Assembly (NCBI GenBank): GCA_945860385.1
Contig: CAMAQD010000014.1
Location: forward strand, 1-64,000
From: Flavobacterium psychrophilum
Lineage (GTDB): Bacteria > Bacteroidota > Bacteroidia > Flavobacteriales > Flavobacteriaceae
Direction: 5' to 3'
DNA: 64,000 nucleotides
Below, one piece after another: positions 1-64,000 of this stretch (positions are counted from its first letter, which is position 1; each line of letters opens with the position of its first letter). Below the pieces are notes generated by a model, which ran no database searches, was not told the origin of the DNA, and worked only from the letters and a program-made list of their open reading frames with translations. The position numbers and the translations under genes are program-made.

Positions 1-10
1 GAAACTTTAA

Positions 11-895
11 ATGCTAGCTATAGTAATTCCTTATTATAAACTCCCTTTCTTTGCCGATACGTTGCAGTCCTTGGCGGATCAAACAGACAAAAGATTCAAA
101 GTTTACGTAGGCGATGATGCGAGCCCAGAAAACCCAGCGAATCTACTAGAAAAATATAAAGGAAAATTTGATTTTGTTTACCATCGGTTTGAAACTAATT
201 TGGGAGGCATTTCCTTAACCCAACAATGGGAACGTTGTATAGCTTTGTCAGGTAGAGAGGAATGGATTATGATTTTGGGTGATGATGATTATCTGGGGGA
301 AAATGTGGTGCAGGAATTTTACAAGCAATTACCGGAATTTCAATTAAAGGCCAAGGTGGTGCGTTTTGCCTCTCAATTGGTCTATGAAATCGACCACTCG
401 AAATCCAAAATTCACACCCATCCAGTATGGGAAAGGGCAACCGATGCTTTTTACAGAAAATTTAGGCGAGTTACGATGAGTTCTTTATCGGAATATGTTT
501 TTTCTAAAAAAGCGTATAAAAGGCATGGTTTTTACAATTATCCTTTGGCATGGAACAGCGATGATAGAGCTTGGTTAGATTTTTCACAGGACAATCCTAT
601 TTATTCTATTAATGAGGCAATTGTTTACCCCCGAATGTCAGCAGTTAATATTACTGGGAAAACGGATAATTTGGAATTAAAAAATCAGTCCACTGCGGAC
701 TTTTATTATTTTTTAATTCAGAAAAAATTAAAAGAGTTTACTAAATATGAAAGGGTTAAACTAATAAGGAGATACTATTTCGAATTAAAAAAAGTAAAAA
801 CCTTGACTATAAATGATACCTTATTTATCTTCAAGTGTTATATAAAAAATTTAAATGTTTTGGCGATGAAGGATTATTTTAAAAAATATATTTAA
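11..895 (+). CDS. GT2-family glycosyltransferase
   Basis: A 294-residue GT-A fold glycosyltransferase, expected to add a sugar from a nucleotide donor to a lipid-linked glycan at the inner face of the membrane. The N-terminus has the typical IVIPYY strand (residues 4-9), a GDDAS nucleotide-binding segment near 34-38 and a DDD metal-binding motif at 91-93 (LGDDDYL). The codon just before the ATG is an in-frame TAA, so the start is firm and the gene is complete. It is the first gene of the plus-strand polysaccharide cluster as seen here; the cluster probably continues to the left. Donor and acceptor cannot be read from the sequence. Confidence 0.85.
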   Translation: MLAIVIPYYKLPFFADTLQSLADQTDKRFKVYVGDDASPENPANLLEKYKGKFDFVYHRFETNLGGISLTQQWERCIALSGREEWIMILGDDDYLGENVVQEFYKQLPEFQLKAKVVRFASQLVYEIDHSKSKIHTHPVWERATDAFYRKFRRVTMSSLSEYVFSKKAYKRHGFYNYPLAWNSDDRAWLDFSQDNPIYSINEAIVYPRMSAVNITGKTDNLELKNQSTADFYYFLIQKKLKEFTKYERVKLIRRYYFELKKVKTLTINDTLFIFKCYIKNLNVLAMKDYFKKYI

Positions 896-958
896 TTTGT
901 CAACGTATCGTTTTTTAACAAACAAAAAATAATAAAACCATATAGGATTAGTACACAA

Positions 959-1897
959 ATGAATCCAAAAGTAACCATCATAATCGCAACTTACAATAGG
1001 GAAAAGTATTTTTTAGAAACACTTTTGTCTATTCAAAACCAGACTTTCTCCGATTGGGAATGTCTGATTATAGATGATGGATCTACAGATCACACTGTTG
1101 AAATTATAAAGCCTATATTGGCTCTCGAAAGTCGTTTTCAATATTATTTGCGAGATGTTAAATACACAAAGGGAACCTCAGGCTGTCGTAATTATGGTTT
1201 AGATATGGCGAAAGGAGATTACATTATCTTTTTTGATGATGATGACATTGTGCACCCCCAAAACCTAGAATTATGTGTTGATGAATTGTCTAAAAAGGAT
1301 ATTTCGTTTTGCAGATATATTCGGGATGTTTTTTTTAATGAGTTTGATTGTACATACGATTATTCCAAGAAATACAATTCTTTTTACATAGACCTTACTG
1401 ATTTAGAAAAGATGTTAAAAAACGAATTGCATTTTAATTCGTGTGCAGTAATGTGGAAAGAAGCTTGTTTTGCTAACGCTCGATTCAATGAAAAGATTTC
1501 TTATTGTGATGAATGGGAATTATATTCCAGGATTTTATCTACTGGAATTAAAGGCATTTCAATTGACAAGTGTTTGTTTTATGGAAGAAAACATCCCGAT
1601 TCTATTACAGGAGAGTACAATAGAAATGATGCAATAAGAAGAGCATCGCATACCGAAGCATTATTGTTAGTGTTACAGAACCTCAAAGAAAAGCAGTTAT
1701 TAACTTATTCCTTAAAGCGGTATTTTATCGCTTTTTCGATAGATTTTGAGGAATATCATTTGTTTAAAAACATTTTAAATATCCTCGAATTGACTACGTT
1801 TGAAAAAATGAAATGGCAGTTATTCTATGCTGTCCTGCCCTTACGATTGAAAATTCATAGAAAAAAGAAAACTTTAAAAAGAAAATTTAATCTCTAG
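959..1897 (+). CDS. GT2-family glycosyltransferase
   Basis: A 312-residue GT2 enzyme. It opens with VTIIIATYNR (residues 5-14), followed by IIDDGSTD (37-44) and a FFDDDD metal-binding motif near 91-96, all standard for the SpsA-like GT-A domain. The C-terminal third is basic and rich in Lys, Arg and Phe, which suggests membrane association. It lies 63 bases after the previous GT2 gene and 71 bases before an FkbM methyltransferase, in the same direction, so co-transcription is plausible. Sugar specificity is unknown. Confidence 0.85.
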   Translation: MNPKVTIIIATYNREKYFLETLLSIQNQTFSDWECLIIDDGSTDHTVEIIKPILALESRFQYYLRDVKYTKGTSGCRNYGLDMAKGDYIIFFDDDDIVHPQNLELCVDELSKKDISFCRYIRDVFFNEFDCTYDYSKKYNSFYIDLTDLEKMLKNELHFNSCAVMWKEACFANARFNEKISYCDEWELYSRILSTGIKGISIDKCLFYGRKHPDSITGEYNRNDAIRRASHTEALLLVLQNLKEKQLLTYSLKRYFIAFSIDFEEYHLFKNILNILELTTFEKMKWQLFYAVLPLRLKIHRKKKTLKRKFNL

Positions 1898-1968
1898 TTT
1901 TGGAATAAATCGGTAACAATACTATTTAGTTGCCGAAGTCATCATTAAAAAAAAAGTAAAACCAAAAA

Positions 1969-2745
1969 ATGAAAAATAAGTTAACAAAATTAGTAAAGAC
2001 CTTATTTAAAAAGTTCAATATAGGAATAGCGAGCTATTCCTATTTTCAGTTGTATCTGGAATATGAAAAAAACATTAAATACTTAAAAGAGATTCCAGAT
2101 GAAAAATTAGTTAGGTTGGCTTCTTTAATAGCAAAGTCAAAATCTCAACTGAAACAAGATTTATTTGTTTTAGCGGAACTGGATTTTAAGCGGGAAGGTT
2201 TTTTTGTGGAGTTTGGTGCAACCAACGGTGTAGACTTAAGTAATTCTTTCCTTTTGGAAAATGAATTTGGATGGAATGGCATCCTTGCTGAACCGGCAAA
2301 ATTGTGGCATAAGGAATTGAAGGCCAATCGAAATTGTAATATAGAAACTGATTGTGTCTGGAGTGATTCAAAATCGGTCTTGAACTTTAATCAGGTAGAT
2401 GCTGCTGCTGAATTGTCTACTGTAAGTGCTTATAACAAAACCGACAGCCATTCTAAATGGAGAGAAGGTGGTCAAAATTACAATGTCAACACTATTTCAT
2501 TGAATGATTTGCTGGACAAATATAATGCGCCCAAAAAAATAGATTATCTTTCCATTGACACTGAAGGTAGTGAATATGAGATATTAAGTAATTTCGATTT
2601 TTCAAAATATGAAATAGGTATCATTACTTGCGAACACAATTACACGCCAATAAGAGAAAAAATATTTAAACTTTTGACAAAGCAAGGTTATACTCGCAAA
2701 TATGTTGGATTGTCAAAATGGGACGATTGGTATATTAAATCATAA
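1969..2745 (+). CDS. FkbM-family SAM-dependent methyltransferase
   Basis: A 258-residue protein of the FkbM family, which O-methylates sugars and other small molecules. The SAM-binding strand FVEFGATNG lies at residues 79-87, followed by an acidic motif II region (LAEPA, about 106-110) and a late IDYLSIDTEGSE segment around residue 190, all typical of FkbM. The first 70 residues form a basic, probably helical extension. The context of glycosyltransferases suggests methylation of a glycan residue, perhaps as a chain cap. It is the last plus-strand gene before a converging minus-strand gene. Two FkbM genes lie in this cluster (the other at 17199). Confidence 0.8.
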   Translation: MKNKLTKLVKTLFKKFNIGIASYSYFQLYLEYEKNIKYLKEIPDEKLVRLASLIAKSKSQLKQDLFVLAELDFKREGFFVEFGATNGVDLSNSFLLENEFGWNGILAEPAKLWHKELKANRNCNIETDCVWSDSKSVLNFNQVDAAAELSTVSAYNKTDSHSKWREGGQNYNVNTISLNDLLDKYNAPKKIDYLSIDTEGSEYEILSNFDFSKYEIGIITCEHNYTPIREKIFKLLTKQGYTRKYVGLSKWDDWYIKS

Positions 2746-2835
2746 AAAATAGTGCAATTTATTGTTCCTTGCAGTTCAATAATTTTGTCGTCAAAGTTGC
2801 TTAACACTGATTCAATAATAAATTAATATTGTAAA

Positions 2836-3768
2836 TTATAATGGAGTCCAAGGTATATCCAGGCTATAACAATTTTTATTGTTTCTCATCAGTACCACAA
2901 AACGCGATATGTTGCTAGAATATGTGCCAACAAATATTTTTGACTGAATGAGCAAATTTGCGTCTTTTAAAATATTGATTACTTCTTGTCTTTTTACAGT
3001 GGTCTCTTTTGTATTGTTATATTGTTTTTGAAAATAGCCTAATCTGTCAGGTGGACAATAGCTCAGGTAATTCAATTGTGGGTAATGGGTTTTAAAATTT
3101 TCCAAAACTTGATTGTCATCTGTGCAAATGATAAAATCTTTAATTTCAGGATCATATTCAAGTGTTTTATTGACGTAGGATTCAATGTTGAATGATTCTG
3201 CCTCTTTGCTGCTACCGCTTACTTTATCCCCTCTTCGTACGTGTATGCCACAGCTTTTTTTAACAAAATCAAGGTCCGTTTCCAGTAGTGTAAATACTTC
3301 CTCGGCTGTTTTTTTATTATAGTCTAAGATTATTTTAAATAGTTGTCTTTTCGCCTCAAAAATATCTCCATTTATTCCTAGTTCCGGATAAAAAAAATGT
3401 TTTTCTATAAAGGCTCTACTTCTCATATTGCCCCAAACATCCTCTTTCAATAGTTTTCTTTTTTTTAGCTGTTTGTGATAGATGACATATAAAAAATCAA
3501 ATCTTCTTTCCACATACACATTTTCAGGTATAGGAATCAGGCCTTTATATTCTTTGAAAATAGGATTGAAATAGTCTTCCCACTTTCCGCTAGCCCACTT
3601 AGCAGAATGTATCTTAAATTTAATTTTATTATCCAGACAGTACAAAGCGGCTAGTACCAGATTGTTCATCTCCGAGAAAAAACCTCTATTTGATAAAGGG
3701 TATATTAGTTCTGATTTTTTAATCGAATTGTTTAAGCTTTTATATTTTTCTCTGTATTGATTAATCAT
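2836..3768 (-). CDS. Fucosyltransferase-like protein (alpha-1,6-FucT / NodZ type)
   Basis: A 310-residue protein with the motif HVRRGDK at residues 176-182, the signature of alpha-1,2/alpha-1,6 fucosyltransferases that bind GDP-fucose, and a later GTYSSNISRF segment near residue 285 that matches the family's C-terminal motif region. The fold would be GT-B and the likely donor GDP-fucose, though no GDP-fucose synthesis genes are in this window. It is the only minus-strand gene in the first 23 kb and has its own promoter (see 3823-3854), so it is a separate transcription unit placed into the cluster. A different GT-B sugar transferase cannot be excluded. Confidence 0.6.
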   Translation of the reverse strand: MINQYREKYKSLNNSIKKSELIYPLSNRGFFSEMNNLVLAALYCLDNKIKFKIHSAKWASGKWEDYFNPIFKEYKGLIPIPENVYVERRFDFLYVIYHKQLKKRKLLKEDVWGNMRSRAFIEKHFFYPELGINGDIFEAKRQLFKIILDYNKKTAEEVFTLLETDLDFVKKSCGIHVRRGDKVSGSSKEAESFNIESYVNKTLEYDPEIKDFIICTDDNQVLENFKTHYPQLNYLSYCPPDRLGYFQKQYNNTKETTVKRQEVINILKDANLLIQSKIFVGTYSSNISRFVVLMRNNKNCYSLDIPWTPL

Positions 3769-4085
3769 ATGATATTTTTTAATTTAAAACCAATGTTAAC
3801 CGAATGGTTTTTAATTTATTTGCAAAATTATAAGAAGCTGTTAGTACTAATCAATGCATTTTTCAAATATAAACTTTTTGCTAAAATTATTTCCTTAAAT
3901 GCTTATAATTTATTTTTCTCTATTTGCATAAAATGGATTATGATTTAAATAAAAAGGATAGATTTATTTGTTTTTTATTGCTTAGCCAAAATAATGTTTA
4001 TTTTTGTTTGAATATTGAAGATACTAGTTTTCTTTCAAAATAATTGCAGAGCAGGACTATAATAAGTTTAAAATAATTATCAGAA
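3769..4085. other. Divergent intergenic region
   Basis: These 317 A/T-rich bases separate the minus-strand fucosyltransferase-like gene from the plus-strand gene at 4086. Apart from the minus-strand promoter at 3823-3854, I see no gene. A TAGTTTTC box near 4025 could be a weak plus-strand promoter, but it does not fit the consensus fully. Confidence 0.5.
3823..3854 (-). promoter_or_regulatory. Bacteroidota-type promoter for the fucosyltransferase-like gene
   Basis: Read on the minus strand, TTG (3852-3854) and TAATTTTG (3823-3830) are separated by 21 bases. This matches the Bacteroidota primary sigma factor consensus of TTG, a spacer of about 19-23 bases, and TAnnTTTG. The box lies about 55 bases upstream of the ATG of the minus-strand gene ending at 2836. 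Confidence 0.6.
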
Positions 4086-5297
4086 ATGAAGTTTTTAATT
4101 GTAGAACAAGATTTGAGGGTTTGGGGAACCAGTCAAGGGATTATTTCCCGTTCTTTTTTGGCAAAATTAAGAACTTCCTATCCAGAATCCCTTATAGATG
4201 TGGTTTACATCAAGCAGGATGCGAACGATGACCGCCTGGACTTGCTACCCATCAATTCTATAGCAATTCATCAATTAGATATCAAAACTCCCTTTTTTAC
4301 CAAATGGTTCAATAAAATCTATTGGCGGTTGTTTCATGTTTCCTTAGCCAGAGACCATGTTCGCAAGGTGTATCAATCGTGTATTGCTAAAATAGACTAC
4401 CAAGAGTACGACCATATTTTTATTCGCAGTGCGGGTACTCATCACGAAACAATTTTGGGTTGCAAAGACTTGCCTATTTTAAAAAAGGCCATTGTCAATT
4501 TTCACGATCCCTATCCTTTGTTTTGGTATCCAGGAGCCAATGTTCCCTTGACTAATTTAGAGCTTTTTCAGTTAAAAGAAATGTTCGCCGTAGTGAATCA
4601 AGCCAAAAGTTGTATGAGTTCGGCCAGTTTAATGTCGGAAGACCTACAAACCCTGTATGGTTGTAGAAAGAAATTCTACAATTTACCCCATCAATACGAC
4701 GAGAGTGTTTTTGATTTGACTGATGTCAGTACTGTTTTGAAAAAGAACAAAAAAATATTGATTTCCTATCAGGGTGCCATTCAGTTTGGTAGAGATGTTG
4801 CTATTCTTTTGGAGGCCTACAAAGAATTGGTAGTCACTAATGTAGTTTATCGAGAAAACACCGAATTTGTTCTTCGATTAAAAGGGGGAGATATACCAAA
4901 ACTAACTGCAAAATATGCTACGATTTCCAATATCATTATTTTGAATATGACAAGCTTTTCTAATTCCTGCTACGAGCAGATGTATGAGGCCGACATTAAC
5001 ATTATTCTGGAAAATGGCCCTTTGTATTGCAATATTTTGGTTGGAAAGGCACCGTTTTTGGCGGCTACACAAAAACCTATCCTTTCCATTTCTCCCGAAA
5101 GAAGCGAAATGAGACGGATTATTGCAGATGCTCAATATATTGCGAGTTGCACCGATCAGGTGGAAATCAAACAAAAACTGGAAAATCTAATCCTGTGCAG
5201 ACTGGATTCTCAGGAAGCAGTCTATCCGTTTGGGGATTATTTTAGCGATGCTAATTTTAAAACCAAATTAGATGCCATTTTGTTGGATTCCAATTAG
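4086..5297 (+). CDS. Glycosyltransferase, GT4-like (GT-B fold)
   Basis: A 403-residue protein with the two-domain look of a GT-B glycosyltransferase. An N-terminal half with alternating hydrophobic strands (MKFLIVEQD) is followed near residues 225-260 by a strand-loop of the type KKILISYQGAIQFGRDVAILLEA, where GT4 enzymes start the donor-binding domain. The usual GT4 E-x7-E motif is weak: the stretch around 305-320 reads MYEADINIILENGPLYCN, so it is a divergent member. It starts the second run of plus-strand genes. The function inferred is sugar transfer during repeat-unit assembly. Confidence 0.6.
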   Translation: MKFLIVEQDLRVWGTSQGIISRSFLAKLRTSYPESLIDVVYIKQDANDDRLDLLPINSIAIHQLDIKTPFFTKWFNKIYWRLFHVSLARDHVRKVYQSCIAKIDYQEYDHIFIRSAGTHHETILGCKDLPILKKAIVNFHDPYPLFWYPGANVPLTNLELFQLKEMFAVVNQAKSCMSSASLMSEDLQTLYGCRKKFYNLPHQYDESVFDLTDVSTVLKKNKKILISYQGAIQFGRDVAILLEAYKELVVTNVVYRENTEFVLRLKGGDIPKLTAKYATISNIIILNMTSFSNSCYEQMYEADINIILENGPLYCNILVGKAPFLAATQKPILSISPERSEMRRIIADAQYIASCTDQVEIKQKLENLILCRLDSQEAVYPFGDYFSDANFKTKLDAILLDSN

Positions 5298-5378
5298 GTA
5301 CCATATTAAGATTTAATTTCAGGAACGGTCAAATCAGTGGTTCAAACAAATTATTTAATAGCCTTTAGCACTACAACA

Positions 5379-6287
5379 ATGGTCAAAACTACTTTCTCCA
5401 TACTAATTACCACTAAAAATCGCCTAGCCGATTTGGTTTTGACCATAGATAGAATCAAGCATCTGCTGGATAGGAGTGATGTAGACTGTGTTGTTTTTGA
5501 TGATGGTTCTACTGATGGTACATCTGAATATGTTAAGCAGCACTTTCCCAACATCCAACTACATAGAAATACAGTATCAAAAGGCTATATTTTTTGCAGA
5601 AACAAGATGCTGAACGAAACCCAAGCCGATTATGCCATTTCATTGGATGATGACGCCCATTTTCTTACTGATAGCCCATTAGAAACCATTAGTAACTATT
5701 TTGAAGAGCATCCGAAATGTGGTTTGCAGGCTTTGCGTATTTTTTGGGGTTTGGACGGGCCGATTTCTACTAGGACTGCTGAAAAGTCGCAAGCTGTACA
5801 GGGATTTGTAGGTTGTGCCCATGTGTGGCGCATGACAGCATGGCGTTATATTCCCAATTACCCAGAATGGTTTGTTTTTTACGGAGAGGAAAATTTTGCA
5901 TCCTACCACTTATTTAAAAATCAGTGGGAGGTTCACTATTTGCCTGAGGTTTTAGTTCATCATAGAGTCAATTTACTAATGAGAAAAGGCCAGGCGGATT
6001 ATTCCGTTCGGTTGCGCCGATCTTTGCGTTCAGGCTGGTATTTGTTTTTCCTGTTTTATCCCATGCGTGTCATACCCCGAAAAATGACGTATTCGCTTTG
6101 GATGCAGTTCAAAAAAAAAGTATTCCAAGGCGATTTCAAGGCTTTAATTGCCATTGGTTTGGCGTTATTAGATTTAATTTGGAATGTGCCGAGAATTATA
6201 AAAAATAGCAACCGATTGACGCAAACAGAGTATGAGGAATACAATCAACTACCAGAGACAAAATTGTATTGGAATCCTGAAAAATAA
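5379..6287 (+). CDS. GT2-family glycosyltransferase
   Basis: A GT2 enzyme of about 302 residues from the ATG at 5379. An in-frame GTG at 5337 would add 14 residues of no clear role, so the ATG is preferred: TFSILITTKNR, the first beta strand, follows it directly. Further motifs are VFDDGSTDGT and SLDDDAHF (metal binding) in the first 100 residues, and a hydrophobic patch with aromatic residues late in the protein (SGWYLFFLFYPMR) that may sit on the membrane. The last 15 residues, YNQLPETKLYWNPEK, reappear almost unchanged at the end of the unrelated acyltransferase that follows (see findings). Confidence 0.8.
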   Translation: MVKTTFSILITTKNRLADLVLTIDRIKHLLDRSDVDCVVFDDGSTDGTSEYVKQHFPNIQLHRNTVSKGYIFCRNKMLNETQADYAISLDDDAHFLTDSPLETISNYFEEHPKCGLQALRIFWGLDGPISTRTAEKSQAVQGFVGCAHVWRMTAWRYIPNYPEWFVFYGEENFASYHLFKNQWEVHYLPEVLVHHRVNLLMRKGQADYSVRLRRSLRSGWYLFFLFYPMRVIPRKMTYSLWMQFKKKVFQGDFKALIAIGLALLDLIWNVPRIIKNSNRLTQTEYEEYNQLPETKLYWNPEK

Positions 6288-6345
6288 GCATCATACTTTA
6301 AAATCGTGCAAATTGAAAATATAATTAACTTTAATTGAAGTCTGA

Positions 6346-7482
6346 ATGGAAAATAAATTGGTAGCTACGAGAATTAATGTTTTGGATGGTTTTAGAGCCA
6401 TAGCGATTTTGATGGTCTTATTCTTTCTTTATTTTTCTCGCTGGACTTCGTTGTATCCCTATGGGAATAAGTATGATTTTTTTACTTTTGGTAAAATGGG
6501 GGTCCACTTTTTTTTTATTATTAGTGGTTTTGTAATATTTTATACTTTAGAGAATACTAAACACTTTTTAATTTTTTGGATTAAAAGGATGATTAGGTTG
6601 TTTCCATCTATGCTGGTAGCTACCTTAATTACCTATTTTTTTTGTAATTCATTTGATTTGGATTTTTTATTTCCTACAAGCCACTTTTTTAAAAATGTGT
6701 TAGCTAGTGTTACCTTTCTCCCTCCAGATACTTTGGCTTCACTATTTAATAATAGAGTTCAATTAGATTATATAAGTGGTAATTATTGGAGTTTATGGCC
6801 AGAGATTCAATTTTATTTATTTGTAAGTGCCATTTATTTTTTTAATAAAAATAAATTTCTATCTATTTTTATTAGCCTAAGCATTACGCTTGTTTTAAGT
6901 AATTTATTGATTCATAGTGGTTACTTCGAAAATAATTTTATAAAAGTAGCTAGGAAATTTTTTATTGTTTTTAATTTAGTGGGGTCACTACCTTATTTTT
7001 CTTTTGGGGTACTCTTTTATTCAATTTTTAAAGATAAGACACTGAATCAAAAAACACCGATTTATTTAAAAGTCTATTTTGCTGGAATGCTATTACTTCA
7101 AATTCATAGTATTTATTCTGAGCCTATAAAAATAGGTCTAATTTTTATTTTTTTAATGTTATTCATAGCTTTAATTTATTATCCAAAACAAATCCGTTTT
7201 TTAGAGAATAAAATTCTTTTGAAAGTTGGTATTTCTTCTTATTTTTTATACTTAATTCACGAAAACATAGGTAACTTAATTATTCATAAATATGCGGGCT
7301 ACTTATATCCTTATGAGTTTATTTTTACTTTTATTTTAATGATTTTATTAATTGTATTGTCTATTTTTTATAGTTACGGAATAGAAAAGAAATTGAATAA
7401 ATATCTAAAACATATTTTTTTTAATAACAGTTATTACAATCAATTACCAGAAGCTAAAATCTATTGGCAACCTGAAAAATAA
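6346..7482 (+). CDS. AT3-family membrane acyltransferase lacking the catalytic His
   Basis: A 378-residue membrane protein of the acyltransferase-3 (OafA/NolL-like) family, which O-acetylates polysaccharides. The opening VLDGFRAIAILMVLFF and the HFFFIISGFVI segment with a following RMIRLFP motif are diagnostic, and about ten hydrophobic segments follow. The family motif R-x10-H is here R17-x10-L28: codon 28 (6427-6429) is CTT instead of CAT, so the essential His is missing. The gene is clearly more A/T-rich than its neighbours, with a run of nine T at 6508-6516. The C-terminal tail copies that of the preceding GT2. It may be inactive or serve a non-catalytic role; a single-base sequencing error is possible. 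Confidence 0.8.
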   Translation: MENKLVATRINVLDGFRAIAILMVLFFLYFSRWTSLYPYGNKYDFFTFGKMGVHFFFIISGFVIFYTLENTKHFLIFWIKRMIRLFPSMLVATLITYFFCNSFDLDFLFPTSHFFKNVLASVTFLPPDTLASLFNNRVQLDYISGNYWSLWPEIQFYLFVSAIYFFNKNKFLSIFISLSITLVLSNLLIHSGYFENNFIKVARKFFIVFNLVGSLPYFSFGVLFYSIFKDKTLNQKTPIYLKVYFAGMLLLQIHSIYSEPIKIGLIFIFLMLFIALIYYPKQIRFLENKILLKVGISSYFLYLIHENIGNLIIHKYAGYLYPYEFIFTFILMILLIVLSIFYSYGIEKKLNKYLKHIFFNNSYYNQLPEAKIYWQPEK

Positions 7483-7639
7483 ATTCCATATTTTCAATTT
7501 GTATCCTCTTTTTAAAAAATGGGTTCCATTACTATAACAAATTTTTTATTATGAAAATGGAATATTGAGATTTAATTTCAAATAAATACTTCATAGGGTT
7601 TCATAAAAATAAGTATTTTTACCATCAGCAAAAATTCAA

Positions 7640-8299
7640 ATGAAAACAATAGCCATAATTCCTGCACGTGGCGGATCTAAGCGATTGCCCAACAAGAATA
7701 TTTTGTCTTTGGGCGGTATGCCACTGATTGCTCATAGTATTTTGTTTGCCCAAAATCAAAGTACTATTATTGACGAAATTTATGTTTCGACAGATGATGC
7801 CACTATTAAAAGAATAGCGCTTGACTATGGAGCTACAGTAATTGACCGTCCCGAAAGATTATCAGGCGATTTGGAACCTACGGTTTCGGCTTTGAAGCAA
7901 GTTTTGGAATCGATTGAAACTGAAGTGGAAAATGTGATTTTGTTGCAAGCCACTAATCCGTTGCGGCCTCGCAATTTATTGAACGAAGCTTTTGAAGTTT
8001 ATCTAAAAGGAAACTACGATAGTTTGTTCACGGTATCCAGAAACCATCACAAATTAGGTACCGTAGCGGATCATAAATTTCATCCTTTTAATTATGCGAT
8101 TGGACAACGCAGTCAGGATCTGGAACCCTTGTTTTTTGAAAATGGATTGTTATACGTCACTAAGGCTTCTTTGATTTTACAAGATATTATTATTTCAGAA
8201 AATGCTTTTCCCTTCGAAGTAAATTCTATTTTTGCCAATGTAGATATTGATACCGAAGAGGATTTGGGGTATGCTAATTATTTATTTAAAAACAGATGA
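7640..8299 (+). CDS. neuA: CMP-nonulosonate (acylneuraminate) cytidylyltransferase
   Basis: A 219-residue cytidylyltransferase that activates a sialic-acid-like sugar with CTP. The N-terminal signature IIPARGGSKRLPNKN (residues 6-20) binds the nucleotide; VSTDDATIKRIA, LLQATNPLRP and a C-terminal DIDTEEDL complete the family pattern, and the length is that of bacterial NeuA/PseF/LegF. It overlaps the next gene by four bases (ATGA), and neuB and neuC follow, which supports a nonulosonic acid pathway. Whether the substrate is Neu5Ac, legionaminic or another nonulosonic acid cannot be decided from this gene alone. Confidence 0.85.
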   Translation: MKTIAIIPARGGSKRLPNKNILSLGGMPLIAHSILFAQNQSTIIDEIYVSTDDATIKRIALDYGATVIDRPERLSGDLEPTVSALKQVLESIETEVENVILLQATNPLRPRNLLNEAFEVYLKGNYDSLFTVSRNHHKLGTVADHKFHPFNYAIGQRSQDLEPLFFENGLLYVTKASLILQDIIISENAFPFEVNSIFANVDIDTEEDLGYANYLFKNR

Positions 8300-8943
8300 A
8301 AGACAAGGACTTAGCCGAACAGAATTACAAGCGATTTTGTGGACTCGAAGGAAGCGATTATATCGCCAGTGAATTTGCTTTGGCCACTATTCTGAGAATA
8401 ATTAAACTATTTAATGTTCATACTGTTTTAGAGTTGGGTTTAGGCATAGGTTCGATATCAGACACGGTTTTGAAATATGCAAAAAAAGAACCCCAAAAAA
8501 TAAGCTATGCAGGAACCGAAAGAAACGAATTCTGTTTAGAAGCACTCAAAAAAAATGTAACCGAGTATAATCAAATAGAATTATTTTCAGAATTAAACCA
8601 TATCAGGAACAAGAAGTTTGATTTTATCATTATTGATGGCTATGATGATACTTTAAAAGAAGTAGTAGCTTTTTGCCAAAAGAATACTATCATTTTTATA
8701 GAAGGAGACCGAAAAGGTCAAACAGCCACCATCCGGGAAATTTTCCCCAAAAACAGTTACGTCAATATCATCACACTTACTAAAAACAAACCTTATTCTC
8801 ATAGTGGTGGGGATACCAATAATTATGTTGGTGGCGGACAACTCATTTTTATAAATCCTACGCTAAAAATGCAGTTGTTTTGGTTTCAACAAAAAGCAGC
8901 CACATTTATTAAAAACCAAATCAGATTATACCACGAAAAATGA
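8296..8943 (+). CDS. Class I SAM-dependent methyltransferase-like protein
   Basis: A 215-residue protein with a Rossmann glycine motif [10 protein letters not shown] at residues 44-53, an acidic strand end (GTERNEF) and a later [11 protein letters not shown] segment near 113-122, consistent with a class I methyltransferase-like fold. It sits between neuA and neuB with ATGA overlaps on both sides, so translation of the three is probably coupled and the product likely acts on the nonulosonic acid or its glycoside. The substrate is unknown. It could also be a non-methylating relative, since the family is broad. Confidence 0.6.
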
Positions 8944-9983
8944 ATCCATACCTAGAAATAGCAGGCAGAAAAATAGGACTTGATTACCCACCCCTGGTTA
9001 TTGCTGAAATTGGGATTAACCACGAAGGCTCTTTGGAAGTGGCCAAAGCAATGGTCGATGCGGCCCATCGAGCTGGTGTTGAGTTGGTCAAACACCAAAC
9101 GCATATTGTAGCAGATGAGATGAGTGGAGCTGCCAAGAAAGTCATTCCAGGTAATGCCGATGTTTCTATTTACGAAATAATGGAACGATGTTCGCTTAAC
9201 GAAGCAGATGAATTGGAACTCAAAAACTATGTGGAAAGCAAAGGGATGATTTTTATATCGACACCTTTTTCTCGTGCGGCTGCCGAAAGGTTGCGAAAAT
9301 TTGATATTCCAGCATATAAAATTGGTTCTGGCGAATGCAACAACTATCCTTTATTGGAACACATTGCTTCTTTTGGGAAGCCTGTTATATTGAGCACGGG
9401 AATGAATACCTTAGAAAGCATCCGCAAAGCTGTGGCTATATTTGATCAACATAAAATTTCTGTGGCGCTGTTGCATACTACTAATTTATATCCAACTCCT
9501 ATTCCTTTGGTTCGTTTGGGGGCTATGACGGAAATGCACGAAGCGTTTCCCGATAAAGTTTTTGGATTATCGGATCATACTTTGAACAATAATGCTTGTT
9601 TGGGAGCGGTGGCTTTGGGAGCGAGTATATTAGAGCGTCATTTTACAGACCATATGCAGCGAACTGGTCCTGATATTGTGTGTAGTATGGACGAGCAAGC
9701 TACCCAGGAATTAATTCAAAGTTCGAATGAAATTTGGCAAATGCGCGGAGGAATCAAAGCTCCTGCTCAAGAGGAACAGGTGACTATTGATTTTGCTTTT
9801 GCTACGGTTTGTTCAATTGCATCCATACGGAAAGGAGAAGTGTTTACCAAAGCGAATATTTGGGTAAAACGTCCTGGAACAGGGGAGATTCTAGCAGAAC
9901 ATTTTGAAAGTGTTTTGGGTAAAGTTGCTCTACGAGATATTGAGAACGATAAACAATTGAGTTGGGTGGATATTGAAAAGTAA
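8940..9983 (+). CDS. neuB: N-acetylneuraminate / nonulosonate synthase
   Basis: A 347-residue NeuB-family synthase, which condenses phosphoenolpyruvate with an N-acetylated hexose to form the nine-carbon sugar. Visible motifs are [11 protein letters not shown] near residues 20-30, the KHQTH segment, [41 protein letters not shown] and ILERHFTDH, which together form the TIM barrel and metal site. A C-terminal SAF (antifreeze-like) domain follows from about 290 ([19 protein letters not shown]). The length matches the family. It starts within the stop of the preceding gene (ATGA). Confidence 0.9.
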
Positions 9984-10054
9984 AGTGTATTTGACATAAT
10001 ATTCTTGTCACCTAGATTGCGCTCGGAATAACGTACTCGACCTAAAAAAAATAA

Positions 10055-11176
10055 ATGAAAAAAATCTTATTCCTCACTGGAACCCGTGCTGATTTTGGCA
10101 AAATAAAATCACTAATTCAAATTTTGGAAGAGCAACCAGGATTTGAAGTTTTTGTTTTTGTAACGGGTATGCATTTGCAAAAAGAGTATGGTTACACCTT
10201 GATTGAAATTGAAAGATGCCAATTCAAGAACGTACATACTTTTGAAAATCATACTCACGAGACCACTATGGATTTGACTTTGGCCAAAACCATTGAAGGA
10301 CTGTCTGCTTATGTAAAAACCATCAGCCCTGATATGATATTGGTGCACGGAGATCGAGTAGAGACCTTAGCAGGGGCTATCGTAGGCTCTTTGAACAATA
10401 TTTTAGTCGCTCATATCGAAGGGGGAGAAGTTTCAGGAACCGTTGACGAATTGATTCGTCATAGTGTGAGTAAGTTGAGTCACATTCACTTTGTTTCGAA
10501 TGAAGCAGCAGCCAAACGCTTGAAACAAATGGGTGAAATTAAATCCTCCATTTTTACCATCGGTTCACCCGATATCGACATTATGTTTTCGGAGGAATTA
10601 CCTAGTTTAGAAATAGTTAAGGACTACTACCAAATTCCCTTTGAGAGATTTGCTATTGTGATGTTTCATCCCGTAACGACCGAAGCCGTATCCATGCAGC
10701 TATACGCTGATGATTTTGTAGAGGCTTTGTTAAGTGATACTCATAATTATGTGGTGATTTATCCCAACAATGATTTAGGAAGTCAATACATTATTGACGG
10801 CTACCAAAAACTGAAAGAAAATCCTCGATTTCGAGTTTTTCCATCTTTGCGTTTTGAATATTTCTTGACCCTACTCAAGAACAGTCAGTTTATCATAGGA
10901 AACAGCAGTGCAGGCATTAGAGAAGCCCCTTATTATGGTATTCCTATTATTAATATAGGGACACGTCAACAAAACAGAGCCATACATTCGGATATATTGA
11001 ATGTAGATTATGGCAGAACTACTATTGCTGCGGCCTTGCAAACCATCGACCAGCATCAAGTTAAAAAAAATAAGACTGATTTCGGACATGGAAATAGTGC
11101 ACAATTGTTTTTAGAAACCATCGGAAATGAGGATATTTGGAGTGTCAATCATCAGAAACAATTTAGAGACCGATAA
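10055..11176 (+). CDS. neuC: UDP-N-acetylglucosamine 2-epimerase (hydrolysing), NeuC/LegG type
   Basis: A 373-residue GT-B-fold epimerase that converts a UDP-HexNAc to the free 2-epimer and supplies NeuB with its hexose. The start LFLTGTRADFGK, the central VHGDRVETLAGA and HIEGGEVSGTVDELIRHSVSKLSHIHF segments and IGNSSAGIREAP near residue 287 are all typical of NeuC rather than WecB. The neighbouring neuA and neuB agree. The stop overlaps the start of the MBOAT gene by one base (TAATG). The exact substrate (UDP-GlcNAc or a di-N-acetylated sugar) is not readable. Confidence 0.85.
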   Translation: MKKILFLTGTRADFGKIKSLIQILEEQPGFEVFVFVTGMHLQKEYGYTLIEIERCQFKNVHTFENHTHETTMDLTLAKTIEGLSAYVKTISPDMILVHGDRVETLAGAIVGSLNNILVAHIEGGEVSGTVDELIRHSVSKLSHIHFVSNEAAAKRLKQMGEIKSSIFTIGSPDIDIMFSEELPSLEIVKDYYQIPFERFAIVMFHPVTTEAVSMQLYADDFVEALLSDTHNYVVIYPNNDLGSQYIIDGYQKLKENPRFRVFPSLRFEYFLTLLKNSQFIIGNSSAGIREAPYYGIPIINIGTRQQNRAIHSDILNVDYGRTTIAAALQTIDQHQVKKNKTDFGHGNSAQLFLETIGNEDIWSVNHQKQFRDR

Positions 11177-12612
11177 TGCTTTTCAATTCCCTTTCTTTTT
11201 TACTATTTCTCCCCATTGTTTTTTCACTCTATTGGTGGGCGAATAAAAAAGGCTTGCAACTCCAAAATTTCTTGTTATTAGTAGCTAGTTATTTTTTTTA
11301 TGCTTGTTGGGATTGGCGGTTTTTGTTCTTATTATTGTTTTCTACGGCACTCGATTATTTCACCGGAATACAAATGGCGGAAGCTAAAAATCAAGGCAAT
11401 AAAAAATTTTGGTTTTGGTTGAGTATTATTGTGAATCTGGGTTTTCTGGGCATTTTCAAATATTATAATTTCTTTGCCGATTCTTTTGCCGAAGTTCTTT
11501 CTGGATTGGGATTTCAAGCGAATTTTTGGACCTTGAAAGTGATACTGCCAGTTGGAATTTCCTTTTACACTTTTCATGGGTTGTCCTACATTATTGATAT
11601 TTATAAAGGAAGAATAGCACCTGAACGGAATATCATCACCTATTCCCTTTTTGTAGCCTATTTTCCATTATTGGTTGCTGGACCTATTGAAAGAGCAACC
11701 CATTTATTACCACAAATTAAGAAAAGACGATTTTTTGATTACACTAAAGCTGTTGACGGAATGCATCAAATCCTGTGGGGATTGTTCAAGAAAGTGGTTA
11801 TCGCCGATACTTGTGCCTTATATGCCAATGACATTTTCGATCATTATGAGTCGATGAATTCTTTGTCTTTATTTTTAGGTGCGATTTATTTTTCTTTCCA
11901 AATTTATGGCGATTTCAGTGGGTATTCTGACATAGCTTTGGGAACTTCAAAATTATTAGGAATCAATTTGCTTCGTAATTTTAATTATCCTTATTTTTCG
12001 AGAGATATTGCCGAGTTTTGGCGTCGTTGGCATATTTCGCTGTCGTCTTGGTTTCGGGATTATTTGTACATTCCATTAGGAGGAAGTCAAGGCGGAATGG
12101 GGATAAAAATTCGCAATACGTTTATTATTTTCTTGGTCAGTGGGTTTTGGCATGGAGCGAATTGGACCTTTATTATCTGGGGAGGGTTGCACGCTGTTTT
12201 CTTTTTACCGCTTTTGATTACACAAAACAACAGGAATAATATAGCCACCGTCGCTAGTGGAAAAGCATTACCGACATTCAAAGAATTGGCAGCGATGCTG
12301 TTGACCTTTGGATTAACGGCTTTTGCCTGGATATTTTTCAGGGCTAAGACGGTATCGGAAGCACTATCTTACATTAAGAATATGTTCCGTTTTAATTTTG
12401 AAGGCGGCATTCAGTTTTTGGAATTCGAACGTTATTCGGTTGAATTCCTACTAGTATTGGGTTTGTTTGTTATTGTCGAATGGAATTCAAGAGAGCGGGA
12501 ACATCCCATTGCAGGGAAAATGGCAGGACTCAAAGCAATAGTTGTGGTAATCGCGATCTTGATTTTAGGTGTTTTTTCAAGTCCTTCCGATTTTATTTAT
12601 TTTCAGTTTTAG
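11176..12612 (+). CDS. MBOAT-family O-acyltransferase (AlgI/PatA-like)
   Basis: A 478-residue polytopic membrane protein of the MBOAT family, which moves acetyl groups across the inner membrane to an exported glycan. It has the typical LFNSLSFLLFLPIVF start, YFSRDIAEFWRRWHISLSSWFRDYLYIPLGG-type central region and the catalytic His326 in VSGFWHGANWTF. Around ten hydrophobic helices are visible. It is followed directly, with no spacer, by a periplasmic SGNH-like protein, the usual partner arrangement for alginate- or cellulose-acetylation pairs. Inferred role: O-acetylation of the sugar polymer made by this cluster. Confidence 0.85.
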   Translation: MLFNSLSFLLFLPIVFSLYWWANKKGLQLQNFLLLVASYFFYACWDWRFLFLLLFSTALDYFTGIQMAEAKNQGNKKFWFWLSIIVNLGFLGIFKYYNFFADSFAEVLSGLGFQANFWTLKVILPVGISFYTFHGLSYIIDIYKGRIAPERNIITYSLFVAYFPLLVAGPIERATHLLPQIKKRRFFDYTKAVDGMHQILWGLFKKVVIADTCALYANDIFDHYESMNSLSLFLGAIYFSFQIYGDFSGYSDIALGTSKLLGINLLRNFNYPYFSRDIAEFWRRWHISLSSWFRDYLYIPLGGSQGGMGIKIRNTFIIFLVSGFWHGANWTFIIWGGLHAVFFLPLLITQNNRNNIATVASGKALPTFKELAAMLLTFGLTAFAWIFFRAKTVSEALSYIKNMFRFNFEGGIQFLEFERYSVEFLLVLGLFVIVEWNSREREHPIAGKMAGLKAIVVVIAILILGVFSSPSDFIYFQF

Positions 12613-13515
12613 ATGAAGAAATTTAGTTTTTATATTGTTGGTGGTCTATTAGTCATCCTACTAGGAATGGCGGTGTTGGATGTTGCCTATACCAAAATAT
12701 ATGAAACGTCCTCTCCGCGTACAAAGTTTCAATATTTGAGGAGTTTGCGAAACAAGAAAGTTGATTTTCTTTTTATAGGTTCTTCGCGAGTAGAAAACGG
12801 AATTGTTCCTTCTATTATAGAAAAAAAAACAGGTAAATCGGCCGTTAATTTAGGATTTCAGGCCGCCAAATTAGGTGATATTTTTACTCTTTTGCAGTTG
12901 GTCAAAGAATATCATATCCAGTATGAAACTATTTTGATTCAAGTAGATTATATTTACAACATCGAAGGAGGACATTCCAATATTTTTGAATACGAAATGA
13001 TGCCTTTTATAAGAGACAATGCGATAACCAAAGACTATTCTGATACCTATGCGGCCCATCCAGTTGCCAGTTATTACATTCCTTTTTACCGGTATTGCAA
13101 CAATGATTTAAAACTCGGTTTTCGAGAGGTTTTTGCCCATCTAATTCGAAAAAAAAATAATGTTTTTAACGATGGGGGTTATGGCCCTAAATATGGAAAT
13201 GCAAGAGCATTGACAGGCGCCTTACCGGACACTATTTTGGCAACAAATGCGATTATGGACCGCATTCAGTCTTTTGTTTACCAAAATAATATGAAGGTCG
13301 TGTTTTATTGTGCCCCGTTTTGCCAGAATAACCAGAACAAGGATTTTACGACAAAATTGAAAACTAAAATTGCAGGTTTCAAAGATTTTTCGGGTGCTAT
13401 TGCTGATGACAGGATGTTTCTTAATTGCAATCATTTGAATGATAGTGGTGCAAGACGATTTACGGAAATTTTTACAGAAGAAGTGTTGATACAAAAAATC
13501 ATAAATATCGATTAA
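12613..13515 (+). CDS. Membrane-anchored SGNH-like acetyltransferase partner of MBOAT
   Basis: A 300-residue protein with one N-terminal membrane helix (residues 5-24) and a periplasmic domain. The GSSR segment at 56-59 corresponds to SGNH block I with the nucleophilic Ser, NLGFQAA follows near 75, and NCNHLNDSGARRF near 272-284 resembles the last block with the His. Such proteins take acetyl groups from an MBOAT and attach them to polysaccharide (AlgJ/AlgX-like). The ATG follows the MBOAT stop directly (TAG then ATG). The assignment rests on motifs and neighbourhood; the catalytic role is inferred. Confidence 0.65.
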   Translation: MKKFSFYIVGGLLVILLGMAVLDVAYTKIYETSSPRTKFQYLRSLRNKKVDFLFIGSSRVENGIVPSIIEKKTGKSAVNLGFQAAKLGDIFTLLQLVKEYHIQYETILIQVDYIYNIEGGHSNIFEYEMMPFIRDNAITKDYSDTYAAHPVASYYIPFYRYCNNDLKLGFREVFAHLIRKKNNVFNDGGYGPKYGNARALTGALPDTILATNAIMDRIQSFVYQNNMKVVFYCAPFCQNNQNKDFTTKLKTKIAGFKDFSGAIADDRMFLNCNHLNDSGARRFTEIFTEEVLIQKIINID

Positions 13516-13524
13516 TAAATTAAA

Positions 13525-14928
13525 ATGAAAAAACTAGGAATAGTTATAACCGATGGCGTTGGTTTTCGCAATTTCATTCTGAGTGATTTCATTGCAGAAG
13601 CCAGTAAACAATTTGATACGGTGACCTTATATTCGGGATTGCCGATACATGCTTATGATGCTATTTCACAATCCAATATTACCATCAAGGAACTAGGTGT
13701 TTATGTAGAGTCCAAACCGGTTTGGTTTTTCCGGAAATGGAAAGAAGTGGCCCATTTGCAAAAATACCGGTCATTTTATGGGATGAGGGACAATTTAGAA
13801 ACAGGCTATCCCAAAAATAATTCCCCACGGGCATTATTAGTTAAGTTGATTTATTTTTTCACTCGTTTTATACACTCGGATAGTATTATTTTATTAGCCG
13901 AAAAACTGCAATTTCTGTCCTTTTCCAAAAATAAAATTACGCAATCGTATCTGAAACTTCTAAAGGAAGATCAACCCACGCATTTGTTTTTTACCCATCA
14001 AAGACCCCCTTTTTTAGCTCCTTTTTTATATGCGGCGCAAGAATTGAAGATACCCACCAGTACTTTTATTTTTAGTTGGGACAATCTGGCCTCTAAAGGG
14101 AGAATGTTAGGCACCTTTGATTATTTCCTCGTTTGGAGTCATTTAATGAAAGATGAATTATTGTATTTTTATCCTACTGTTTCAACCGAAAAGGTTAAAG
14201 TGGTGGGGACGCCGCAATTTGAGCCTTATGTGATGCCAAAGTACCAAACTACAGCTTCAGCATTTTATACAAAATTCAGTTTGGATGCCAGTTTGAAAAT
14301 CATTTGCTACAGTTGTGCAGATATTTCTATTGGGGCAAATGATCCTATTGTAATTCGCGCTATTGCCAATGCCATAAGAAACAACGCCATAACTACCCCA
14401 GTTCAGTTGCTAGTTAGAACGTCACCTGCCGAAAATGATTCTCGATTCAAAAGTATCAGAGAGGAGTTTCCAGAGATTCTTTGGAATGTTCCCCAATGGA
14501 TTCTGACCCGAGAAAATCATGCGGAAAGTTGGTCGCAACGCGTACCCTCGGAAGAGGATGTAAAAGACTTGCGTTCTTTGCTGGAGTATGTCGATTTAAA
14601 TATTAATATGTGTTCGACGATGAGTTTGGATTTTATGTTGTTTGATAAGCCAGTAATCAATACTGTTTTTGGGAATTCCGAAAATGGTTTATATGACGAC
14701 CAAAGGTTTTTGAATTTTGGTCATTATAAAAAAGTAGTCGATAGTCAATCGGTAACCGTTGCCAAAAACAAGACTGAATTATTAGATCAAATCAATCAGG
14801 CGTTGGACAGCCCCAAAGGAAGGACAATCCAGAGAAAAGCGATGATTGACTTGCAAATAAGTGAACCACTTGAAGGCACCAGCAAAAGAATTGCCACAAC
14901 CTTAGCCAATTTGAATGTTAAAAAATAA
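13525..14928 (+). CDS. Putative GT-B glycosyltransferase-like protein
   Basis: A 467-residue soluble-looking protein. Features that suggest a GT-B fold are the first strand LGIVITDGVGFRNF, a central THLFFTHQRPPFLAPFLYAA with SWDNLASKGRM, a VKVVGTPQFEPY segment at the start of the second domain, and MCSTMSLDFMLFDKPVINTVFG near residue 365, which resembles the donor-binding region of CDP-glycerol- or UDP-sugar-dependent transferases. The family is not one I can name with certainty. It overlaps the next GT4 gene by 14 bases, so it belongs to the same operon. Confidence 0.5.
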   Translation: MKKLGIVITDGVGFRNFILSDFIAEASKQFDTVTLYSGLPIHAYDAISQSNITIKELGVYVESKPVWFFRKWKEVAHLQKYRSFYGMRDNLETGYPKNNSPRALLVKLIYFFTRFIHSDSIILLAEKLQFLSFSKNKITQSYLKLLKEDQPTHLFFTHQRPPFLAPFLYAAQELKIPTSTFIFSWDNLASKGRMLGTFDYFLVWSHLMKDELLYFYPTVSTEKVKVVGTPQFEPYVMPKYQTTASAFYTKFSLDASLKIICYSCADISIGANDPIVIRAIANAIRNNAITTPVQLLVRTSPAENDSRFKSIREEFPEILWNVPQWILTRENHAESWSQRVPSEEDVKDLRSLLEYVDLNINMCSTMSLDFMLFDKPVINTVFGNSENGLYDDQRFLNFGHYKKVVDSQSVTVAKNKTELLDQINQALDSPKGRTIQRKAMIDLQISEPLEGTSKRIATTLANLNVKK

Positions 14929-16051
14929 AAAAATAGCCGTCCTATGCAACTATGAACTTTTACCCGAAAGAGTAGGTGGTATGGATTATTTCTTTTGGCA
15001 ATTCGATAAAAAGTGTAAAGAAAATAATATTCAGGTCGATTGGTTTTTTCCTAATATAGCGGCTCACGGAAGTTATCCCGATTTGAACATTCATTCAAGC
15101 AATACTGAAAATGTAGAAAATAATTTTCTAACTTTTTTGAAACAAAATAAAACAGGTTATTCGCACATCATTACTCATTTTTTGGAGTTGTGTACTCCTT
15201 TTTTTGCAGCAGCAAAGCAACTATCTAAAGCTGAGATTCTTGCTGTAGATCATAATCCAAGGCCTATAAACGGATACCCTTTTGCAAAGAAAATAAAGAA
15301 GAAAATCAAGGGGCTATTGTACTCCAAATACATTGATACGTTTGTTGGGGTTTCGGATTATACGGCAAATGAATTGGTAAAGGATTTTGGTTCTTTAATA
15401 AAAAACAAAATTCAGGTCATTCATAACGGAATTCTTCTGGAAGCTATTCAAGAAAGAAAAACCAGAAAAGAAATACACCCCCGTTTTTTAACCGCTTCCC
15501 ATTTGCGGGAATCCAAAGGGATTCAAGACCTGATTCAGGCGGTTTTCCTATTGCCGAACGCGATAAAAGCAGCAATAGTGATTGATGTCTATGGTGATGG
15601 GCCCTATAGAAAAACATTGCAAGACCAAGTTTCCCGTTTGGGTTTGGAGCACTGTTTCCATTTTATGGGAAGCAGTTCCCATCTTAAATCCATTTATTGC
15701 CAATATGATTATATGCTTCAACCGACACATATGGAATGTTTTAGTTTGTCAATTCTGGAAAGTTTAGCTGCCAATGTGCCTGTTATTACTACCAATGTGG
15801 GAGGCAATGAAGAAGCCATAAATAATACTGTTAATGGATATATTTTTAAAGCCAAAGATGTTCGTGCCCTGACAACTCTTTTGGAAGAAGTTTATTTAGG
15901 AATTACAAAAATAGATTTGAACACTAGAATTGATGTTGAAAAGCGTTTTTCTCTAGGGAAAATGGTAGAACAACATTTTTTAATCTTAACAAGGAACACT
16001 GTCAGCCTTCAAAACTCTGACAGGGTTGATACCAACACTACTAACCAATGA
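14915..16051 (+). CDS. GT4-family glycosyltransferase
   Basis: A 378-residue GT4 enzyme. The N-terminal domain has the sugar-acceptor loop ERVGGMDYFF, the linker IQVIHNGI marks the start of the donor-binding domain, and the E-x7-E motif lies in ECFSLSILESLAANVPVITTNVGGNEE near residues 272-295. IDVYGDGPYRKTLQ is the usual strand before the nucleotide site. It is a retaining transferase of the GT-B fold. The 3' end overlaps the next GT4 gene by four bases (ATGA). The sugar is unknown. Confidence 0.85.
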   Translation: MLKNKKIAVLCNYELLPERVGGMDYFFWQFDKKCKENNIQVDWFFPNIAAHGSYPDLNIHSSNTENVENNFLTFLKQNKTGYSHIITHFLELCTPFFAAAKQLSKAEILAVDHNPRPINGYPFAKKIKKKIKGLLYSKYIDTFVGVSDYTANELVKDFGSLIKNKIQVIHNGILLEAIQERKTRKEIHPRFLTASHLRESKGIQDLIQAVFLLPNAIKAAIVIDVYGDGPYRKTLQDQVSRLGLEHCFHFMGSSSHLKSIYCQYDYMLQPTHMECFSLSILESLAANVPVITTNVGGNEEAINNTVNGYIFKAKDVRALTTLLEEVYLGITKIDLNTRIDVEKRFSLGKMVEQHFLILTRNTVSLQNSDRVDTNTTNQ

Positions 16052-17202
16052 AAATAGCTTTCCTAACCCCCGAATATCCACACCCTAAGACAGGCAATTC
16101 AGGAGGGATTGGTACGAGTATCAAGAATCTGGCTGTTGGACTTTTAGCACAAGGTTGTTCAGTTCGGGTGTTGGTTTATGGACAAAAATCGGAAGGTGTT
16201 TTTGAGGATAACGGAATAACCATTCAGCAAATTAAAAATGTAAAATTCAAAGGATTATCTTGGTGGTTGACAAGAAAAAAGCTGGAACGTATTGTCAATC
16301 AATTGTATGCCAACATGCAAATCGAGTTGGTTGAAGCACCTGACTGGACGGGAATCACTTCCTTTATCCAACCCAAAAAATGTCCTATCGTTATTCGGCT
16401 CAATGGTTCAGATACTTATTTTTGTCATTTGGATCATCGTCCTGTGAAATGGATGAATCGATTTCACGAACGAAGAGCTCTTCAAAAAGCGGATGGTTTG
16501 CTTTCAGTCAGTCAATTCACCGCCGATTTGACCAATCAAGTTTTTGGATTACAAAAGGAGTTTGCCATTATTCCCAATTCGATTGATGTTGATTTATTCA
16601 ACAACAATGGCAATGACAATGGCAATGACAATAAGACTATATTATATTTTGGGAGCTTGATTCGTAAAAAAGGATTGTTGGAATTACCGTTTATTTTCAA
16701 TGAAGTAATTAAAAGCAGTCCTGAGACTCAACTTGTTTTGGTAGGCAAAGATGTGCCTGATGTTGTTTCCGGGAATGGTTCCACCTGGGCCATGATGCAA
16801 GCCTTATTTACGACCGAAGCTTTGCGAAATGTGCGTTATTTGGGTAGTGTTCCTTATGCTGCCATTAAAGAGCAAATCCATTTGTCTACTGTCTGCGTTT
16901 TTCCTTCTTTTGCAGAAGCTTTGCCTGTTTCCTGGATTGAGGCGATGGCATTGCAAAAACCCATAGTGGCCTCGAATATCGGTTGGGCAAAAGAAGTTAT
17001 TGAAGAGGGAGTTGAAGGTTTTTTGGCACCTCCAAAGGAGCACAAACAATACGCAGAAAAGATTTTGGAATTGCTAAAAAGTCCTAAATTGCAAGAAAAT
17101 TTTGGTTTGGCAGCCAGAAAAAAAGTAATACATAAGTTCAGTACTGAAACTGTAGCAAGACAAAGTTTGTTGTTTTATAAGAAATGCATAGCATCAAGAT
17201 GA
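16048..17202 (+). CDS. GT4-family glycosyltransferase
   Basis: A 384-residue GT4 transferase with PEYPHPKTGNSGGIGTSIKNLA at the N-terminus (glycine-rich acceptor loop), FAIIPNSIDVDLF as interdomain linker, and FPSFAEALPVSWIEAMALQKPIVASNIGW carrying the E-x7-E donor motif. Between the linker and the next strand is an Asn/Asp/Gly-rich loop (NNNGNDNGNDNK) encoded by a small in-frame repeat at about 16603-16632. ATGA overlap upstream and a four-base overlap with the FkbM gene downstream indicate one operon. Confidence 0.85.
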   Translation: MKIAFLTPEYPHPKTGNSGGIGTSIKNLAVGLLAQGCSVRVLVYGQKSEGVFEDNGITIQQIKNVKFKGLSWWLTRKKLERIVNQLYANMQIELVEAPDWTGITSFIQPKKCPIVIRLNGSDTYFCHLDHRPVKWMNRFHERRALQKADGLLSVSQFTADLTNQVFGLQKEFAIIPNSIDVDLFNNNGNDNGNDNKTILYFGSLIRKKGLLELPFIFNEVIKSSPETQLVLVGKDVPDVVSGNGSTWAMMQALFTTEALRNVRYLGSVPYAAIKEQIHLSTVCVFPSFAEALPVSWIEAMALQKPIVASNIGWAKEVIEEGVEGFLAPPKEHKQYAEKILELLKSPKLQENFGLAARKKVIHKFSTETVARQSLLFYKKCIASR

Positions 17203-18008
17203 AAAAAAAGATAAAAAAAATAATAAGTGCCCTTTTTCCTAATGGAGGAGTAAAAGAGCAAATCAAGTTAGTCTATTATAGTATTAACAAACCAAAAAAT
17301 ACTTCCTATCAGATTGAAAAAGACAAGGACAATAAAGTAGTTTTCAAGACTGTTTTCAAGCAAGTTTCTTTGATTACCAGGGAAGCCTTGTATTTTATTG
17401 TACCCGATTTTAATTACTACCAACATTTTTATAACGTAAAGGCCAATGATGTAGTTTTGGATGCCGGTGCCAATTGTGGTCATTTGTCTCTTTTCTTTTC
17501 AAAATTGGTTGGAAAGGACGGTATTGTTTATGCTTTTGAACCTGATACCTTTAATATTGCCAGAATTAACAAGAATATCGAATTGAATTCAGGCTTGGCG
17601 GACAACATTAAAATTGAAGAACTGTTGTTGTGGGATGAAAACAAATTAGTGGATTTTTATGAAGCAGGAACAGTAGGTTCTTCGGCGGTTTGGATTCCGG
17701 ATGCGGATAAATGTGTTAAAAAAGAAGCCGTGCGAATTGATGATTGGGTAGTCCAAAACCATATCAAAAAACTGGATTTTATTAAAATGGATATTGAAGG
17801 AGCCGAAATAGAAGCTTTGGACGGTTGCGTTCAAACTATCGAAAATCTGAAACCCAATTTTGCCATCGCTTCCTATCATATTGTGGATGGAGCTGCGACT
17901 TATATCAAAGTGGAGGCGTTTTTTAAGAAAATGAACTATCCCTACAAGACGGTACGATTCCGAAAAAATGAAATCATCACTTTTGCAGGTGCATCTATAA
18001 CACAGTAA
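17199..18008 (+). CDS. FkbM-family SAM-dependent methyltransferase
   Basis: About 269 residues from the ATG at 17199, which overlaps the preceding stop as ATGA; an ATG at 17184 would add five residues. The N-terminus is strongly basic. The SAM site reads VVLDAGANCGHLSLFF, with the acidic YAFEPDTFN strand end and a late LDFIKMDIEGAEIEAL motif, which together define FkbM. It probably O-methylates a sugar of the polymer. It is the second FkbM gene in this cluster; the two share little beyond the motifs, so they probably act at different positions. Confidence 0.8.
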   Translation: MKKKIKKIISALFPNGGVKEQIKLVYYSINKPKNTSYQIEKDKDNKVVFKTVFKQVSLITREALYFIVPDFNYYQHFYNVKANDVVLDAGANCGHLSLFFSKLVGKDGIVYAFEPDTFNIARINKNIELNSGLADNIKIEELLLWDENKLVDFYEAGTVGSSAVWIPDADKCVKKEAVRIDDWVVQNHIKKLDFIKMDIEGAEIEALDGCVQTIENLKPNFAIASYHIVDGAATYIKVEAFFKKMNYPYKTVRFRKNEIITFAGASITQ

Positions 18009-18012
18009 GGTC

Positions 18013-19560
18013 ATGATACTTCTATATCATAATGGCGCAAATGTAGTAGCGTTGGCTCATGCCAAGGCTTTTGGTATGGAAAAAGTTAGCGGTAAATCGA
18101 TAGCTGCAGTTCTTATTGAAGTGGCGCAAGCGTATCCAACCGAAATACTGGTCTGGTGTCATGAAAGTCAGAAAGAACAACTCAATATTTCGGAGATTGA
18201 ACATTTGTTGCATCACAAGAAATTATTCCTTTCCTATAACCCATCCAATACTTCATTTTTAGATTCGGCTATTGGCTATGTTGATACTTCCCTTTTTGTG
18301 CGAGTCAACAAAACGGTTTCTTTTCCGACCTGGCAAATGAGCAGTACTGTGGGCTGTCTGTATGCTGAAGTTTTGTTGGCTTTAGGTGCTGAAATTCCAT
18401 TGGATACTAATTTTGATTATTTTCTGTGTTCTTTGGGAAAGCTATTGCTGCCTAAGGGATTATTGTGTTATTCTGAGCCCCGACTTTTAAAAAGTGCAGT
18501 CGAACGTGTTCCAGCCAAAGCAAATCAATACCTACTTTTTCGTTTTGTAAAGCAACATTATAGAACGCGTTGGGTTTTCTTATTGTTGTTGAATCTATTT
18601 TTGTATGAACGGAAATTCCCGCTGTTGCCATTTCTTTTTTCTCTTTTTTACCAAAACAGAAGCAAGTTAACTCTTAATGTGGATGGTATAAAAGCACAAT
18701 CCTCCAGAAAAGTTATTGATACAGGCACAGTAGATGTTATTATTCCAACCATTGGCAGAAAGACTTATTTGTATGATGTGTTGCAGGATTTTTCGAAACA
18801 GACCCATTTGCCGAAAAAGATTGTCATTGTGGAACAAAATACCGAAGCGGGAAGTACGAGCGAACTGGATTATCTGACCCAGGAAAAATGGCCGTTTGAA
18901 ATCCAGCATATTTTTACGCATCAGGCCGGTGCCTGCAATGGCCGTAATCAGGCTTTGGATCAAACCCAAAGCGAATGGGTTTTCCTGGCAGATGATGACA
19001 ACCGTTTTGGGGCTAGTTTAGTGTCGGATATTTTTAGCAAGATTGCACAATTTGGCCATCCAGTGGTTACGACCTCTTATCCTCAAAAAAATGAAATAAA
19101 GAAATACACTAAAGTAATTCAATGGCCTACTTTTGGAGCTGGGAACAGTTTTGTTCGAAGGGATATTTTGTCTAATGTAAAATTCAATAAAGCCTTTGAA
19201 TTTGGTTATGGCGAAGACGGCGATTTCGGAATGCAGTTGCGGAATTTAGGGTACGATGTCTTATATTTGCCTGAACCTGAAATATTGCATTTGAAAGCCC
19301 CAGTTGGAGGTTTTAGAACTCAACCCGTATTGCAGTGGCATGCCGATAGCATTCAGCCTAAACCCTCGCCAACGATACTATTGTATCAGATTTTACACAA
19401 CACTAAAAACCAAATTAATAGTTATAAAACTATATTGTTCTTTAAATATTATAAGTTTCAAAAGATTAAAAATCCGATACGGTATTATCAATATTTTCAG
19501 AAACAATGGGAGCGGAGTGTGTTTTGGGCGAACGAATTAAAAAGACAAAATGAAGTTTAG
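18013..19560 (+). CDS. GT2-family glycosyltransferase with an N-terminal extension
   Basis: A 515-residue protein. The GT2 domain starts only near residue 238 (TVDVIIPTIGRK) and contains IVEQNTEAGS, AGACNGRNQAL, FLADDDNRF for metal binding, and EFGYGEDGDFGMQLRNLGYDVLYLPE, a typical galactosyl/rhamnosyl-transferase acceptor loop. The first 235 residues form a separate domain I do not recognise, opening with ILLYHNGANVVALAHAKAFG. It overlaps the next GT2 gene by 11 bases. The extra domain could recognise the lipid-linked acceptor, but that is inference. Confidence 0.75.
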   Translation: MILLYHNGANVVALAHAKAFGMEKVSGKSIAAVLIEVAQAYPTEILVWCHESQKEQLNISEIEHLLHHKKLFLSYNPSNTSFLDSAIGYVDTSLFVRVNKTVSFPTWQMSSTVGCLYAEVLLALGAEIPLDTNFDYFLCSLGKLLLPKGLLCYSEPRLLKSAVERVPAKANQYLLFRFVKQHYRTRWVFLLLLNLFLYERKFPLLPFLFSLFYQNRSKLTLNVDGIKAQSSRKVIDTGTVDVIIPTIGRKTYLYDVLQDFSKQTHLPKKIVIVEQNTEAGSTSELDYLTQEKWPFEIQHIFTHQAGACNGRNQALDQTQSEWVFLADDDNRFGASLVSDIFSKIAQFGHPVVTTSYPQKNEIKKYTKVIQWPTFGAGNSFVRRDILSNVKFNKAFEFGYGEDGDFGMQLRNLGYDVLYLPEPEILHLKAPVGGFRTQPVLQWHADSIQPKPSPTILLYQILHNTKNQINSYKTILFFKYYKFQKIKNPIRYYQYFQKQWERSVFWANELKRQNEV

Positions 19561-20545
19561 TCTCATTATCTGCACCTATATGCGTCCGCAATCGGTGCTG
19601 CAGTTGTTGCAATCGGTTCAGGAACAAACTTTGTATCCCGATGAAATTCTCATCATCGATGGTTCTATGAATCAAGAAACTGAACATATTCTTAGCGAAA
19701 ATCAATTTCAGCATTTGCATTATTTTGCGGTTCCACCCGAACATCGCGGCTTGACCCAACAACGCAATTATGGAATAGAACGAATAGGAACAATGATGGA
19801 AGTTGTTTGTTTCCTGGATGACGATACCGTTTTAGAGCCAAATTATTTTGAAGCAATAATCCTAACGTTCGAAGGGAATTCCAACATTACAGGTGTGGGC
19901 GGGGTAGCCCTAAATGAAAACAGTTGGACCTTGGCCGATCCGAATCAAAAATACGATTCCCGCCGTTATTATTTATGGGAAGGATTTGTATATAAGGAAG
20001 GGCAACGCAATGTCGTTCGCAATTATCTAGGACTACAAACTCATTTAGGTCCCGGACGGATGCCGGATTATTCGCATGGCAAAACCTGTGGGTTTCCTTT
20101 AAATGGCAAAACGTATGAAGTAGATTTATTGATAGGGATGTCGTTTGCTTTTCGCAGAAAAGTAGTGGATTCCATTCGATTCTCCCGCTATTTTGAAGGC
20201 TATGGCTTGTATGAAGACGCCGATTTTAGTCTCCGAGCTTTGTCATTTGGCAAAAATGTTGTCAATACCAAAGCCCAGTTGAGCCATTTTCACCATCCGT
20301 CAGGAAGACCCAATCACTACCGTTATGGTAAAATGGTGGTTCGTAACGGTTGGTATGTTTGGAGAGTCAAAAATCCAAAACCTTCATTCGATGCTAAAAT
20401 AAAATGGCATTCGATCACTTTACTGTTGACTTTAATCCGATTTACCAATACTTTTACGGCCAATAAAAAAAAGGAAGCGTTTACCGAAGCGATGGGCAGA
20501 GCCATCGGTTGGTGGAGTTTGTTGGTGAACAGGCCTCAATACTAA
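19550..20545 (+). CDS. GT2-family glycosyltransferase
   Basis: A 331-residue GT2 protein. The first strand FSLIICTYMRPQSV, IIDGSMNQE, RGLTQQRNYGI and VVCFLDDDTVLEP define the GT-A domain in residues 1-100. The later EGYGLYEDADFSLRALSFG has the ED/D acceptor pattern of this subfamily, and FHHPSGRPN follows. It lies directly after another GT2 with the same acceptor pattern, suggesting that the pair adds consecutive residues. The start codon lies inside the upstream gene. Confidence 0.85.
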   Translation: MKFSLIICTYMRPQSVLQLLQSVQEQTLYPDEILIIDGSMNQETEHILSENQFQHLHYFAVPPEHRGLTQQRNYGIERIGTMMEVVCFLDDDTVLEPNYFEAIILTFEGNSNITGVGGVALNENSWTLADPNQKYDSRRYYLWEGFVYKEGQRNVVRNYLGLQTHLGPGRMPDYSHGKTCGFPLNGKTYEVDLLIGMSFAFRRKVVDSIRFSRYFEGYGLYEDADFSLRALSFGKNVVNTKAQLSHFHHPSGRPNHYRYGKMVVRNGWYVWRVKNPKPSFDAKIKWHSITLLLTLIRFTNTFTANKKKEAFTEAMGRAIGWWSLLVNRPQY

Positions 20546-20557
20546 ATAGCGTATCGT

Positions 20558-21838
20558 ATGAAGAGAATTATTGATTTTGTAACCAAAAATCCTGTTTTAA
20601 TAACGGCCTTGATTTGTTTTTTGTTTTATTTTTTGCCTTTCAAACCCAAGCCCTTTGGAGATGGAGAATACCACGACGGAACCTTACAATTCATTCACTA
20701 TATTCTTGACGGTTTTCAAGGAACGGTTCGCATTGACAAAGGACTCTTTACTTTGTTTTACTATTTGGTTCCCTATTCATTAGGATATGTTTTTCATAAT
20801 GATACCGTTTTTTATCTTTTTGGGGTTATTTTTAATTCGATAATTACGTGTTGGGCTATTCATTATTTATTTAAGGCCTTTGATTTGTTGCAATTCTCCA
20901 CTACTTCAAAATTTTGGACCGTAGTAGTGTTGAACTTGTTTCCTATTCATGTTTATTATGCCATGGGAATATTGGCCGAAAGTGCCGCTTTTTTTGGAGT
21001 TTCCCTTTTTGTTTACACGTGGTTAAAAATACTGGCAAAGACTAAGTCGGTACACTATTTTTTATTGTTGTCCTTTTCATTAGTAATTGTGTCGGGAACC
21101 CGTCCTAATTTATTACCTTTTCTGGTATTATTTTCGCTCTATTTTTTAACGATAACAGCGGAATGGAAAAATAAAATTGTTTTTATTTCGTCTCTAGCTT
21201 TACTGGTGCTAGCGTTGGCTTTGATTGAAAAAAAAATCAACAATACGGATGGTGCCTTTAAAAAAGACATCTTCAGAAGGCATTTACTTTGGTCACGATA
21301 CGAATTACGGGATGATCCCTGGAACTGGTTGCCGCAAGACGGACAGCAAGAATTTGCCACTTCCGATTACCTCCATAATCTGGAAAAAAGGGCCGAACTA
21401 GATTCCATTTGTGTCGCCAATAATCTGGACAAGACCCGTTATTACATTGATTGGGTTGCTAATGACATTATTCAAAATCCGGGACTGACCCTTCGGCAGT
21501 ATGGTTTGAAGTTTTTTCAATCTCAAACCTTTGTCATTTCGCCGATAATGAAATACAACAAGAGTAATTTTGTCAAGTGGGGTATTCATATTTACATTAA
21601 TAGCATCAATTATATCCTGATTTTATTTTCAATAGGATCGATGATAATCTTATATCGAAAAAAAGACTACCAACTATTAGTCCCCTTTCTATTGCTATGG
21701 GGTTGGAGTTTGGTATATGTTTTTGTTTTTCATTCGGAACAACGATATATGTTTCCTGTGCGACCCTTTTTAATCTTTTTATTTGCTTATTTTATAAATG
21801 ATTATTTTCAAAAACCTTCCTTAAATGGAAAATTGTGA
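20558..21838 (+). CDS. GT-C-like polytopic membrane glycosyltransferase (PMT/ArnT-like)
   Basis: A 426-residue membrane protein with about ten to eleven hydrophobic helices and an acidic periplasmic loop right after the first helix (GDGEYHDG, residues about 36-43), the layout of lipid-phosphosugar-dependent GT-C transferases. Later comes an extended non-membrane region (about 225-305) with YDPW-like aromatic residues, then three more helices. It probably transfers a sugar from an undecaprenyl-phosphate donor outside the membrane. The family match is by topology and acidic motif only. It is the last gene before a 694-base gap. Confidence 0.55.
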   Translation: MKRIIDFVTKNPVLITALICFLFYFLPFKPKPFGDGEYHDGTLQFIHYILDGFQGTVRIDKGLFTLFYYLVPYSLGYVFHNDTVFYLFGVIFNSIITCWAIHYLFKAFDLLQFSTTSKFWTVVVLNLFPIHVYYAMGILAESAAFFGVSLFVYTWLKILAKTKSVHYFLLLSFSLVIVSGTRPNLLPFLVLFSLYFLTITAEWKNKIVFISSLALLVLALALIEKKINNTDGAFKKDIFRRHLLWSRYELRDDPWNWLPQDGQQEFATSDYLHNLEKRAELDSICVANNLDKTRYYIDWVANDIIQNPGLTLRQYGLKFFQSQTFVISPIMKYNKSNFVKWGIHIYINSINYILILFSIGSMIILYRKKDYQLLVPFLLLWGWSLVYVFVFHSEQRYMFPVRPFLIFLFAYFINDYFQKPSLNGKL

Positions 21839-22532
21839 AAGCCCCCTTTTTTACAACTTTTATACTATTTGAATTGTTTTTAATGGTATGTTACTGTAAA
21901 AAGGAATTTAGAAATCATTTAAAAAGCAAATACCTTGTAATTTCACAATTGATTATTTAGAAAACGTAGAAATCTTAGTTTTTAATTTTTTAGTAGTATC
22001 AAAAAGTCGAATAAAATAAGTAAAGCATTTTGAAGGGGACATTTATTTGCCTAATTTCACCACCTAAGTGGAGAAAAGTATCGGAATGCCGCATTCAGGT
22101 GGGTTAAATTCTTTTGGGTGTAAATATGTTAAAGTAGTTCATATAAAACTTAAAAGAATTCTAAAGGGGAAACTCACAATAGAATTAGCGGTTTTCAGCC
22201 ACACAGAAACAGAATACTGAAACACTATGGAAAGGAATTATTTTAGTATAGTGGTTTTAAGAATCTGAAATCATGTTGTGAAGCTTTTAGAAACATGGCC
22301 TAAGAGCTAATTTATTTTTGATTCCTACGATTGCTTTGCCCATTTTGTTTTTCGACATCTTCAAAGAATTGCTCTTTTGTGCTTGGTTTATTGGTATATT
22401 TATTACTAGTGTACCCAATAATCTAAAGGAATGCTCTTTAAAAAAAGGAATGACTTGATTATGTTATCAGGAACGAGTTTTCAGAACTACATATCTAGCC
22501 TTGTTTAGGCAAAAGATAAAAAATAATTACAA
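21839..22532. other. Long intergenic region with no intact gene
   Basis: These 694 bases lie between the GT-C-like gene and the polymerase-like gene. Both strands contain only short, interrupted frames. A stretch near 22030-22200 and one near 22320-22440 have a base composition closer to coding DNA than the rest, so a decayed gene or insertion is possible, but I cannot identify it. I see no clear promoter box for the gene at 22533. Confidence 0.4.
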
Positions 22533-23858
22533 ATGAAAAAAGAAGATATTGCCTATTTTCAAATCATCCTTTTCCACGCGGTGCTGGGATTTTTGGTTTA
22601 CTTAATTCCTTTTGTATCCAAAATATATGGCTATGGGATTTTTATCATCGGAATTTATTATGTCATAAAGACTCAAAATAAGAAAAACGAAGCCCTGATT
22701 GCAGCTGCTTATGTCGTAGGAAGTGAAATTTTCCTTCGGATGACTGGGGGGAACCCCTTGTATGAAATTTCTAAATATGGAGTAATGCTTTTTATTTTTA
22801 TGGGGATGTACTATAGTGGCTTTTCCAAGGGTGCGACTCCCTATTGGATTTTCCTGCTGCTTTTGGTACCCGGTATTGTGCTTACCACTTTTGTGCTAAA
22901 TTTTGACACCAATATGCGGAATTCTATTGCCTTCAATATATCAGGTCCAGTATGTTTGGGGGTGGCTTCCATCTACACTTTCAGAAGAAAGATTCCTGTA
23001 GAGCAGATGAATTCCATTATTCTTAGTATGGGGCTTCCCATTGTAACTTGTATGGTGTATCTCACCTTTTACACCCCTAACATTCGAGATGTTATTACCT
23101 CTACACAATCTAGTTATGAAACTTCGGGTGGTTTTGGGCCGAACCAAGTTGCTACTTTTTTGGGATTAGGGATGTTTATCTTTTTTTCCAGAACTATTCT
23201 GGAGTCCCGAACGAAATTTATGCTAGGTCTAAATCTGTTTGTTGCCATCAATATGAGTTATAGGGGCATGGTGACTTTCTCTCGGGGGGGTATGATTACC
23301 GGCTTTCTGATGATTCTCTTGTTATTATTGTTCCTCTATTACAAATCGAACTACACCGGCAGGGTCAAACTCAATTATGTTATAGTTTTTATCGGGGTGG
23401 CCATGGTTACTACCTGGACCTACACTTCCTTCCAGACGGGGGGACTAATTGATAAACGGTATGCCAATCAGGATGCCAGAGGAAGGAAGAAGGAATCCAA
23501 GTTTACTGGTAGGGAAGATGTAGCTAAAGGTGAAATAGATCTTTTCTTAAAGAATCCTATATTTGGCGTGGGCGTGGGCAAGGGAGTTGAGTTGCGTAAA
23601 GAGGAAAGCGGAAATGGTACTTTATCTCATGACGAAATTACCCGGATGTTGGCCGAGCACGGTTCCTTGGGTATTGTCGGGTTGCTATTGCTCTTCTTCA
23701 CCCCTTTGTTTTTATATGTGGAGAACAAATTTAATATGTTTCTGCTGTGTTTTTTAGCGTTCTGGTTTTTAACCATTAATCATGCTGCTATGCGAACCGC
23801 TGCACCCGCCTTTGTGTATTCGTTGTCGTTGCTGAATGTTTATTTTGGGGAGAAGTAG
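22533..23858 (+). CDS. O-antigen polymerase/ligase-like membrane protein (Wzy_C)
   Basis: A 441-residue integral membrane protein with about eleven hydrophobic helices. The large periplasmic loop carries SYETSGGFGPNQVATFLGLG and, later, FLKNPIFGVGVGKG followed by HDEITRMLAEHGSLGIVG, the conserved pattern of O-antigen ligase/polymerase (Wzy_C) proteins. It likely joins repeat units on the periplasmic side or ligates the glycan. The TAG stop at 23856-23858 abuts a heptamer repeat array. A second protein of this class sits at 58399, so the window has two polymerase candidates. Confidence 0.75.
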   Translation: MKKEDIAYFQIILFHAVLGFLVYLIPFVSKIYGYGIFIIGIYYVIKTQNKKNEALIAAAYVVGSEIFLRMTGGNPLYEISKYGVMLFIFMGMYYSGFSKGATPYWIFLLLLVPGIVLTTFVLNFDTNMRNSIAFNISGPVCLGVASIYTFRRKIPVEQMNSIILSMGLPIVTCMVYLTFYTPNIRDVITSTQSSYETSGGFGPNQVATFLGLGMFIFFSRTILESRTKFMLGLNLFVAINMSYRGMVTFSRGGMITGFLMILLLLLFLYYKSNYTGRVKLNYVIVFIGVAMVTTWTYTSFQTGGLIDKRYANQDARGRKKESKFTGREDVAKGEIDLFLKNPIFGVGVGKGVELRKEESGNGTLSHDEITRMLAEHGSLGIVGLLLLFFTPLFLYVENKFNMFLLCFLAFWFLTINHAAMRTAAPAFVYSLSLLNVYFGEK

Positions 23859-24165
23859 GTAGCAGGTTGCAGGTTTCAGATAGCAGGTTGCAAGTTGCAG
23901 ATGGCAGGTTGCAGGTTGCAGGTAGCAGGTTGCAGGTTGCAGATGGCAGGTTGCAGGTAGCAGGTAGCAGGTTGCAGGTTTCAGGTAGCAGGTTGCAGAT
24001 GGCAGGTTTCAGGTGGCAGGTTTCAGGTTGCAGGTTGCAGATGGCAGGTTGCAGGTTTCAGATAGCAGGTTTCAGGTTGCAGATAGCAGGTTTCAGATGG
24101 CAGGTTGCAGGTTTCAGATAGCAGGTCTCAGGTTGCAGTGTTCAGTTGGCAGATTGCCGACTGTG
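23857..24165 (+). repeat. Heptamer tandem repeat array (consensus T-D-G-C-A-G-R)
   Basis: About 44 contiguous seven-base units of the types TTGCAGG, TAGCAGG, TTTCAGG, TTGCAGA and TGGCAGG fill this stretch in perfect seven-base register. Seven is not a multiple of three, so each frame repeats every 21 bases; an 84-codon frame at 23867-24121 is only a product of the repeat. The array begins at the stop codon of the polymerase-like gene and ends just before the four-helix-bundle gene. Inverted heptamers reappear at 24579-24618 on the other side. Confidence 0.95.
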
Positions 24166-24186
24166 TGCAGTTGACTATTGAACTAT

Positions 24187-24546
24187 TTATAAAAATTTAT
24201 CTGGATTATTCATCATATAGTTTAATAGCTTACCAACTTCAAGGCTTTTTGATGTTAAGGTTTCTAAATCATTTTTATTAATATAATCGCAAGCATTTGA
24301 ATATTCTAACCATACTTGAGTTTCAGCATTTTCAGCATCACTATCTGTTAATTTCGAAACAAAATGTTTTTCATATTTTCTTTTTCTTGTTGCTTCTGCG
24401 ATATTAGCCGATACACTTCTGGAAGAACGCCTAATTTGATCTGTCAATGAATATTTTTCTTCAGAAGGAAAACTTTTTGAAATAGAAAATATTTCCATTG
24501 CTAATTCAAATGATTTCTTATAAGCTAGTAAATCCTGAAATCTCAT
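24187..24546 (-). CDS. Four-helix-bundle protein (S23/23S rRNA intervening-sequence type)
   Basis: A 119-residue protein of the S23/IVP four-helix-bundle family. The opening FQDLLAYKKSFELA, the central RRSSRSVSANIAEA and the EVGKLLNYMM near the C-terminus are hallmarks. Members are encoded in 23S rRNA intervening sequences or as stand-alone genes in Bacteroidota; relatives act as accessory proteins of diversity-generating retroelements. Its molecular role is unknown. Here it stands alone between two oppositely oriented blocks of heptamer repeats, which suggests a mobile cassette. Confidence 0.85.
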   Translation of the reverse strand: MRFQDLLAYKKSFELAMEIFSISKSFPSEEKYSLTDQIRRSSRSVSANIAEATRKRKYEKHFVSKLTDSDAENAETQVWLEYSNACDYINKNDLETLTSKSLEVGKLLNYMMNNPDKFL

Positions 24547-24578
24547 AATTTATATGTTAAATTTATCTAATCTGTTTT

Positions 24579-24618
24579 CTGCCATCTGCTTCTTGAAACT
24601 TGCCGCTGCAACCTGCTA
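24579..24618 (-). repeat. Inverted heptamer repeats flanking the four-helix-bundle gene
   Basis: Read on the minus strand, the bases begin TAGCAGG TTGCAG and continue with TTTCAAG, GCAGATG and GCAGA units, the same vocabulary as the plus-strand array at 23857-24165 but in opposite orientation. The first unit supplies the TAG stop of the SDR gene that ends at 24616. The block is shorter and more degenerate than the left array. Confidence 0.8.
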
Positions 24619-25497
24619 ATTTCTTTTCTTTGCTTTAATCATCATTTCCAACTGATCCCACAATTCTTCGGGTATGGCTTCGAGAATGTTGAATTCTCCG
24701 GCGCCTTTTAGCCATTCGCCACCATCAATCACAATGACTTCGCCGTTGATGTAGCCTGAGAAATCCGACACCAAATAGGCTGCGAGATTGGCTAGTTCCT
24801 GATGATTTCCTACTCTTCCTAAAGGTACTTTTTTGGCCATATCAAACTTTTCGGCTAAGTCACCTGGTAATAGTCTGTCCCAAGCGCCTTGGGTAGGGAA
24901 AGGTCCTGGTGCGATGGCATTAGACCGGATTCCGTATTTGGCCCATTCCACGGCGAGACTTCGGGTCATTGCCAAAACACCGGCTTTGGCAGCCGCACTT
25001 GGCACCACATAAGCTGATCCAGTGAAGGCGTAAGTAGTTACGATATTCAATATGGTTGCCGTTGTCTGTTTGGTTTCGATCCAATGTTTTCCAAAAGCCA
25101 GCGTACAGTTTTTAGAACCTTTTAGTACAATATCAATCACGGTATCGAAGGCATTGGCTGATAATCTTTCGGTTGGTGAGATGAAATTTCCTGCGGCATT
25201 GTTGAGCAATACGTCCACTTTGCCAAATGCTTTTATCACTTCTTGCAACATATTTTCGACTTGATCGTAATGCCTCACATCGCACTGGACTGCTAAGCAA
25301 GTTCCCCCTGTTTGGGTTTCGAGTTCTTTGGCTGTGCTTTGGAGTTTTTCCAAGTCACGGGAACTGATGGCTACTTTTGCACCGAGTTCCAAAAAATATT
25401 GGGTCATAGCTTTTGCTAGTCCGCTACCACCACCCGTTACCACAATCACTTTGCCTTTTAAGGCATCATCCCGAAGCATTTTTGCTGAGAAATCCAT
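24616..25497 (-). CDS. SDR-family oxidoreductase, 2,4-dienoyl-CoA reductase-like
   Basis: A 293-residue short-chain dehydrogenase/reductase. The NADP(H)-binding motif TGGGSGLAKA spans residues 21-30 and NNAAG 99-103. The standard catalytic Tyr of YxxxK is replaced by Ser: Y156, S167 and K171 have exactly the spacing (11 and 4) of the Tyr-Ser-Lys triad in mammalian 2,4-dienoyl-CoA reductase, and APGPFPTQGAWDRL matches that subfamily. It likely reduces unsaturated acyl-CoA during fatty-acid breakdown. It lies on the same strand as the mutase gene. The stop codon TAG belongs to the flanking repeat. Confidence 0.8.
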   Translation of the reverse strand: MDFSAKMLRDDALKGKVIVVTGGGSGLAKAMTQYFLELGAKVAISSRDLEKLQSTAKELETQTGGTCLAVQCDVRHYDQVENMLQEVIKAFGKVDVLLNNAAGNFISPTERLSANAFDTVIDIVLKGSKNCTLAFGKHWIETKQTTATILNIVTTYAFTGSAYVVPSAAAKAGVLAMTRSLAVEWAKYGIRSNAIAPGPFPTQGAWDRLLPGDLAEKFDMAKKVPLGRVGNHQELANLAAYLVSDFSGYINGEVIVIDGGEWLKGAGEFNILEAIPEELWDQLEMMIKAKKRN

Positions 25498-25949
25498 AGT
25501 TTTATTTTTTAGAGATGTAAATGTAAGGAAAAATAATTAGTAGGCATGCCTAGTAAAACAGGAAAGAATTTTTTAAACAGATGGCAACACAATCTAAATC
25601 TTACTAGAGGAATATTATGTAATTTCTTTTATGGGTTTTGACTAATCCATCTTATTGATCAGGACCTATCGCTTTTTGAACCATTAAGAAATTAAGAGAA
25701 ATTAAGGCCTAATTGGTTAACTAATGGCTAACAAAAAACCAATGGTAAGGGCAGTTTCAAAAGGTAATGTGCTACACAAAGCTACAACAGCTAGCACCGC
25801 TTCACTGCGTTACGCTCGCAATGACAAAAGGGCCTGTTTTTGTTGTTTTAAGCAAAGACAAACCACTCTAGTGGGTGAAGTGGAATGATTTACCGATTTT
25901 AGTTTAGAAAACCTCAGAGGTTTTTTTAAACCTTTGAGGTTTAGTAGTT
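25498..25949. other. Intergenic region with dispersed repeats
   Basis: This 452-base gap holds no gene. It contains a 36-base CATTAAG-rich element at 25679-25714, a second copy of which lies at 30675-30710 (30 of 36 bases alike by eye); a short segment around 25799-25826 that reads like a dispersed genomic repeat; and a hairpin at 25909-25942 beyond the 3' end of the mutase gene. A TACATTTA box about 30 bases upstream of the SDR gene (minus strand) resembles a promoter. Confidence 0.5.
25909..25942 (-). terminator. Hairpin terminator after the mutase gene
   Basis: The arms at 25909-25923 and 25928-25942 pair over 15 bases (one G-U pair) with a TTTT loop, directly beyond the minus-strand mutase stop at 25950. 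On the minus strand the run after the stem is only TTTTC, so termination may be weak; the outer arms alone would also form a repeat-type palindrome. Confidence 0.5.
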
Positions 25950-28109
25950 TTAATGAAGCAATATCTCCAAAATACTGATTGCTGCTTCACTAATTTTGGT
26001 TCCAGGGCCAAACACAGCAACCGCTCCAGCATCGAATAAAAATTGGTAATCCTGCGCAGGAATTACTCCACCTACGATGACCATTATGTCTTCACGACCG
26101 TGTTTTTTGAGTTCGGCTATCACTTGAGGAACAAGCGTTTTGTGTCCCGCTGCTAGTGAAGAAACTCCAAGAATATGCACATCATTTTCCACGGCTTGTT
26201 TAGCGGCTTCGGCCGGGGTTTGAAACAAGGGACCTATATCGACATCAAAACCCAAATCGGCATAGCCTGTGGCGACTACTTTAGCACCTCGATCGTGTCC
26301 ATCTTGTCCCATTTTTGCAATCATAATTCTAGGGCGACGGCCTTCTTTCAGGGCAAATTCATCGGCTAGTTGTTTGGCTTTCTCAAAGCTTTTGTCGTCT
26401 TTAATTTCTTTGCTATACACGCCACTGAAGGATTTAATTTGTGCTTTGTATCTTCCGAAAACTGTTTCCAGGGCATCGCTGATTTCGCCTAAAGTGGCGC
26501 GGTTTCGCGCTGCCTCGATGGCGATTTCCAGTAGATTGCCTTCTCCGGTTTGAGCACAAAGGGTTAGTTTTTTGAGTGAAAGTTGGACTTTATCGGTATC
26601 CCGAGTCGCTTTAATTTTTTCTAATTGCTCGATTTGCTGTTTGCGCACCATCTGGTTGTCGACGTCGAGGATTTGCAAGGGATCTTCTTTTTCTAATCGG
26701 TATTTGTTGACTCCTACAATAATATCCTGACTGCTGTCAATTCGTGCTTGTTTTCGTGCTGCAGCTTCTTCGATGCGCAGTTTCGGAATACCCGATTCAA
26801 TGGCTTTGGTCATTCCGCCGAGTTCTTCGACTTCTTCAATGAGTTTCCAGGCGTTTTGGGCTATTTCATTGGTAAGGCTTTCGACATAAAAACTGCCTGC
26901 CCAAGGATCGACTGTTTTGCAGATTTTGGTTTCTTCCTGTAAATAGATTTGGGTATTTCTTGCAATTCTGGCCGAGAAATCCGTTGGCAAAGCGATGGCT
27001 TCGTCGAGTGCGTTGGTGTGCAAAGATTGAGTTCCGCCAAAAGCAGCTGCGGCTGCTTCGATAGTGGTTCGTGCCACATTATTGAAAGGATCCTGCATCG
27101 TCAAACTCCAACCTGAGGTTTGGCAATGGGTTCTCAAGGCTAAGGATTTCTCGTCTTTGGGGTTGAATTGTTTCACCAGTTTAGCCCAAATCATTCGTCC
27201 GGCGCGCATTTTGGCAATTTCCATAAAATGGTTCATTCCGATGGCCCAGAAAAAAGATAGGCGAGGGGCGAAGTCGTCGATTTTCATTCCGGTAGCCAGC
27301 CCAGTTCTGATGTATTCCAACCCGTCGGCGAGGGTGTACGCCAACTCGATGTCGGCAGTGGCACCTGCTTCCTGCATATGGTAACCAGAAATGGAAATAG
27401 AATTGAATTTTGGCATTTTCTTGCTGGTGAATTCAAAGATATCGGCAATAATTTTCATCGAAGGAGTGGGCGGATAGATGTAGGTATTTCGCACCATAAA
27501 CTCCTTCAGAATGTCATTTTGTATGGTTCCTGAAAGTTGTTCCGGCTGAATCCCCTGTTCTTCGGCAGCGACAATATAGAATGCCATAATAGGCAAAACC
27601 GCTCCGTTCATCGTCATAGAAACTGACATTTCGCCTAAGGGAATCTGATCGAATAATACTTTCATATCTTCGACCGAATCGATGGCTACTCCCGCTTTTC
27701 CAACATCTCCTACCACGCGTTCGTGATCGGAATCGTAACCGCGATGTGTGGGTAAATCGAAGGCTATCGAAAGTCCTTTTTGTCCAGCGGCTAAGTTTCG
27801 GCGGTAAAAAGCATTGCTTTCTTCTGCGGTAGAAAATCCTGCATATTGGCGAATCGTCCAAGGACGGCGCACGTACATTGTGGTATATGGACCTCGTAAA
27901 TTGGGTGCAAAGCCCGCCCCAAAGTCCAGATGTTCGAGGTTTTCGATGTCTTTTTCGGAATAGGTGGGTTTTAGGGCAATGCCTTCGGCGGTGAGGAATG
28001 CTTCAGGTTGCAGTCCCGAAAGCTTTCGGGAGCAGTTTTCAGGTTGCAGATTACTGCTAACAGACTCACTACTGTTTTCTAATTTTATATGTTGGAGGTT
28101 TTTTCTCAT
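25950..28109 (-). CDS. scpA: Methylmalonyl-CoA mutase, large (catalytic) subunit
   Basis: A 719-residue adenosylcobalamin-dependent mutase interconverting methylmalonyl-CoA and succinyl-CoA. The substrate-binding barrel is recognised by [30 protein letters not shown] and [17 protein letters not shown] in residues 80-150. The B12-binding domain has the DxHxxG motif with His605 ([18 protein letters not shown]). The length fits the family. Residues about 20-38 ([18 protein letters not shown]) form an insertion made of a heptamer repeat with a palindrome (see 28001-28050). Small subunit at 29221; a TA pair and another gene lie between. Also called mutB. Confidence 0.92.
28001..28050. repeat. Repeat with palindrome inserted in frame in the mutase gene
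   Basis: Two direct TTCAGGTTGCAG units (about 28002-28013 and 28038-28049) flank the perfect palindrome TCCCGAAAGCTTTCGGGA at 28014-28031. The heptamer wording is that of the array at 23857-24165. The element lies inside the mutase open reading frame and is read through as [18 protein letters not shown] without shifting frame. Confidence 0.8.
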
Positions 28110-28144
28110 TTGAATTCGATGTAGAAAGGTAACGGAATAAGGTT

Positions 28145-28447
28145 TTAATAATTTTTTCTATTCTTCCAAACTTTTGTATTTCTTGCAGTATGAATTATAG
28201 CTTTTATTACAATTTCGTTTTTATCAATTTCAAAATGGATCAAATAAGGGAATGTTTGTATCAAAGCAACTCTTGTTCTGTCATATCTTATTTGATATAA
28301 AATAGGCTTAACTCTTAAAATTTTTATTTCCTCTTTTATGGATTTTAAGAAACGTTTTCCAAGGTTTTTTTGACAAGTTTCATACCAAGAAGCGATTTCT
28401 TCAAGATCCATTTTAGCCAAAGGAAGTATTGTAAGTTTATAGTTCAT
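28145..28447 (-). CDS. RelE/ParE-family toxin
   Basis: A 100-residue basic protein with the RelE/ParE fold pattern: [21 protein letters not shown] at the N-terminus, a central [11 protein letters not shown] helix, and the terminal strands PYLIHFEID and [11 protein letters not shown]. These proteins are mRNA interferases or gyrase poisons. It overlaps the upstream antitoxin gene by 11 bases, the usual order (antitoxin first) for translational coupling. It interrupts the otherwise conserved mutase gene pair. The exact toxin subclass (ParE rather than RelE) is suggested by the HTARN end but is not certain. Confidence 0.75.
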
Positions 28448-28670
28448 CCTCGATTTCCTTCATCACTTCATCAAAATCTAATGCACTGTCTGGGTTTTTA
28501 AAATAAGCTATTGTCCGTTCCCTAACTTCATCTATTTGCCATTGAGGAATTGTGTATTCTGCAGAGGAAGGCATAATGATTACATCTACTTCTTCCGCAT
28601 TAAAATCATCGGGTAGCGTAATATTTATTTTGTGATTTTTTACTTTAACGGTTTGTCTTATCGCTTCCAT
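28437..28670 (-). CDS. Antitoxin of the adjacent RelE/ParE-like toxin
   Basis: A 77-residue protein directly upstream of, and overlapping, the toxin gene. The first half has beta strands of the type found in AbrB/Phd-like or HicB-like antitoxins (VKVKNHKINITLPDDF), the second half is acidic and predicted helical ([23 protein letters not shown]) and would wrap the toxin. The family is short and divergent, so the call rests mainly on gene order, size and charge. It probably also represses its own promoter. Confidence 0.65.
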   Translation of the reverse strand: MEAIRQTVKVKNHKINITLPDDFNAEEVDVIIMPSSAEYTIPQWQIDEVRERTIAYFKNPDSALDFDEVMKEIEDEL

Positions 28671-28750
28671 AGGTTTTGTTTTATATGTAAATATAATTAT
28701 TTCTTTTAAAAATTCAGTCTTCTATCTTCCAACTCCCCACTTCCATTTTG

Positions 28751-29206
28751 TCACTTTTCAACAATTTTATACCTCCATTTTCTTTTGGTATAATTGGAAT
28801 TAAGACCTTCAATTACTCCCGCACTCATCGTTGTTCCTGCTCCAACAACAAAGATCAAAAAGGCGGAGTCACTTCCTCCACTTGCTGCTATTAAGGAGGC
28901 TCCTACAATGGCTACTCCTGAAATTAAGACTACCGTTTTGACTGTTCCCAACACTTTTGGTTGTTTTTTTATACTTTGGAGACTGTCCATTGCTACCTTA
29001 TGATTGTTGACCATAAAACTTAAACTGTCTGTAATTTTTAGATTTCCTACCCATTTTTTATGGTCCAAAGTTCTGATTTTGATGCGTTGGTTTTCCACAA
29101 ACACTTTTATTTTTCCGTTCCTGATGTTGGTTATTTCCAATGTTCGCTGTTGGGCGAAAACCGTGAACGAAATTAATAACAATAGTATAAAGATTCTGTT
29201 TTTCAT
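28751..29206 (-). CDS. Exported protein of unknown function
   Basis: A 151-residue protein with a clear signal peptide (MKNRIFILLLLISFTVFAQ; cleavage after Ala18 or Gln19). A short beta-rich region follows (residues 20-75), then a hydrophobic Gly/Ala-rich stretch (about 87-130) that could be one or two membrane segments, and a basic tail. I do not recognise a family. It lies between the mutase small-subunit gene (15 bases away) and the TA pair, on the same strand, so it may be co-transcribed with the mutase, but nothing links it functionally. Confidence 0.6.
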   Translation of the reverse strand: MKNRIFILLLLISFTVFAQQRTLEITNIRNGKIKVFVENQRIKIRTLDHKKWVGNLKITDSLSFMVNNHKVAMDSLQSIKKQPKVLGTVKTVVLISGVAIVGASLIAASGGSDSAFLIFVVGAGTTMSAGVIEGLNSNYTKRKWRYKIVEK

Positions 29207-29220
29207 AGGATAGGTTGGGG

Positions 29221-30585
29221 TTACTTTTCTTCTTTGAGACGGTCTTGTTCTATTTTTTCAGCCCATCGTTTTTCGATTATGGGGGAAATTAAGGTCTTTC
29301 TGGGTTTTATTTTCACGAAAGGGAACAATTCTAAATTGTCCTTCATCAGGTCTTTTTTGTTGGGATATTTGTTGGTTCCCAGTAGGATTTCTTTACCGGA
29401 ATCGAATAATTCCTGTTCTTTGTCAGCACTTTCCTGAATTTTTCGTTTGATGATTCCCTCGTTGAGTTGTTTGAGGAAACCGCCGTTGGCTTCGATGTCT
29501 TTGAATAATGTTAAGGCTTTTTCAGCTAGTTGACTGGTAAGACTTTCAATATAATAACTACCGTCCGCAGGATTATTGACTTTATCGAAATGACTTTCGT
29601 TTTTGAGAATCAGGAGTTGATTTCGGGCAATTCTATCGCCAAATTCGTTGTCTTTATGGTACAAGGCATCATAAGGAAGATTAGTAATGGCGTCTGCTCC
29701 GCCCAAAATGGCACTCATGCATTCGGTTGTGGTGCGTAGCATATTTATGTTGAAGTCATAAATCGTTTTGTTGCGTTTTGTAGGCGTAACCAATAGATGG
29801 CAATCGGAATTGTGGTCGTATTCTTTTGCAATCCGATTGAAAAGCAATCGTAAAGCTCGGAGTTTTGCAATTTCGAAAAAGTAATTTGTTCCCACCGAAA
29901 CTTCGAAAACGATGGACTGATTAATGGTCGTGATGCGGTTGAAATATTCGTTAGCGTGAGCCAAACTGTAGGCAATTTGCTGCACCATATTGGCACCCGC
30001 ATTTTGATATAAACCGCTATTGATACTGATAAGTGAAACATTTGTTGTCTCAGCAGAAAGCCAATTTAAGGTGTCGAAGTTTGTTTTTTCTTTAGTTGTG
30101 AACCAATTTCCTTCTTTGGCTAATTGGCCAATAGGATCAAGGTTGCAGTATATTTTTGCTTTTTTTTCTTTAGCGAAAGCCTCTATTTTTTTTACAAAAT
30201 CTATAGAAAGGAAAGAAAGGTTGAAGTAAATAGTAGTTTTTTCTAAGTCCATGTTTTGCAACAGTTTTTCTAATTCTGTTTTTTCGTCTTCGATGGTAAA
30301 ACGAATGCTTTCTGCACCGCGATTGATGCTGTCGATGGCTCGAAGATTTGATTTTTCGAGGTCGTGGACGAAGATGTTCTGGCAAATGCTGAAATTAGTT
30401 GCCTTTGTATTTATATTGGATGTTCCTTTATATTCGTCTTTATGGTAAAATGGTTTCACCTGAATGTCTTCGGGCGAATCCCAGATTAAGGTTTCTTTGT
30501 AGTCGGCACCTTTGAGTTCAAACTGGATTTGTTGTTTCCATTGTTTGGAGGAAACAGGATTGAAATCATCGAATACATTTTTCAT
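29221..30585 (-). CDS. mutA: Methylmalonyl-CoA mutase, small subunit
   Basis: A 454-residue non-catalytic partner of the mutase. It starts with FDDFNPVSSKQWKQQIQFELKGADYKETLIW, typical of the small subunit, and shows DPIGQLAKEG and a barrel-like central part (IAYSLAHANEYFNRI, FFEIAKLRALRLLF) related to the large subunit. It ends soon after this domain: the cobalamin domain with DxHxxG is absent, as is known for the short Bacteroidota forms. It lies upstream of the large-subunit gene, from which it is separated by three inserted genes (about 1.1 kb). Confidence 0.88.
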   Translation of the reverse strand: MKNVFDDFNPVSSKQWKQQIQFELKGADYKETLIWDSPEDIQVKPFYHKDEYKGTSNINTKATNFSICQNIFVHDLEKSNLRAIDSINRGAESIRFTIEDEKTELEKLLQNMDLEKTTIYFNLSFLSIDFVKKIEAFAKEKKAKIYCNLDPIGQLAKEGNWFTTKEKTNFDTLNWLSAETTNVSLISINSGLYQNAGANMVQQIAYSLAHANEYFNRITTINQSIVFEVSVGTNYFFEIAKLRALRLLFNRIAKEYDHNSDCHLLVTPTKRNKTIYDFNINMLRTTTECMSAILGGADAITNLPYDALYHKDNEFGDRIARNQLLILKNESHFDKVNNPADGSYYIESLTSQLAEKALTLFKDIEANGGFLKQLNEGIIKRKIQESADKEQELFDSGKEILLGTNKYPNKKDLMKDNLELFPFVKIKPRKTLISPIIEKRWAEKIEQDRLKEEK

Positions 30586-30674
30586 AATGTGTGTAAGTTT
30601 AATTTTTCAATATGACAATCTTAAATGCTGCTGCTTTTTTGGATTAGATTTTAAAAATTAAGTTTAAGAATTTA

Positions 30675-30710
30675 AACCATTAAGAGATTAAGTTTCATTA
30701 AGGCTTAATT
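30675..30710. repeat. Dispersed CATTAAG-rich element
   Basis: A 36-base segment that matches the one at 25679-25714 at 30 positions, both beginning AACCATTAAG and ending TTAAGGC-TAATT. Both lie in intergenic DNA. Such copies suggest a small dispersed repeat family; the function is unknown. Confidence 0.55.
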
Positions 30711-30789
30711 TGTGTACTTTGTTACTGGTTTTGTATTACTAATTTTCTAACTATTTTTTTAACAAGACGCACACTATTAGTTTTAGCAT

Positions 30790-31122
30790 TTACTTCTTAC
30801 TGTCTTTTTCGATGGTGTCGCCTTCAAATTCTATGATATAGACGTCTTCACTGTCTTTTTTCATATAGTATTTTTCGCGGGCGTATTTTTCGATTTGGTC
30901 TGGATTATTCAATTTTTTGATTTTTTCCTGATCTTTCCTGATTTCTTGCTGGTAGTATTCCTTATTGTCTTTGAGCTCGTTAATTTGCTTGTCTAGAACG
31001 CGATGACCAAAATAGGAATAGTTGTCCAGAAATACCATCCAAATTATAAATGACAACAATACCCAGACGTATCTGTTGCTTAAAAATTTGAACCAAGGTT
31101 TGTCTTTGTATGGGTTTGTCAT
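30790..31122 (-). CDS. Septum formation initiator family protein (DivIC/FtsB-like)
   Basis: A 110-residue bitopic cell-division protein. One N-terminal membrane helix (VWVLLSFIIWMVFLDNYSYF, about residues 19-38) follows a short basic cytoplasmic tail, then a coiled coil (LDKQINELKDNKEYYQQEIRKD) and the IEKYAREKYYMKKDSEDVYII motif shared by DivIC/FtsB proteins. It would join FtsL and FtsQ at the divisome. The neighbours uridine kinase and mutase subunits form a gene order known from flavobacteria. Confidence 0.85.
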   Translation of the reverse strand: MTNPYKDKPWFKFLSNRYVWVLLSFIIWMVFLDNYSYFGHRVLDKQINELKDNKEYYQQEIRKDQEKIKKLNNPDQIEKYAREKYYMKKDSEDVYIIEFEGDTIEKDSKK

Positions 31123-31298
31123 TTGTAATCCTGTGTTTTTTTAGTCCCTATAGCAGTGGAAATCCTTTTGTGCCGGTGTTCGGCACGAAAGATTACTTCA
31201 CAATGCTTTCATTTTCAGCGGAGTTCAGCGAACTTCGTTTGCAACGTATAGCGGGAAATAGCTCCTTAAAAAATGCTGCAATAAATTTACAAAAAAAA

Positions 31299-31907
31299 TT
31301 ATAAAATTCGTTGATTTATTACTGCTCGAACCACATCGATGGCAACGGTGTTGTATTTGTCGTTAGGGATGATGATGTCGGCAAATGCTTTCGTGTTTTC
31401 TAAGAATTGCTGGTGCATAGGTTTTAGGGTGGTTTGGTATCGGGTTAAAACTTCCTCCATATCGCGTCCTCGTTCGGCAATGTCGCGTTTCAATCGTCGG
31501 ATTAATCGCTCGTCTGAATCGGCGTGAACGAATATTTTGATGTCGAACAAGTCGCGAAGTTCGGGATTCGAGAGGATTAAAATTCCCTCGACAATCATCA
31601 CTTTTCGCGGATGTGTCACAATAGTGTCATCGGTTCGGTTATGGGTGGCAAAGGAATACACGGGTTGGTGAATGGTGTTTCCAGCTTTGAGTTCCTTTAG
31701 ATGAGCGACTAATAAATCGAAATCTATAGCTCTCGGATGGTCAAAGTTGGTTTTTGCCCGTTCCTCATAACTCTCGTTTGTAGATTCTTTGTAATAGGAA
31801 TCCTGGGCAATAATCCCCACTTCGGTATGGGGTAATTCGTTCATTATTTGATGAACTACGGTTGTTTTTCCTGAGCCTGTTCCGCCTGCTATTCCTATAA
31901 TCAGCAT
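31299..31907 (-). CDS. udk: Uridine kinase
   Basis: A 202-residue P-loop kinase that phosphorylates uridine and cytidine in pyrimidine salvage. Walker A is GGTGSGKT at residues 8-15; IIAQDSYYK, NFDHPRAIDFDLL and VMIVEGILIL (Walker B/lid region) with RRLKRDIAERGRD follow in the standard order, and the length is that of Udk. On the minus strand a TATTTTTG box (31938-31945) about 35 bases before the ATG may be its promoter; I found no matching upstream TTG. Downstream is the DivIC/FtsB-like gene. Confidence 0.92.
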   Translation of the reverse strand: MLIIGIAGGTGSGKTTVVHQIMNELPHTEVGIIAQDSYYKESTNESYEERAKTNFDHPRAIDFDLLVAHLKELKAGNTIHQPVYSFATHNRTDDTIVTHPRKVMIVEGILILSNPELRDLFDIKIFVHADSDERLIRRLKRDIAERGRDMEEVLTRYQTTLKPMHQQFLENTKAFADIIIPNDKYNTVAIDVVRAVINQRIL

Positions 31908-31950
31908 AAAATAGTTGTGTTATGATTTTTGTTGGAACAAAAATAGGGAA

Positions 31951-32189
31951 TTATTGATTTAGATGGAGGAATTATTTTTAATTCTGCTTGGTCAAAATGG
32001 GACAAGAGGATTGGGTAGAAAATTTGATTTGCAATTGGGTTTTTAGAGTTTGTCGCAATCGATTGGTATTGTTGCCTATTGGGTGGAAAGGTCAGAGACC
32101 TACTGTCACATCCTCAAAGTCGGAGACTTTGCGGAGCAGGGGAGCAAGTTGCGGAGTGTGAATTTATTGATTTAGATTGAGGAATTATT
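31951..32189. repeat. 26-base direct repeat flanking a 187-base segment
   Basis: Copies at 31951-31976 and 32164-32189 differ at one base. The second copy includes the last codons and stop of the DUF3999 gene (NNSSI), so the first is a detached duplicate of that gene end. The intervening segment contains the palindrome CAAAGTCGGAGACTTTG at 32115-32131 and looks like an inserted small element. Confidence 0.7.
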
Positions 32190-33404
32190 CTTCATATCCT
32201 TTACTAAACTTATTGTGAAAAAGGCAATTACTAAACCGCCCAAACTGATGCAAAGCCACATAAACCAAGATTGTTGCCAAAAGGATTTGACTTTGGTCTG
32301 GTTTTGTTTTGCCGCAGAGTATTTTATGTCATAAATTTTGACTTCAGGCAAGTTGTTGTCGATGCTATTTTTAAAATTTTCCAAATCATATTCCGGGGTG
32401 TTTAGTTTCGGATTGCCAGTTTGGATGGTGTATTTTTCATTTGCTTTTAAATCGGCAATTACTGCTATTTGATTTTGGAACAATTGGATTTTAGCCAAGG
32501 TCAAAGGTAGGTTGTCGCGATTTTCTATTTCGATGATGTATTCTTTTTCGAAAAGTTGCGGAATGGAAAACGTATTGTTTTGGTTGGAACTTAAATCAAA
32601 AGCAAAAACTGGTTCTTGAAAGGGAGCCGATTTTTGATTTATCTGCCTTTTTTTATGGATATAAATTTGAGCCTTGCGTTGAAACCAATTAGGAGCTGTT
32701 ATTGTAAAACCAATCTGATTTACGATTTGTGGACGGTTAAAACTAATGTCTATCCGGGTTTTCTTTTCGGCCGGAATCTGCAGCAATCTGATGCTTTTTG
32801 GGATTATTTCCTCCAGCTTGGATTTGTTTACTTGGTTGGTAAAAAAACCAATTTTCAATACATTTATTGGCAATGTTTTCTTGTCGTTCCATTCTATTTT
32901 CAGATACCGATATGAAGTTAGTGGCAAAGGTATTGTTTTGAAAACACTGGTGTCTTGGCTGTTTTCGAGTCCGTATAATTGAGAATTATTAACTAATCCG
33001 AACCATTCTTCTCGGTTGTCGCTTCCGCTGATACTGTACGATTTTGTAACATCAGAATTGGTTATGGACAGCACGATTTCGTCAATTGAAGTTTTGGGAT
33101 TTTCAAAAATGAGAATTGTTTTGCTTTTTGGAATTACGGTTTTCGACAGTATTTTGCATTCCGAAAAGCTGTTGGAATTTAGTTCACCCTTTCCCTGAAA
33201 GATATAATAAGGTATTTCGTTTCCTTTGGCATCCACTATTCTAAAATCACCCAATTCTTCTTTTGAGAAGGAACGAATTTCGGAAGGTAAGATGATTTTA
33301 TGTAAACCACTTTGCTTGACTGTTTCGATTTTAGCGGTCGTTTTGTGTTGTGCCAAAAGGCCGTTTGCTGCAAGCAGTATAAGTAGAAATTTATGCAGTT
33401 TCAT
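32172..33404 (-). CDS. DUF3999-like exported membrane-anchored protein
   Basis: A 410-residue protein with a signal peptide (residues 1-18, ending LLAQ), a long beta-rich extracytoplasmic region with repeated sandwich-like segments (ISGSDNREEWFGL, YRYLKIEW as in discoidin-type domains) and a single C-terminal membrane helix near 378-400. This matches DUF3999, which is often encoded next to DUF2339 proteins, as here, where the genes overlap by 14 bases. The function of the pair is unknown; the envelope location is inferred from topology. Confidence 0.65.
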   Translation of the reverse strand: MKLHKFLLILLAANGLLAQHKTTAKIETVKQSGLHKIILPSEIRSFSKEELGDFRIVDAKGNEIPYYIFQGKGELNSNSFSECKILSKTVIPKSKTILIFENPKTSIDEIVLSITNSDVTKSYSISGSDNREEWFGLVNNSQLYGLENSQDTSVFKTIPLPLTSYRYLKIEWNDKKTLPINVLKIGFFTNQVNKSKLEEIIPKSIRLLQIPAEKKTRIDISFNRPQIVNQIGFTITAPNWFQRKAQIYIHKKRQINQKSAPFQEPVFAFDLSSNQNNTFSIPQLFEKEYIIEIENRDNLPLTLAKIQLFQNQIAVIADLKANEKYTIQTGNPKLNTPEYDLENFKNSIDNNLPEVKIYDIKYSAAKQNQTKVKSFWQQSWFMWLCISLGGLVIAFFTISLVKDMKNNSSI

Positions 33405-35928
33405 TGGTTTCCTTGGTTTTGTTGTCGTCTTGTACTAAGACTTTTAGTTTTTGGTACACAAATGAAATAATCAGGATTAGAATTCCCAATAAGATAAATG
33501 CTATGATTTTTCCGGTTTCGGAGGCATTGCTGATGTCGAATAAAAATAATTTAAGAATGGTAATGCCTAGTAATGACAAGGCTATTATTCGCAGGTTTTT
33601 GATGCGTTTTCGGATTCCAACAATCAGGAAGACAAAAGCGAGAATTCCCCAAAGAATCGGGTATCCTGTTTTTATGATTTGGGTTCTGGTAGTTTGAATT
33701 GCATCGTAAGCCATTTGTTGTTTAAGATAAGGCAACTCATTGGATTGGTACTCTTTATAAAATTCGCTAGACTTTATCTCTTGAGCCGTAATCGGGGAAT
33801 TTGAAAACACCAAGCCGTGGAGCATTAATTCGGTGCTTGCCAAATAGACGATTAAAAATGCCGCAATCCAAATTACAATTTTCTTTTGAAATAGTTCGAA
33901 AACCGGGTTTGGCTTGTTGATTTGGTGCAATTTATACCCAAAGTACACTATTATAAGTAACGAAATATAATGCAAATAGAATCCAATTCTTTGCTGAATT
34001 CCCGTTGAGATGTATTGCTCGTGTTCATAAAACGGATAATTCGAAAACCAAAACGCAAAGAGCATCATATTGATGACGGCAATGGCGGAAGCCAATTGGT
34101 AACGGACTCTGTTTTTGCTCTGGCATAAACCATAAAATAATGCAGCACTAAATAGTAAGTGATATAAAATCGGCAATGTAATGGCAGAATTTACTCCAAT
34201 AATTCTAAAATTAGCTTGGAAACTTACTTCGAACAAGCCGACAAAATAAGCGATAATTATCCCAATAATGACTATCAAATTGCTGTATTTCTTTGGATTG
34301 AAAACGATGCCAAATTGCTCTAGTTTTTCCTCTTCATTTTTTAATAAATAGAAAACGGCAAATAAGGAAGTTAAAGCAAAAATACCTGTCAAGCAAATTT
34401 TATTGAACACTATATTCAACTCAGATGAAGATGGGTATATTTGATTCCAATCCATCAGTAAACTTCCCACCATCAAAAAGTGGACGATAACCGAAGCCAA
34501 TCTGTAATAGGTTATTTTTGATTTTTGAGCTAACCACATCAATATTACAGCTTCTGCTCCCCAAAACAGGGTAATGAAATTCCCTTCGAATTGTATGGGA
34601 ACGGCCAGCGTGATGAAGGTTAATGTTAAACCAATCAAAAGGTAAACGGCAGTTTTGTCGAGACCAAATTTTTTGTATAAAAACCAAGCGTAACCAAGAT
34701 TTAGCAACCCTAAAGCGGCTGTAAATATTCCTTTGAGTTCTGGATGGTAAGGTTCTAAAGCCAACATTCCAGCACCATAAAAGAGGAAGGTATTGCTGGA
34801 CAGAATGCTTAATTCTATCGGAGAGAAAAGGCCTTTGGTTCTTAGATTATTGATGATGTTGATGCCAATGAACACCAAGTAAAAGGCAAATCCGAATACA
34901 ACTGCGCCGAGATAATGTGGTGTTTTTTCGTCAAGGTCTTTAAACAGCCAGGCTCCATATAAAATCACTGTAAAAATATAGGACACTATATTGATGATGG
35001 TCCATTTTTTGTGGTAAGCCAATGCCAGAATCCCAATATTTAGAATGAGGATATAGGTAAACAATACCACATAATTCCCTTGTCCCGTGCTGACCATAAA
35101 CGGAACCGCAAAACCGCCAATCAGGGATAAAACAGCGAGCTCTTTTCGGTTATAAGAAAGTGAAATAAAGCAACTGAATGCAGTAATAACCACCATAAGA
35201 ATAAAAGCTGTCGTTTGTCCGAACAAGTGATAACTGTGAAATGCAATTGCAATGGTGAAATAGAAAACGGCAACGGCACCAGCCACAAATACCGAACTAA
35301 AAGCAGCGTATTTTTTCCTTAATTTATGGGCCACTCCCATAATTAATGCTCCAGAAAGCATCCCAATTCCCACACGTGCCGGTTCGTTGATCCAATCTTT
35401 ATCTATAGCATATTTCACAAAATAGCTGATTCCTAAAACCAGAATCAAGATTCCAATTTTGTTGATAAGGTTTTCGCCAATAAATTTTTCCAAGTCGGGA
35501 TTGTTTTCTCTGAAATTTTCCCAAAAAGTCTTATTGGGTTCTTCACGAACGTACACTTTGGGTTCCGTTTTGGGTTGCATTGATTTAGGAGTCGAAACAT
35601 TGTCCATTGAAAAGACAATTTTTTCAGTTTTTTCTTCTGATGTTTCTTTTTCGACAGGGATAAAAACCAAGGGTTCTGTTTTTTTGATAACCATTTGAGG
35701 TTTTATTTCTTCAGTAGTGACCTGGGGTTTAACTACTTCTGGCGCGACTATTGGTTTTTCTGAAAGTATTTCAGTGCCTTTTAATTCGCCTAATTTTTTA
35801 TACAATTCTTTGAACTTCTCGTCAAATTTATCTTCTATTTTATCTTCAATTCGGTCGAATTTGGAGTCTATGGCATTTTTGATGTAGAACAAAAAAGCAA
35901 GGAGCACTATCAGTAAGAAAATTTCCAT
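33391..35928 (-). CDS. DUF2339 polytopic membrane protein
   Basis: An 845-residue membrane protein. It begins with one helix (residues 1-17), then a Lys/Glu-rich coiled coil and disordered Val/Pro/Lys stretch to about 135, then ENLINKIGILILVLGISYFVKYAID, the DUF2339 signature, and more than twenty hydrophobic helices up to the C-terminus. The family has no proven function. It is the first gene of the pair with the DUF3999-like gene. An AT-rich region upstream has a TATATTTA box at about 35950 (minus strand), only near-consensus. Confidence 0.85.
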   Translation of the reverse strand: MEIFLLIVLLAFLFYIKNAIDSKFDRIEDKIEDKFDEKFKELYKKLGELKGTEILSEKPIVAPEVVKPQVTTEEIKPQMVIKKTEPLVFIPVEKETSEEKTEKIVFSMDNVSTPKSMQPKTEPKVYVREEPNKTFWENFRENNPDLEKFIGENLINKIGILILVLGISYFVKYAIDKDWINEPARVGIGMLSGALIMGVAHKLRKKYAAFSSVFVAGAVAVFYFTIAIAFHSYHLFGQTTAFILMVVITAFSCFISLSYNRKELAVLSLIGGFAVPFMVSTGQGNYVVLFTYILILNIGILALAYHKKWTIINIVSYIFTVILYGAWLFKDLDEKTPHYLGAVVFGFAFYLVFIGINIINNLRTKGLFSPIELSILSSNTFLFYGAGMLALEPYHPELKGIFTAALGLLNLGYAWFLYKKFGLDKTAVYLLIGLTLTFITLAVPIQFEGNFITLFWGAEAVILMWLAQKSKITYYRLASVIVHFLMVGSLLMDWNQIYPSSSELNIVFNKICLTGIFALTSLFAVFYLLKNEEEKLEQFGIVFNPKKYSNLIVIIGIIIAYFVGLFEVSFQANFRIIGVNSAITLPILYHLLFSAALFYGLCQSKNRVRYQLASAIAVINMMLFAFWFSNYPFYEHEQYISTGIQQRIGFYLHYISLLIIVYFGYKLHQINKPNPVFELFQKKIVIWIAAFLIVYLASTELMLHGLVFSNSPITAQEIKSSEFYKEYQSNELPYLKQQMAYDAIQTTRTQIIKTGYPILWGILAFVFLIVGIRKRIKNLRIIALSLLGITILKLFLFDISNASETGKIIAFILLGILILIISFVYQKLKVLVQDDNKTKETNETA

Positions 35929-36058
35929 AGCAATAACGATTTTAGAAAATTATATATTGTAAATATAATACTATTTATAAATTAAAGATACTATTTATTT
36001 TCGCTCTAAAATTCCTCTTCATTAAAAATTAATTTTGTTTCTTATTTGAAAAATAGTT

Positions 36059-36088
36059 TTGCTTAGGTGAAAAATAGTTGTACATTTG
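36059..36088 (+). promoter_or_regulatory. Bacteroidota-type promoter of the tRNA-Pro / GIY-YIG locus
   Basis: TTG at 36059-36061 and TACATTTG at 36081-36088 with a 19-base spacer match the Bacteroidota consensus well. The predicted start is just before the tRNA-Pro 5' fragment at 36099. No comparable box lies directly before the intact tRNA at 36423. Confidence 0.75.
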
Positions 36089-36098
36089 CAGCCGATTA

Positions 36099-36163
36099 CG
36101 GGGTGTAGCGTAGCTCGGTTATCTTGTCCCGCAAGGCGGGAAGACCGTAAAGTTTGAATCCTT
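36099..36163 (+). pseudogene. tRNA-Pro 5' fragment with anticodon arm replaced by a hairpin
   Basis: The first 25 bases (36099-36123) equal the 5' end of the intact tRNA-Pro at 36423-36447, covering the acceptor strand and D arm. The anticodon arm is replaced by the hairpin TCCCGCAAGGCGGGA (36127-36141), and the T arm is only weakly kept (GTTTGAATCC). It cannot fold as a tRNA. It follows a good promoter. Confidence 0.8.
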
Positions 36164-36176
36164 ATATTTAATAATT

Positions 36177-36419
36177 ATGTACATAGTATATATTTTATTT
36201 AGTAAAAGTTCTTTAAAATACTATACAGGTCAAACTGATAATCTTGAAAATAGATTGTATAGGCATAATTCAGGATTGAGTTTGTCAACTAAATCAGGTA
36301 AACCTTGGGAATTGATTTCCCAATTTAAATTTATAACACGTTCAGAAGCAGTGCTTTTAGAACAAAAAATAAAAAAAAGAGGAGCTAAAAGATATCTTGA
36401 AGATATCGGGTTCTTTTAA
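36177..36419 (+). CDS. GIY-YIG domain endonuclease, small
   Basis: An 80-residue protein consisting of a GIY-YIG nuclease domain: MYIVYIL near the N-terminus (the GIY part), YTGQT at residues 16-20 (the YIG part), the catalytic Arg in LENRLYRHN (R26, H30) and a Glu in AVLLEQKIKK near 61. Such single-domain UPF0213-type genes are scattered through Bacteroidota genomes, often with repeats and tRNAs. Here it sits between a tRNA-Pro 5' fragment and the intact tRNA-Pro, behind their common promoter. A role in DNA repair or as a mobile element's nuclease are both possible. Confidence 0.85.
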   Translation: MYIVYILFSKSSLKYYTGQTDNLENRLYRHNSGLSLSTKSGKPWELISQFKFITRSEAVLLEQKIKKRGAKRYLEDIGFF

Positions 36420-36422
36420 ATT

Positions 36423-36497
36423 CGGGGTGTAGCGTAGCTCGGTTATCGCGCCTGCTTTGGGAGCAGGAGGCCGCAGGTTCGAATCCTGCCACCCCGA
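36423..36497 (+). tRNA. tRNA-Pro (anticodon TGG)
   Basis: A cloverleaf can be folded: acceptor CGGGGTG/CACCCCG, anticodon stem CCTGC/GCAGG with loop TTTGGGA (anticodon TGG), and T arm GCAGG TTCGAAT CCTGC. A98-G-type discriminator is A at 36497 and the next bases, CCA, match the 3' end. No promoter lies just upstream, so it is likely transcribed with the GIY-YIG gene from 36059. Confidence 0.95.
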
Positions 36498-36500
36498 CCA

Positions 36501-36530
36501 AAAGCTGAACAGTACGGTTCGGCTTTTTTT
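36501..36530 (+). terminator. Rho-independent terminator after tRNA-Pro
   Basis: The hairpin AAAGCTGAAC / GTTCGGCTTT (36501-36510 with 36517-36526, one G-U pair) is followed by a T run to 36530, right behind the tRNA. Confidence 0.8.
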
Positions 36531-36540
36531 ATTTGATATT

Positions 36541-36598
36541 GTTTATCGCGTCCCGCAAGGCTGGAAGGCCGCAGGTTCGAATCCTGCCACCCCGACCC
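36541..36598 (+). pseudogene. tRNA-Pro 3' fragment, second tandem copy
   Basis: From the last bases of the D arm (GTTTATCGCG at 36541, compare GGTTATCGCG at 36441) this copy keeps the variable region, an intact T arm and the 3' acceptor strand, but its anticodon arm is the degenerate hairpin TCCCGCAAGGCTGGA (36551-36565) and it has no 5' acceptor strand. A copied terminator follows. The repeat period is 100 bases. Confidence 0.8.
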
Positions 36599-36600
36599 AT

Positions 36601-36629
36601 AGCTGAACAGAACTGTTTGGCTTTTTTTA
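36601..36629 (+). terminator. Second copy of the tRNA-Pro terminator
   Basis: AGCTGAACAG (36601-36610) can pair with CTGTTTGGCT (36613-36622), followed by seven T. It is a diverged copy of the terminator at 36501. Confidence 0.65.
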
Positions 36630-36638
36630 TGTGATGCT

Positions 36639-36676
36639 GTTTATTGCGTCCCGCAAGGCGGGAAGGCCGCAGGTTC
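36639..36676 (+). pseudogene. tRNA-Pro fragment, third tandem copy (truncated)
   Basis: GTTTATTGCG at 36639 starts a third copy with the intact hairpin TCCCGCAAGGCGGGA (36649-36663) and GGCCGCAGGTTC, after which the match to tRNA-Pro stops inside the T arm. Confidence 0.75.
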
Positions 36677-36730
36677 TTCCAATTGCTATCTGGACTCCCA
36701 ACCCGACAGGGTAGTTGTCAATTGCTATCA

Positions 36731-36770
36731 AAAGGCTGTAAATCGTATGATTTACAGCCTTTTTTTTTTT
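36731..36770 (+). terminator. Strong hairpin terminator
   Basis: A perfect 14-base stem (36731-36744 with 36749-36762), loop GTAT, and a run of T up to 36770. On the minus strand it begins with a run of A, so it may act on both strands. It closes the repeat-rich tRNA locus. Confidence 0.85.
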
Positions 36771-36779
36771 ACTTTAAAA

Positions 36780-37394
36780 TGGAGTTTGTAGGTATTTTTT
36801 GGACTTAAAATTATTTTTCGGATTATTAAAATATATGTATTCAAGAATGGTTAGAAGTTTAAACTATTCTACACTTTAAATACTGCTTCAATTCGCTTTT
36901 GCGTGTATCAGATTTTAGATCCTCAAACAGATTTTTTTAGTTAAAGATTTTTCCTTATTTTTTTTATAAATAGTTTAAAACCAATAAAATACTTGTTAAG
37001 AGGAATATTGAATATTGAATTTATCCCCTAAAAAATTATGAAATAAAAACAATAATCATTGTAATTATAAAAATTAGATAAAAAGCTTTAATCAGTATAA
37101 TTTTTGAAATAAATCGTCGTTACTTTGCTAACATATTTTGATGATTGAAAGTTTGAAATGCTCCACTTGAGATTATTTTTATGAATTAAGTAATATCTTA
37201 CTATAATCGTATTCTTAATAAGGAAGTGAATAATTTTATTATAATTAGCTTCTTAAATATTGTAAGTAAAAAGTGATAAAAAGTATATTTTTTGTGTATT
37301 TTATCGAAAATATCAGGTTTTAATCGGTTTTATTTTTTTTAATTAAATAGTTTTGTATTAGAAATAATTGCAAAATAATTTAAGCCCTGAAAAT
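36780..37394 (+). other. A/T-rich intergenic region with possible promoter
   Basis: About 600 very A/T-rich bases without a gene. A TAGTTTTG box at 37348-37355 fits the -7 promoter element for the following operon, but I see no good TTG at the right distance. If it is used, transcription starts around 37362, which favours translation from the GTG at 37395 over the TTG at 37368. Confidence 0.4.
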
Positions 37395-37925
37395 GTGAAG
37401 CATCTCAATTTTAAAATTACAAACCTACTTGTTATCCTGATGTTGTTTTTTTCTTTAAATTGTATAAGTCAAAACATCCAGTCAATTGCAAACGATACTA
37501 TGGAAACTTTTAATGCGTCTGGTGACGATGCCACAAGTGATTCGGGTTCAGTTACTTATTCCATTGGACAAGTATTTTATACCTACATTGGAGAGTCTAT
37601 TTATAATGTTGCACAAGGTATTCAACAAGAAGAGCTAAATCAGAATTTAGCCGTTACAGAAAATAGTATTGAACCCAAAGCAGAAATATTTATTTTTCCA
37701 AATCCAACGACAGATTTTGTTATTGTAAATATGGAAGGATATGAGTTTGAAAATGGACCGCGTTCTTATCAACTTTATGACTTTCAAGGAAGGCTTATAA
37801 AGCAAAATGTAATTAACCAGAACGAGACTAAAATTGACTTGAATGATCTTAGTTCTTCTCTTTATCTACTACAAGTATATGCTAACAATAAAATTTTGAA
37901 AACGTTTAAAATATTAAAAAAATAA
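37395..37925 (+). CDS. Exported protein with type IX secretion C-terminal sorting domain
   Basis: About 176 residues from the GTG at 37395, which gives a normal signal peptide (basic start, then LLVILMLFFSLNCISQ); a TTG at 37368 would add nine residues. After a short Ser/Asp/Gly-rich region with SDSGSVTYSIGQVFYT, the last 80 residues form a type A T9SS sorting domain: FIFPNPTTDFVIV, YDFQGRLI, IDLNDLSSSLYLLQV and a final KILKK. The protein would be exported by Sec, then moved across the outer membrane. It leads a three-gene operon; the next gene starts three bases on. Confidence 0.8.
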   Translation: MKHLNFKITNLLVILMLFFSLNCISQNIQSIANDTMETFNASGDDATSDSGSVTYSIGQVFYTYIGESIYNVAQGIQQEELNQNLAVTENSIEPKAEIFIFPNPTTDFVIVNMEGYEFENGPRSYQLYDFQGRLIKQNVINQNETKIDLNDLSSSLYLLQVYANNKILKTFKILKK

Positions 37926-37928
37926 ATT

Positions 37929-38657
37929 ATGAAACTTACACTTACCATACTGTTATTTGTGACTGTTACGCTTAGTATTTTTGCACAGGCACCAGAAAAA
38001 ATGAGTTATCAAGCGATTATCCGTTCAAAAGCCAATAGCTTAGTAACTAACTCGAACATAAGTCTAAAAGTTATTGTGCATCAAGGTACTACAACGGGAA
38101 CTAAAGTTTACGAAGAAACTCACTTAGTTATGACAAATAACAATGGTCTAGTTTCTCTTGAAATTGGAACGGGAAATATTGTTACAGGTAATTTTAGTGC
38201 CATAGCGTGGGATAATGGACCTTATTTTGTAGAAACACAAGTAGATGCTGCTGGCGGTACTAATTACAACATTATTGGTATTACACAGCTATTGAGCGTT
38301 CCGTATGCGCTGCATTCTAAAACCGCGGAAAGAATAGTAGGTGCCAACCCTTATAAAGCTGCAATTATTCCATTTACTTCTTCCAGAAATATTGCTAGTA
38401 CAGATATCAATAATGTTATAGAATGCACAACATCAGCTACGTTAACATTAACTTCTGCATTTGGTGCAATGGCAATAGGTGATACTATTAATTTAGAAGC
38501 TCATAATGGAGCTGTCTTGACAGTCCAAGCTGGAACTGGGGTTACAATTAATTATAATGCTAGTGGTAAGGCTTTGTTTACAAGTACTGCAGGAAGCGTA
38601 AGGTTTGGATTACTAAGAAAAACAGGTGTAAATGCCTATATAATTTCAGGACAATGA
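37929..38657 (+). CDS. Exported surface-protein-like protein
   Basis: A 242-residue protein with a signal peptide (about residues 1-19, ending IFAQ). The region APEKMSYQAIIRSKANSLVTNSNI... with VYEETHLVMTNNNGLVSLEIGTG and YFVETQVDAAGGTNYNIIGITQLLSVPYALHSKTAE is a very common N-terminal module of Bacteroidota exported proteins, with no known function. The remaining 100 residues are Ala/Thr/Gly-rich and beta-like (TLTSAFGAMAIGDTINLEAHNGAVLTVQ), as in fibre or adhesin proteins. No T9SS domain is visible. It overlaps the next gene by four bases. Confidence 0.65.
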   Translation: MKLTLTILLFVTVTLSIFAQAPEKMSYQAIIRSKANSLVTNSNISLKVIVHQGTTTGTKVYEETHLVMTNNNGLVSLEIGTGNIVTGNFSAIAWDNGPYFVETQVDAAGGTNYNIIGITQLLSVPYALHSKTAERIVGANPYKAAIIPFTSSRNIASTDINNVIECTTSATLTLTSAFGAMAIGDTINLEAHNGAVLTVQAGTGVTINYNASGKALFTSTAGSVRFGLLRKTGVNAYIISGQ

Positions 38658-40813
38658 AACATTTAATTTATTTTTTACTTTTTTCATCCGTAGTTTTTTC
38701 ACAGAACTATAATTATGCTATAGATGAGCCCAAAAAAAGTACTGTTCCAGTAATACCGTCGGTAAATAACCAATTAGAAGAAATTGAATATTTCAAGGCT
38801 TATTTATTGCCAATAACTAAAAAAGCAACTTTACAAACAGCTTTAGACACGTATGGTTCAGTTCGATTGGAAAAAGGGGATTATAGAGGAGTGAATGTTG
38901 TAATGCATAGTAATCAAAGATTATATGGACATCCTGCCTTAACACAACTTACAAGTATTACAATTGCGGCAGGTAGTAGTGGGGTTAGAATAGAGAATAT
39001 ACTTCAAACTCCAATTACATTTCAAGCAGGTGCTGTAACTTCTAATTGCGTAATTAATAGGACAAGCTTTAATATAATATCAGCTAAAAATGCTATGTTA
39101 GAAAACAATAGCTTTATAAATGTAGGTTCTTCGCTCCAATTTGATTGTAGTACTTCTGGGTATCTTAGAAACAATAAAATACTAAAACATCAAGTGCAAG
39201 GTGTTTCCAATCAACTCATAATGAAAGGAAATAGTACGACTCCTAGTTATGGGAATATTGTTACTCATTCTAATTATTTGGGTTCTTTAGGTGTTACAAC
39301 AGATATCAGTAATTTACAATCAGCAACCTTTATAGCTGTTGACGCAGAAACTTATACAGGACTTACAGCTCCTGTTTTTAATGCAACAAATATAGGCAGG
39401 CTTAATCTAGGTAATACAAGTGGACAAATATTTTATGATACTCCAAATGGCTTTTATAATATAGATGCTGTTACTGCTAATATTATAGGAGCGCAGGGTC
39501 TTGGATATGGTAGTGGAATTTCTACAATATCACCGAGAACTAATGTTCTAGATATAAACTCTGCTAATATACCTATCAGAAGCGCTGGAACTGTTACAGG
39601 ATTTAATTTAAGAAATAACTTTAATACAAATGTATTAACACTTAATGGAGTAGAGCAAAAAGCTAAAATAACAGACCCTGCTACTGTAGCTACTATTTCA
39701 AGTTCAATTTTAGGAACTCAATATACTCCTTTGGTTAAACCTACTTTTGCAACATTACCAGACCCATTAGGCGCAAATTGGGGTACTGATAGAATTGGAA
39801 AGCCAGATAGTACTGCTTATATTCAAAATCTAATTGATACAAATGAAATAGCTAGTTTACCAGAAGGAGTTTACTATATAAGTTCATCGTTACACATGAT
39901 TAGTGATAGCAAACATGGTATTATTGGTAGTGGTACAGGAAAAACAGTTATTTGTGGTTTAACTGATGATTTTCCTTTGATTAGAATAGACCCTTGGACT
40001 AACTTAGGAAGTTTTGTTTTAGCTAACTTAACATTACAAGGTGGCAGTATTGGACTACTAATGGATGGGAAAACAAATTTTGTTGCTTATTTAAGGTTAA
40101 ATTACCTTGTTTTTAGAAATCAAAATTATGCTATTAATCTTCATCAAATAAGTGGATTAGATAACAACTTTTTTGATAATGTTTCTTTTGTAAATTGTAA
40201 TAAAGGATTTTTTGCGGAGTCTCTTCGCCCTTACATTGGTGGAGTTCTAGAAGGTTGTAGTTATATTGATAAAACTGTATTTTACCAATGTCAGTTTTTA
40301 AATTGTACTACTACATTTGATTGGGATTCAACTAGGTCAAATAATCTAAATGCTTGGGTAGATTGTAAATTTGATGGTGGTAGCACAGCATTTACAGGTG
40401 GAGGTAATGATAGTGTTTTTGTTAATTGTGCATTTACTAACTATACTGGTTTAAACCTAATTAAGACTAATAAAGCAAGTATGTATAGTTGTAATATTTA
40501 TGGTAATACCAATACAGGAACTACTTTTGATACGACAGCAACCTATTTAGAGGGTTGTACTATATCTGATAATAGAAACTTATTGACTTATAATGTAAAT
40601 CAAAATATATTTTGCAGCATAGCTAATTCAACTATAACAGGAAATGCTATAGTTTCAGGAACATACCGCCAATTAGAAGCAGTATATTCTAATAGTACTT
40701 TATTATCAAATCCAACATTAAGCAAATTACTTGTACATTTAAAAGCAGGAGTGCCAACAGTTCTTATCGATGCAACCCCTAAGCCTTACCCTCAATTTTT
40801 AGTAATACAGTAA
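38654..40813 (+). CDS. Exported right-handed beta-helix-like protein
   Basis: A 719-residue protein with a signal peptide (MKHLIYFLLFSSVVFSQ). Repeated short strands separated by Asn, Gly and Ser, and segments like GVRIENILQTPITF and HGIIGSGTGKTVICGL with ASLPEGVYYISSSLHMISD, indicate a pectate-lyase-type parallel beta-helix with a pectate_lyase_3-like part around residues 370-450. No catalytic residues can be named. It ends without a T9SS sorting domain. The gene overlaps its neighbour by four bases, and a strong terminator follows. It may be a surface glycan-binding protein or glycan lyase. Confidence 0.65.
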   Translation: MKHLIYFLLFSSVVFSQNYNYAIDEPKKSTVPVIPSVNNQLEEIEYFKAYLLPITKKATLQTALDTYGSVRLEKGDYRGVNVVMHSNQRLYGHPALTQLTSITIAAGSSGVRIENILQTPITFQAGAVTSNCVINRTSFNIISAKNAMLENNSFINVGSSLQFDCSTSGYLRNNKILKHQVQGVSNQLIMKGNSTTPSYGNIVTHSNYLGSLGVTTDISNLQSATFIAVDAETYTGLTAPVFNATNIGRLNLGNTSGQIFYDTPNGFYNIDAVTANIIGAQGLGYGSGISTISPRTNVLDINSANIPIRSAGTVTGFNLRNNFNTNVLTLNGVEQKAKITDPATVATISSSILGTQYTPLVKPTFATLPDPLGANWGTDRIGKPDSTAYIQNLIDTNEIASLPEGVYYISSSLHMISDSKHGIIGSGTGKTVICGLTDDFPLIRIDPWTNLGSFVLANLTLQGGSIGLLMDGKTNFVAYLRLNYLVFRNQNYAINLHQISGLDNNFFDNVSFVNCNKGFFAESLRPYIGGVLEGCSYIDKTVFYQCQFLNCTTTFDWDSTRSNNLNAWVDCKFDGGSTAFTGGGNDSVFVNCAFTNYTGLNLIKTNKASMYSCNIYGNTNTGTTFDTTATYLEGCTISDNRNLLTYNVNQNIFCSIANSTITGNAIVSGTYRQLEAVYSNSTLLSNPTLSKLLVHLKAGVPTVLIDATPKPYPQFLVIQ

Positions 40814-40903
40814 AATCATTTTATTAGTTTGGAAAAATTATAATTATTAAAAATATCATTTACGTGCATAATAGAACTTAAAAAATAGTTTAAAATTCCA
40901 TTA

Positions 40904-40950
40904 AAAATGAGGTTCCGATTAAATAAACTTAATCGGAACCTCATTTTTTT
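40904..40950 (+). terminator. Strong Rho-independent terminator
   Basis: A perfect 19-base stem (40904-40922 with 40929-40947), loop ATAAAC, followed by further T. It lies about 90 bases after the beta-helix gene and ends the operon. It is nearly symmetric, so it may also act for the converging minus-strand acyltransferase. Confidence 0.9.
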
Positions 40951-41052
40951 TAAGCTAAATTTTGGAATAAATGGTCAAACCTTAAAAGCTAATCAATATG
41001 TTTATTGTTAGTTACTTGTGAGCCGTCTACTCTGATATTAGAAGGCAAAACT

Positions 41053-42996
41053 TTATTGCACACAATCGTTTATGATTTCTTTTAAATCTTCTTTATATAA
41101 TTCTGTACAGCTATAACTTAAATGGTCATCGTCAAAATATAGGACATCTTTATTATGGGTTATTTTAGACTTACCATTTTTATACAGCTTTCTAAAAATA
41201 TCAAATATAACAACGTTGGAGTGCTTTTTTGACAATTCGTTTAAGAATTGATTACCTTTAATTACTTCATTTTCATCTATTTTTAATGAGTTAAACCCGT
41301 TTATAGGGTTTATTTTCATATATGATATAAATTGAACTGCGTTAAGATCTTCCATAATCGAAATTCGAGGTGGTTGATTAATTATTAAAAGTTTAATATC
41401 TTTCTTTTTTAAGTAAATAATTAAATCTTCAAAATAAAGCTTATCCTTATCAGAACATTGTTCCCAACGACACGATGTTATAACAATCTTGATTTTCCAT
41501 TTACTAATATTGCTAATAATTGATTTGGCAAAGTCAATTCTTTCTCTTTTTGTGAATAAGAAGTTGCTTTCCTGATTACCTAAATCTTTAATGTTAAAAA
41601 AAGGTCTTGTGGCATTCGTTGTATAAACAGAACTTGACAATTGCAGTTCTTCACCAATATTCTGTAGTGTCTTCGCCCACGCTACCCCATGTGAATCTCC
41701 AAGAATTAAAATTTCTGGGTTTTTATTATTTACTATTTTTAAAATTCCTTGTTTTTTATAGGCATCTTTATTCGACTCCAACCTATTAGGAATTAAAACA
41801 TTATATATTCTAGGATTATTTTCTTTTAGAATTAACTGCGTGGGTGACACATCATAATATTTTAAATAATATGTCTGTTGGTTATATAATGGATCGTAGT
41901 GTATGTCAAAGTACGAAGATTTAAAGAAAGCGATAAGTAATATACATCCCCCTATCCCTACCAGTACCAAGTTAGGTGTTTTATTGTAGTGTCGTAATTT
42001 TGTTTCAACTAACTTATAGGATAAGAACGATAAAATATATGTTATCATAACTAACAATACATATATGTATAATTTATTTACAGTTATAAATCTATACTCA
42101 AGGTTTTTAAATAATACTACTATAGGCCAATGCCATAAGTACAAAGAATAGGATAATTTCCCTATATGAACAAATATTTTGCTACTTAATATTTTACCTA
42201 AAAAATCGTTCCCAGAACTAAAATAAATTATAAAGGATGCTCCAAATACTGGTAAAACAGCTATCTGACTTAAACTTTTTGTAGCGAAGAAGTAACTCGT
42301 TAAAATTAGTATTAATCCCAATAAAGGAAGAAGTTGTTTATTAATTTTAGAAATTTTGATATTTTTTGGAAGACTTGTTATAACACCGCCTATTGACAGT
42401 TCCCAAATTCTGAAAGGTAACATATAGAAAGTAAATTGCGGCTTTATATTTACAAAATAAATAAATAAACCAAGACTAATAATTGTTATTAACAATAGCG
42501 GTTTTAGAAAAGTCTTAAAAAATTTATAAATAATAATAAGTACGAAGGGATAGATAAGATAAAATTGCTCTTCGATGGAAAGAGACCATGTGTGCAAAAA
42601 AAATGAATTATCCGCCGTTTGTCCCCAATAATCACCAAAATTAAAATATGCGTGGAAATTAAAATATGAAAAAATCGCTGGTATTATGTCTTTTAGCATT
42701 TCGATATAGGTAGGTCGAAATATTAAAAATGGCAAAATTATAATAGTTGTTATAATTACTGTTAATAATAATGGGATTATTCTCTTTACTCTTTTAAGCC
42801 AAAAGTCTGACATTTTAAACGTTTCATTTCTAATGCCTTTTATTAAAATACTTGTTATTAAATATCCTGAAATTACAAAAAAGACATCTACTCCATAATA
42901 ACCTCCAATTAAAAAATTTGAATTTAGATGAAATATTATTACAGCAACTACAGCAATTGTTCTTAAGCCATCTATCTCAGGTCTATATATTGTCAT
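41053..42996 (-). CDS. AT3-SGNH fused O-acyltransferase (OafA/OatA type)
   Basis: A 647-residue protein with an N-terminal AT3 membrane domain (about residues 1-345) and a C-terminal SGNH hydrolase-like domain. The R-x10-H motif is intact (R12 to H23 in YRPEIDGLRTIAVVAVIIFHL), with GYYGVDVFFVISGYLI and KRVKRIIPLL following. In the second domain GDSHGVAW holds the nucleophilic Ser and DDDHLS the Asp/His pair near the end. It should O-acetylate an exported glycan or peptidoglycan. It stands alone on the minus strand between two polysaccharide-related regions. Confidence 0.88.
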   Translation of the reverse strand: MTIYRPEIDGLRTIAVVAVIIFHLNSNFLIGGYYGVDVFFVISGYLITSILIKGIRNETFKMSDFWLKRVKRIIPLLLTVIITTIIILPFLIFRPTYIEMLKDIIPAIFSYFNFHAYFNFGDYWGQTADNSFFLHTWSLSIEEQFYLIYPFVLIIIYKFFKTFLKPLLLITIISLGLFIYFVNIKPQFTFYMLPFRIWELSIGGVITSLPKNIKISKINKQLLPLLGLILILTSYFFATKSLSQIAVLPVFGASFIIYFSSGNDFLGKILSSKIFVHIGKLSYSLYLWHWPIVVLFKNLEYRFITVNKLYIYVLLVMITYILSFLSYKLVETKLRHYNKTPNLVLVGIGGCILLIAFFKSSYFDIHYDPLYNQQTYYLKYYDVSPTQLILKENNPRIYNVLIPNRLESNKDAYKKQGILKIVNNKNPEILILGDSHGVAWAKTLQNIGEELQLSSSVYTTNATRPFFNIKDLGNQESNFLFTKRERIDFAKSIISNISKWKIKIVITSCRWEQCSDKDKLYFEDLIIYLKKKDIKLLIINQPPRISIMEDLNAVQFISYMKINPINGFNSLKIDENEVIKGNQFLNELSKKHSNVVIFDIFRKLYKNGKSKITHNKDVLYFDDDHLSYSCTELYKEDLKEIINDCVQ

Positions 42997-43080
42997 TTGT
43001 TAAAAATTATATGTAATATAAGTTGATTAATTATTTTCCTAATAACGTCAGTCTGTGAAAAACTTTCGTTTTGATTTAAA

Positions 43081-43088
43081 CAAATATA
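43081..43088 (-). promoter_or_regulatory. Possible -7 promoter box for the AT3-SGNH gene
   Basis: On the minus strand TATATTTG at 43081-43088 matches the TAnnTTTG consensus about 85 bases upstream of the ATG. No TTG stands at the usual distance, so this is tentative. Confidence 0.4.
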
Positions 43089-43139
43089 ACTAAATACTTG
43101 TAAAAAATAGGAATTTGCGTGTTTTTAGTCATGCTACAT

Positions 43140-44668
43140 ATGCAAGTAATTTCCCGCCAACAAATGCGTGTTTCTAGTCTAGAAGACGGTCCTTCCCATG
43201 ATAATCAAGTACGTTTTATAGATGCTTTTGTAAATGTTATAGGTCTTGCTAAATTTGATTTTGAATTACGAACGCTCAAAAGCGAAGGTCGTCCTAGATA
43301 AAACACTCGAATGTTTCTACAAGTCTATTTATATGGTTATTTCAACAGTATTAGAAGTTTCCGAAATCTAGAAAAAGAATGTTGAAGAAATATCGAAATG
43401 CAATGGCTTTTAGAGGGTGTTCGTCCTAATTTTCTTAGTGTCTCGGATTTTAGAAAGAACAATCCTAAAGCTTTAAAGAACACCTTCAAATTATTTGTTG
43501 GCTTCCTATAATGATTCCGACTTGATATGCGGAGAAACCTTCGCCATTGCTGTTACCAAAAGCAGAGCCTACAATAGTAAAAAGCCAACTTTAACCAAAA
43601 GAAAGTCGATAAGCGTCTGGCTTATATCCACGCCAAAATCCAAGAATACATTGTTGCAATAGACGAAAATGACGTCAAAGAAAACCCTGTTAAAATTAAA
43701 AATATCGAAAAACATTTAGCGCGTTTATACCAAAACAAACTGCGTTACGAATTCCTGGAAGAAAAATTAAAAGAAAGTGGTGAGCCTCAAATAAGTACTA
43801 CCGATAGTGACTCAAGAGTTTTATTGGTTCAGGTTTATGTAGTTGAAATATCGTTTAACATCCAATCAGCCGTCGATGCCAAACACAATTTGGTGATGGA
43901 TACGCACACCATTAACAAGAACGACCGTAGCACCTTGTCAGCTATTGCTTTAGAAGCCAAAGAAAATCTAGGGATTGATACCTACATCGCTTTGGTAGAC
44001 AAAGACTATCATAGAGACAAACAAATAGAAATTTGCGCACTACCCAATATCATTACCATTGTAACTCAACCTGCACTAGGAAAAAGCAAGGAAAATGGCA
44101 CCCAACCTGATTATCGGGTATCCCATTTTAAGTATTATTAAACCACAGATACCTATACTTGTCCACAAGGAGAAATGCCACCTACCACGGGCAAATGGTA
44201 CAAGAAAAGCAGTTCAAAAGTAAGCTATAACTTCAAAAAACACCGAACCTTCAAATGCAAGGAATTTCCAATCAAGTTATTATGTACTAGTAGGGCAGCA
44301 GGCAAGGAAATAGACCAAAGTTAATTTGCCGATTCGGTAGAAGAAAACAACAAACGCTATCACTCAGATGGGCAACTCTAATGCAAGTAACAGGAAATCA
44401 ACGAATACATCTTTGTCACCATCAAACGATTATGGGATACAACCACACGAATTTTACAGGACTCGAAAAAATAAACGGTGAGCACAGCTTAATTATGTTG
44501 GTCTATAACATCAAACGCTGCACCAATATATGGGGCGTTCCCGATTTGATTGCCAAACTCCAAAAATGGAACCCACCCTACAAGACAAAAGTCTTGTTTT
44601 TGCTAAAAACGGAATATAACAAGCTAAATTTAGAGTCGTTTTTTACTCCAAATAAATTAGTAGCTTAA
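43140..44668 (+). pseudogene. Degenerate IS1182-family transposase
   Basis: Translation in changing frames gives the IS1182 transposase in order: MQVISRQQMRVSSLED and NQVRFIDAFVNVIG at the start, FYKSIYMVIS where the LKLYLYGYL motif should be, FKLFVG, NIQSAVDAKHNLVMDTHT (the central catalytic region), ALVDKDYHRDKQI and, at the end, FTGLEKINGEHSLIMLVYNIKRC and LIAKLQKWNPP. Many stops and frameshifts break it, so it is inactive. I could not make out terminal inverted repeats. It separates the exported-protein region from the second polysaccharide cluster and may mark its acquisition. Confidence 0.85.
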
Positions 44669-45214
44669 AAACAATAGTACTTGGCTGTTGGAGTAAAGAA
44701 AATATTACAGAGAAAATGGCAAATGAATTTTTGGAACATCACAGAAATTTAAATAAAAATTTCATAATTATAGACAGTAAGCGTTCAACCTTTTAGTCAG
44801 TCTGCCAAAACCTATAGACTTCAAGTCTAAAGTGGTTTTGTGTACACAAATATACAATTATCTTTTTAGAAGTCATTAATTTTGGCTCTTTTATAAGAGA
44901 CAACAAAGATTTAATTATTTAAAAATGTATTTTATCGGATTTAAAAATCCATAGAACAGATTTATTTTTAAAATTTGGAAAGCTTATATATTTTTGAAAA
45001 AGTTTTGAAATACATAATTAAAAAAGACTACCATTTTTTTTAATTTTAATAATTATTAATTATTGTATTATTTTTTTGAAAGTATAGATTTTACTGATAA
45101 ACAATAACCTATACATAATTTACAAAAAAATAATCAAAATTTCAGGTATTAATTTGCCAGTCAATCACATAATATAATGCACCCAATATACTTATAAATT
45201 TTACATCTACAAAA
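44669..45214. other. Intergenic region without a recognisable gene
   Basis: About 545 very A/T-rich bases between the dead transposase and the nucleotidyltransferase. No promoter with full consensus, no tRNA and no frame of note was seen. It is probably the leader region of the second polysaccharide cluster plus remnants of the insertion sequence's flank. Confidence 0.4.
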
Positions 45215-45640
45215 ATGAAAACAGGAATTACCTTTAGCGCCTTTGATCTATTACACGCTGGGCACGTGAAAATGCTTGAAGAAGCAAAACTTCATTGCGA
45301 CTATTTAATTGTGGGATTACAAACCGATCCTACTTTGGACCGTCCAACAAAAAATAAGCCTACTCAAACTGTAGTCGAACGTTACATTCAATTGAAAGCG
45401 TGTAAATTTGTCGATGAAGTAGTCCCTTATGCCACAGAGCAAGACTTGGAAGACATCTTAAAGTCTTTTACCATTGATGTCCGCATTGTTGGTGATGAAT
45501 ACAAGAACAAAGATTTTACTGGCAGAACGTATTGTGAGGACAAGGGAATTGAGCTATATTTTAACACGAGAGACCATCGTTTTTCAAGTACAAGTTTAAG
45601 ACAAGAAGTATATAAAAAAGAACTTTCAAATATATACTAA
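45215..45640 (+). CDS. Adenylyl/cytidylyltransferase (TagD-like)
   Basis: A 141-residue nucleotidyltransferase of the HxGH superfamily. H14-A-G-H17 is the nucleotide-binding motif (FDLLHAGHVKMLEEA), VGLQTDPT follows, and FSSTSLR near residue 128 replaces the ISTTxLR phosphate motif. The size matches glycerol-3-phosphate cytidylyltransferase (TagD) and relatives such as RfaE C-terminal domains. In a polysaccharide cluster it may make a CDP-activated polyol or a similar precursor. The substrate is not decidable here. Confidence 0.75.
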   Translation: MKTGITFSAFDLLHAGHVKMLEEAKLHCDYLIVGLQTDPTLDRPTKNKPTQTVVERYIQLKACKFVDEVVPYATEQDLEDILKSFTIDVRIVGDEYKNKDFTGRTYCEDKGIELYFNTRDHRFSSTSLRQEVYKKELSNIY

Positions 45641-45788
45641 GGCAATTGTTATTGAGCTCTTTATTAAGGTCTAACTTTATTCTTATGTAGAATGATCAAA
45701 ATTTGATATGAAATGTTTTATCATTTTGCATTAATTCGAGTATGTTATTAAATATATAAATATATTTGAAGAAAAATTAATAAATATA

Positions 45789-47201
45789 ATGGAAATAAAA
45801 AATATATGTTGTCTGGGTGCCGGTTATGTAGGTGGTCCAACGATGTCGGTTATCGCTTTAAAATGCCCTGAAATTAAAGTAACTGTAGTAGATTTAAATG
45901 AGGCGCGTATTGCAGCTTGGAATGATGAAAATTTAGATAATTTACCGGTTTACGAACCAAGATTGGCAGAAGTAGTTGGAGAAGCGCGAGGGCGTAATCT
46001 TTTTTTCTCTACTGATGTTGATGCTGCAATTGATGCCGCTGATATGATTTTTATAGCTGTAAATACACCAACTAAAACCTACGGTGAAGGAAAGGGTATG
46101 GCTGCGGATCTTAAATTTGTTGAATTGTGCGCAAGACAAATTGCCCGAGTTTCTAAAAATGATAAAATCATTGTCGAAAAATCGACATTGCCCGTTCGTA
46201 CTGCTGAAACGTTACAAACTATTCTAGAAAGTACAGGTAATGGCGTTCATTTTGAAGTTTTGTCCAATCCAGAATTTTTAGCTGAAGGGACCGCTATAGA
46301 AGATTTATTCAATGCCGATAGGGTATTGATTGGAGGAAAGCAAACTCCAAAGGGAAAAGAAGCAATACAAGCTTTAGTTGACGTTTACGCCCATTGGTTG
46401 ACTCCAAAACAAATTTTAACAACAAATGTTTGGTCTTCTGAATTGTCTAAATTAACTGCTAATGCTTTCTTAGCGCAGCGTATATCTTCTATTAATGCAC
46501 TTTCTGCATTGTGCGAAGTAACAGAGGCAAATGTTGATGAAGTTGCCAATGCTATTGGTACTGATAGTCGTATAGGCCCTAAATTTCTGAAAGCCTCGGT
46601 TGGATTTGGAGGTTCTTGTTTTCAGAAAGACATCTTAAACTTGGTGTATTTATGTCGTTATTTTAATTTACCCGAAGTAGCAAATTATTGGGAGCAAGTT
46701 ATAATTTTAAACGATTATCAAAAATCCCGTTTTGCCAAAAAAATTATAAGTTCGTTATTTAATACCGTTAGCGACAAGAAAATAACTTTTTTAGGATGGG
46801 CTTTTAAAAAGGATACCAATGATACCCGAGAGTCGGCAGCAATTTATGTAGCTGAACATCTTATTGAAGATGGTGCCCAAATACACGTTTATGACCCTAA
46901 AGTTTCTGAGGAAAAAATTAAAGCAGATATGAGTTATTTATGGGAATTAAATGGGCTTACTGACAAAAGAATAGCGTCAAAATTAAAACAAATTTTTGTT
47001 TATAAAACGCCTATGGAGGCATTAGATCAGGCCCATGCGGTTGCTTTATTGACTGAATGGGACGAATTTAAAACTTACGATTGGAAAACTATTTATACCA
47101 AGATGTACAAACCAGCTTTTGTATTTGACGGACGTAATATTCTAGATGCAGATACATTAACAGCCATTGGTTTTCAGGTGAAAGGAATTGGTAAAGGGTA
47201 A
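45789..47201 (+). CDS. ugd: UDP-glucose 6-dehydrogenase
   Basis: A 470-residue NAD-dependent dehydrogenase that oxidises UDP-glucose to UDP-glucuronic acid. NAD binding: [17 protein letters not shown] near residues 8-24; [13 protein letters not shown] and [16 protein letters not shown] follow; the catalytic Cys277 lies in [13 protein letters not shown]; the C-terminal UDP-binding part has [18 protein letters not shown]. The sequence resembles the longer, eukaryote-like form of the enzyme. Its product would supply GlcA, or after amidation by the AsnB-like protein at 61964 GlcA-amide, to the polymer of this cluster. Confidence 0.92.
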
Positions 47202-47247
47202 ACATCTTAATATAGAAATCTATTTTTAACCATTTTAATTTCATTTC

Positions 47248-48549
47248 TTGAAAGATATTTTAATAAAACTCAAACAGCATCCTAAGTACGATACAATTGT
47301 AAGTTGGGGGAAATTAATTTCGATTACTGGAAGTGCTCAAATTATTGTGCAGGCCGTCGGTTTTGTATGTGGTATTTTAGTTATTCGACTTTTACCAACT
47401 CAAGAATATGCTCTTTATACCCTTGCCAATACAATGCTTGGTACTATGACTGTACTCTCAGATGCAGGCATATCAACTGGGGTTATGGCACAGGGAGGTA
47501 AGGTATGGCAAAATCGGGAAAAACTTGGTGTGGTAATGGCAACAGGATTAGATTTACGTCGAAAGTTTGCTATAGGTAGTTTGATTCTATCTACACCCAT
47601 ATTGTTGTATTTGCTTTTACATAACGGAGCCAGTTGGATAATGGCTATTATGATTGTGTTATCTTTAATTCCTGCTTTTTATGCAGCTCTTTCTGATTCT
47701 TTGCTTGAAATTGTTCCTGGCTTACACCAGTCTATACTACCACTTCAAAAAAATCAGGTAGTTGTGAGTTTGGGTAGATTGCTTCTTTCAGCGGTAAGTC
47801 TTTTTATTTTTCCTTGGACTTTTGTCGCAATTTTGGCAAACGGTATACCAAGGATATATGGAAATATACAATTAAAAAAGATATCTAAGGACTTTATTGA
47901 TAATGATCAAAATCCCGATCCCGTAGTTAGGGAAGATATATTAAAAATAGTTAAACGTATACTACCTGGAGCTATTTTTTACTCTTTTTCAGGACAAATC
48001 ACCATATGGATTGTTTCGGTATTTGGAAATATTACTTCTATTGCACAACTAGGTGCTTTAGGTCGAATTGCAGTTTTGTTAAACATTATTAGTGTTCTGA
48101 TTGGGACCCTGTTAGTACCTCGTTTTTCGAGACTAGAGAATAATAGTTTAATATTATTGAAGCGATATAGTCAGGTGATTTTGATGTGTACTATTTTGAT
48201 GATTTTATTTGCAGCAGGGGTATATATATTTTCAGATAAAATTTTATGGATTTTAGGTAATAATTACAGTTCACTTAATTCTGAATTATTCCTTGTTATG
48301 CTCAGTTCTTGTTTAAACTTGATTGCTGGAGTAGCTTATCTTCTTTATTCTTCAAAAGGATGGATTTTACCTCCTTTATATTCCATTTCGAAAACAGTTG
48401 TAGTTCTTATTGTAGCTAGTTTAGTTTTTGATTTATCAACTTTGGAAGGGGCTTTGTATCTAAATATACTATTTTCAATTACAGCAGTATTATCAGATGT
48501 TTTTTATGGGTATTATAATATACTTAAAATTGATTCAATAACTAAATAA
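47248..48549 (+). CDS. Polysaccharide flippase (Wzx-like, MATE/MVF superfamily)
   Basis: A 433-residue protein with about twelve hydrophobic helices and the RLLPTQEYALYTLANTMLG start typical of polysaccharide transporters (Polysacc_synt). It should flip the undecaprenyl-linked repeat unit across the inner membrane. The start is TTG at 47248; the next in-frame ATG would remove the first helix. It lies 46 bases after ugd. It is the only flippase in the window; the first cluster's own flippase, if it has one, lies outside. Confidence 0.8.
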   Translation: MKDILIKLKQHPKYDTIVSWGKLISITGSAQIIVQAVGFVCGILVIRLLPTQEYALYTLANTMLGTMTVLSDAGISTGVMAQGGKVWQNREKLGVVMATGLDLRRKFAIGSLILSTPILLYLLLHNGASWIMAIMIVLSLIPAFYAALSDSLLEIVPGLHQSILPLQKNQVVVSLGRLLLSAVSLFIFPWTFVAILANGIPRIYGNIQLKKISKDFIDNDQNPDPVVREDILKIVKRILPGAIFYSFSGQITIWIVSVFGNITSIAQLGALGRIAVLLNIISVLIGTLLVPRFSRLENNSLILLKRYSQVILMCTILMILFAAGVYIFSDKILWILGNNYSSLNSELFLVMLSSCLNLIAGVAYLLYSSKGWILPPLYSISKTVVVLIVASLVFDLSTLEGALYLNILFSITAVLSDVFYGYYNILKIDSITK

Positions 48550-48577
48550 GATGAAAAAGCATAAAACAAATTAAACA

Positions 48578-49375
48578 ATGAAAGAGCAAAATAATTTCAG
48601 ATCTAAAATTAGGGAATTTTTTACTAAAATTAGAATATTTACAAATTCGCTTAATGGATTTTTATTCCATTCTTTATACTGTAAATTCAGCATTACAGAC
48701 AAAAGTATTAGAAAAGTGATTATTAACTCTAATGTTAATTACTATGATAAGACTTGTATAGCTTTAATTGATTCATTAGTTAAGTATGGTGTTAAAAAGG
48801 GAGATATTATTTTGATGGTTGGTGGTTATTCTAAGATAGAAAAGTTTAATTATTATGGTGTAGAATCTTATTTTTTAGATAATAATTCAATTGACTATAC
48901 TGCTTTTATTGGTATTTTGGAATTGAATTTGACTAATGATATTGATTATTTTTTTTATATACATGATACAACTGTAATATATTCTAATAAATTTGCTAAT
49001 GTATTTTATAAATATCCTGTAAAAAAACAGTATGCATATTCTATAGGTACGTTTATAAGTATGAATATCGGATTTTATTCTAAAGAAAGTTTAATAAAAA
49101 ACAAAACACTTATAATGGATTGTAAAAACATTGATTATTCGCAAGAAGCTATATACAACTCTAAAGTTTTAGGTTTTGAAATGGAAGATTCAATTTTTAA
49201 AAATAGTTTTAAATTTCGAAAGACTATTTTTTCTGGTTATTCTTTTCCAATTATAAGTGAAACTATTTATGTAGGTCAACAAAGAATAGAAGAAAATTTT
49301 AAACAACTAGGAATACTAAAATATAAAGCAAATAGTAATCATTTAGGAAAATATAAAACAACACTTACTGAATAA
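48578..49375 (+). CDS. Putative glycosyltransferase, unassigned
   Basis: A 265-residue, very A/T-rich gene whose product I cannot assign. It opens with a basic stretch and later has IRKVIINSNVNYYDKTCIALIDSLVKYG and VGGYSKIEKF, then YFFYIHDTTVIYSNKFANVF, where HDT could play the role of a GT-A DxD-like motif. The position between the flippase and UDP-galactopyranose mutase suggests a transferase. No signal peptide or membrane helix is visible. It is followed by 100 bases of intergenic sequence. Confidence 0.4.
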   Translation: MKEQNNFRSKIREFFTKIRIFTNSLNGFLFHSLYCKFSITDKSIRKVIINSNVNYYDKTCIALIDSLVKYGVKKGDIILMVGGYSKIEKFNYYGVESYFLDNNSIDYTAFIGILELNLTNDIDYFFYIHDTTVIYSNKFANVFYKYPVKKQYAYSIGTFISMNIGFYSKESLIKNKTLIMDCKNIDYSQEAIYNSKVLGFEMEDSIFKNSFKFRKTIFSGYSFPIISETIYVGQQRIEENFKQLGILKYKANSNHLGKYKTTLTE

Positions 49376-49475
49376 ATAGCAAAATTCAATAAAGTCCTAA
49401 AATTAAGGTGCTATCAAAACGTTAAAATAAATTAAGGAGTTTTTATATGCCTAAAAAAGTGTAAAACTAATATTT

Positions 49476-50579
49476 ATGAATAAAAAATATGATTATTTAA
49501 TTGTGGGCTCCGGTTTGTTTGGCTCTGTTTTTGCAAATGAGGCCAAAAAGAAAGGTAAAATTTGTTTGGTTATCGATAAGCGAAATCAATTAGGTGGCAA
49601 TGTATATTGTGAAAAAGTCGCAGATATTAATGTACATAAATATGGTGCCCATATTTTTCATACAAATGATAAAAAAATATGGGATTATGTTAATAATCTA
49701 GTCGAATTTAACAGATATACCAATAGTCCTGTTGCAAATTATAAAGGGGAACTTTATAATTTACCTTTTAATATGAATACCTTTTACCAATTATGGGGAG
49801 TGAAAACCCCAGAAGAGGCCAAAAATAAAATTCAAGAACAAATTCAAGATTTAAATATCACAAACCCTTCTAATTTAGAAGAACAGGCATTATCTTTAGT
49901 TGGTAAGGATGTTTATTATAAGTTGATCAAGGGATACACAGAAAAACAGTGGGGTCGCAAAGCTACGGACTTACCAGCATTCATAATCAAAAGACTCCCT
50001 GTTCGATTTACATATGACAATAATTACTTTAACGATACCTATCAAGGTATACCAATTGGAGGATATAATAAATTGATTGATGCATTATTAGAAGGAATTG
50101 AAACTATAACTGATGTAGATTATTTTGAAAATAGAGAGGATTGGAATACGAAAGCTGACAAAGTTGTATTTACAGGTAGAATTGACGAGTATTTTGGATT
50201 TAAATATGGGAAGTTAAATTACAGAAGTTTAAAATTTGAAACGGAAATTCTTGACACTGATAATTTTCAGGGGAATGCTGTGATAAATTACACGGATTCA
50301 GAAACTCCCTATACACGTATTTTAGAGCACAAACATTTTGAGTTTGGCAATCAAAAAAAGACAGTAGTTACCAAAGAATATTCTCAGGAGTGGGAAGAAG
50401 GAAAGGAACCTTATTATCCTGTTAATGATAGTCTTAATAATGATTTGTTTAACCGATACAAAGAGTTGTCAAAGAACGAATCGAATGTTATTTTTGGAGG
50501 GCGTTTGGCCGAGTATAAATACTATGATATGCATCAAGTAATTGCTTCTGCTTTAAAAAAAGCCGCTGATTTAATATAA
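49476..50579 (+). CDS. glf: UDP-galactopyranose mutase
   Basis: A 367-residue flavoprotein that converts UDP-galactopyranose to UDP-galactofuranose. The FAD-binding motif LIVGSGLFGSVFA is at the N-terminus (about residues 7-19), followed by VIDKRNQLGGNVYCE, HKYGAHIFHTNDKKIW, YTEKQWG near 160, and FGGRLAEYKYYDMHQ at the end, all diagnostic. The length is normal. The polymer is therefore expected to contain galactofuranose, added by one of the nearby transferases. Confidence 0.95.
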   Translation: MNKKYDYLIVGSGLFGSVFANEAKKKGKICLVIDKRNQLGGNVYCEKVADINVHKYGAHIFHTNDKKIWDYVNNLVEFNRYTNSPVANYKGELYNLPFNMNTFYQLWGVKTPEEAKNKIQEQIQDLNITNPSNLEEQALSLVGKDVYYKLIKGYTEKQWGRKATDLPAFIIKRLPVRFTYDNNYFNDTYQGIPIGGYNKLIDALLEGIETITDVDYFENREDWNTKADKVVFTGRIDEYFGFKYGKLNYRSLKFETEILDTDNFQGNAVINYTDSETPYTRILEHKHFEFGNQKKTVVTKEYSQEWEEGKEPYYPVNDSLNNDLFNRYKELSKNESNVIFGGRLAEYKYYDMHQVIASALKKAADLI

Positions 50580-50659
50580 CGACTATTTATAATTATTGTT
50601 ATATAGAAATAAAATAGCTGATTCGATAAATCTAAATAGAAGAGAAAAATAAAAAAATT

Positions 50660-50692
50660 TTGTTTTCAAAATTGGAAATGTAGTTAATTTTG
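50660..50692 (+). promoter_or_regulatory. Bacteroidota-type promoter before the AT3 acyltransferase
   Basis: TTG at 50660-50662, a 22-base spacer and TAATTTTG at 50685-50692 match the consensus. The ATG follows at 50698, so the transcript would be almost leaderless. The gene may thus be transcribed apart from glf. Confidence 0.55.
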
Positions 50693-50697
50693 CCAAA

Positions 50698-51750
50698 ATG
50701 AATGAAAATCGTTTAAATCAAATTGATATTGCTAAAGGGATTGGTATTATACTTGTTGTTGTAGGTCATACTACTACATACTTGGGGTTTGAAAAAGTTA
50801 TTTATCAATTTCATATGCCTCTTTTTTTTATTTTATCAGGTTTTTTTTTTAAAGATAAATATGTTAAGCAACCGCTTGTTTTTTTATTAAGTAGATTAAA
50901 GAGATTATACATTCCGTATGTACTTAATGGTTTGAGATTGTTTATTGTATTTTTAGTCATCAGCTATTTAGTACGAGAAAATACAGGATTTTCAATTTTA
51001 GGTGGACTTTATTATAGTTTTCTAATAATTTTGGGTATAGGTAGTGCTCCATTGGCAGGTACTATTTGGTTTTTAAGAGCTTTATTCTTTGTTAGTTTTA
51101 TTTTTATTTTTTTAAAATGGATAATTAGTAAAATTAATTGTAATCATAATATAATTCTATTTATCTCGGTGTTAGGTTTTTTGATTATTGGTTATAAAAC
51201 ACAATTGCCTTATCGGGTTAGTTCATCTTTTGTAGCCTTGTTTTTTTATTATATTGGATATTTATATGCTAGCAATATGGAGTACGTAAAAATGAATTTA
51301 TTATTTTTTATTATAGCCTTGGTGGTTTTAATTTATTCGTCGATTATCAATATAGTCGATTTAGCATATAATACATATACCTCTATTTCACTATTTATTT
51401 TAAGTTCAATTTGCGGTACATATTCCGTTTTATTTGTTTGCAAAAAAATTAAACAGAATAGTTTTTTAGAATTCATTGGAAAAAAGTCTTTAGCGATTAT
51501 GATATTTCATTTTCTGTGTTTTGTACCAATAAATTTGATGATTGTTTTTCTATATAATTTACCACTAGAACGAATACTTGATTACCCAACAATTAAAGAG
51601 TATCATTGGTGGTGGATATTGTATAGTGTTGTGGGGGTTTTAGGACCTCTTCTTATTGATAAAATAATTATAGATTTTGAAAAATTATTGCCACGATGTT
51701 TTACCTTCAGTTTTTGGTTTGAAAAATTAAATATTTATATAATAAAATAA
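50698..51750 (+). CDS. AT3-family acyltransferase
   Basis: A 350-residue membrane acyltransferase. The start QIDIAKGIGIILVVVGHTT has K13-x10-H24, the NolL/WecH-type version of the catalytic motif, and FHMPLFFILSGFFFKDKY follows. About ten helices are visible. It should O-acetylate sugars of the second polymer. The gene contains a T10 run (50841-50850) inside the SGFFFK codons and a further long T run just before it, which could make it prone to phase variation. It is followed at once by a GT2 gene. Confidence 0.85.
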   Translation: MNENRLNQIDIAKGIGIILVVVGHTTTYLGFEKVIYQFHMPLFFILSGFFFKDKYVKQPLVFLLSRLKRLYIPYVLNGLRLFIVFLVISYLVRENTGFSILGGLYYSFLIILGIGSAPLAGTIWFLRALFFVSFIFIFLKWIISKINCNHNIILFISVLGFLIIGYKTQLPYRVSSSFVALFFYYIGYLYASNMEYVKMNLLFFIIALVVLIYSSIINIVDLAYNTYTSISLFILSSICGTYSVLFVCKKIKQNSFLEFIGKKSLAIMIFHFLCFVPINLMIVFLYNLPLERILDYPTIKEYHWWWILYSVVGVLGPLLIDKIIIDFEKLLPRCFTFSFWFEKLNIYIIK

Positions 51751-51762
51751 AATAATAGTATA

Positions 51763-52617
51763 GTGTATATTTCAGTTGTAATACCCACGTATAATTTGCT
51801 AGAGGATTGTATAAAAGCATTGGATTCTGCAGTACAAAATCCCTCTTGTACTTATGAAGTTATAGTATCGGATGATAAAGTTCCATCGGATGCTAAAAAA
51901 ATGTTAGATGAAAAATATCCTTGGGCAATATGGGTTGAAGGCCCACATAAAGGGGTAGCTGCAAATCGGAATAATGGCGTCAAACATGCTAAGGGCGATT
52001 GGATTGTTTTTATTGACAATGATTGTATTCCTGATTCTAATTTAATTAATACTTATATAAAAGCCACTGAAGATAATCCAGAAATTTTAGTTTTTGAAGG
52101 TCGTATAAGTGCCGATCGAAAAAAACGTCATTTTTTAGAGGAGGCACCCCTTAATGAGACAGGGGGTTTCTTTTGGACTTGCAATGTAATGCTGCAAAAG
52201 GATTACTTTGTCAATACCTTAAATGGATTTGACGAAAATTTTTATATGTATATGGAGGATGTTGATATAAGAGAGAGAATAAAATTAGATGGGCAACCTA
52301 TACTATTTATAAAAGAGGCGTATGTAATTCATCCATGGAGATTACAGAAGAATCTTGTAGCAATACAGCAGCAGAAAATGGGTTCTTATAAATATTTTTA
52401 TTCTAAGCATCCAAATCTTATAAGCGAATTATCTTTTGCGGATAAAGTGAGGTATCAGCTGCGTTTTTACATTAAAGAGGTGCTCTTCAATTTAATTCCT
52501 TATAGAGGTCGTGGAGTCATAGAACTTATTAAAGCTCATATAAAAGAGCAAGCTTATCATGAAATTGAGGTAGATAATGATATAGATAGTAGTGAGAATT
52601 GGACTAGATTTTACTAG
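51763..52617 (+). CDS. GT2-family glycosyltransferase
   Basis: A 284-residue GT2 enzyme, starting at a GTG at 51763 just after the acyltransferase. Motifs are ISVVIPTYNLLEDC, VIVSDDKV, GVAANRNNGVKHAKGDWIVFIDNDCIPD (metal binding by D-x-D) and NGFDENFYMYMEDVDIRERI (acceptor loop with the ED pair). It may be the galactofuranosyl- or rhamnosyl-like transferase of the cluster; the specificity is unknown. A gap of 889 bases follows. Confidence 0.85.
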   Translation: MYISVVIPTYNLLEDCIKALDSAVQNPSCTYEVIVSDDKVPSDAKKMLDEKYPWAIWVEGPHKGVAANRNNGVKHAKGDWIVFIDNDCIPDSNLINTYIKATEDNPEILVFEGRISADRKKRHFLEEAPLNETGGFFWTCNVMLQKDYFVNTLNGFDENFYMYMEDVDIRERIKLDGQPILFIKEAYVIHPWRLQKNLVAIQQQKMGSYKYFYSKHPNLISELSFADKVRYQLRFYIKEVLFNLIPYRGRGVIELIKAHIKEQAYHEIEVDNDIDSSENWTRFY

Positions 52618-53506
52618 TTAAATTGAAAAATAGCAACATATTTATAGTTCACTGTTTCTTAGGGTAATAAATATACATAACTGTTCGCTAAGCGGACTAT
52701 ATTTTCAGTACACAACGTTTTATAAAAAACTTTGCCACAAATTACACTAATTTCTACTAATTTTTTAAAAATTAAAACAGGAATTAATGTAATTCATAGC
52801 TGAAGTAAATTATTGGTATAAGTAACAGACTCCCATATATATAAATTATTAATTGAAATGATAAGATGAAAAGTGTTTTATTATTGGTTTTAGTTATTTA
52901 AAAAATGAATTAAATTACCTTAGCGTTTTTTGATTTATGTTATTAGGTATGAAAATGGGACCCTATATGTGACTCTAACCATAAAATCAAGTTAAATTAG
53001 GTTAAAATTGCCGATTAGAGCATTTATTTTTATTTTGGAGAAATCTATTCTAATAATTCATCAATATGCATTGGGAATCATACTTTTTTTGTTTAAAATA
53101 AAGAGTCTAATATTTTTCGAAAAAAATCACGATTGGAGGCCATTGATGGATATCTTGAGGTAGCTGTTTTGTTGATAAAGTCATGGAATGAAACGAGAAA
53201 TACGTATACGCAAACAAGTTGCTCATAAAAAAAATAAGCATTAAAGTAGCTAGACTAATAGGTAGATTTTATAAAATTTAAAATAATACGTATTAATTTT
53301 CATCAAATTTTTTATCTGAAAGGAATGAATTAGTCGTAATAATTCAAATTTTAAGTAATCGATAAAATTTTATTTTTTTGAAATTAATAGAAAAAGACAA
53401 TTCATATTATAATGATTTTGAAAATTTAAATTTTATTTTGTAATCTTTCTAAATTTATTTTTCGGTTTAAAAGTATAATTTTAGAGTTACTATTAATATA
53501 ACAGAA
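52618..53506. other. Long A/T-rich intergenic region
   Basis: About 890 bases without an intact gene. A segment near 52725-52770 (CCACAAATTACACTAATTTC) reads like a dispersed flavobacterial repeat. A decayed frame near 53110-53240 encodes short coding-like pieces that I could not assign. No full promoter before the gene at 53507 was found. Confidence 0.4.
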
Positions 53507-54490
53507 ATGTTTAATATGAAAATATATATTTTAACCGCTTTTCCTGAAATTAATGATAATTTTGCATTTCAAAATATAATGAAATCTAGCTTATATGATC
53601 CATTTAAAAAGTATCTTCTAGAAGAAGATGCTAAAGTGGCAGATATTATTATTTTTGTAGAACATCATTATGGAAAAGATCCCTATTTTTTCCAAATATT
53701 AAAACACCCTATATACAAGTTGTACAAAGATAAGTGCTATTTATATCATGATAATGATAGACATCTTACTTTTATACCAACTATATCGCCTTCAATTTGT
53801 CGTTCGACATTTAATAAAAAAATGAATTATCCATATCACTATCTTGAACAATTTTCAATTAACCCTTATATTGAATATATACCAAATAAAATTTATGAAA
53901 AAAAATATTTATTTTCTTTTATGGGTGCAAGTAGGACATATCCTAAAGTAAGGGAGAAGATTATTCAGTTATTTCAAGGTAGTGAGAATATTTATGATAC
54001 GAAGGACTTTAATTCTTGGGAATTAAACGATGACCGTGATACTTATTTTAAAAATTTTGCTCGAATTTCATTTCAGAGTAAATTTATATTATGTCCTCGA
54101 GGAATTGGGCCGAGTTCTTACAGACTATTTGAAAGTATGAAAATGGGTATTGCTCCAGTAATCATTTCTGATGAATGGATTGAAACAAATAGTATTGATT
54201 GGAAAAGTTGTTCAATTCGTATACAAGAAAAAGATGTTGGTGAAATATACAATATACTTAAAAGTAGAGAAAATGAATATTTAGAATTGGGAATTAACGC
54301 AAGGAAAAATTATGAAAAATTCATGTCGTTTGAAAACCAATTTCATTTTATTTCAGATGCGGCCGCTAATTTACATTCTTTAAGAACAGATGTTACAATT
54401 TTGGATTGTTTATTTGAATATTTAAGATTTTTTGAACCTTTCCATTTTAAAAATTTATTAAGGTATTATAAAAACAAATTTATTAAATGA
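53507..54490 (+). CDS. Exostosin-like (GT47-type) glycosyltransferase
   Basis: A 327-residue protein with the exostosin pattern: YPKVREKIIQLF, then FQSKFILCPRGIGPSSYRLFESMKMGIAPVIISDEW around residues 190-225, the conserved nucleotide-sugar site of GT47-like proteins. The first half, with YFFQILKHPIY and YLYHDNDRHLTFIP, is also typical. An ATG at 53516 (MKIYILTA) is an alternative start. The ATG of the next GT4 gene overlaps its stop (ATGA). The product likely transfers a sugar; specificity is unknown. Confidence 0.75.
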   Translation: MFNMKIYILTAFPEINDNFAFQNIMKSSLYDPFKKYLLEEDAKVADIIIFVEHHYGKDPYFFQILKHPIYKLYKDKCYLYHDNDRHLTFIPTISPSICRSTFNKKMNYPYHYLEQFSINPYIEYIPNKIYEKKYLFSFMGASRTYPKVREKIIQLFQGSENIYDTKDFNSWELNDDRDTYFKNFARISFQSKFILCPRGIGPSSYRLFESMKMGIAPVIISDEWIETNSIDWKSCSIRIQEKDVGEIYNILKSRENEYLELGINARKNYEKFMSFENQFHFISDAAANLHSLRTDVTILDCLFEYLRFFEPFHFKNLLRYYKNKFIK

Positions 54491-55599
54491 AAATTCTATT
54501 CGTTTGTGGCTCAGTCGAACCAGGAAAAGATGGTGTTGGTGATTACACTCGTCGTTTAGCAGGAGAATTGATTCGTCGTGGTCATTCTTGTAGTATTGTA
54601 GCCATAGCGGATCAAGGAGTGAATGTAGTTTTAGAGGAAATGCAAGAAATTGAATTAACCAGAATTGCTGTACTGAGATTGCCATACAGAAAAGGCTATC
54701 AGTTAAATTGTTTAGAAGCAAAAACTTGGATTGAAACTTTTAATCCAGAATGGATTAGTTTGCAATATGTACCTTTTTCTTTTCATTCTAAAGGATTGCC
54801 TTATAGTCTTGGAACAGCAATAAGAAAGCTTGCAAAGGAGCGGAAGCTACATCTTATGTTTCATGAATTGTGGATTGGAATGGAATCAAATGCAACTTTT
54901 AAACATAAATGTATTGGGTTATTACAGCAAAGAATCCTTTCTAATTTTTTTAGTAAAAATGAAGTAAGAGTTATTAATACTCAAACTGACTTATACAAAT
55001 CTAAACTTGCAACTCTAGGTTATAATTCACAGTTATTACCTTTGTTTAGTAATATTATTAAAAATAAAGAATCAGAAGGAACAACAACTACGGATGTATT
55101 AGAGTTGAAATTTTGTCTGTTTGGAAATATTCATTATGGATCACCAGTTGAAAAATTCATCAATGAATTAAAACATGTTTTGTCAGAATTAAAAGATAAA
55201 AGAGTTTTGAAATTTATTTTTATCGGTCATTGTGGAGCTGCGATTGAAGAATGGAAAAAAGTATTATTGGCAAATAAAATAAAATTTGAAATAAGTGGAT
55301 TTGTAACTGATAAAGAAATAAGTATTTTATTATCCAGTTGTCAATACGGTATTTCAACAACCCCCTATGTATTAAGCCAAAAGAGTGGAAGTTTGACAGC
55401 TATGGTTAATCACCAAATACCAGTTTTGTGTGTTGCCAGAAATTGGACCGTTAAGGGGTATAATCAGAAACCATTTTTAAATGTAATAAATTATGAAAAT
55501 CCAGAAACAATTGTAAATTTTTTGGATGAAAAGTTTATAATTTCAAATAATACTAAAATAGAGTTTATAGTAAATAATTTTTTAAACGGTTTAAGATAA
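54487..55599 (+). CDS. GT4-like glycosyltransferase
   Basis: A 370-residue GT-B protein. The N-terminal acceptor loop reads VCGSVEPGKDGVGDYTRRLAGEL, as in GT4 enzymes, and a Rossmann strand LKFCLFGNIHYGSPVEKF begins the second domain. The E-x7-E motif is degenerate: SSCQYGISTTPYVLSQKSGSLTAMVNHQIPVLCV has Ser/Ala in place of Glu, so it is a divergent member. It overlaps the exostosin-like gene by four bases and precedes an acetyltransferase by 11 bases. Confidence 0.7.
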   Translation: MKILFVCGSVEPGKDGVGDYTRRLAGELIRRGHSCSIVAIADQGVNVVLEEMQEIELTRIAVLRLPYRKGYQLNCLEAKTWIETFNPEWISLQYVPFSFHSKGLPYSLGTAIRKLAKERKLHLMFHELWIGMESNATFKHKCIGLLQQRILSNFFSKNEVRVINTQTDLYKSKLATLGYNSQLLPLFSNIIKNKESEGTTTTDVLELKFCLFGNIHYGSPVEKFINELKHVLSELKDKRVLKFIFIGHCGAAIEEWKKVLLANKIKFEISGFVTDKEISILLSSCQYGISTTPYVLSQKSGSLTAMVNHQIPVLCVARNWTVKGYNQKPFLNVINYENPETIVNFLDEKFIISNNTKIEFIVNNFLNGLR

Positions 55600-55610
55600 G
55601 GTATTTAATT

Positions 55611-56201
55611 ATGGCTACTTTCAAATATTTATGGAAAAATAGAGTGAAATTTAAATGGTTTAGTAAACTATTTTTTAAAAGTTGGGCAAAACGATTATTA
55701 ACTTTTGCAGAATTAATTAAAAGTAATAAAAGAAGAAAAAGGTTAATAAATAGTGGTGCAAATGTTTCTGTAACAGCTGAGATTGGAATTGCAAATATCA
55801 ACGGAAAAAAAAGTAATTTAGCCATTGGTGATTTTAGTACAATTGGTCGTGTTGAGATTGCTCTTCATGACAAAGTGACTATTGGAAATTATGTGTGTAT
55901 TAATGACGGTGTAATTATTTTGAGTGCCTCACATGATGTTTCAGACCCATTGTGGCGTCATAAAAAAGCTCCCATTCTTATTGATGATTATGCATGGATA
56001 GCTACAAATGCAATTATATTACCTGGAGTACATATTGGTAAAGGAGCTGTTATTGGAGCAGGCGCAGTTGTAAGTAAAAATGTTAATGATTATGCCATAG
56101 TAATTGGCAATCCAGCGAAAGAAATAGTTAAAAAGAGAACGGAAATATTAAATTATAATCCTTGTGAATTTCTCGCAACAAATAATGCTTGGATAAAATA
56201 A
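55611..56201 (+). CDS. Hexapeptide-repeat acetyltransferase (LbH fold)
   Basis: A 196-residue O-acetyltransferase of the left-handed beta-helix type. Hexapeptide repeats run from about residue 55 (IGDFSTIGRVEI, VTIGNYVCINDG), with the catalytic His in LSASHDVSDPLW and the terminal IGKGAVIGAGAVVSKNVNDYAIVIGNPAKEI. The first 45 residues are a basic helical extension. It uses acetyl-CoA and probably acetylates a sugar of the repeat unit. It is followed by a decayed GT4 gene. Confidence 0.85.
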   Translation: MATFKYLWKNRVKFKWFSKLFFKSWAKRLLTFAELIKSNKRRKRLINSGANVSVTAEIGIANINGKKSNLAIGDFSTIGRVEIALHDKVTIGNYVCINDGVIILSASHDVSDPLWRHKKAPILIDDYAWIATNAIILPGVHIGKGAVIGAGAVVSKNVNDYAIVIGNPAKEIVKKRTEILNYNPCEFLATNNAWIK

Positions 56202-56298
56202 AGTTTCTTTATGATAATATATAAAGTATTAAAAAAAAAAGATGAAAATAAAATTTTCTAATGTTATAGATTCGTTAGAAAGTATTTAAAATATATTT

Positions 56299-57138
56299 AT
56301 GAAAATTTTAATTTTACATCCTAATTGAAATAGTAATGTACGAGCCATTGTGAAGGGTTTTTTTAAGAAAGGTCTTTTATAGCAATTTCATTCTTCAATT
56401 GCAGTTTTTCCAAATACAATTTTCTATGAAATTATAAAATTGAGGGGGTTAGGTGATTTAAGAAAACATTCTTTGATACAATATTACAGCCTTATACAAA
56501 AAGCTATCCTTTTAGTGAATTAGTCAGAATGTTTTTTAGTAAGTTTGGTTTTGGTTTTTTAATTGAACCTGAAAAAGAGTTTTTTATGTAGATTATATTT
56601 ATCATAATTTAGATAGGCAAATTTCAAGAAGATTAAAAGACGCAAAAAAAGGGAATGACGGCTGCTTATGCTCATGAAGATGTTGCATTAGAAACATTTA
56701 AAGCCGCCAAGAAATTAGGCTTAGAATGTATTTATGATTTGCCAATTGCTATGATGTTTTTACAAGAATTATTACACGAGGGGTCAAGTAGAAAGCCAAA
56801 TAGGGCTTTTACATTGGCGGGGAATTAATAATAGTCCAAAAAAATTAGAGCCAAAAGGGAAAGAATTAGAATTGTTTGATACCATTGTAGTTGCAAGTGA
56901 TTTTGGAATATCTACAACACTTTATTTTCAAACAGAGAAGAGAGGTGTTTATGCTGCCTAAGGAGAACATCAGATCATTACAATTTGTATTTTACGCAAA
57001 TGGAAACCATCAAATGGACATTATATAATATCTGACATTATTAAATATAATAAAAACAATTTAAATTTAAAGTCAATGGAAAATAAAGTTTTAAGTTTAG
57101 GTAGTATAGTAAAACAATTTATTAATTCAATTTCTTAA
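56299..57138 (+). pseudogene. Decayed GT4 glycosyltransferase, paralogue of the next gene
   Basis: Pieces in different frames match the intact GT4 gene at 57141. The start MKILILHPN is followed at once by a stop. Later pieces read AYAHEDVALETFKAAKKLGLECIYDLPI against AYEDGALATFAKAKQLGLFCIYDLPI, and then SPKKLEPKGKELELFDTIVVASDF against SPAKLAKKDEELSLADVIFVASSF. The last codons (ENKVLSLGSIVKQFINSIS) resemble a GT4 tail, but the donor-binding domain is mostly missing. Many stops and an internal deletion make it non-functional. Positions are approximate. Confidence 0.85.
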
Positions 57139-57140
57139 CT

Positions 57141-58382
57141 ATGAAATTACTTGTTTCTCATCCGACTTTAAATGAATTTTCAAAAAATCTGATAAGAGGT
57201 TTATTGAAAAATAATATGCTTTATAAATTATTTACCTCTATTGCACTATTTCCAGGTCAATTATTATATAAATTAGGAGATATTCCAAAATTTAAAGATT
57301 TAAAACGTAGATGTCAAGATCCGTTATGGCAAAACTTTACGCAATCGAATTCTTTTTTTGAATTTGGGCGTTTATTGGCTTCAAAATTAAAATTAGATTT
57401 TTTATTAACACATGAAACAGGTTTTTTTTGTCTGGATATGGTGTATCAAAAGCAAGATAAATGGGTAGCCAATAATTTGACTAAAGCAAAAAAAGAAGGT
57501 GTAACAGGAGTATATGCTTATGAGGATGGTGCATTAGCCACTTTTGCAAAAGCAAAACAATTAGGTCTATTTTGTATATACGACTTGCCTATTGGGTATT
57601 ATAAAAGTGCTCGTTTATTGATGCAAGAGGAATTTGATCTTAACCCAGATTGGTCCTCTACCCTGACTGGTTTTAATGATTCCCCAGCTAAGTTGGCTAA
57701 AAAAGACGAAGAATTGTCTTTGGCTGATGTAATTTTTGTTGCCAGTAGTTTTACAAAAAAGACATTAGAAGCTTATTCAGGAAATTTGCCAGAAATAAAG
57801 GTAATCCCTTATGCTTTCCCAGAGGTACATAATAAAAAAAAATATCCATCACTAATTAAACGTAAACTTAAAGTTTTATTCATTGGGGGTTTATCACAAC
57901 GAAAAGGCATATCCTATTTGTTTGAAGCTGTTGAAGGATTAAAAGACAAAGTAGAATTGACTATTGTGGGCTATAAAGCTGTTCCAAATTGCAATGCTTT
58001 GAATTTAGCTTTAGAGCAACATCGTTGGATTCCTTCATTGTCTCATAGTGAAGTGTTATCCTTAATGAGAGAACATGATGTACTTGTTTTTCCTTCCCTT
58101 TTTGAAGGATTTGGTTTGGTTATTACAGAGGCCATGTCGCAAGGACTTCCTGTCATAACAACTGATAGAACCGCTGGACCTGATTTAATTGAAGATGGAG
58201 TAGATGGTTGGATTATTCCAACAGCTTCTTCCCTGGCTATAAAAGAGATTTTAATTAACATACTAGAAAACCCAGAAATATTAGAACAATTCGGGCTTGC
58301 TGCTCAACAAAAGGCTCAAACCAGACCATGGTCGGTTTATGGTCAAGAAATGGCTGATGCAATTTCTTCGTTCAAGATTTAA
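57141..58382 (+). CDS. GT4-family glycosyltransferase
   Basis: A 413-residue GT4 enzyme and the live relative of the adjacent pseudogene. The opening MKLLVSHPTLNEFSKNLIRGLL is typical of a small Bacteroidota/cyanobacterial subgroup; LKVLFIGGLSQRKGISYLFEAV starts the donor domain, and FPSLFEGFGLVITEAMSQGLPVITTDRTAGPDLIEDGVDGW has the intact E-x7-E motif. The next gene follows 16 bases after the stop if its start is taken at 58399. Confidence 0.88.
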   Translation: MKLLVSHPTLNEFSKNLIRGLLKNNMLYKLFTSIALFPGQLLYKLGDIPKFKDLKRRCQDPLWQNFTQSNSFFEFGRLLASKLKLDFLLTHETGFFCLDMVYQKQDKWVANNLTKAKKEGVTGVYAYEDGALATFAKAKQLGLFCIYDLPIGYYKSARLLMQEEFDLNPDWSSTLTGFNDSPAKLAKKDEELSLADVIFVASSFTKKTLEAYSGNLPEIKVIPYAFPEVHNKKKYPSLIKRKLKVLFIGGLSQRKGISYLFEAVEGLKDKVELTIVGYKAVPNCNALNLALEQHRWIPSLSHSEVLSLMREHDVLVFPSLFEGFGLVITEAMSQGLPVITTDRTAGPDLIEDGVDGWIIPTASSLAIKEILINILENPEILEQFGLAAQQKAQTRPWSVYGQEMADAISSFKI

Positions 58383-58398
58383 TAAACAAATAGCATTA

Positions 58399-59700
58399 AT
58401 GAATACAATTACAAAACAAGAAGCAATTCCAAATTATAATTCAATAAAGATAGCCATTTGGTTGTATTTTATTTTATGGATATTTGAAGGTGCTTTGCGT
58501 AAATGGATTTTACCAAGTTTGGCTACACCTTTATTAATTGTGCGTGATCCAATAGCAATTTATATAATTCTAAGAGCTTTTTATTTGAAAGTGAATTTTA
58601 TAAACCCTTATATAGTTCTAAGTTCAATTATCACACTATTAGGTTTAACAATTACACTAACTTTTGGACATGGTAATCTATTTGTAGGCCTTTATGGTGC
58701 AAGGATTATGATGCTTCATTTTCCTTTGATTTTTATAATCGGTTCAGTTTTTACAAAAGAAGATATACTAAAAATGGGTCGTATGATGTTGGGTGTCAAT
58801 ATTTTGGTTACTTTAATTGTTTATTTTCAATTTGTAAGTCCACAATCCACTTTTATTAATATCGGTATTGGTGGCGAAGTTAGTGCTGGTTTTTCGGGCT
58901 CAATGGGTTATTTTCGTCCTTCAGGTACTTTTTCATTTACAAATGGATTATCTGCTTTTTACATTTTGGTTTCCGTATTTTTATTTTATTTTTGGTTGTC
59001 TAAAGAGTCTTGTTCAAAGATATTGCTTGTTGCAAGCACAATAGCTTTATTAATTGCTTTACCACTTACAGTAAGTCGAACTGCAGTTGGAGGTGTAATT
59101 TTAGTTGGTTTATTTGCTTTTATTGGATCTTCTACTAGCTTTAAATCAATAATGCGGTTATTATTTACGGTTTTAATTATTGTTGGGTTATTAACTATAT
59201 TACAAAAAACTACAACAATTTTTAGTTTAGGTACAGAGGTTTTTATGAGTAGAGTTGATGAAGCAAATGATCAAGAAGGGGGTTTAAAAGATTCTTTTTT
59301 TAAGAGAGCACTAAATGGATTTACGGAACCTATAACTATGTTATTAAAAGCACCTTTATTTGTAGGTAATCTAGGCATGGGTACCAATGCAGGAGCACAA
59401 ATGTTAACTGGAAAAACTAAATTCTTAATTTCTGAAGGTGAATTAGGGCGTTTAGCAGGTGAACAGGGGCTAGTTTTAGGGGGTGGTCTTATTGCTTTAA
59501 GATTAATTTTGGCAATTAGTTTGTTTTTTAAATCTATTACATTATCTGACAAAGGCAAATTGTTATCCCTAGCATTTTGCGGTACAGCATTGTTTTTGAT
59601 AACTCAAGGACAATGGGCTCAACCCAGTATGTTGGGTTGTGCCGTTATCGCTGCAGGTTTGTTGGTAGCATCTATAAATATCAAATCGAAAACTGAATAG
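58399..59700 (+). CDS. O-antigen polymerase/ligase-like membrane protein
   Basis: A membrane protein of about 433 residues from the ATG at 58399; an ATG at 58297 would add 34 residues and lie inside the upstream gene, so it is unlikely. About ten to eleven hydrophobic helices flank a larger loop with FSGSMGYFRPSGTFSFTNGLSAFYIL and, later, GEGELGRLAGEQGLVLGG-like GNLGMGTNAG and EGELGRLAGEQGL, the pattern of Wzy-type polymerases. It is the second polymerase candidate in the window. It ends exactly before the next gene's ATG. Confidence 0.7.
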   Translation: MNTITKQEAIPNYNSIKIAIWLYFILWIFEGALRKWILPSLATPLLIVRDPIAIYIILRAFYLKVNFINPYIVLSSIITLLGLTITLTFGHGNLFVGLYGARIMMLHFPLIFIIGSVFTKEDILKMGRMMLGVNILVTLIVYFQFVSPQSTFINIGIGGEVSAGFSGSMGYFRPSGTFSFTNGLSAFYILVSVFLFYFWLSKESCSKILLVASTIALLIALPLTVSRTAVGGVILVGLFAFIGSSTSFKSIMRLLFTVLIIVGLLTILQKTTTIFSLGTEVFMSRVDEANDQEGGLKDSFFKRALNGFTEPITMLLKAPLFVGNLGMGTNAGAQMLTGKTKFLISEGELGRLAGEQGLVLGGGLIALRLILAISLFFKSITLSDKGKLLSLAFCGTALFLITQGQWAQPSMLGCAVIAAGLLVASINIKSKTE

Positions 59701-60873
59701 ATGAAAATAGTACTTTTTACCCACCCTTCCTTTTTAGCCCATCAGAGTATGCCACGATTTGCCCAGATGATATTGGCAGGAATGCAACAAAAAGGACATG
59801 ATGTATCGGTTTGGAGCCCTAAAGCTATATTTTTTAAAATGGCTTTTAAAAAGCCATTTTTAGAAAAATGGTTGGGCTATCTAGATCAATATTTAGTTTT
59901 TCCTATAGTAATAAAATTAAGATTACAAAATTGTAGCAAAGATACTTTATTTGTTTTTGCGGATAATGCTTTAGGACCCTGGGTTCCTATGGTTAGCCAT
60001 AGGTTACATGTGGTACATTGTCATGATTTTTTAGCTCAACAATCTGCATTTGGCTTATTACCTGAAAATAAAACAGGGATGACAGGGAAGTATTATCAAA
60101 AATTTATTCGTTGGGGATATCGAAAAGCGGATAATTTTATTTGTATTTCAAAAAAAACACAAATCGATCTGCATTTATTGTTAACTAAAACACCTAAAAT
60201 ATCGGAGGTGGTTTACAATGGCTTGAATCAAAACTTTGCGCCTGCAACTAATAAAGCTGAATTGCGAGAAGCATTATCGAATAGATATGGTATCGATTTA
60301 TTAATGGGTTATATTTTGCATATTGGTAGTAATGTTTTTTATAAAAATAAATTAGGAGTTCTTGAAATTTACGACCAATGGGCTAACGATTTTGTGGCCA
60401 ATGTTCCTTTGATTTTGGTTGGTGCCCCCCCTTCTGAAGAGATGCTGGCGTTTAAAGAAAAGTCTATAGTATCACAATCGATTTATTTTATAAACGATGT
60501 TAATGATTTGCAATTACAACATTTCTATCAAGCCGCATCAGTTATGGTTTTTCCATCCTTATATGAAGGTTTTGGTTGGCCAATAGTTGAAGCCATGGCT
60601 ACGGGTTGCCTAGTAATTACAACAAATGAAAATCCGATGAAAGAAGTAGCGGGAGATGCAGGGTTTTATATTCCAAAAAAATCTTTTAATTTAGACGTAT
60701 TAGAGGAATGGAAAAAAATTGCGGCTCAGGAATTAGAAAAAGTAATGCAACTCAATCCTGAGCAAAGTGAGGTGGCCATGCAAAAATCAATTTTACGTTC
60801 TAAAGAATTTTCAGCCCAAGGTTTTGTTGATTCGATTGAAGACATATACCTAAAAATAATAGATAACAAATGA
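59701..60873 (+). CDS. GT4-family glycosyltransferase
   Basis: A 390-residue GT4 enzyme with the N-terminal THPSFLAHQSMPRFAQMILAGM and HVVHCHDFLAQQSAF segments, ISEVVYNGLNQNF linker, LILVGAPPSEE strand, and FPSLYEGFGWPIVEAMATGCLVITTNENPMKEVAGDAGFYI with the E-x7-E motif. It starts directly behind the polymerase stop and overlaps the next GT4 gene by four bases. The donor sugar is unknown. Confidence 0.88.
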   Translation: MKIVLFTHPSFLAHQSMPRFAQMILAGMQQKGHDVSVWSPKAIFFKMAFKKPFLEKWLGYLDQYLVFPIVIKLRLQNCSKDTLFVFADNALGPWVPMVSHRLHVVHCHDFLAQQSAFGLLPENKTGMTGKYYQKFIRWGYRKADNFICISKKTQIDLHLLLTKTPKISEVVYNGLNQNFAPATNKAELREALSNRYGIDLLMGYILHIGSNVFYKNKLGVLEIYDQWANDFVANVPLILVGAPPSEEMLAFKEKSIVSQSIYFINDVNDLQLQHFYQAASVMVFPSLYEGFGWPIVEAMATGCLVITTNENPMKEVAGDAGFYIPKKSFNLDVLEEWKKIAAQELEKVMQLNPEQSEVAMQKSILRSKEFSAQGFVDSIEDIYLKIIDNK

Positions 60874-61949
60874 AAGTACTACACGTCACCAACTCCATAG
60901 ATAAAAGTGTGGGCGGTCCTTCTCGCTCTGTTCCTCAAACCTGTATTGAATTGGCTAAGTTTGGAGTTTCAATAGAACTGGTTACACAGGATAGTCTTAA
61001 TAAAGTAGAAATTCCAGTAACGGATAATTTAGAAATAAATTTTAAAACTATTTGGGAGTTGTTTCTTTATGGGGCACGACTTTCTAAAAAAGATATCGAC
61101 CTGATTCATCTGCAACATATTTGGAGCCCTTACATTGAAGTGATGGCTTGGTGGGCCTTTCAAAAGAGGATACCTTATATCATTACACCTCGAGGCATGC
61201 TGGAACCCTGGATCATGGCGCACAACCCATGGAAGAAAAAAATCGCCCTGTTTTTATACCAGAAAAAGGCCATCCAAAGAGCGGCGCATATTCATGCGAC
61301 TGCCCAAATGGAAGAAGACAACATAAGAGCTTTGGGTTTTAGTAATCCCATTAGCGTCATTCCTAACGGGATAGATTTAATAGAAGTTAAAGAAGTTAAA
61401 AAACACTTTGGCAGTAAAAAAATAATATTTTTATCCCGTATTCATCCTAAAAAAGGTATTGAATTGTTATTGGAAGCTTGGCGCAATATTGACACCAATG
61501 ACTGGTCTCTAGCAATTGCGGGAAATGGTGAAGCCAGTTATATTGCAACTCTTACTCAAAGTGCCCAGGATTTAAAAAATGTGCATTTTGTAGGGGCGAA
61601 ATATGGGGAAGCTAAATGGGATTTTTTACGTTCGGCAGATATTATGGTTCTACCAACACATAGTGAAAATTTTGGAATAGTGGTTGCCGAAGCTTTGGCA
61701 GTAGGTGTGCCAGTAATAACAACAACTGGAACGCCTTGGAAAGATTTGAAAACCTACGAATGTGGGTGGTGGATTGATTTATCTAAAGAAAATCTTGCCA
61801 AAACATTGGAAATAGCTATGCAAAAAACTGCAGAGGAGTTAGAAGCCATGGGTAAAAACGGTATTGAATTAATAAAAAATAACTATAGCATCAAAAATGT
61901 CTCTTTAAAAATAAAAGACTTGTACACTAAAATTTTTACAATTAATTAA
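60870..61949 (+). CDS. GT4-family glycosyltransferase
   Basis: A 359-residue GT4 enzyme. The acceptor loop NSIDKSVGGPSRSVPQTCIEL, the segment PRGMLEPWIMAHNPWKKKIALFL, the linker ISVIPNGIDLIEV and PTHSENFGIVVAEALAVGVPVITTTGTPW (E-x7-E) identify a well-defined subgroup that often follows WbaZ-like genes. It starts with an ATGA overlap and ends 14 bases before the AsnB-like gene. Confidence 0.9.
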   Translation: MKVLHVTNSIDKSVGGPSRSVPQTCIELAKFGVSIELVTQDSLNKVEIPVTDNLEINFKTIWELFLYGARLSKKDIDLIHLQHIWSPYIEVMAWWAFQKRIPYIITPRGMLEPWIMAHNPWKKKIALFLYQKKAIQRAAHIHATAQMEEDNIRALGFSNPISVIPNGIDLIEVKEVKKHFGSKKIIFLSRIHPKKGIELLLEAWRNIDTNDWSLAIAGNGEASYIATLTQSAQDLKNVHFVGAKYGEAKWDFLRSADIMVLPTHSENFGIVVAEALAVGVPVITTTGTPWKDLKTYECGWWIDLSKENLAKTLEIAMQKTAEELEAMGKNGIELIKNNYSIKNVSLKIKDLYTKIFTIN

Positions 61950-61963
61950 AAACCGAAATTATC

Positions 61964-63844
61964 ATGTGTGGAATAGCAGGAATAGTTGATCTCAAAAAAA
62001 CGCCTCAATTGGAGGCTATGAACAGAATGTTATTAAGTATGGCTCACCGAGGTCCGGATGCCGAGGGCATTTATCATAGTGGTAATGCGTTGTTTGGGCA
62101 TCGCCGGTTGTCAATTATCGATTTAAGTACAAATGCAAACCAGCCTTTTTTTGATACCAACAACAGGTATGTAATAGTATTTAATGGAGAAATTTACAAT
62201 TACAAGGAAGTGAAATCGGAAATCGATTATCCTTGGCAAAGCACGTCTGACACCGAGGTCATTTTAGCCGCTTATCTGAAATGGGGGGTGTCTTGTTTGA
62301 GCCGACTGAATGGCATGTTTGCCTTCTCGATTTACGATACGGTGAAACAAGAATTGTTTGTTGCTCGCGACCGTATAGGTGTAAAACCATTTTATTATAG
62401 TACTACCAATGATTATTTCGTGTTTGCGTCAGAAATACGTGCCATTCAGGAATCGGGCTATGTAAGCAACGAAATCGACAAAATTTCTTTGCACGGCTAT
62501 CTTTCCAGTCTGGCTGTACCAACCCCAGATACTATTTTAAGCGGCATTAAGCAGCTTTGTCCAGGTGAATACGGAATGTTTAGTGATGGTGTTTTTAAGA
62601 CAGAACGTTACTGGAGCATCGTGCCCGATTTTAATATTTTGTCGAAGGGAAGGGAACTGAGTTATGATGACACCGTAACCAAAACACGAGAACTGTTAAA
62701 AGAAGCTGTAAAAAGCCGTATGGTGGCCGATGTAAATGTGGGAGCATTTTTATCGGGAGGAATTGATTCGTCGGCAATTGTTGCAATAATGTCGGAATAT
62801 TCATCGCGTCCTGTCGACACATTTTCAATAGTGTTCAATGATAAGAAGTTTGATGAAAGAGTTTATTCACAACTCGTAGCTAAAAAATACAAAACATCAC
62901 ATACTGAACTAGAACTTGAGCCAACTGAGCTTATCCAACATTTGGATGAGTATTTTAAAAGTATGGATAGCCCAACCGTTGATGGGATTAATACCTGGAT
63001 GGTATCAAAACTTGTAGCTTCGACCGGAATAAAAGTAGCTTTATCAGGATTGGGAGGAGATGAATTGTTTGCCGGTTACTCTGGTTTTAGCCGTTGGAAA
63101 CAAATTTCTGATTTTAAGCAATTTCTTCCTTCCGTTTTCGTCAAAACTGGTTTTGATATAGCAAACAGACTAAGTCGTAAACGATCCTTTGTGAAACTGA
63201 ACGATTTCATTAATAATTCAACTCTTGATTTTAACTCCTTTTACAGCATTAACAGAGCAAACTTTCTGACAAAGGAGATAGACGGGTTGTTGGCTGGCAA
63301 CCTTGAAAAGAAAAAATATCCGTCATGGATTAATTTAAATGACTTGCCAGCTGTTAAAAATAGGATTTATAGTGAATATTCGATTGCTGAATTGACCCAT
63401 TATACACTTGATGTGCTGCTCAAAGACACTGATCAAATGAGTATGCGTTGGGCATTGGAAATCAGAGAGCCCTTTTTTGATTATAAATTGGTAGAATTTT
63501 TATTGACCATACCAGATAGCTATAAATTTGATAAAAATACTCCTAAAAAATTGTTAGTTGATGCTATGGGCAATTTATTGCCAAAAGAAGTAGTTTATCG
63601 ATCAAAGAAAGGTTTCTCGTTCCCTTGGAATTCTTGGATAAAAAATGAATTGCGAGCTTATTGTGAAGAATCTTTGACACAATTATCCAATAATGAAATG
63701 GTTGAATATACCACTGTTCAAGATCTTTGGAAAAGATTTTTAAATAACGATTATCGTATCAATTGGGTTCAGATATGGTCGTTGGTGGTGCTACAAAAAT
63801 GGATTGAAAACCATAGTTTAAAATCGGAAAAGAGATTAATGTAA
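61964..63844 (+). CDS. asnB: Asparagine synthase-type amidotransferase (AsnB/WbpS-like)
   Basis: A 626-residue two-domain enzyme. The N-terminal glutamine amidotransferase domain starts with Cys2 as nucleophile (MCGIAGIVD) and has MAHRGPDAEG and VFNGEIYN. The synthetase domain has the P-loop LSGGIDSS at residues 263-270 and SGLGGDELFAGY. Such proteins in polysaccharide clusters transfer amide nitrogen to uronic acids, which fits with ugd upstream. A true asparagine synthetase cannot be excluded from sequence, but the location favours glycan modification. Confidence 0.85.
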   Translation: MCGIAGIVDLKKTPQLEAMNRMLLSMAHRGPDAEGIYHSGNALFGHRRLSIIDLSTNANQPFFDTNNRYVIVFNGEIYNYKEVKSEIDYPWQSTSDTEVILAAYLKWGVSCLSRLNGMFAFSIYDTVKQELFVARDRIGVKPFYYSTTNDYFVFASEIRAIQESGYVSNEIDKISLHGYLSSLAVPTPDTILSGIKQLCPGEYGMFSDGVFKTERYWSIVPDFNILSKGRELSYDDTVTKTRELLKEAVKSRMVADVNVGAFLSGGIDSSAIVAIMSEYSSRPVDTFSIVFNDKKFDERVYSQLVAKKYKTSHTELELEPTELIQHLDEYFKSMDSPTVDGINTWMVSKLVASTGIKVALSGLGGDELFAGYSGFSRWKQISDFKQFLPSVFVKTGFDIANRLSRKRSFVKLNDFINNSTLDFNSFYSINRANFLTKEIDGLLAGNLEKKKYPSWINLNDLPAVKNRIYSEYSIAELTHYTLDVLLKDTDQMSMRWALEIREPFFDYKLVEFLLTIPDSYKFDKNTPKKLLVDAMGNLLPKEVVYRSKKGFSFPWNSWIKNELRAYCEESLTQLSNNEMVEYTTVQDLWKRFLNNDYRINWVQIWSLVVLQKWIENHSLKSEKRLM

Positions 63845-63990
63845 ACCCGATATTAGTGATTGCTGGGGAGGCGTCAGGAGACCAAATCAAAAAGAGGGGT
63901 GCTAATGGACAACGCTTGGTTAAAGACAAATACTACATCAAAGCAATTGTAAAAAATAGGACTGCATTGTTTCAAAAAATACTTAATTAA
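63845..63990 (+). pseudogene. Remnant with a GT4-like C-terminus
   Basis: Just after the AsnB-like gene, one short frame reads NPILVIAGEASGDQ and then KKRGANGQRLVKDKYYIKAIVKNRTALFQKILN-like text, ending in TAA at about 63990. The last part resembles the end of GT4 enzymes (NGRRLVEEKYS... motif); the front looks like the start of another protein, of LpxB type. I take it as a rearranged remnant. The window ends ten bases later. Confidence 0.4.
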
Positions 63991-64000
63991 AAAATAACAC

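Follow-up and report, generated by a model that had tools for sequence, protein, structure and literature searches.

Which process places a nuclease gene between a promoter and the tRNA gene that it serves, and how the host retains a functional tRNA thereafter, are the questions raised by a locus of Flavobacterium psychrophilum, contained in a stretch of 64,000 nucleotides (contig CAMAQD010000014.1, positions 1 to 64,000; hereafter the window). As determined by tRNA search, the window harbours a single tRNA gene, tRNA-Pro(TGG). An earlier note on this DNA had described a GIY-YIG nuclease gene in front of it and had proposed a minimal mobile cassette targeting tRNA-Pro.

Architecture of the tRNA-Pro locus and its nuclease

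All features of the segment 36059-36770 locate on the forward strand. The putative tRNA-Pro promoter (36059..36098), delimited by its sequence, by box search and by comparison with relative L002, contains at 36081-36088 the -7-like box TACATTTG, a motif hit of the TAnnTTTG type which we take to be the Bacteroidota -7 consensus. In L002, the counterpart of this stretch directly abuts the tRNA (sequence comparison), whereas in the window it is separated from the tRNA by the insertion. The promoter is followed by a left tRNA-Pro remnant (36099..36163, end approximate) which consists of the 5' half, the perfectly paired hairpin TCCCGCAAGGCGGGA in anticodon-arm position (36127..36141) and a decayed T-arm remnant, with the acceptor 3' strand missing; the same layout recurs in L081, L111, L112 and L113. 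Located between this remnant and the intact tRNA-Pro(TGG) gene (36423..36500, tRNA search) is the gene for a single-domain GIY-YIG nuclease of 80 amino acids (36177..36419, ORF list and PF01541). The tRNA terminator, a hairpin plus T run (36500..36531), is copied behind the first of two tRNA-Pro 3' remnants, both of which follow the intact tRNA. Remnant 1 (36543..36597) has a hairpin with one mismatch (36551-36565) in place of the anticodon arm, and remnant 2 (36641..36707; cf. L001 and L020) a hairpin at 36649-36663 as well as a second, decayed palindrome (36677-36694) standing in for part of the T loop. Remnant and terminator together form one 98-bp repeat unit. The segment ends with a right flank common to the window and the empty site L002 (36695..36770, 88 % identity).

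The repeat search recovered the 25-nt identical duplicate of the tRNA-Pro 5' end reported by the earlier note (36099-36123 and 36423-36447, spacing 324), and the promoter-like element ahead of the left copy and the GIY-YIG gene between the copies were likewise found as described there. The left copy, in contrast, does not end with these 25 bases and continues into the hairpin and the T-arm remnant. A chance repeat was ruled out by the repeat search, the hairpin count and shuffling: the 23-nt repeat core has two matches in the window (at most 3 mismatches), which was reached in 0 of 100 shuffles, and TCCCGCAAGGCGGGA occurs three times (at most 2 mismatches) versus 0.03 expected. The note had also postulated that the tRNA depends on the displaced promoter. 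A search for a separate promoter just upstream of 36423, with TAnnTTTG as the only motif, revealed no such box in 36200-36422, which supports this dependence as probable.

The nuclease matches PF01541 with 56.5 bits (cut-off 22.6; E 3.5e-15) across residues 1-71 of 80. Eight columns are invariant in 22 family members, among them Y5, Y16, G18, R26, H30 and E62; the two tyrosines, the glycine, the arginine and the glutamate are presumably the GIY-YIG active-site residues, and the presence of residues of this type assigns the predicted protein to the GIY-YIG superfamily. Its AlphaFold2 model (pLDDT 94) comprises one confident domain, and no separate DNA-binding domain is apparent from the model or from the PF01541 coverage. 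Enzymes of the SegB type possess a separate DNA-binding part besides the catalytic domain, and SegB itself is, as we assume, larger than the window protein, in which such a part is lacking (80 aa, one domain); the window gene does share with them the location outside an intron and next to a tRNA. The best matches in a PDB sequence and profile search were UPF0213 proteins of similar length (1zg2, BH0048, E 1.2e-18; 1ywl, EF2693), and Foldseek also ranked 1zg2 first (E 8.4e-4, rmsd 7.3; the sole match below E 0.001), followed by SLX1 and, more weakly, I-TevI and UvrC. By sequence and modelled fold, the similarity to UPF0213 covers the whole domain. SLX1 is the next-best match in fold and profile, and its entry titles name branched DNA, a form open to palindromes; the matched chains are, however, larger (about 180-320 residues), SLX1 has the partner Slx4, and the similarity is restricted to the GIY-YIG core. 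The dN/dS ratios among six close GIY-YIG genes including that of the window range from 0.05 to 0.24, i.e., purifying selection acts on the window gene and its close relatives.

Two familiar types of insertion were considered for the locus and rejected. Against a group I intron homing gene, the adjoining tRNA is intact and uninterrupted, and TIGR01453 scores 19.9 bits versus a cut-off of 56.05. Islands integrating into tRNA genes carry an integrase and restore the tRNA that they enter while displacing a fragment of it. Insertion at a tRNA, the restored tRNA and the displaced fragment are common to such islands and the window, but the window unit measures ~0.3 kb and lacks an integrase (the GIY-YIG gene is the only ORF of at least 50 aa between left remnant and intact tRNA), its remnant and terminator appear to be local copies, and a hairpin replaces a tRNA arm.

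Empty sites and distribution of the family

The protein encoded next to the locus, which we take to be a DUF2339 protein, was used as query for a genome scan; 80 loci were fetched, 21 of which contain tRNA-Pro(TGG) near the DUF2339 gene. None of these 21 loci from related genomes has a GIY-YIG gene within 600 bp, confirming the empty sites that the earlier note had suggested looking for in relatives. Seven of the 21 display gene-less hairpin remnants, one of them imperfect; an eighth regex match, in L030, is a terminator hairpin and not a remnant. The 21 syntenic loci exclude L013; in its genome (G012), a gene related to that of the window adjoins a tRNA-Pro of a broken contig (L082). The flanks shared with L002 (left from 35987, right to 36770) delimit a stretch of 784 bases in the window but of only 251, all contiguous, in L002, equivalent to about 533 extra bp (BLAST), and 78 of 78 bases (window 36421-36498) are identical to the empty-site stretch. 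The close relative G002, empty at this tRNA-Pro (L002), contains an 89 %-identical gene at another tRNA-Pro located between tRNA-Ser and tRNA-Arg, again in the layout of the window. Between the window and G002, dS amounts to 0.48 for the GIY-YIG ORF versus 0.96 for DUF2339, which is a weak comparison with an ORF of only 80 codons.

The window layout was found in four other genomes, in two of them (L081, L113) at the different tRNA-Pro between tRNA-Ser and tRNA-Arg. Six members (L082, L111, L112, L116, L118, L120) adjoin a gene taken to code for thioredoxin reductase (trxB), and since a putative trxB also flanks the DUF2339-linked tRNA-Pro in L007 and L009, the window's own tRNA-Pro site may be occupied in other genomes, too. 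The gene is patchily present and not unique to the window. The orientation of tRNA-Pro with respect to DUF2339 differs between L001 and L002, which come from different species, indicating that the segment was inverted or relocated.

A match to the window protein was detected in 21 of 26 related genomes, and 91 of 121 genus genomes contain some homologue. The contexts read were those of the best-scoring matches (30 loci, then 26 new loci, then 60 regions), yielding 144 unique ORFs in 112 loci which represent the top matches to the window protein and not a random sample. Before removal of overlaps there were 154 ORFs; taking out L102, L109, L118 and one L100 fragment left the 144, among which some adjacent pieces of disrupted genes (e.g., L159, L188) are still counted. 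For 104 of the 144 ORFs, an intact tRNA of the same orientation is located within 500 bp: tRNA-Pro for 25, Ala for 21, Val for 18, Phe for 11, Asn, Asp and Met for 8 each, Arg for 3 and Leu for 2. Seven further ORFs, mostly array copies, have an intact tRNA at 500-1500 bp, 18 are in loci without intact tRNA (most of those looked at show tRNA remnants or contig ends), and 15 constitute a class with no tRNA nearby. The latter class is under-sampled due to a survey query of tRNA-Pro type; with a query of its own, matches were obtained in 55 of 121 genus genomes at E 1e-12. Linkage to tRNA thus does not extend to all of the family. In the usual arrangement, the tRNA and its terminator precede the ORF, and a remnant and a terminator copy follow it, with the ORF downstream of its tRNA in 96 of the 104 linked members; the order of the window (ORF before tRNA) is represented by the other eight, i.e., five Pro, two Arg and one Val case, the latter (L157) being one of two neighbouring ORFs.

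Branches of the enzyme tree largely follow tRNA identity, and most lineages keep to one tRNA. Across 126 proteins, the tree requires 22 label changes compared to 82.9 on average after shuffling (none of 200 shuffles was as low), a contrast inflated by near-copies, and the tRNA-labelled rows alone require 8 changes for 9 labels. Phe and Leu each occupy one side of a branch, Pro falls into two groups, and Arg performs no better than shuffled. The tree is unrooted and built from 73 columns, with 64 of 122 inner branches open and 20 of 122 starred. The clade associated with Met is present in 17 and the Arg/Leu clade in 7 of the 121 genus genomes.

Beyond the genus, a draw from the order gave family-profile matches in 68 of 148 genomes. 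Of the 28 loci inspected, 13 are located within 600 bp of a tRNA, three (L211, L217, L225) have remnants only, and 12 are tRNA-free. A draw from the phylum gave matches in 131 of 198 genomes with profile A1, which covers both the tRNA-linked and the tRNA-free classes; here, a tRNA was seen within 600 bp in 18 of the 22 new loci that were inspected, and 14 of these 18 have a remnant with a score of at least 14 (two at exactly 14; one at 13.6 was not counted). In both draws, the loci read were top-scoring and not randomly chosen. Tandem arrays of the unit were also encountered, comprising six copies in G032 (one with stops) and five copies at exactly 350 bp in G046.

The cassette proposed by the earlier note accordingly holds as far as mobility, linkage to tRNA-Pro and displacement of the promoter are concerned, but it is not a one-off and instead belongs to a large family. 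Neither of the two outcomes that the note had named as refuting was encountered, with TAnnTTTG as the one promoter motif looked for. The layout of the window does recur in four other genomes, but most tRNA-linked members lie downstream of their tRNA. What the note had missed are the unit of the element, the remnants marked by palindromes and the extent of the family across genus and phylum.

tRNA remnants and palindromes

A tRNA remnant on the far side of the ORF was detected for 84 of the 104 tRNA-linked ORFs, compared to 10 of 104 in the reverse-complement control (local score of at least 14); the remaining 20 are without remnant at this score. Perfect hairpins of at least 6 pairs are present in 79 of 84 remnants versus 51 of 278 random pieces from the same loci. 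As 55 of 84 intact tRNAs also pass this test through their own arms, the hairpin count alone says little, and weight is placed on sequence and place of the palindromes. Read by eye, the palindrome replaces the anticodon arm in Pro, Ala, Val and Asp remnants and is situated on the 3' side of the anticodon arm in Met, in the variable region in Asn, in the T loop in Phe and Leu, and in the D region in Arg. Typical palindromes are TTCCGATTTTTCATCGGAA for Val (7/16; stem TTCCGAT..ATCGGAA), TCCCGATGCATCGGGA for Ala (8/15), TCCGCCGCGGCGGA for Met (5/7; stem TCCGCC..GGCGGA), CCCCGATAGCTATCGGGG for Asn (4/6; stem CCCCGA..TCGGGG), TCCCGAAGCCTCGGGA for Phe (4/7; stem TCCCGAAGC..TCGGGA) and TCTCGTCTAGGGACGAGA for Asp (3/4; stem TCTCGTC..GACGAGA), while Arg and Leu have one palindrome in common, CCTGCCTGCCGGCAGGCAGG. 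Clade specificity is only partial, since the TCCCG core is common to the palindromes of Pro, Ala and Phe.

The hairpins of the Pro remnants are mostly paired and have the stems TCCCGC/GCGGGA, TCACGC/GCGTGA, TCCCGAT/ATCGGGA and TCCCGT/ACGGGA. This survey started from 42 distinct strings, about eleven of which were set aside by eye as chance matches located outside remnants, leaving ~31. The stems suggest that pairing is kept while sequence changes, with few independent changes. The remnant is a nearly whole tRNA, starting at nt 5 or 6 and reaching nt 76 but with its arm replaced, at several Val loci as well as at L121 and L123 of the Pro type. At the tRNA-Arg loci L126, L145 and L129, a 20-bp palindrome resides in the D region of the remnant without any deletion, in L126 on both sides of the ORF. 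An RNA-level role of the remnants as decoy tRNA is disfavoured, as most Pro remnants lack one half and could not form an acceptor stem.

The origin of the remnants was addressed via their terminators in 21 hand-picked Pro loci, one of which gave no pair. In 16 of 20, the terminator behind the remnant best matches that of its own locus, and 4 of 20 match better elsewhere; the duplication is thus local or locally homogenised, and an element importing a foreign tRNA 3' end is disfavoured. These local terminator copies, together with the gene-less remnants at 7 of 21 sites, are what would be expected of an ordinary tandem duplication of the tRNA that decays beside an unrelated nuclease gene. Such a coincidence is, however, hard to reconcile with 104 of 144 ORFs located at tRNAs, with the clustering of enzyme clades by tRNA and with clade-typical palindromes, so that simple local duplication, already disfavoured by the family survey, is considered highly improbable.

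The palindromes themselves might be the substrate. The GIY-YIG protein would then act on the palindrome (as hairpin or cruciform) and not on the tRNA body, the mobile unit would be palindrome plus gene, and the tRNA remnants would be places where palindromes landed and stayed. This would represent a nuclease analogue of the REP/RAYT system, in which the RAYT is a Y1-type transposase linked to REP palindromes. Both would feature palindromes that are linked to a nuclease gene and at the same time dispersed in the genome; the window enzyme differs in being a GIY-YIG and not a Y1 protein and in its residence at tRNA loci. The idea is regarded as possible though rather unlikely. It is favoured by the palindromes typical of tRNA clades, including the one shared by Arg and Leu, by the ranking of SLX1, a branched-DNA nuclease, as nearest solved fold after UPF0213, and by the genomic distribution of the palindromes; the TCCCG core shared by Pro, Ala and Phe weakens it.

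The Arg/Leu palindrome is present in 12 of 121 genomes, including 7 of 7 with the Arg/Leu enzyme clade, and was found away from the gene in 5 of 7 clade genomes versus 5 of 114 others (p 2.5e-5, uncorrected for phylogeny). Clade membership was called at E 1e-18 or better, and two matches between 4.5e-18 and 5e-18 were treated separately: G095 was kept (it belongs to the Leu clade of the palindrome-independent tree) and G040 was left out. Association of the Met palindrome is weaker: among the matches listed, and with five genomes judged from counts, it is dispersed in 9 or 10 of 17 clade genomes versus 19 of 104 (p 0.001-0.004, uncorrected for phylogeny). Such associations may reflect shared ancestry of the genomes; moreover, some genomes with dispersed palindromes lack the gene (5 of 12 in the case of Arg/Leu, 19 of 36 in that of Met), and about ten copies of the Arg/Leu palindrome that were read have no evident common target.

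For the tRNA-free class, inverted matches on both sides were observed in 11 of 15 ORFs (mismatched controls 5/75), these being mostly copies of dispersed repeats, and the scattered repeat of one subclade is present in 9 of its 10 genomes versus 18 of 111 others (27/121 overall). The inverted-match test is non-specific, however, with 59 of 107 ORFs positive in the tRNA class (mismatched 31/535) and 16 of 23 in the rest (6/115), at least partly due to copied terminators. Inverted copies of dispersed repeats of the GTCAGGCTGAGCnnnGTCGAAG / CTTCGACnnnGCTCAGCCTGAC type frame the tRNA-free genes L097, L098, L107, L110, L168, L189, L215, L216, L218-L221, L228 and L231, and L099 and L101 have other repeats of this kind. 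Extended to the whole family, the proposal would be that Bacteroidota GIY-YIG nucleases drive an unnamed class of mobile palindromes, each enzyme clade moving, amplifying and scattering its cognate palindrome, with one branch anchored at tRNAs via a palindrome-marked copy that preserves the host tRNA and another framed by inverted dispersed repeats; in this general form, too, it is put forward tentatively and thought doubtful.

Genome-wide TCCC..GGGA hairpins (40 of 873 TCCC sites; 0-8 for other tetramers) were dropped as candidate dispersed mobile palindromes, and the figure is not relied on, because tRNA remnants and intrinsic terminators account for many of them. At 28014-28031, the window contains a single perfect palindrome, TCCCGAAAGCTTTCGGGA, that is away from any tRNA and resembles Phe-clade palindromes.

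Mode of spread and relation to known systems

The loci read typically contain a GIY-YIG gene of ~75-80 codons beside an intact tRNA, mostly with a truncated, palindrome-bearing tRNA copy on the other side, and the sites of the element also occur empty or as gene-less hairpin remnants. The probable explanation is a chromosomal, tRNA-specific, homing-like GIY-YIG element that spreads via DNA breakage, a step that we infer, and recombination. With comparable, reasonably good confidence, the window gene is assigned to a family of minimal, apparently selfish elements which inhabit tRNA loci across the Bacteroidota. The nuclease would break the cognate tRNA locus, cutting either the tRNA body or the palindrome in the second copy. 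Recombination by the host via the shared tRNA and terminator sequences would then copy the unit of ORF and truncated tRNA into empty loci of the same tRNA; the same recombination could amplify the unit in tandem or delete it, leaving palindromic scars. Since the duplicated tRNA part would keep the tRNA functional, insertion should cost the host little. In the layout of the window, the element would provide a new 5' half, and the tRNA would be co-transcribed from the old promoter and presumably freed from the joint transcript by RNase P.

The main difficulty concerns self-protection: the intact tRNA of the window, an occupied site, does not differ from its empty-site counterpart, so that an enzyme cutting in the tRNA body would be expected to attack its own locus as well. 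If the enzyme acted on the palindrome instead, this difficulty would lessen and the system would resemble REP/RAYT. Homing proper is conjectural. Members with the usual layout seem to retain the sequence of the empty allele, in pieces, within the occupied one, so that a short site confined to the empty allele is not apparent, and homing into a recipient via such a site is hard to reconcile with this layout.

The closest worked-out example is SegB of phages T4 and T6, a tRNA-linked GIY-YIG homing endonuclease which cuts inside tRNA genes and drives tandem amplification of the tRNA locus by recombination (PMC13096335). The cut motif RAWTSGAAC is given for 23 of 83 sites and no isotype preference is reported (PMC13096335); in our reading, the motif would be the reverse complement of the tRNA T-loop sequence GTTCGAATC. 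The favoured homing-like element would, by analogy, resemble SegB in mechanism, i.e., a break followed by recombination via tRNA and terminator sequence. Both have a GIY-YIG domain, are free-standing outside an intron, lie beside tRNA genes and are associated with tandem amplification. SegB is phage-borne, in contrast to the element on the bacterial chromosome of the window, and the window family differs further in clades mostly keeping to one tRNA and in a truncated tRNA copy with clade-typical palindrome; cleavage by its members is deduced.

The SegB precedent in phage T6, the tandem arrays and the purifying selection on the gene could also speak for a domesticated device for tRNA dosage, with the nuclease amplifying the tRNA locus and the host gaining against tRNA-cutting toxins or phage effectors. 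The arrays read, however, amplify the gene and the broken tRNA copy and not the intact tRNA, and the individual types are patchy (Met clade 17/121, Arg/Leu clade 7/121), though 91 of 121 genomes have some homologue; a dosage function is therefore judged improbable.

No description of chromosomal tRNA-linked GIY-YIG elements was found in titles and abstract openings of mostly non-subscription papers and few preprints; a phylogenomics survey of GIY-YIG proteins dates from 2006 (PMC1564403). Should the reading as homing-like element be correct, chromosomal selfish elements, many of them tuned to one tRNA, would form a large and overlooked group among the small GIY-YIG genes of Bacteroidota. They would provide a natural series for studying how a one-domain nuclease acquires target specificity, how an element can reside at an essential gene without killing its host, and from where the palindromic repeats of Bacteroidota genomes originate.

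Several elements (L082, L091, L096, L129, L143, L165) are close to contig ends; repeated tRNA pieces may break assemblies, and copy numbers in drafts are possibly too low. GIY-YIG matches were also located within long reading frames of 687 codons (G040:C9:3408-3623), 701 codons (G080:C14:21474-21662) and 435 codons (G170:C1:322598-322816), which possibly represent fusions or insertions into larger genes.
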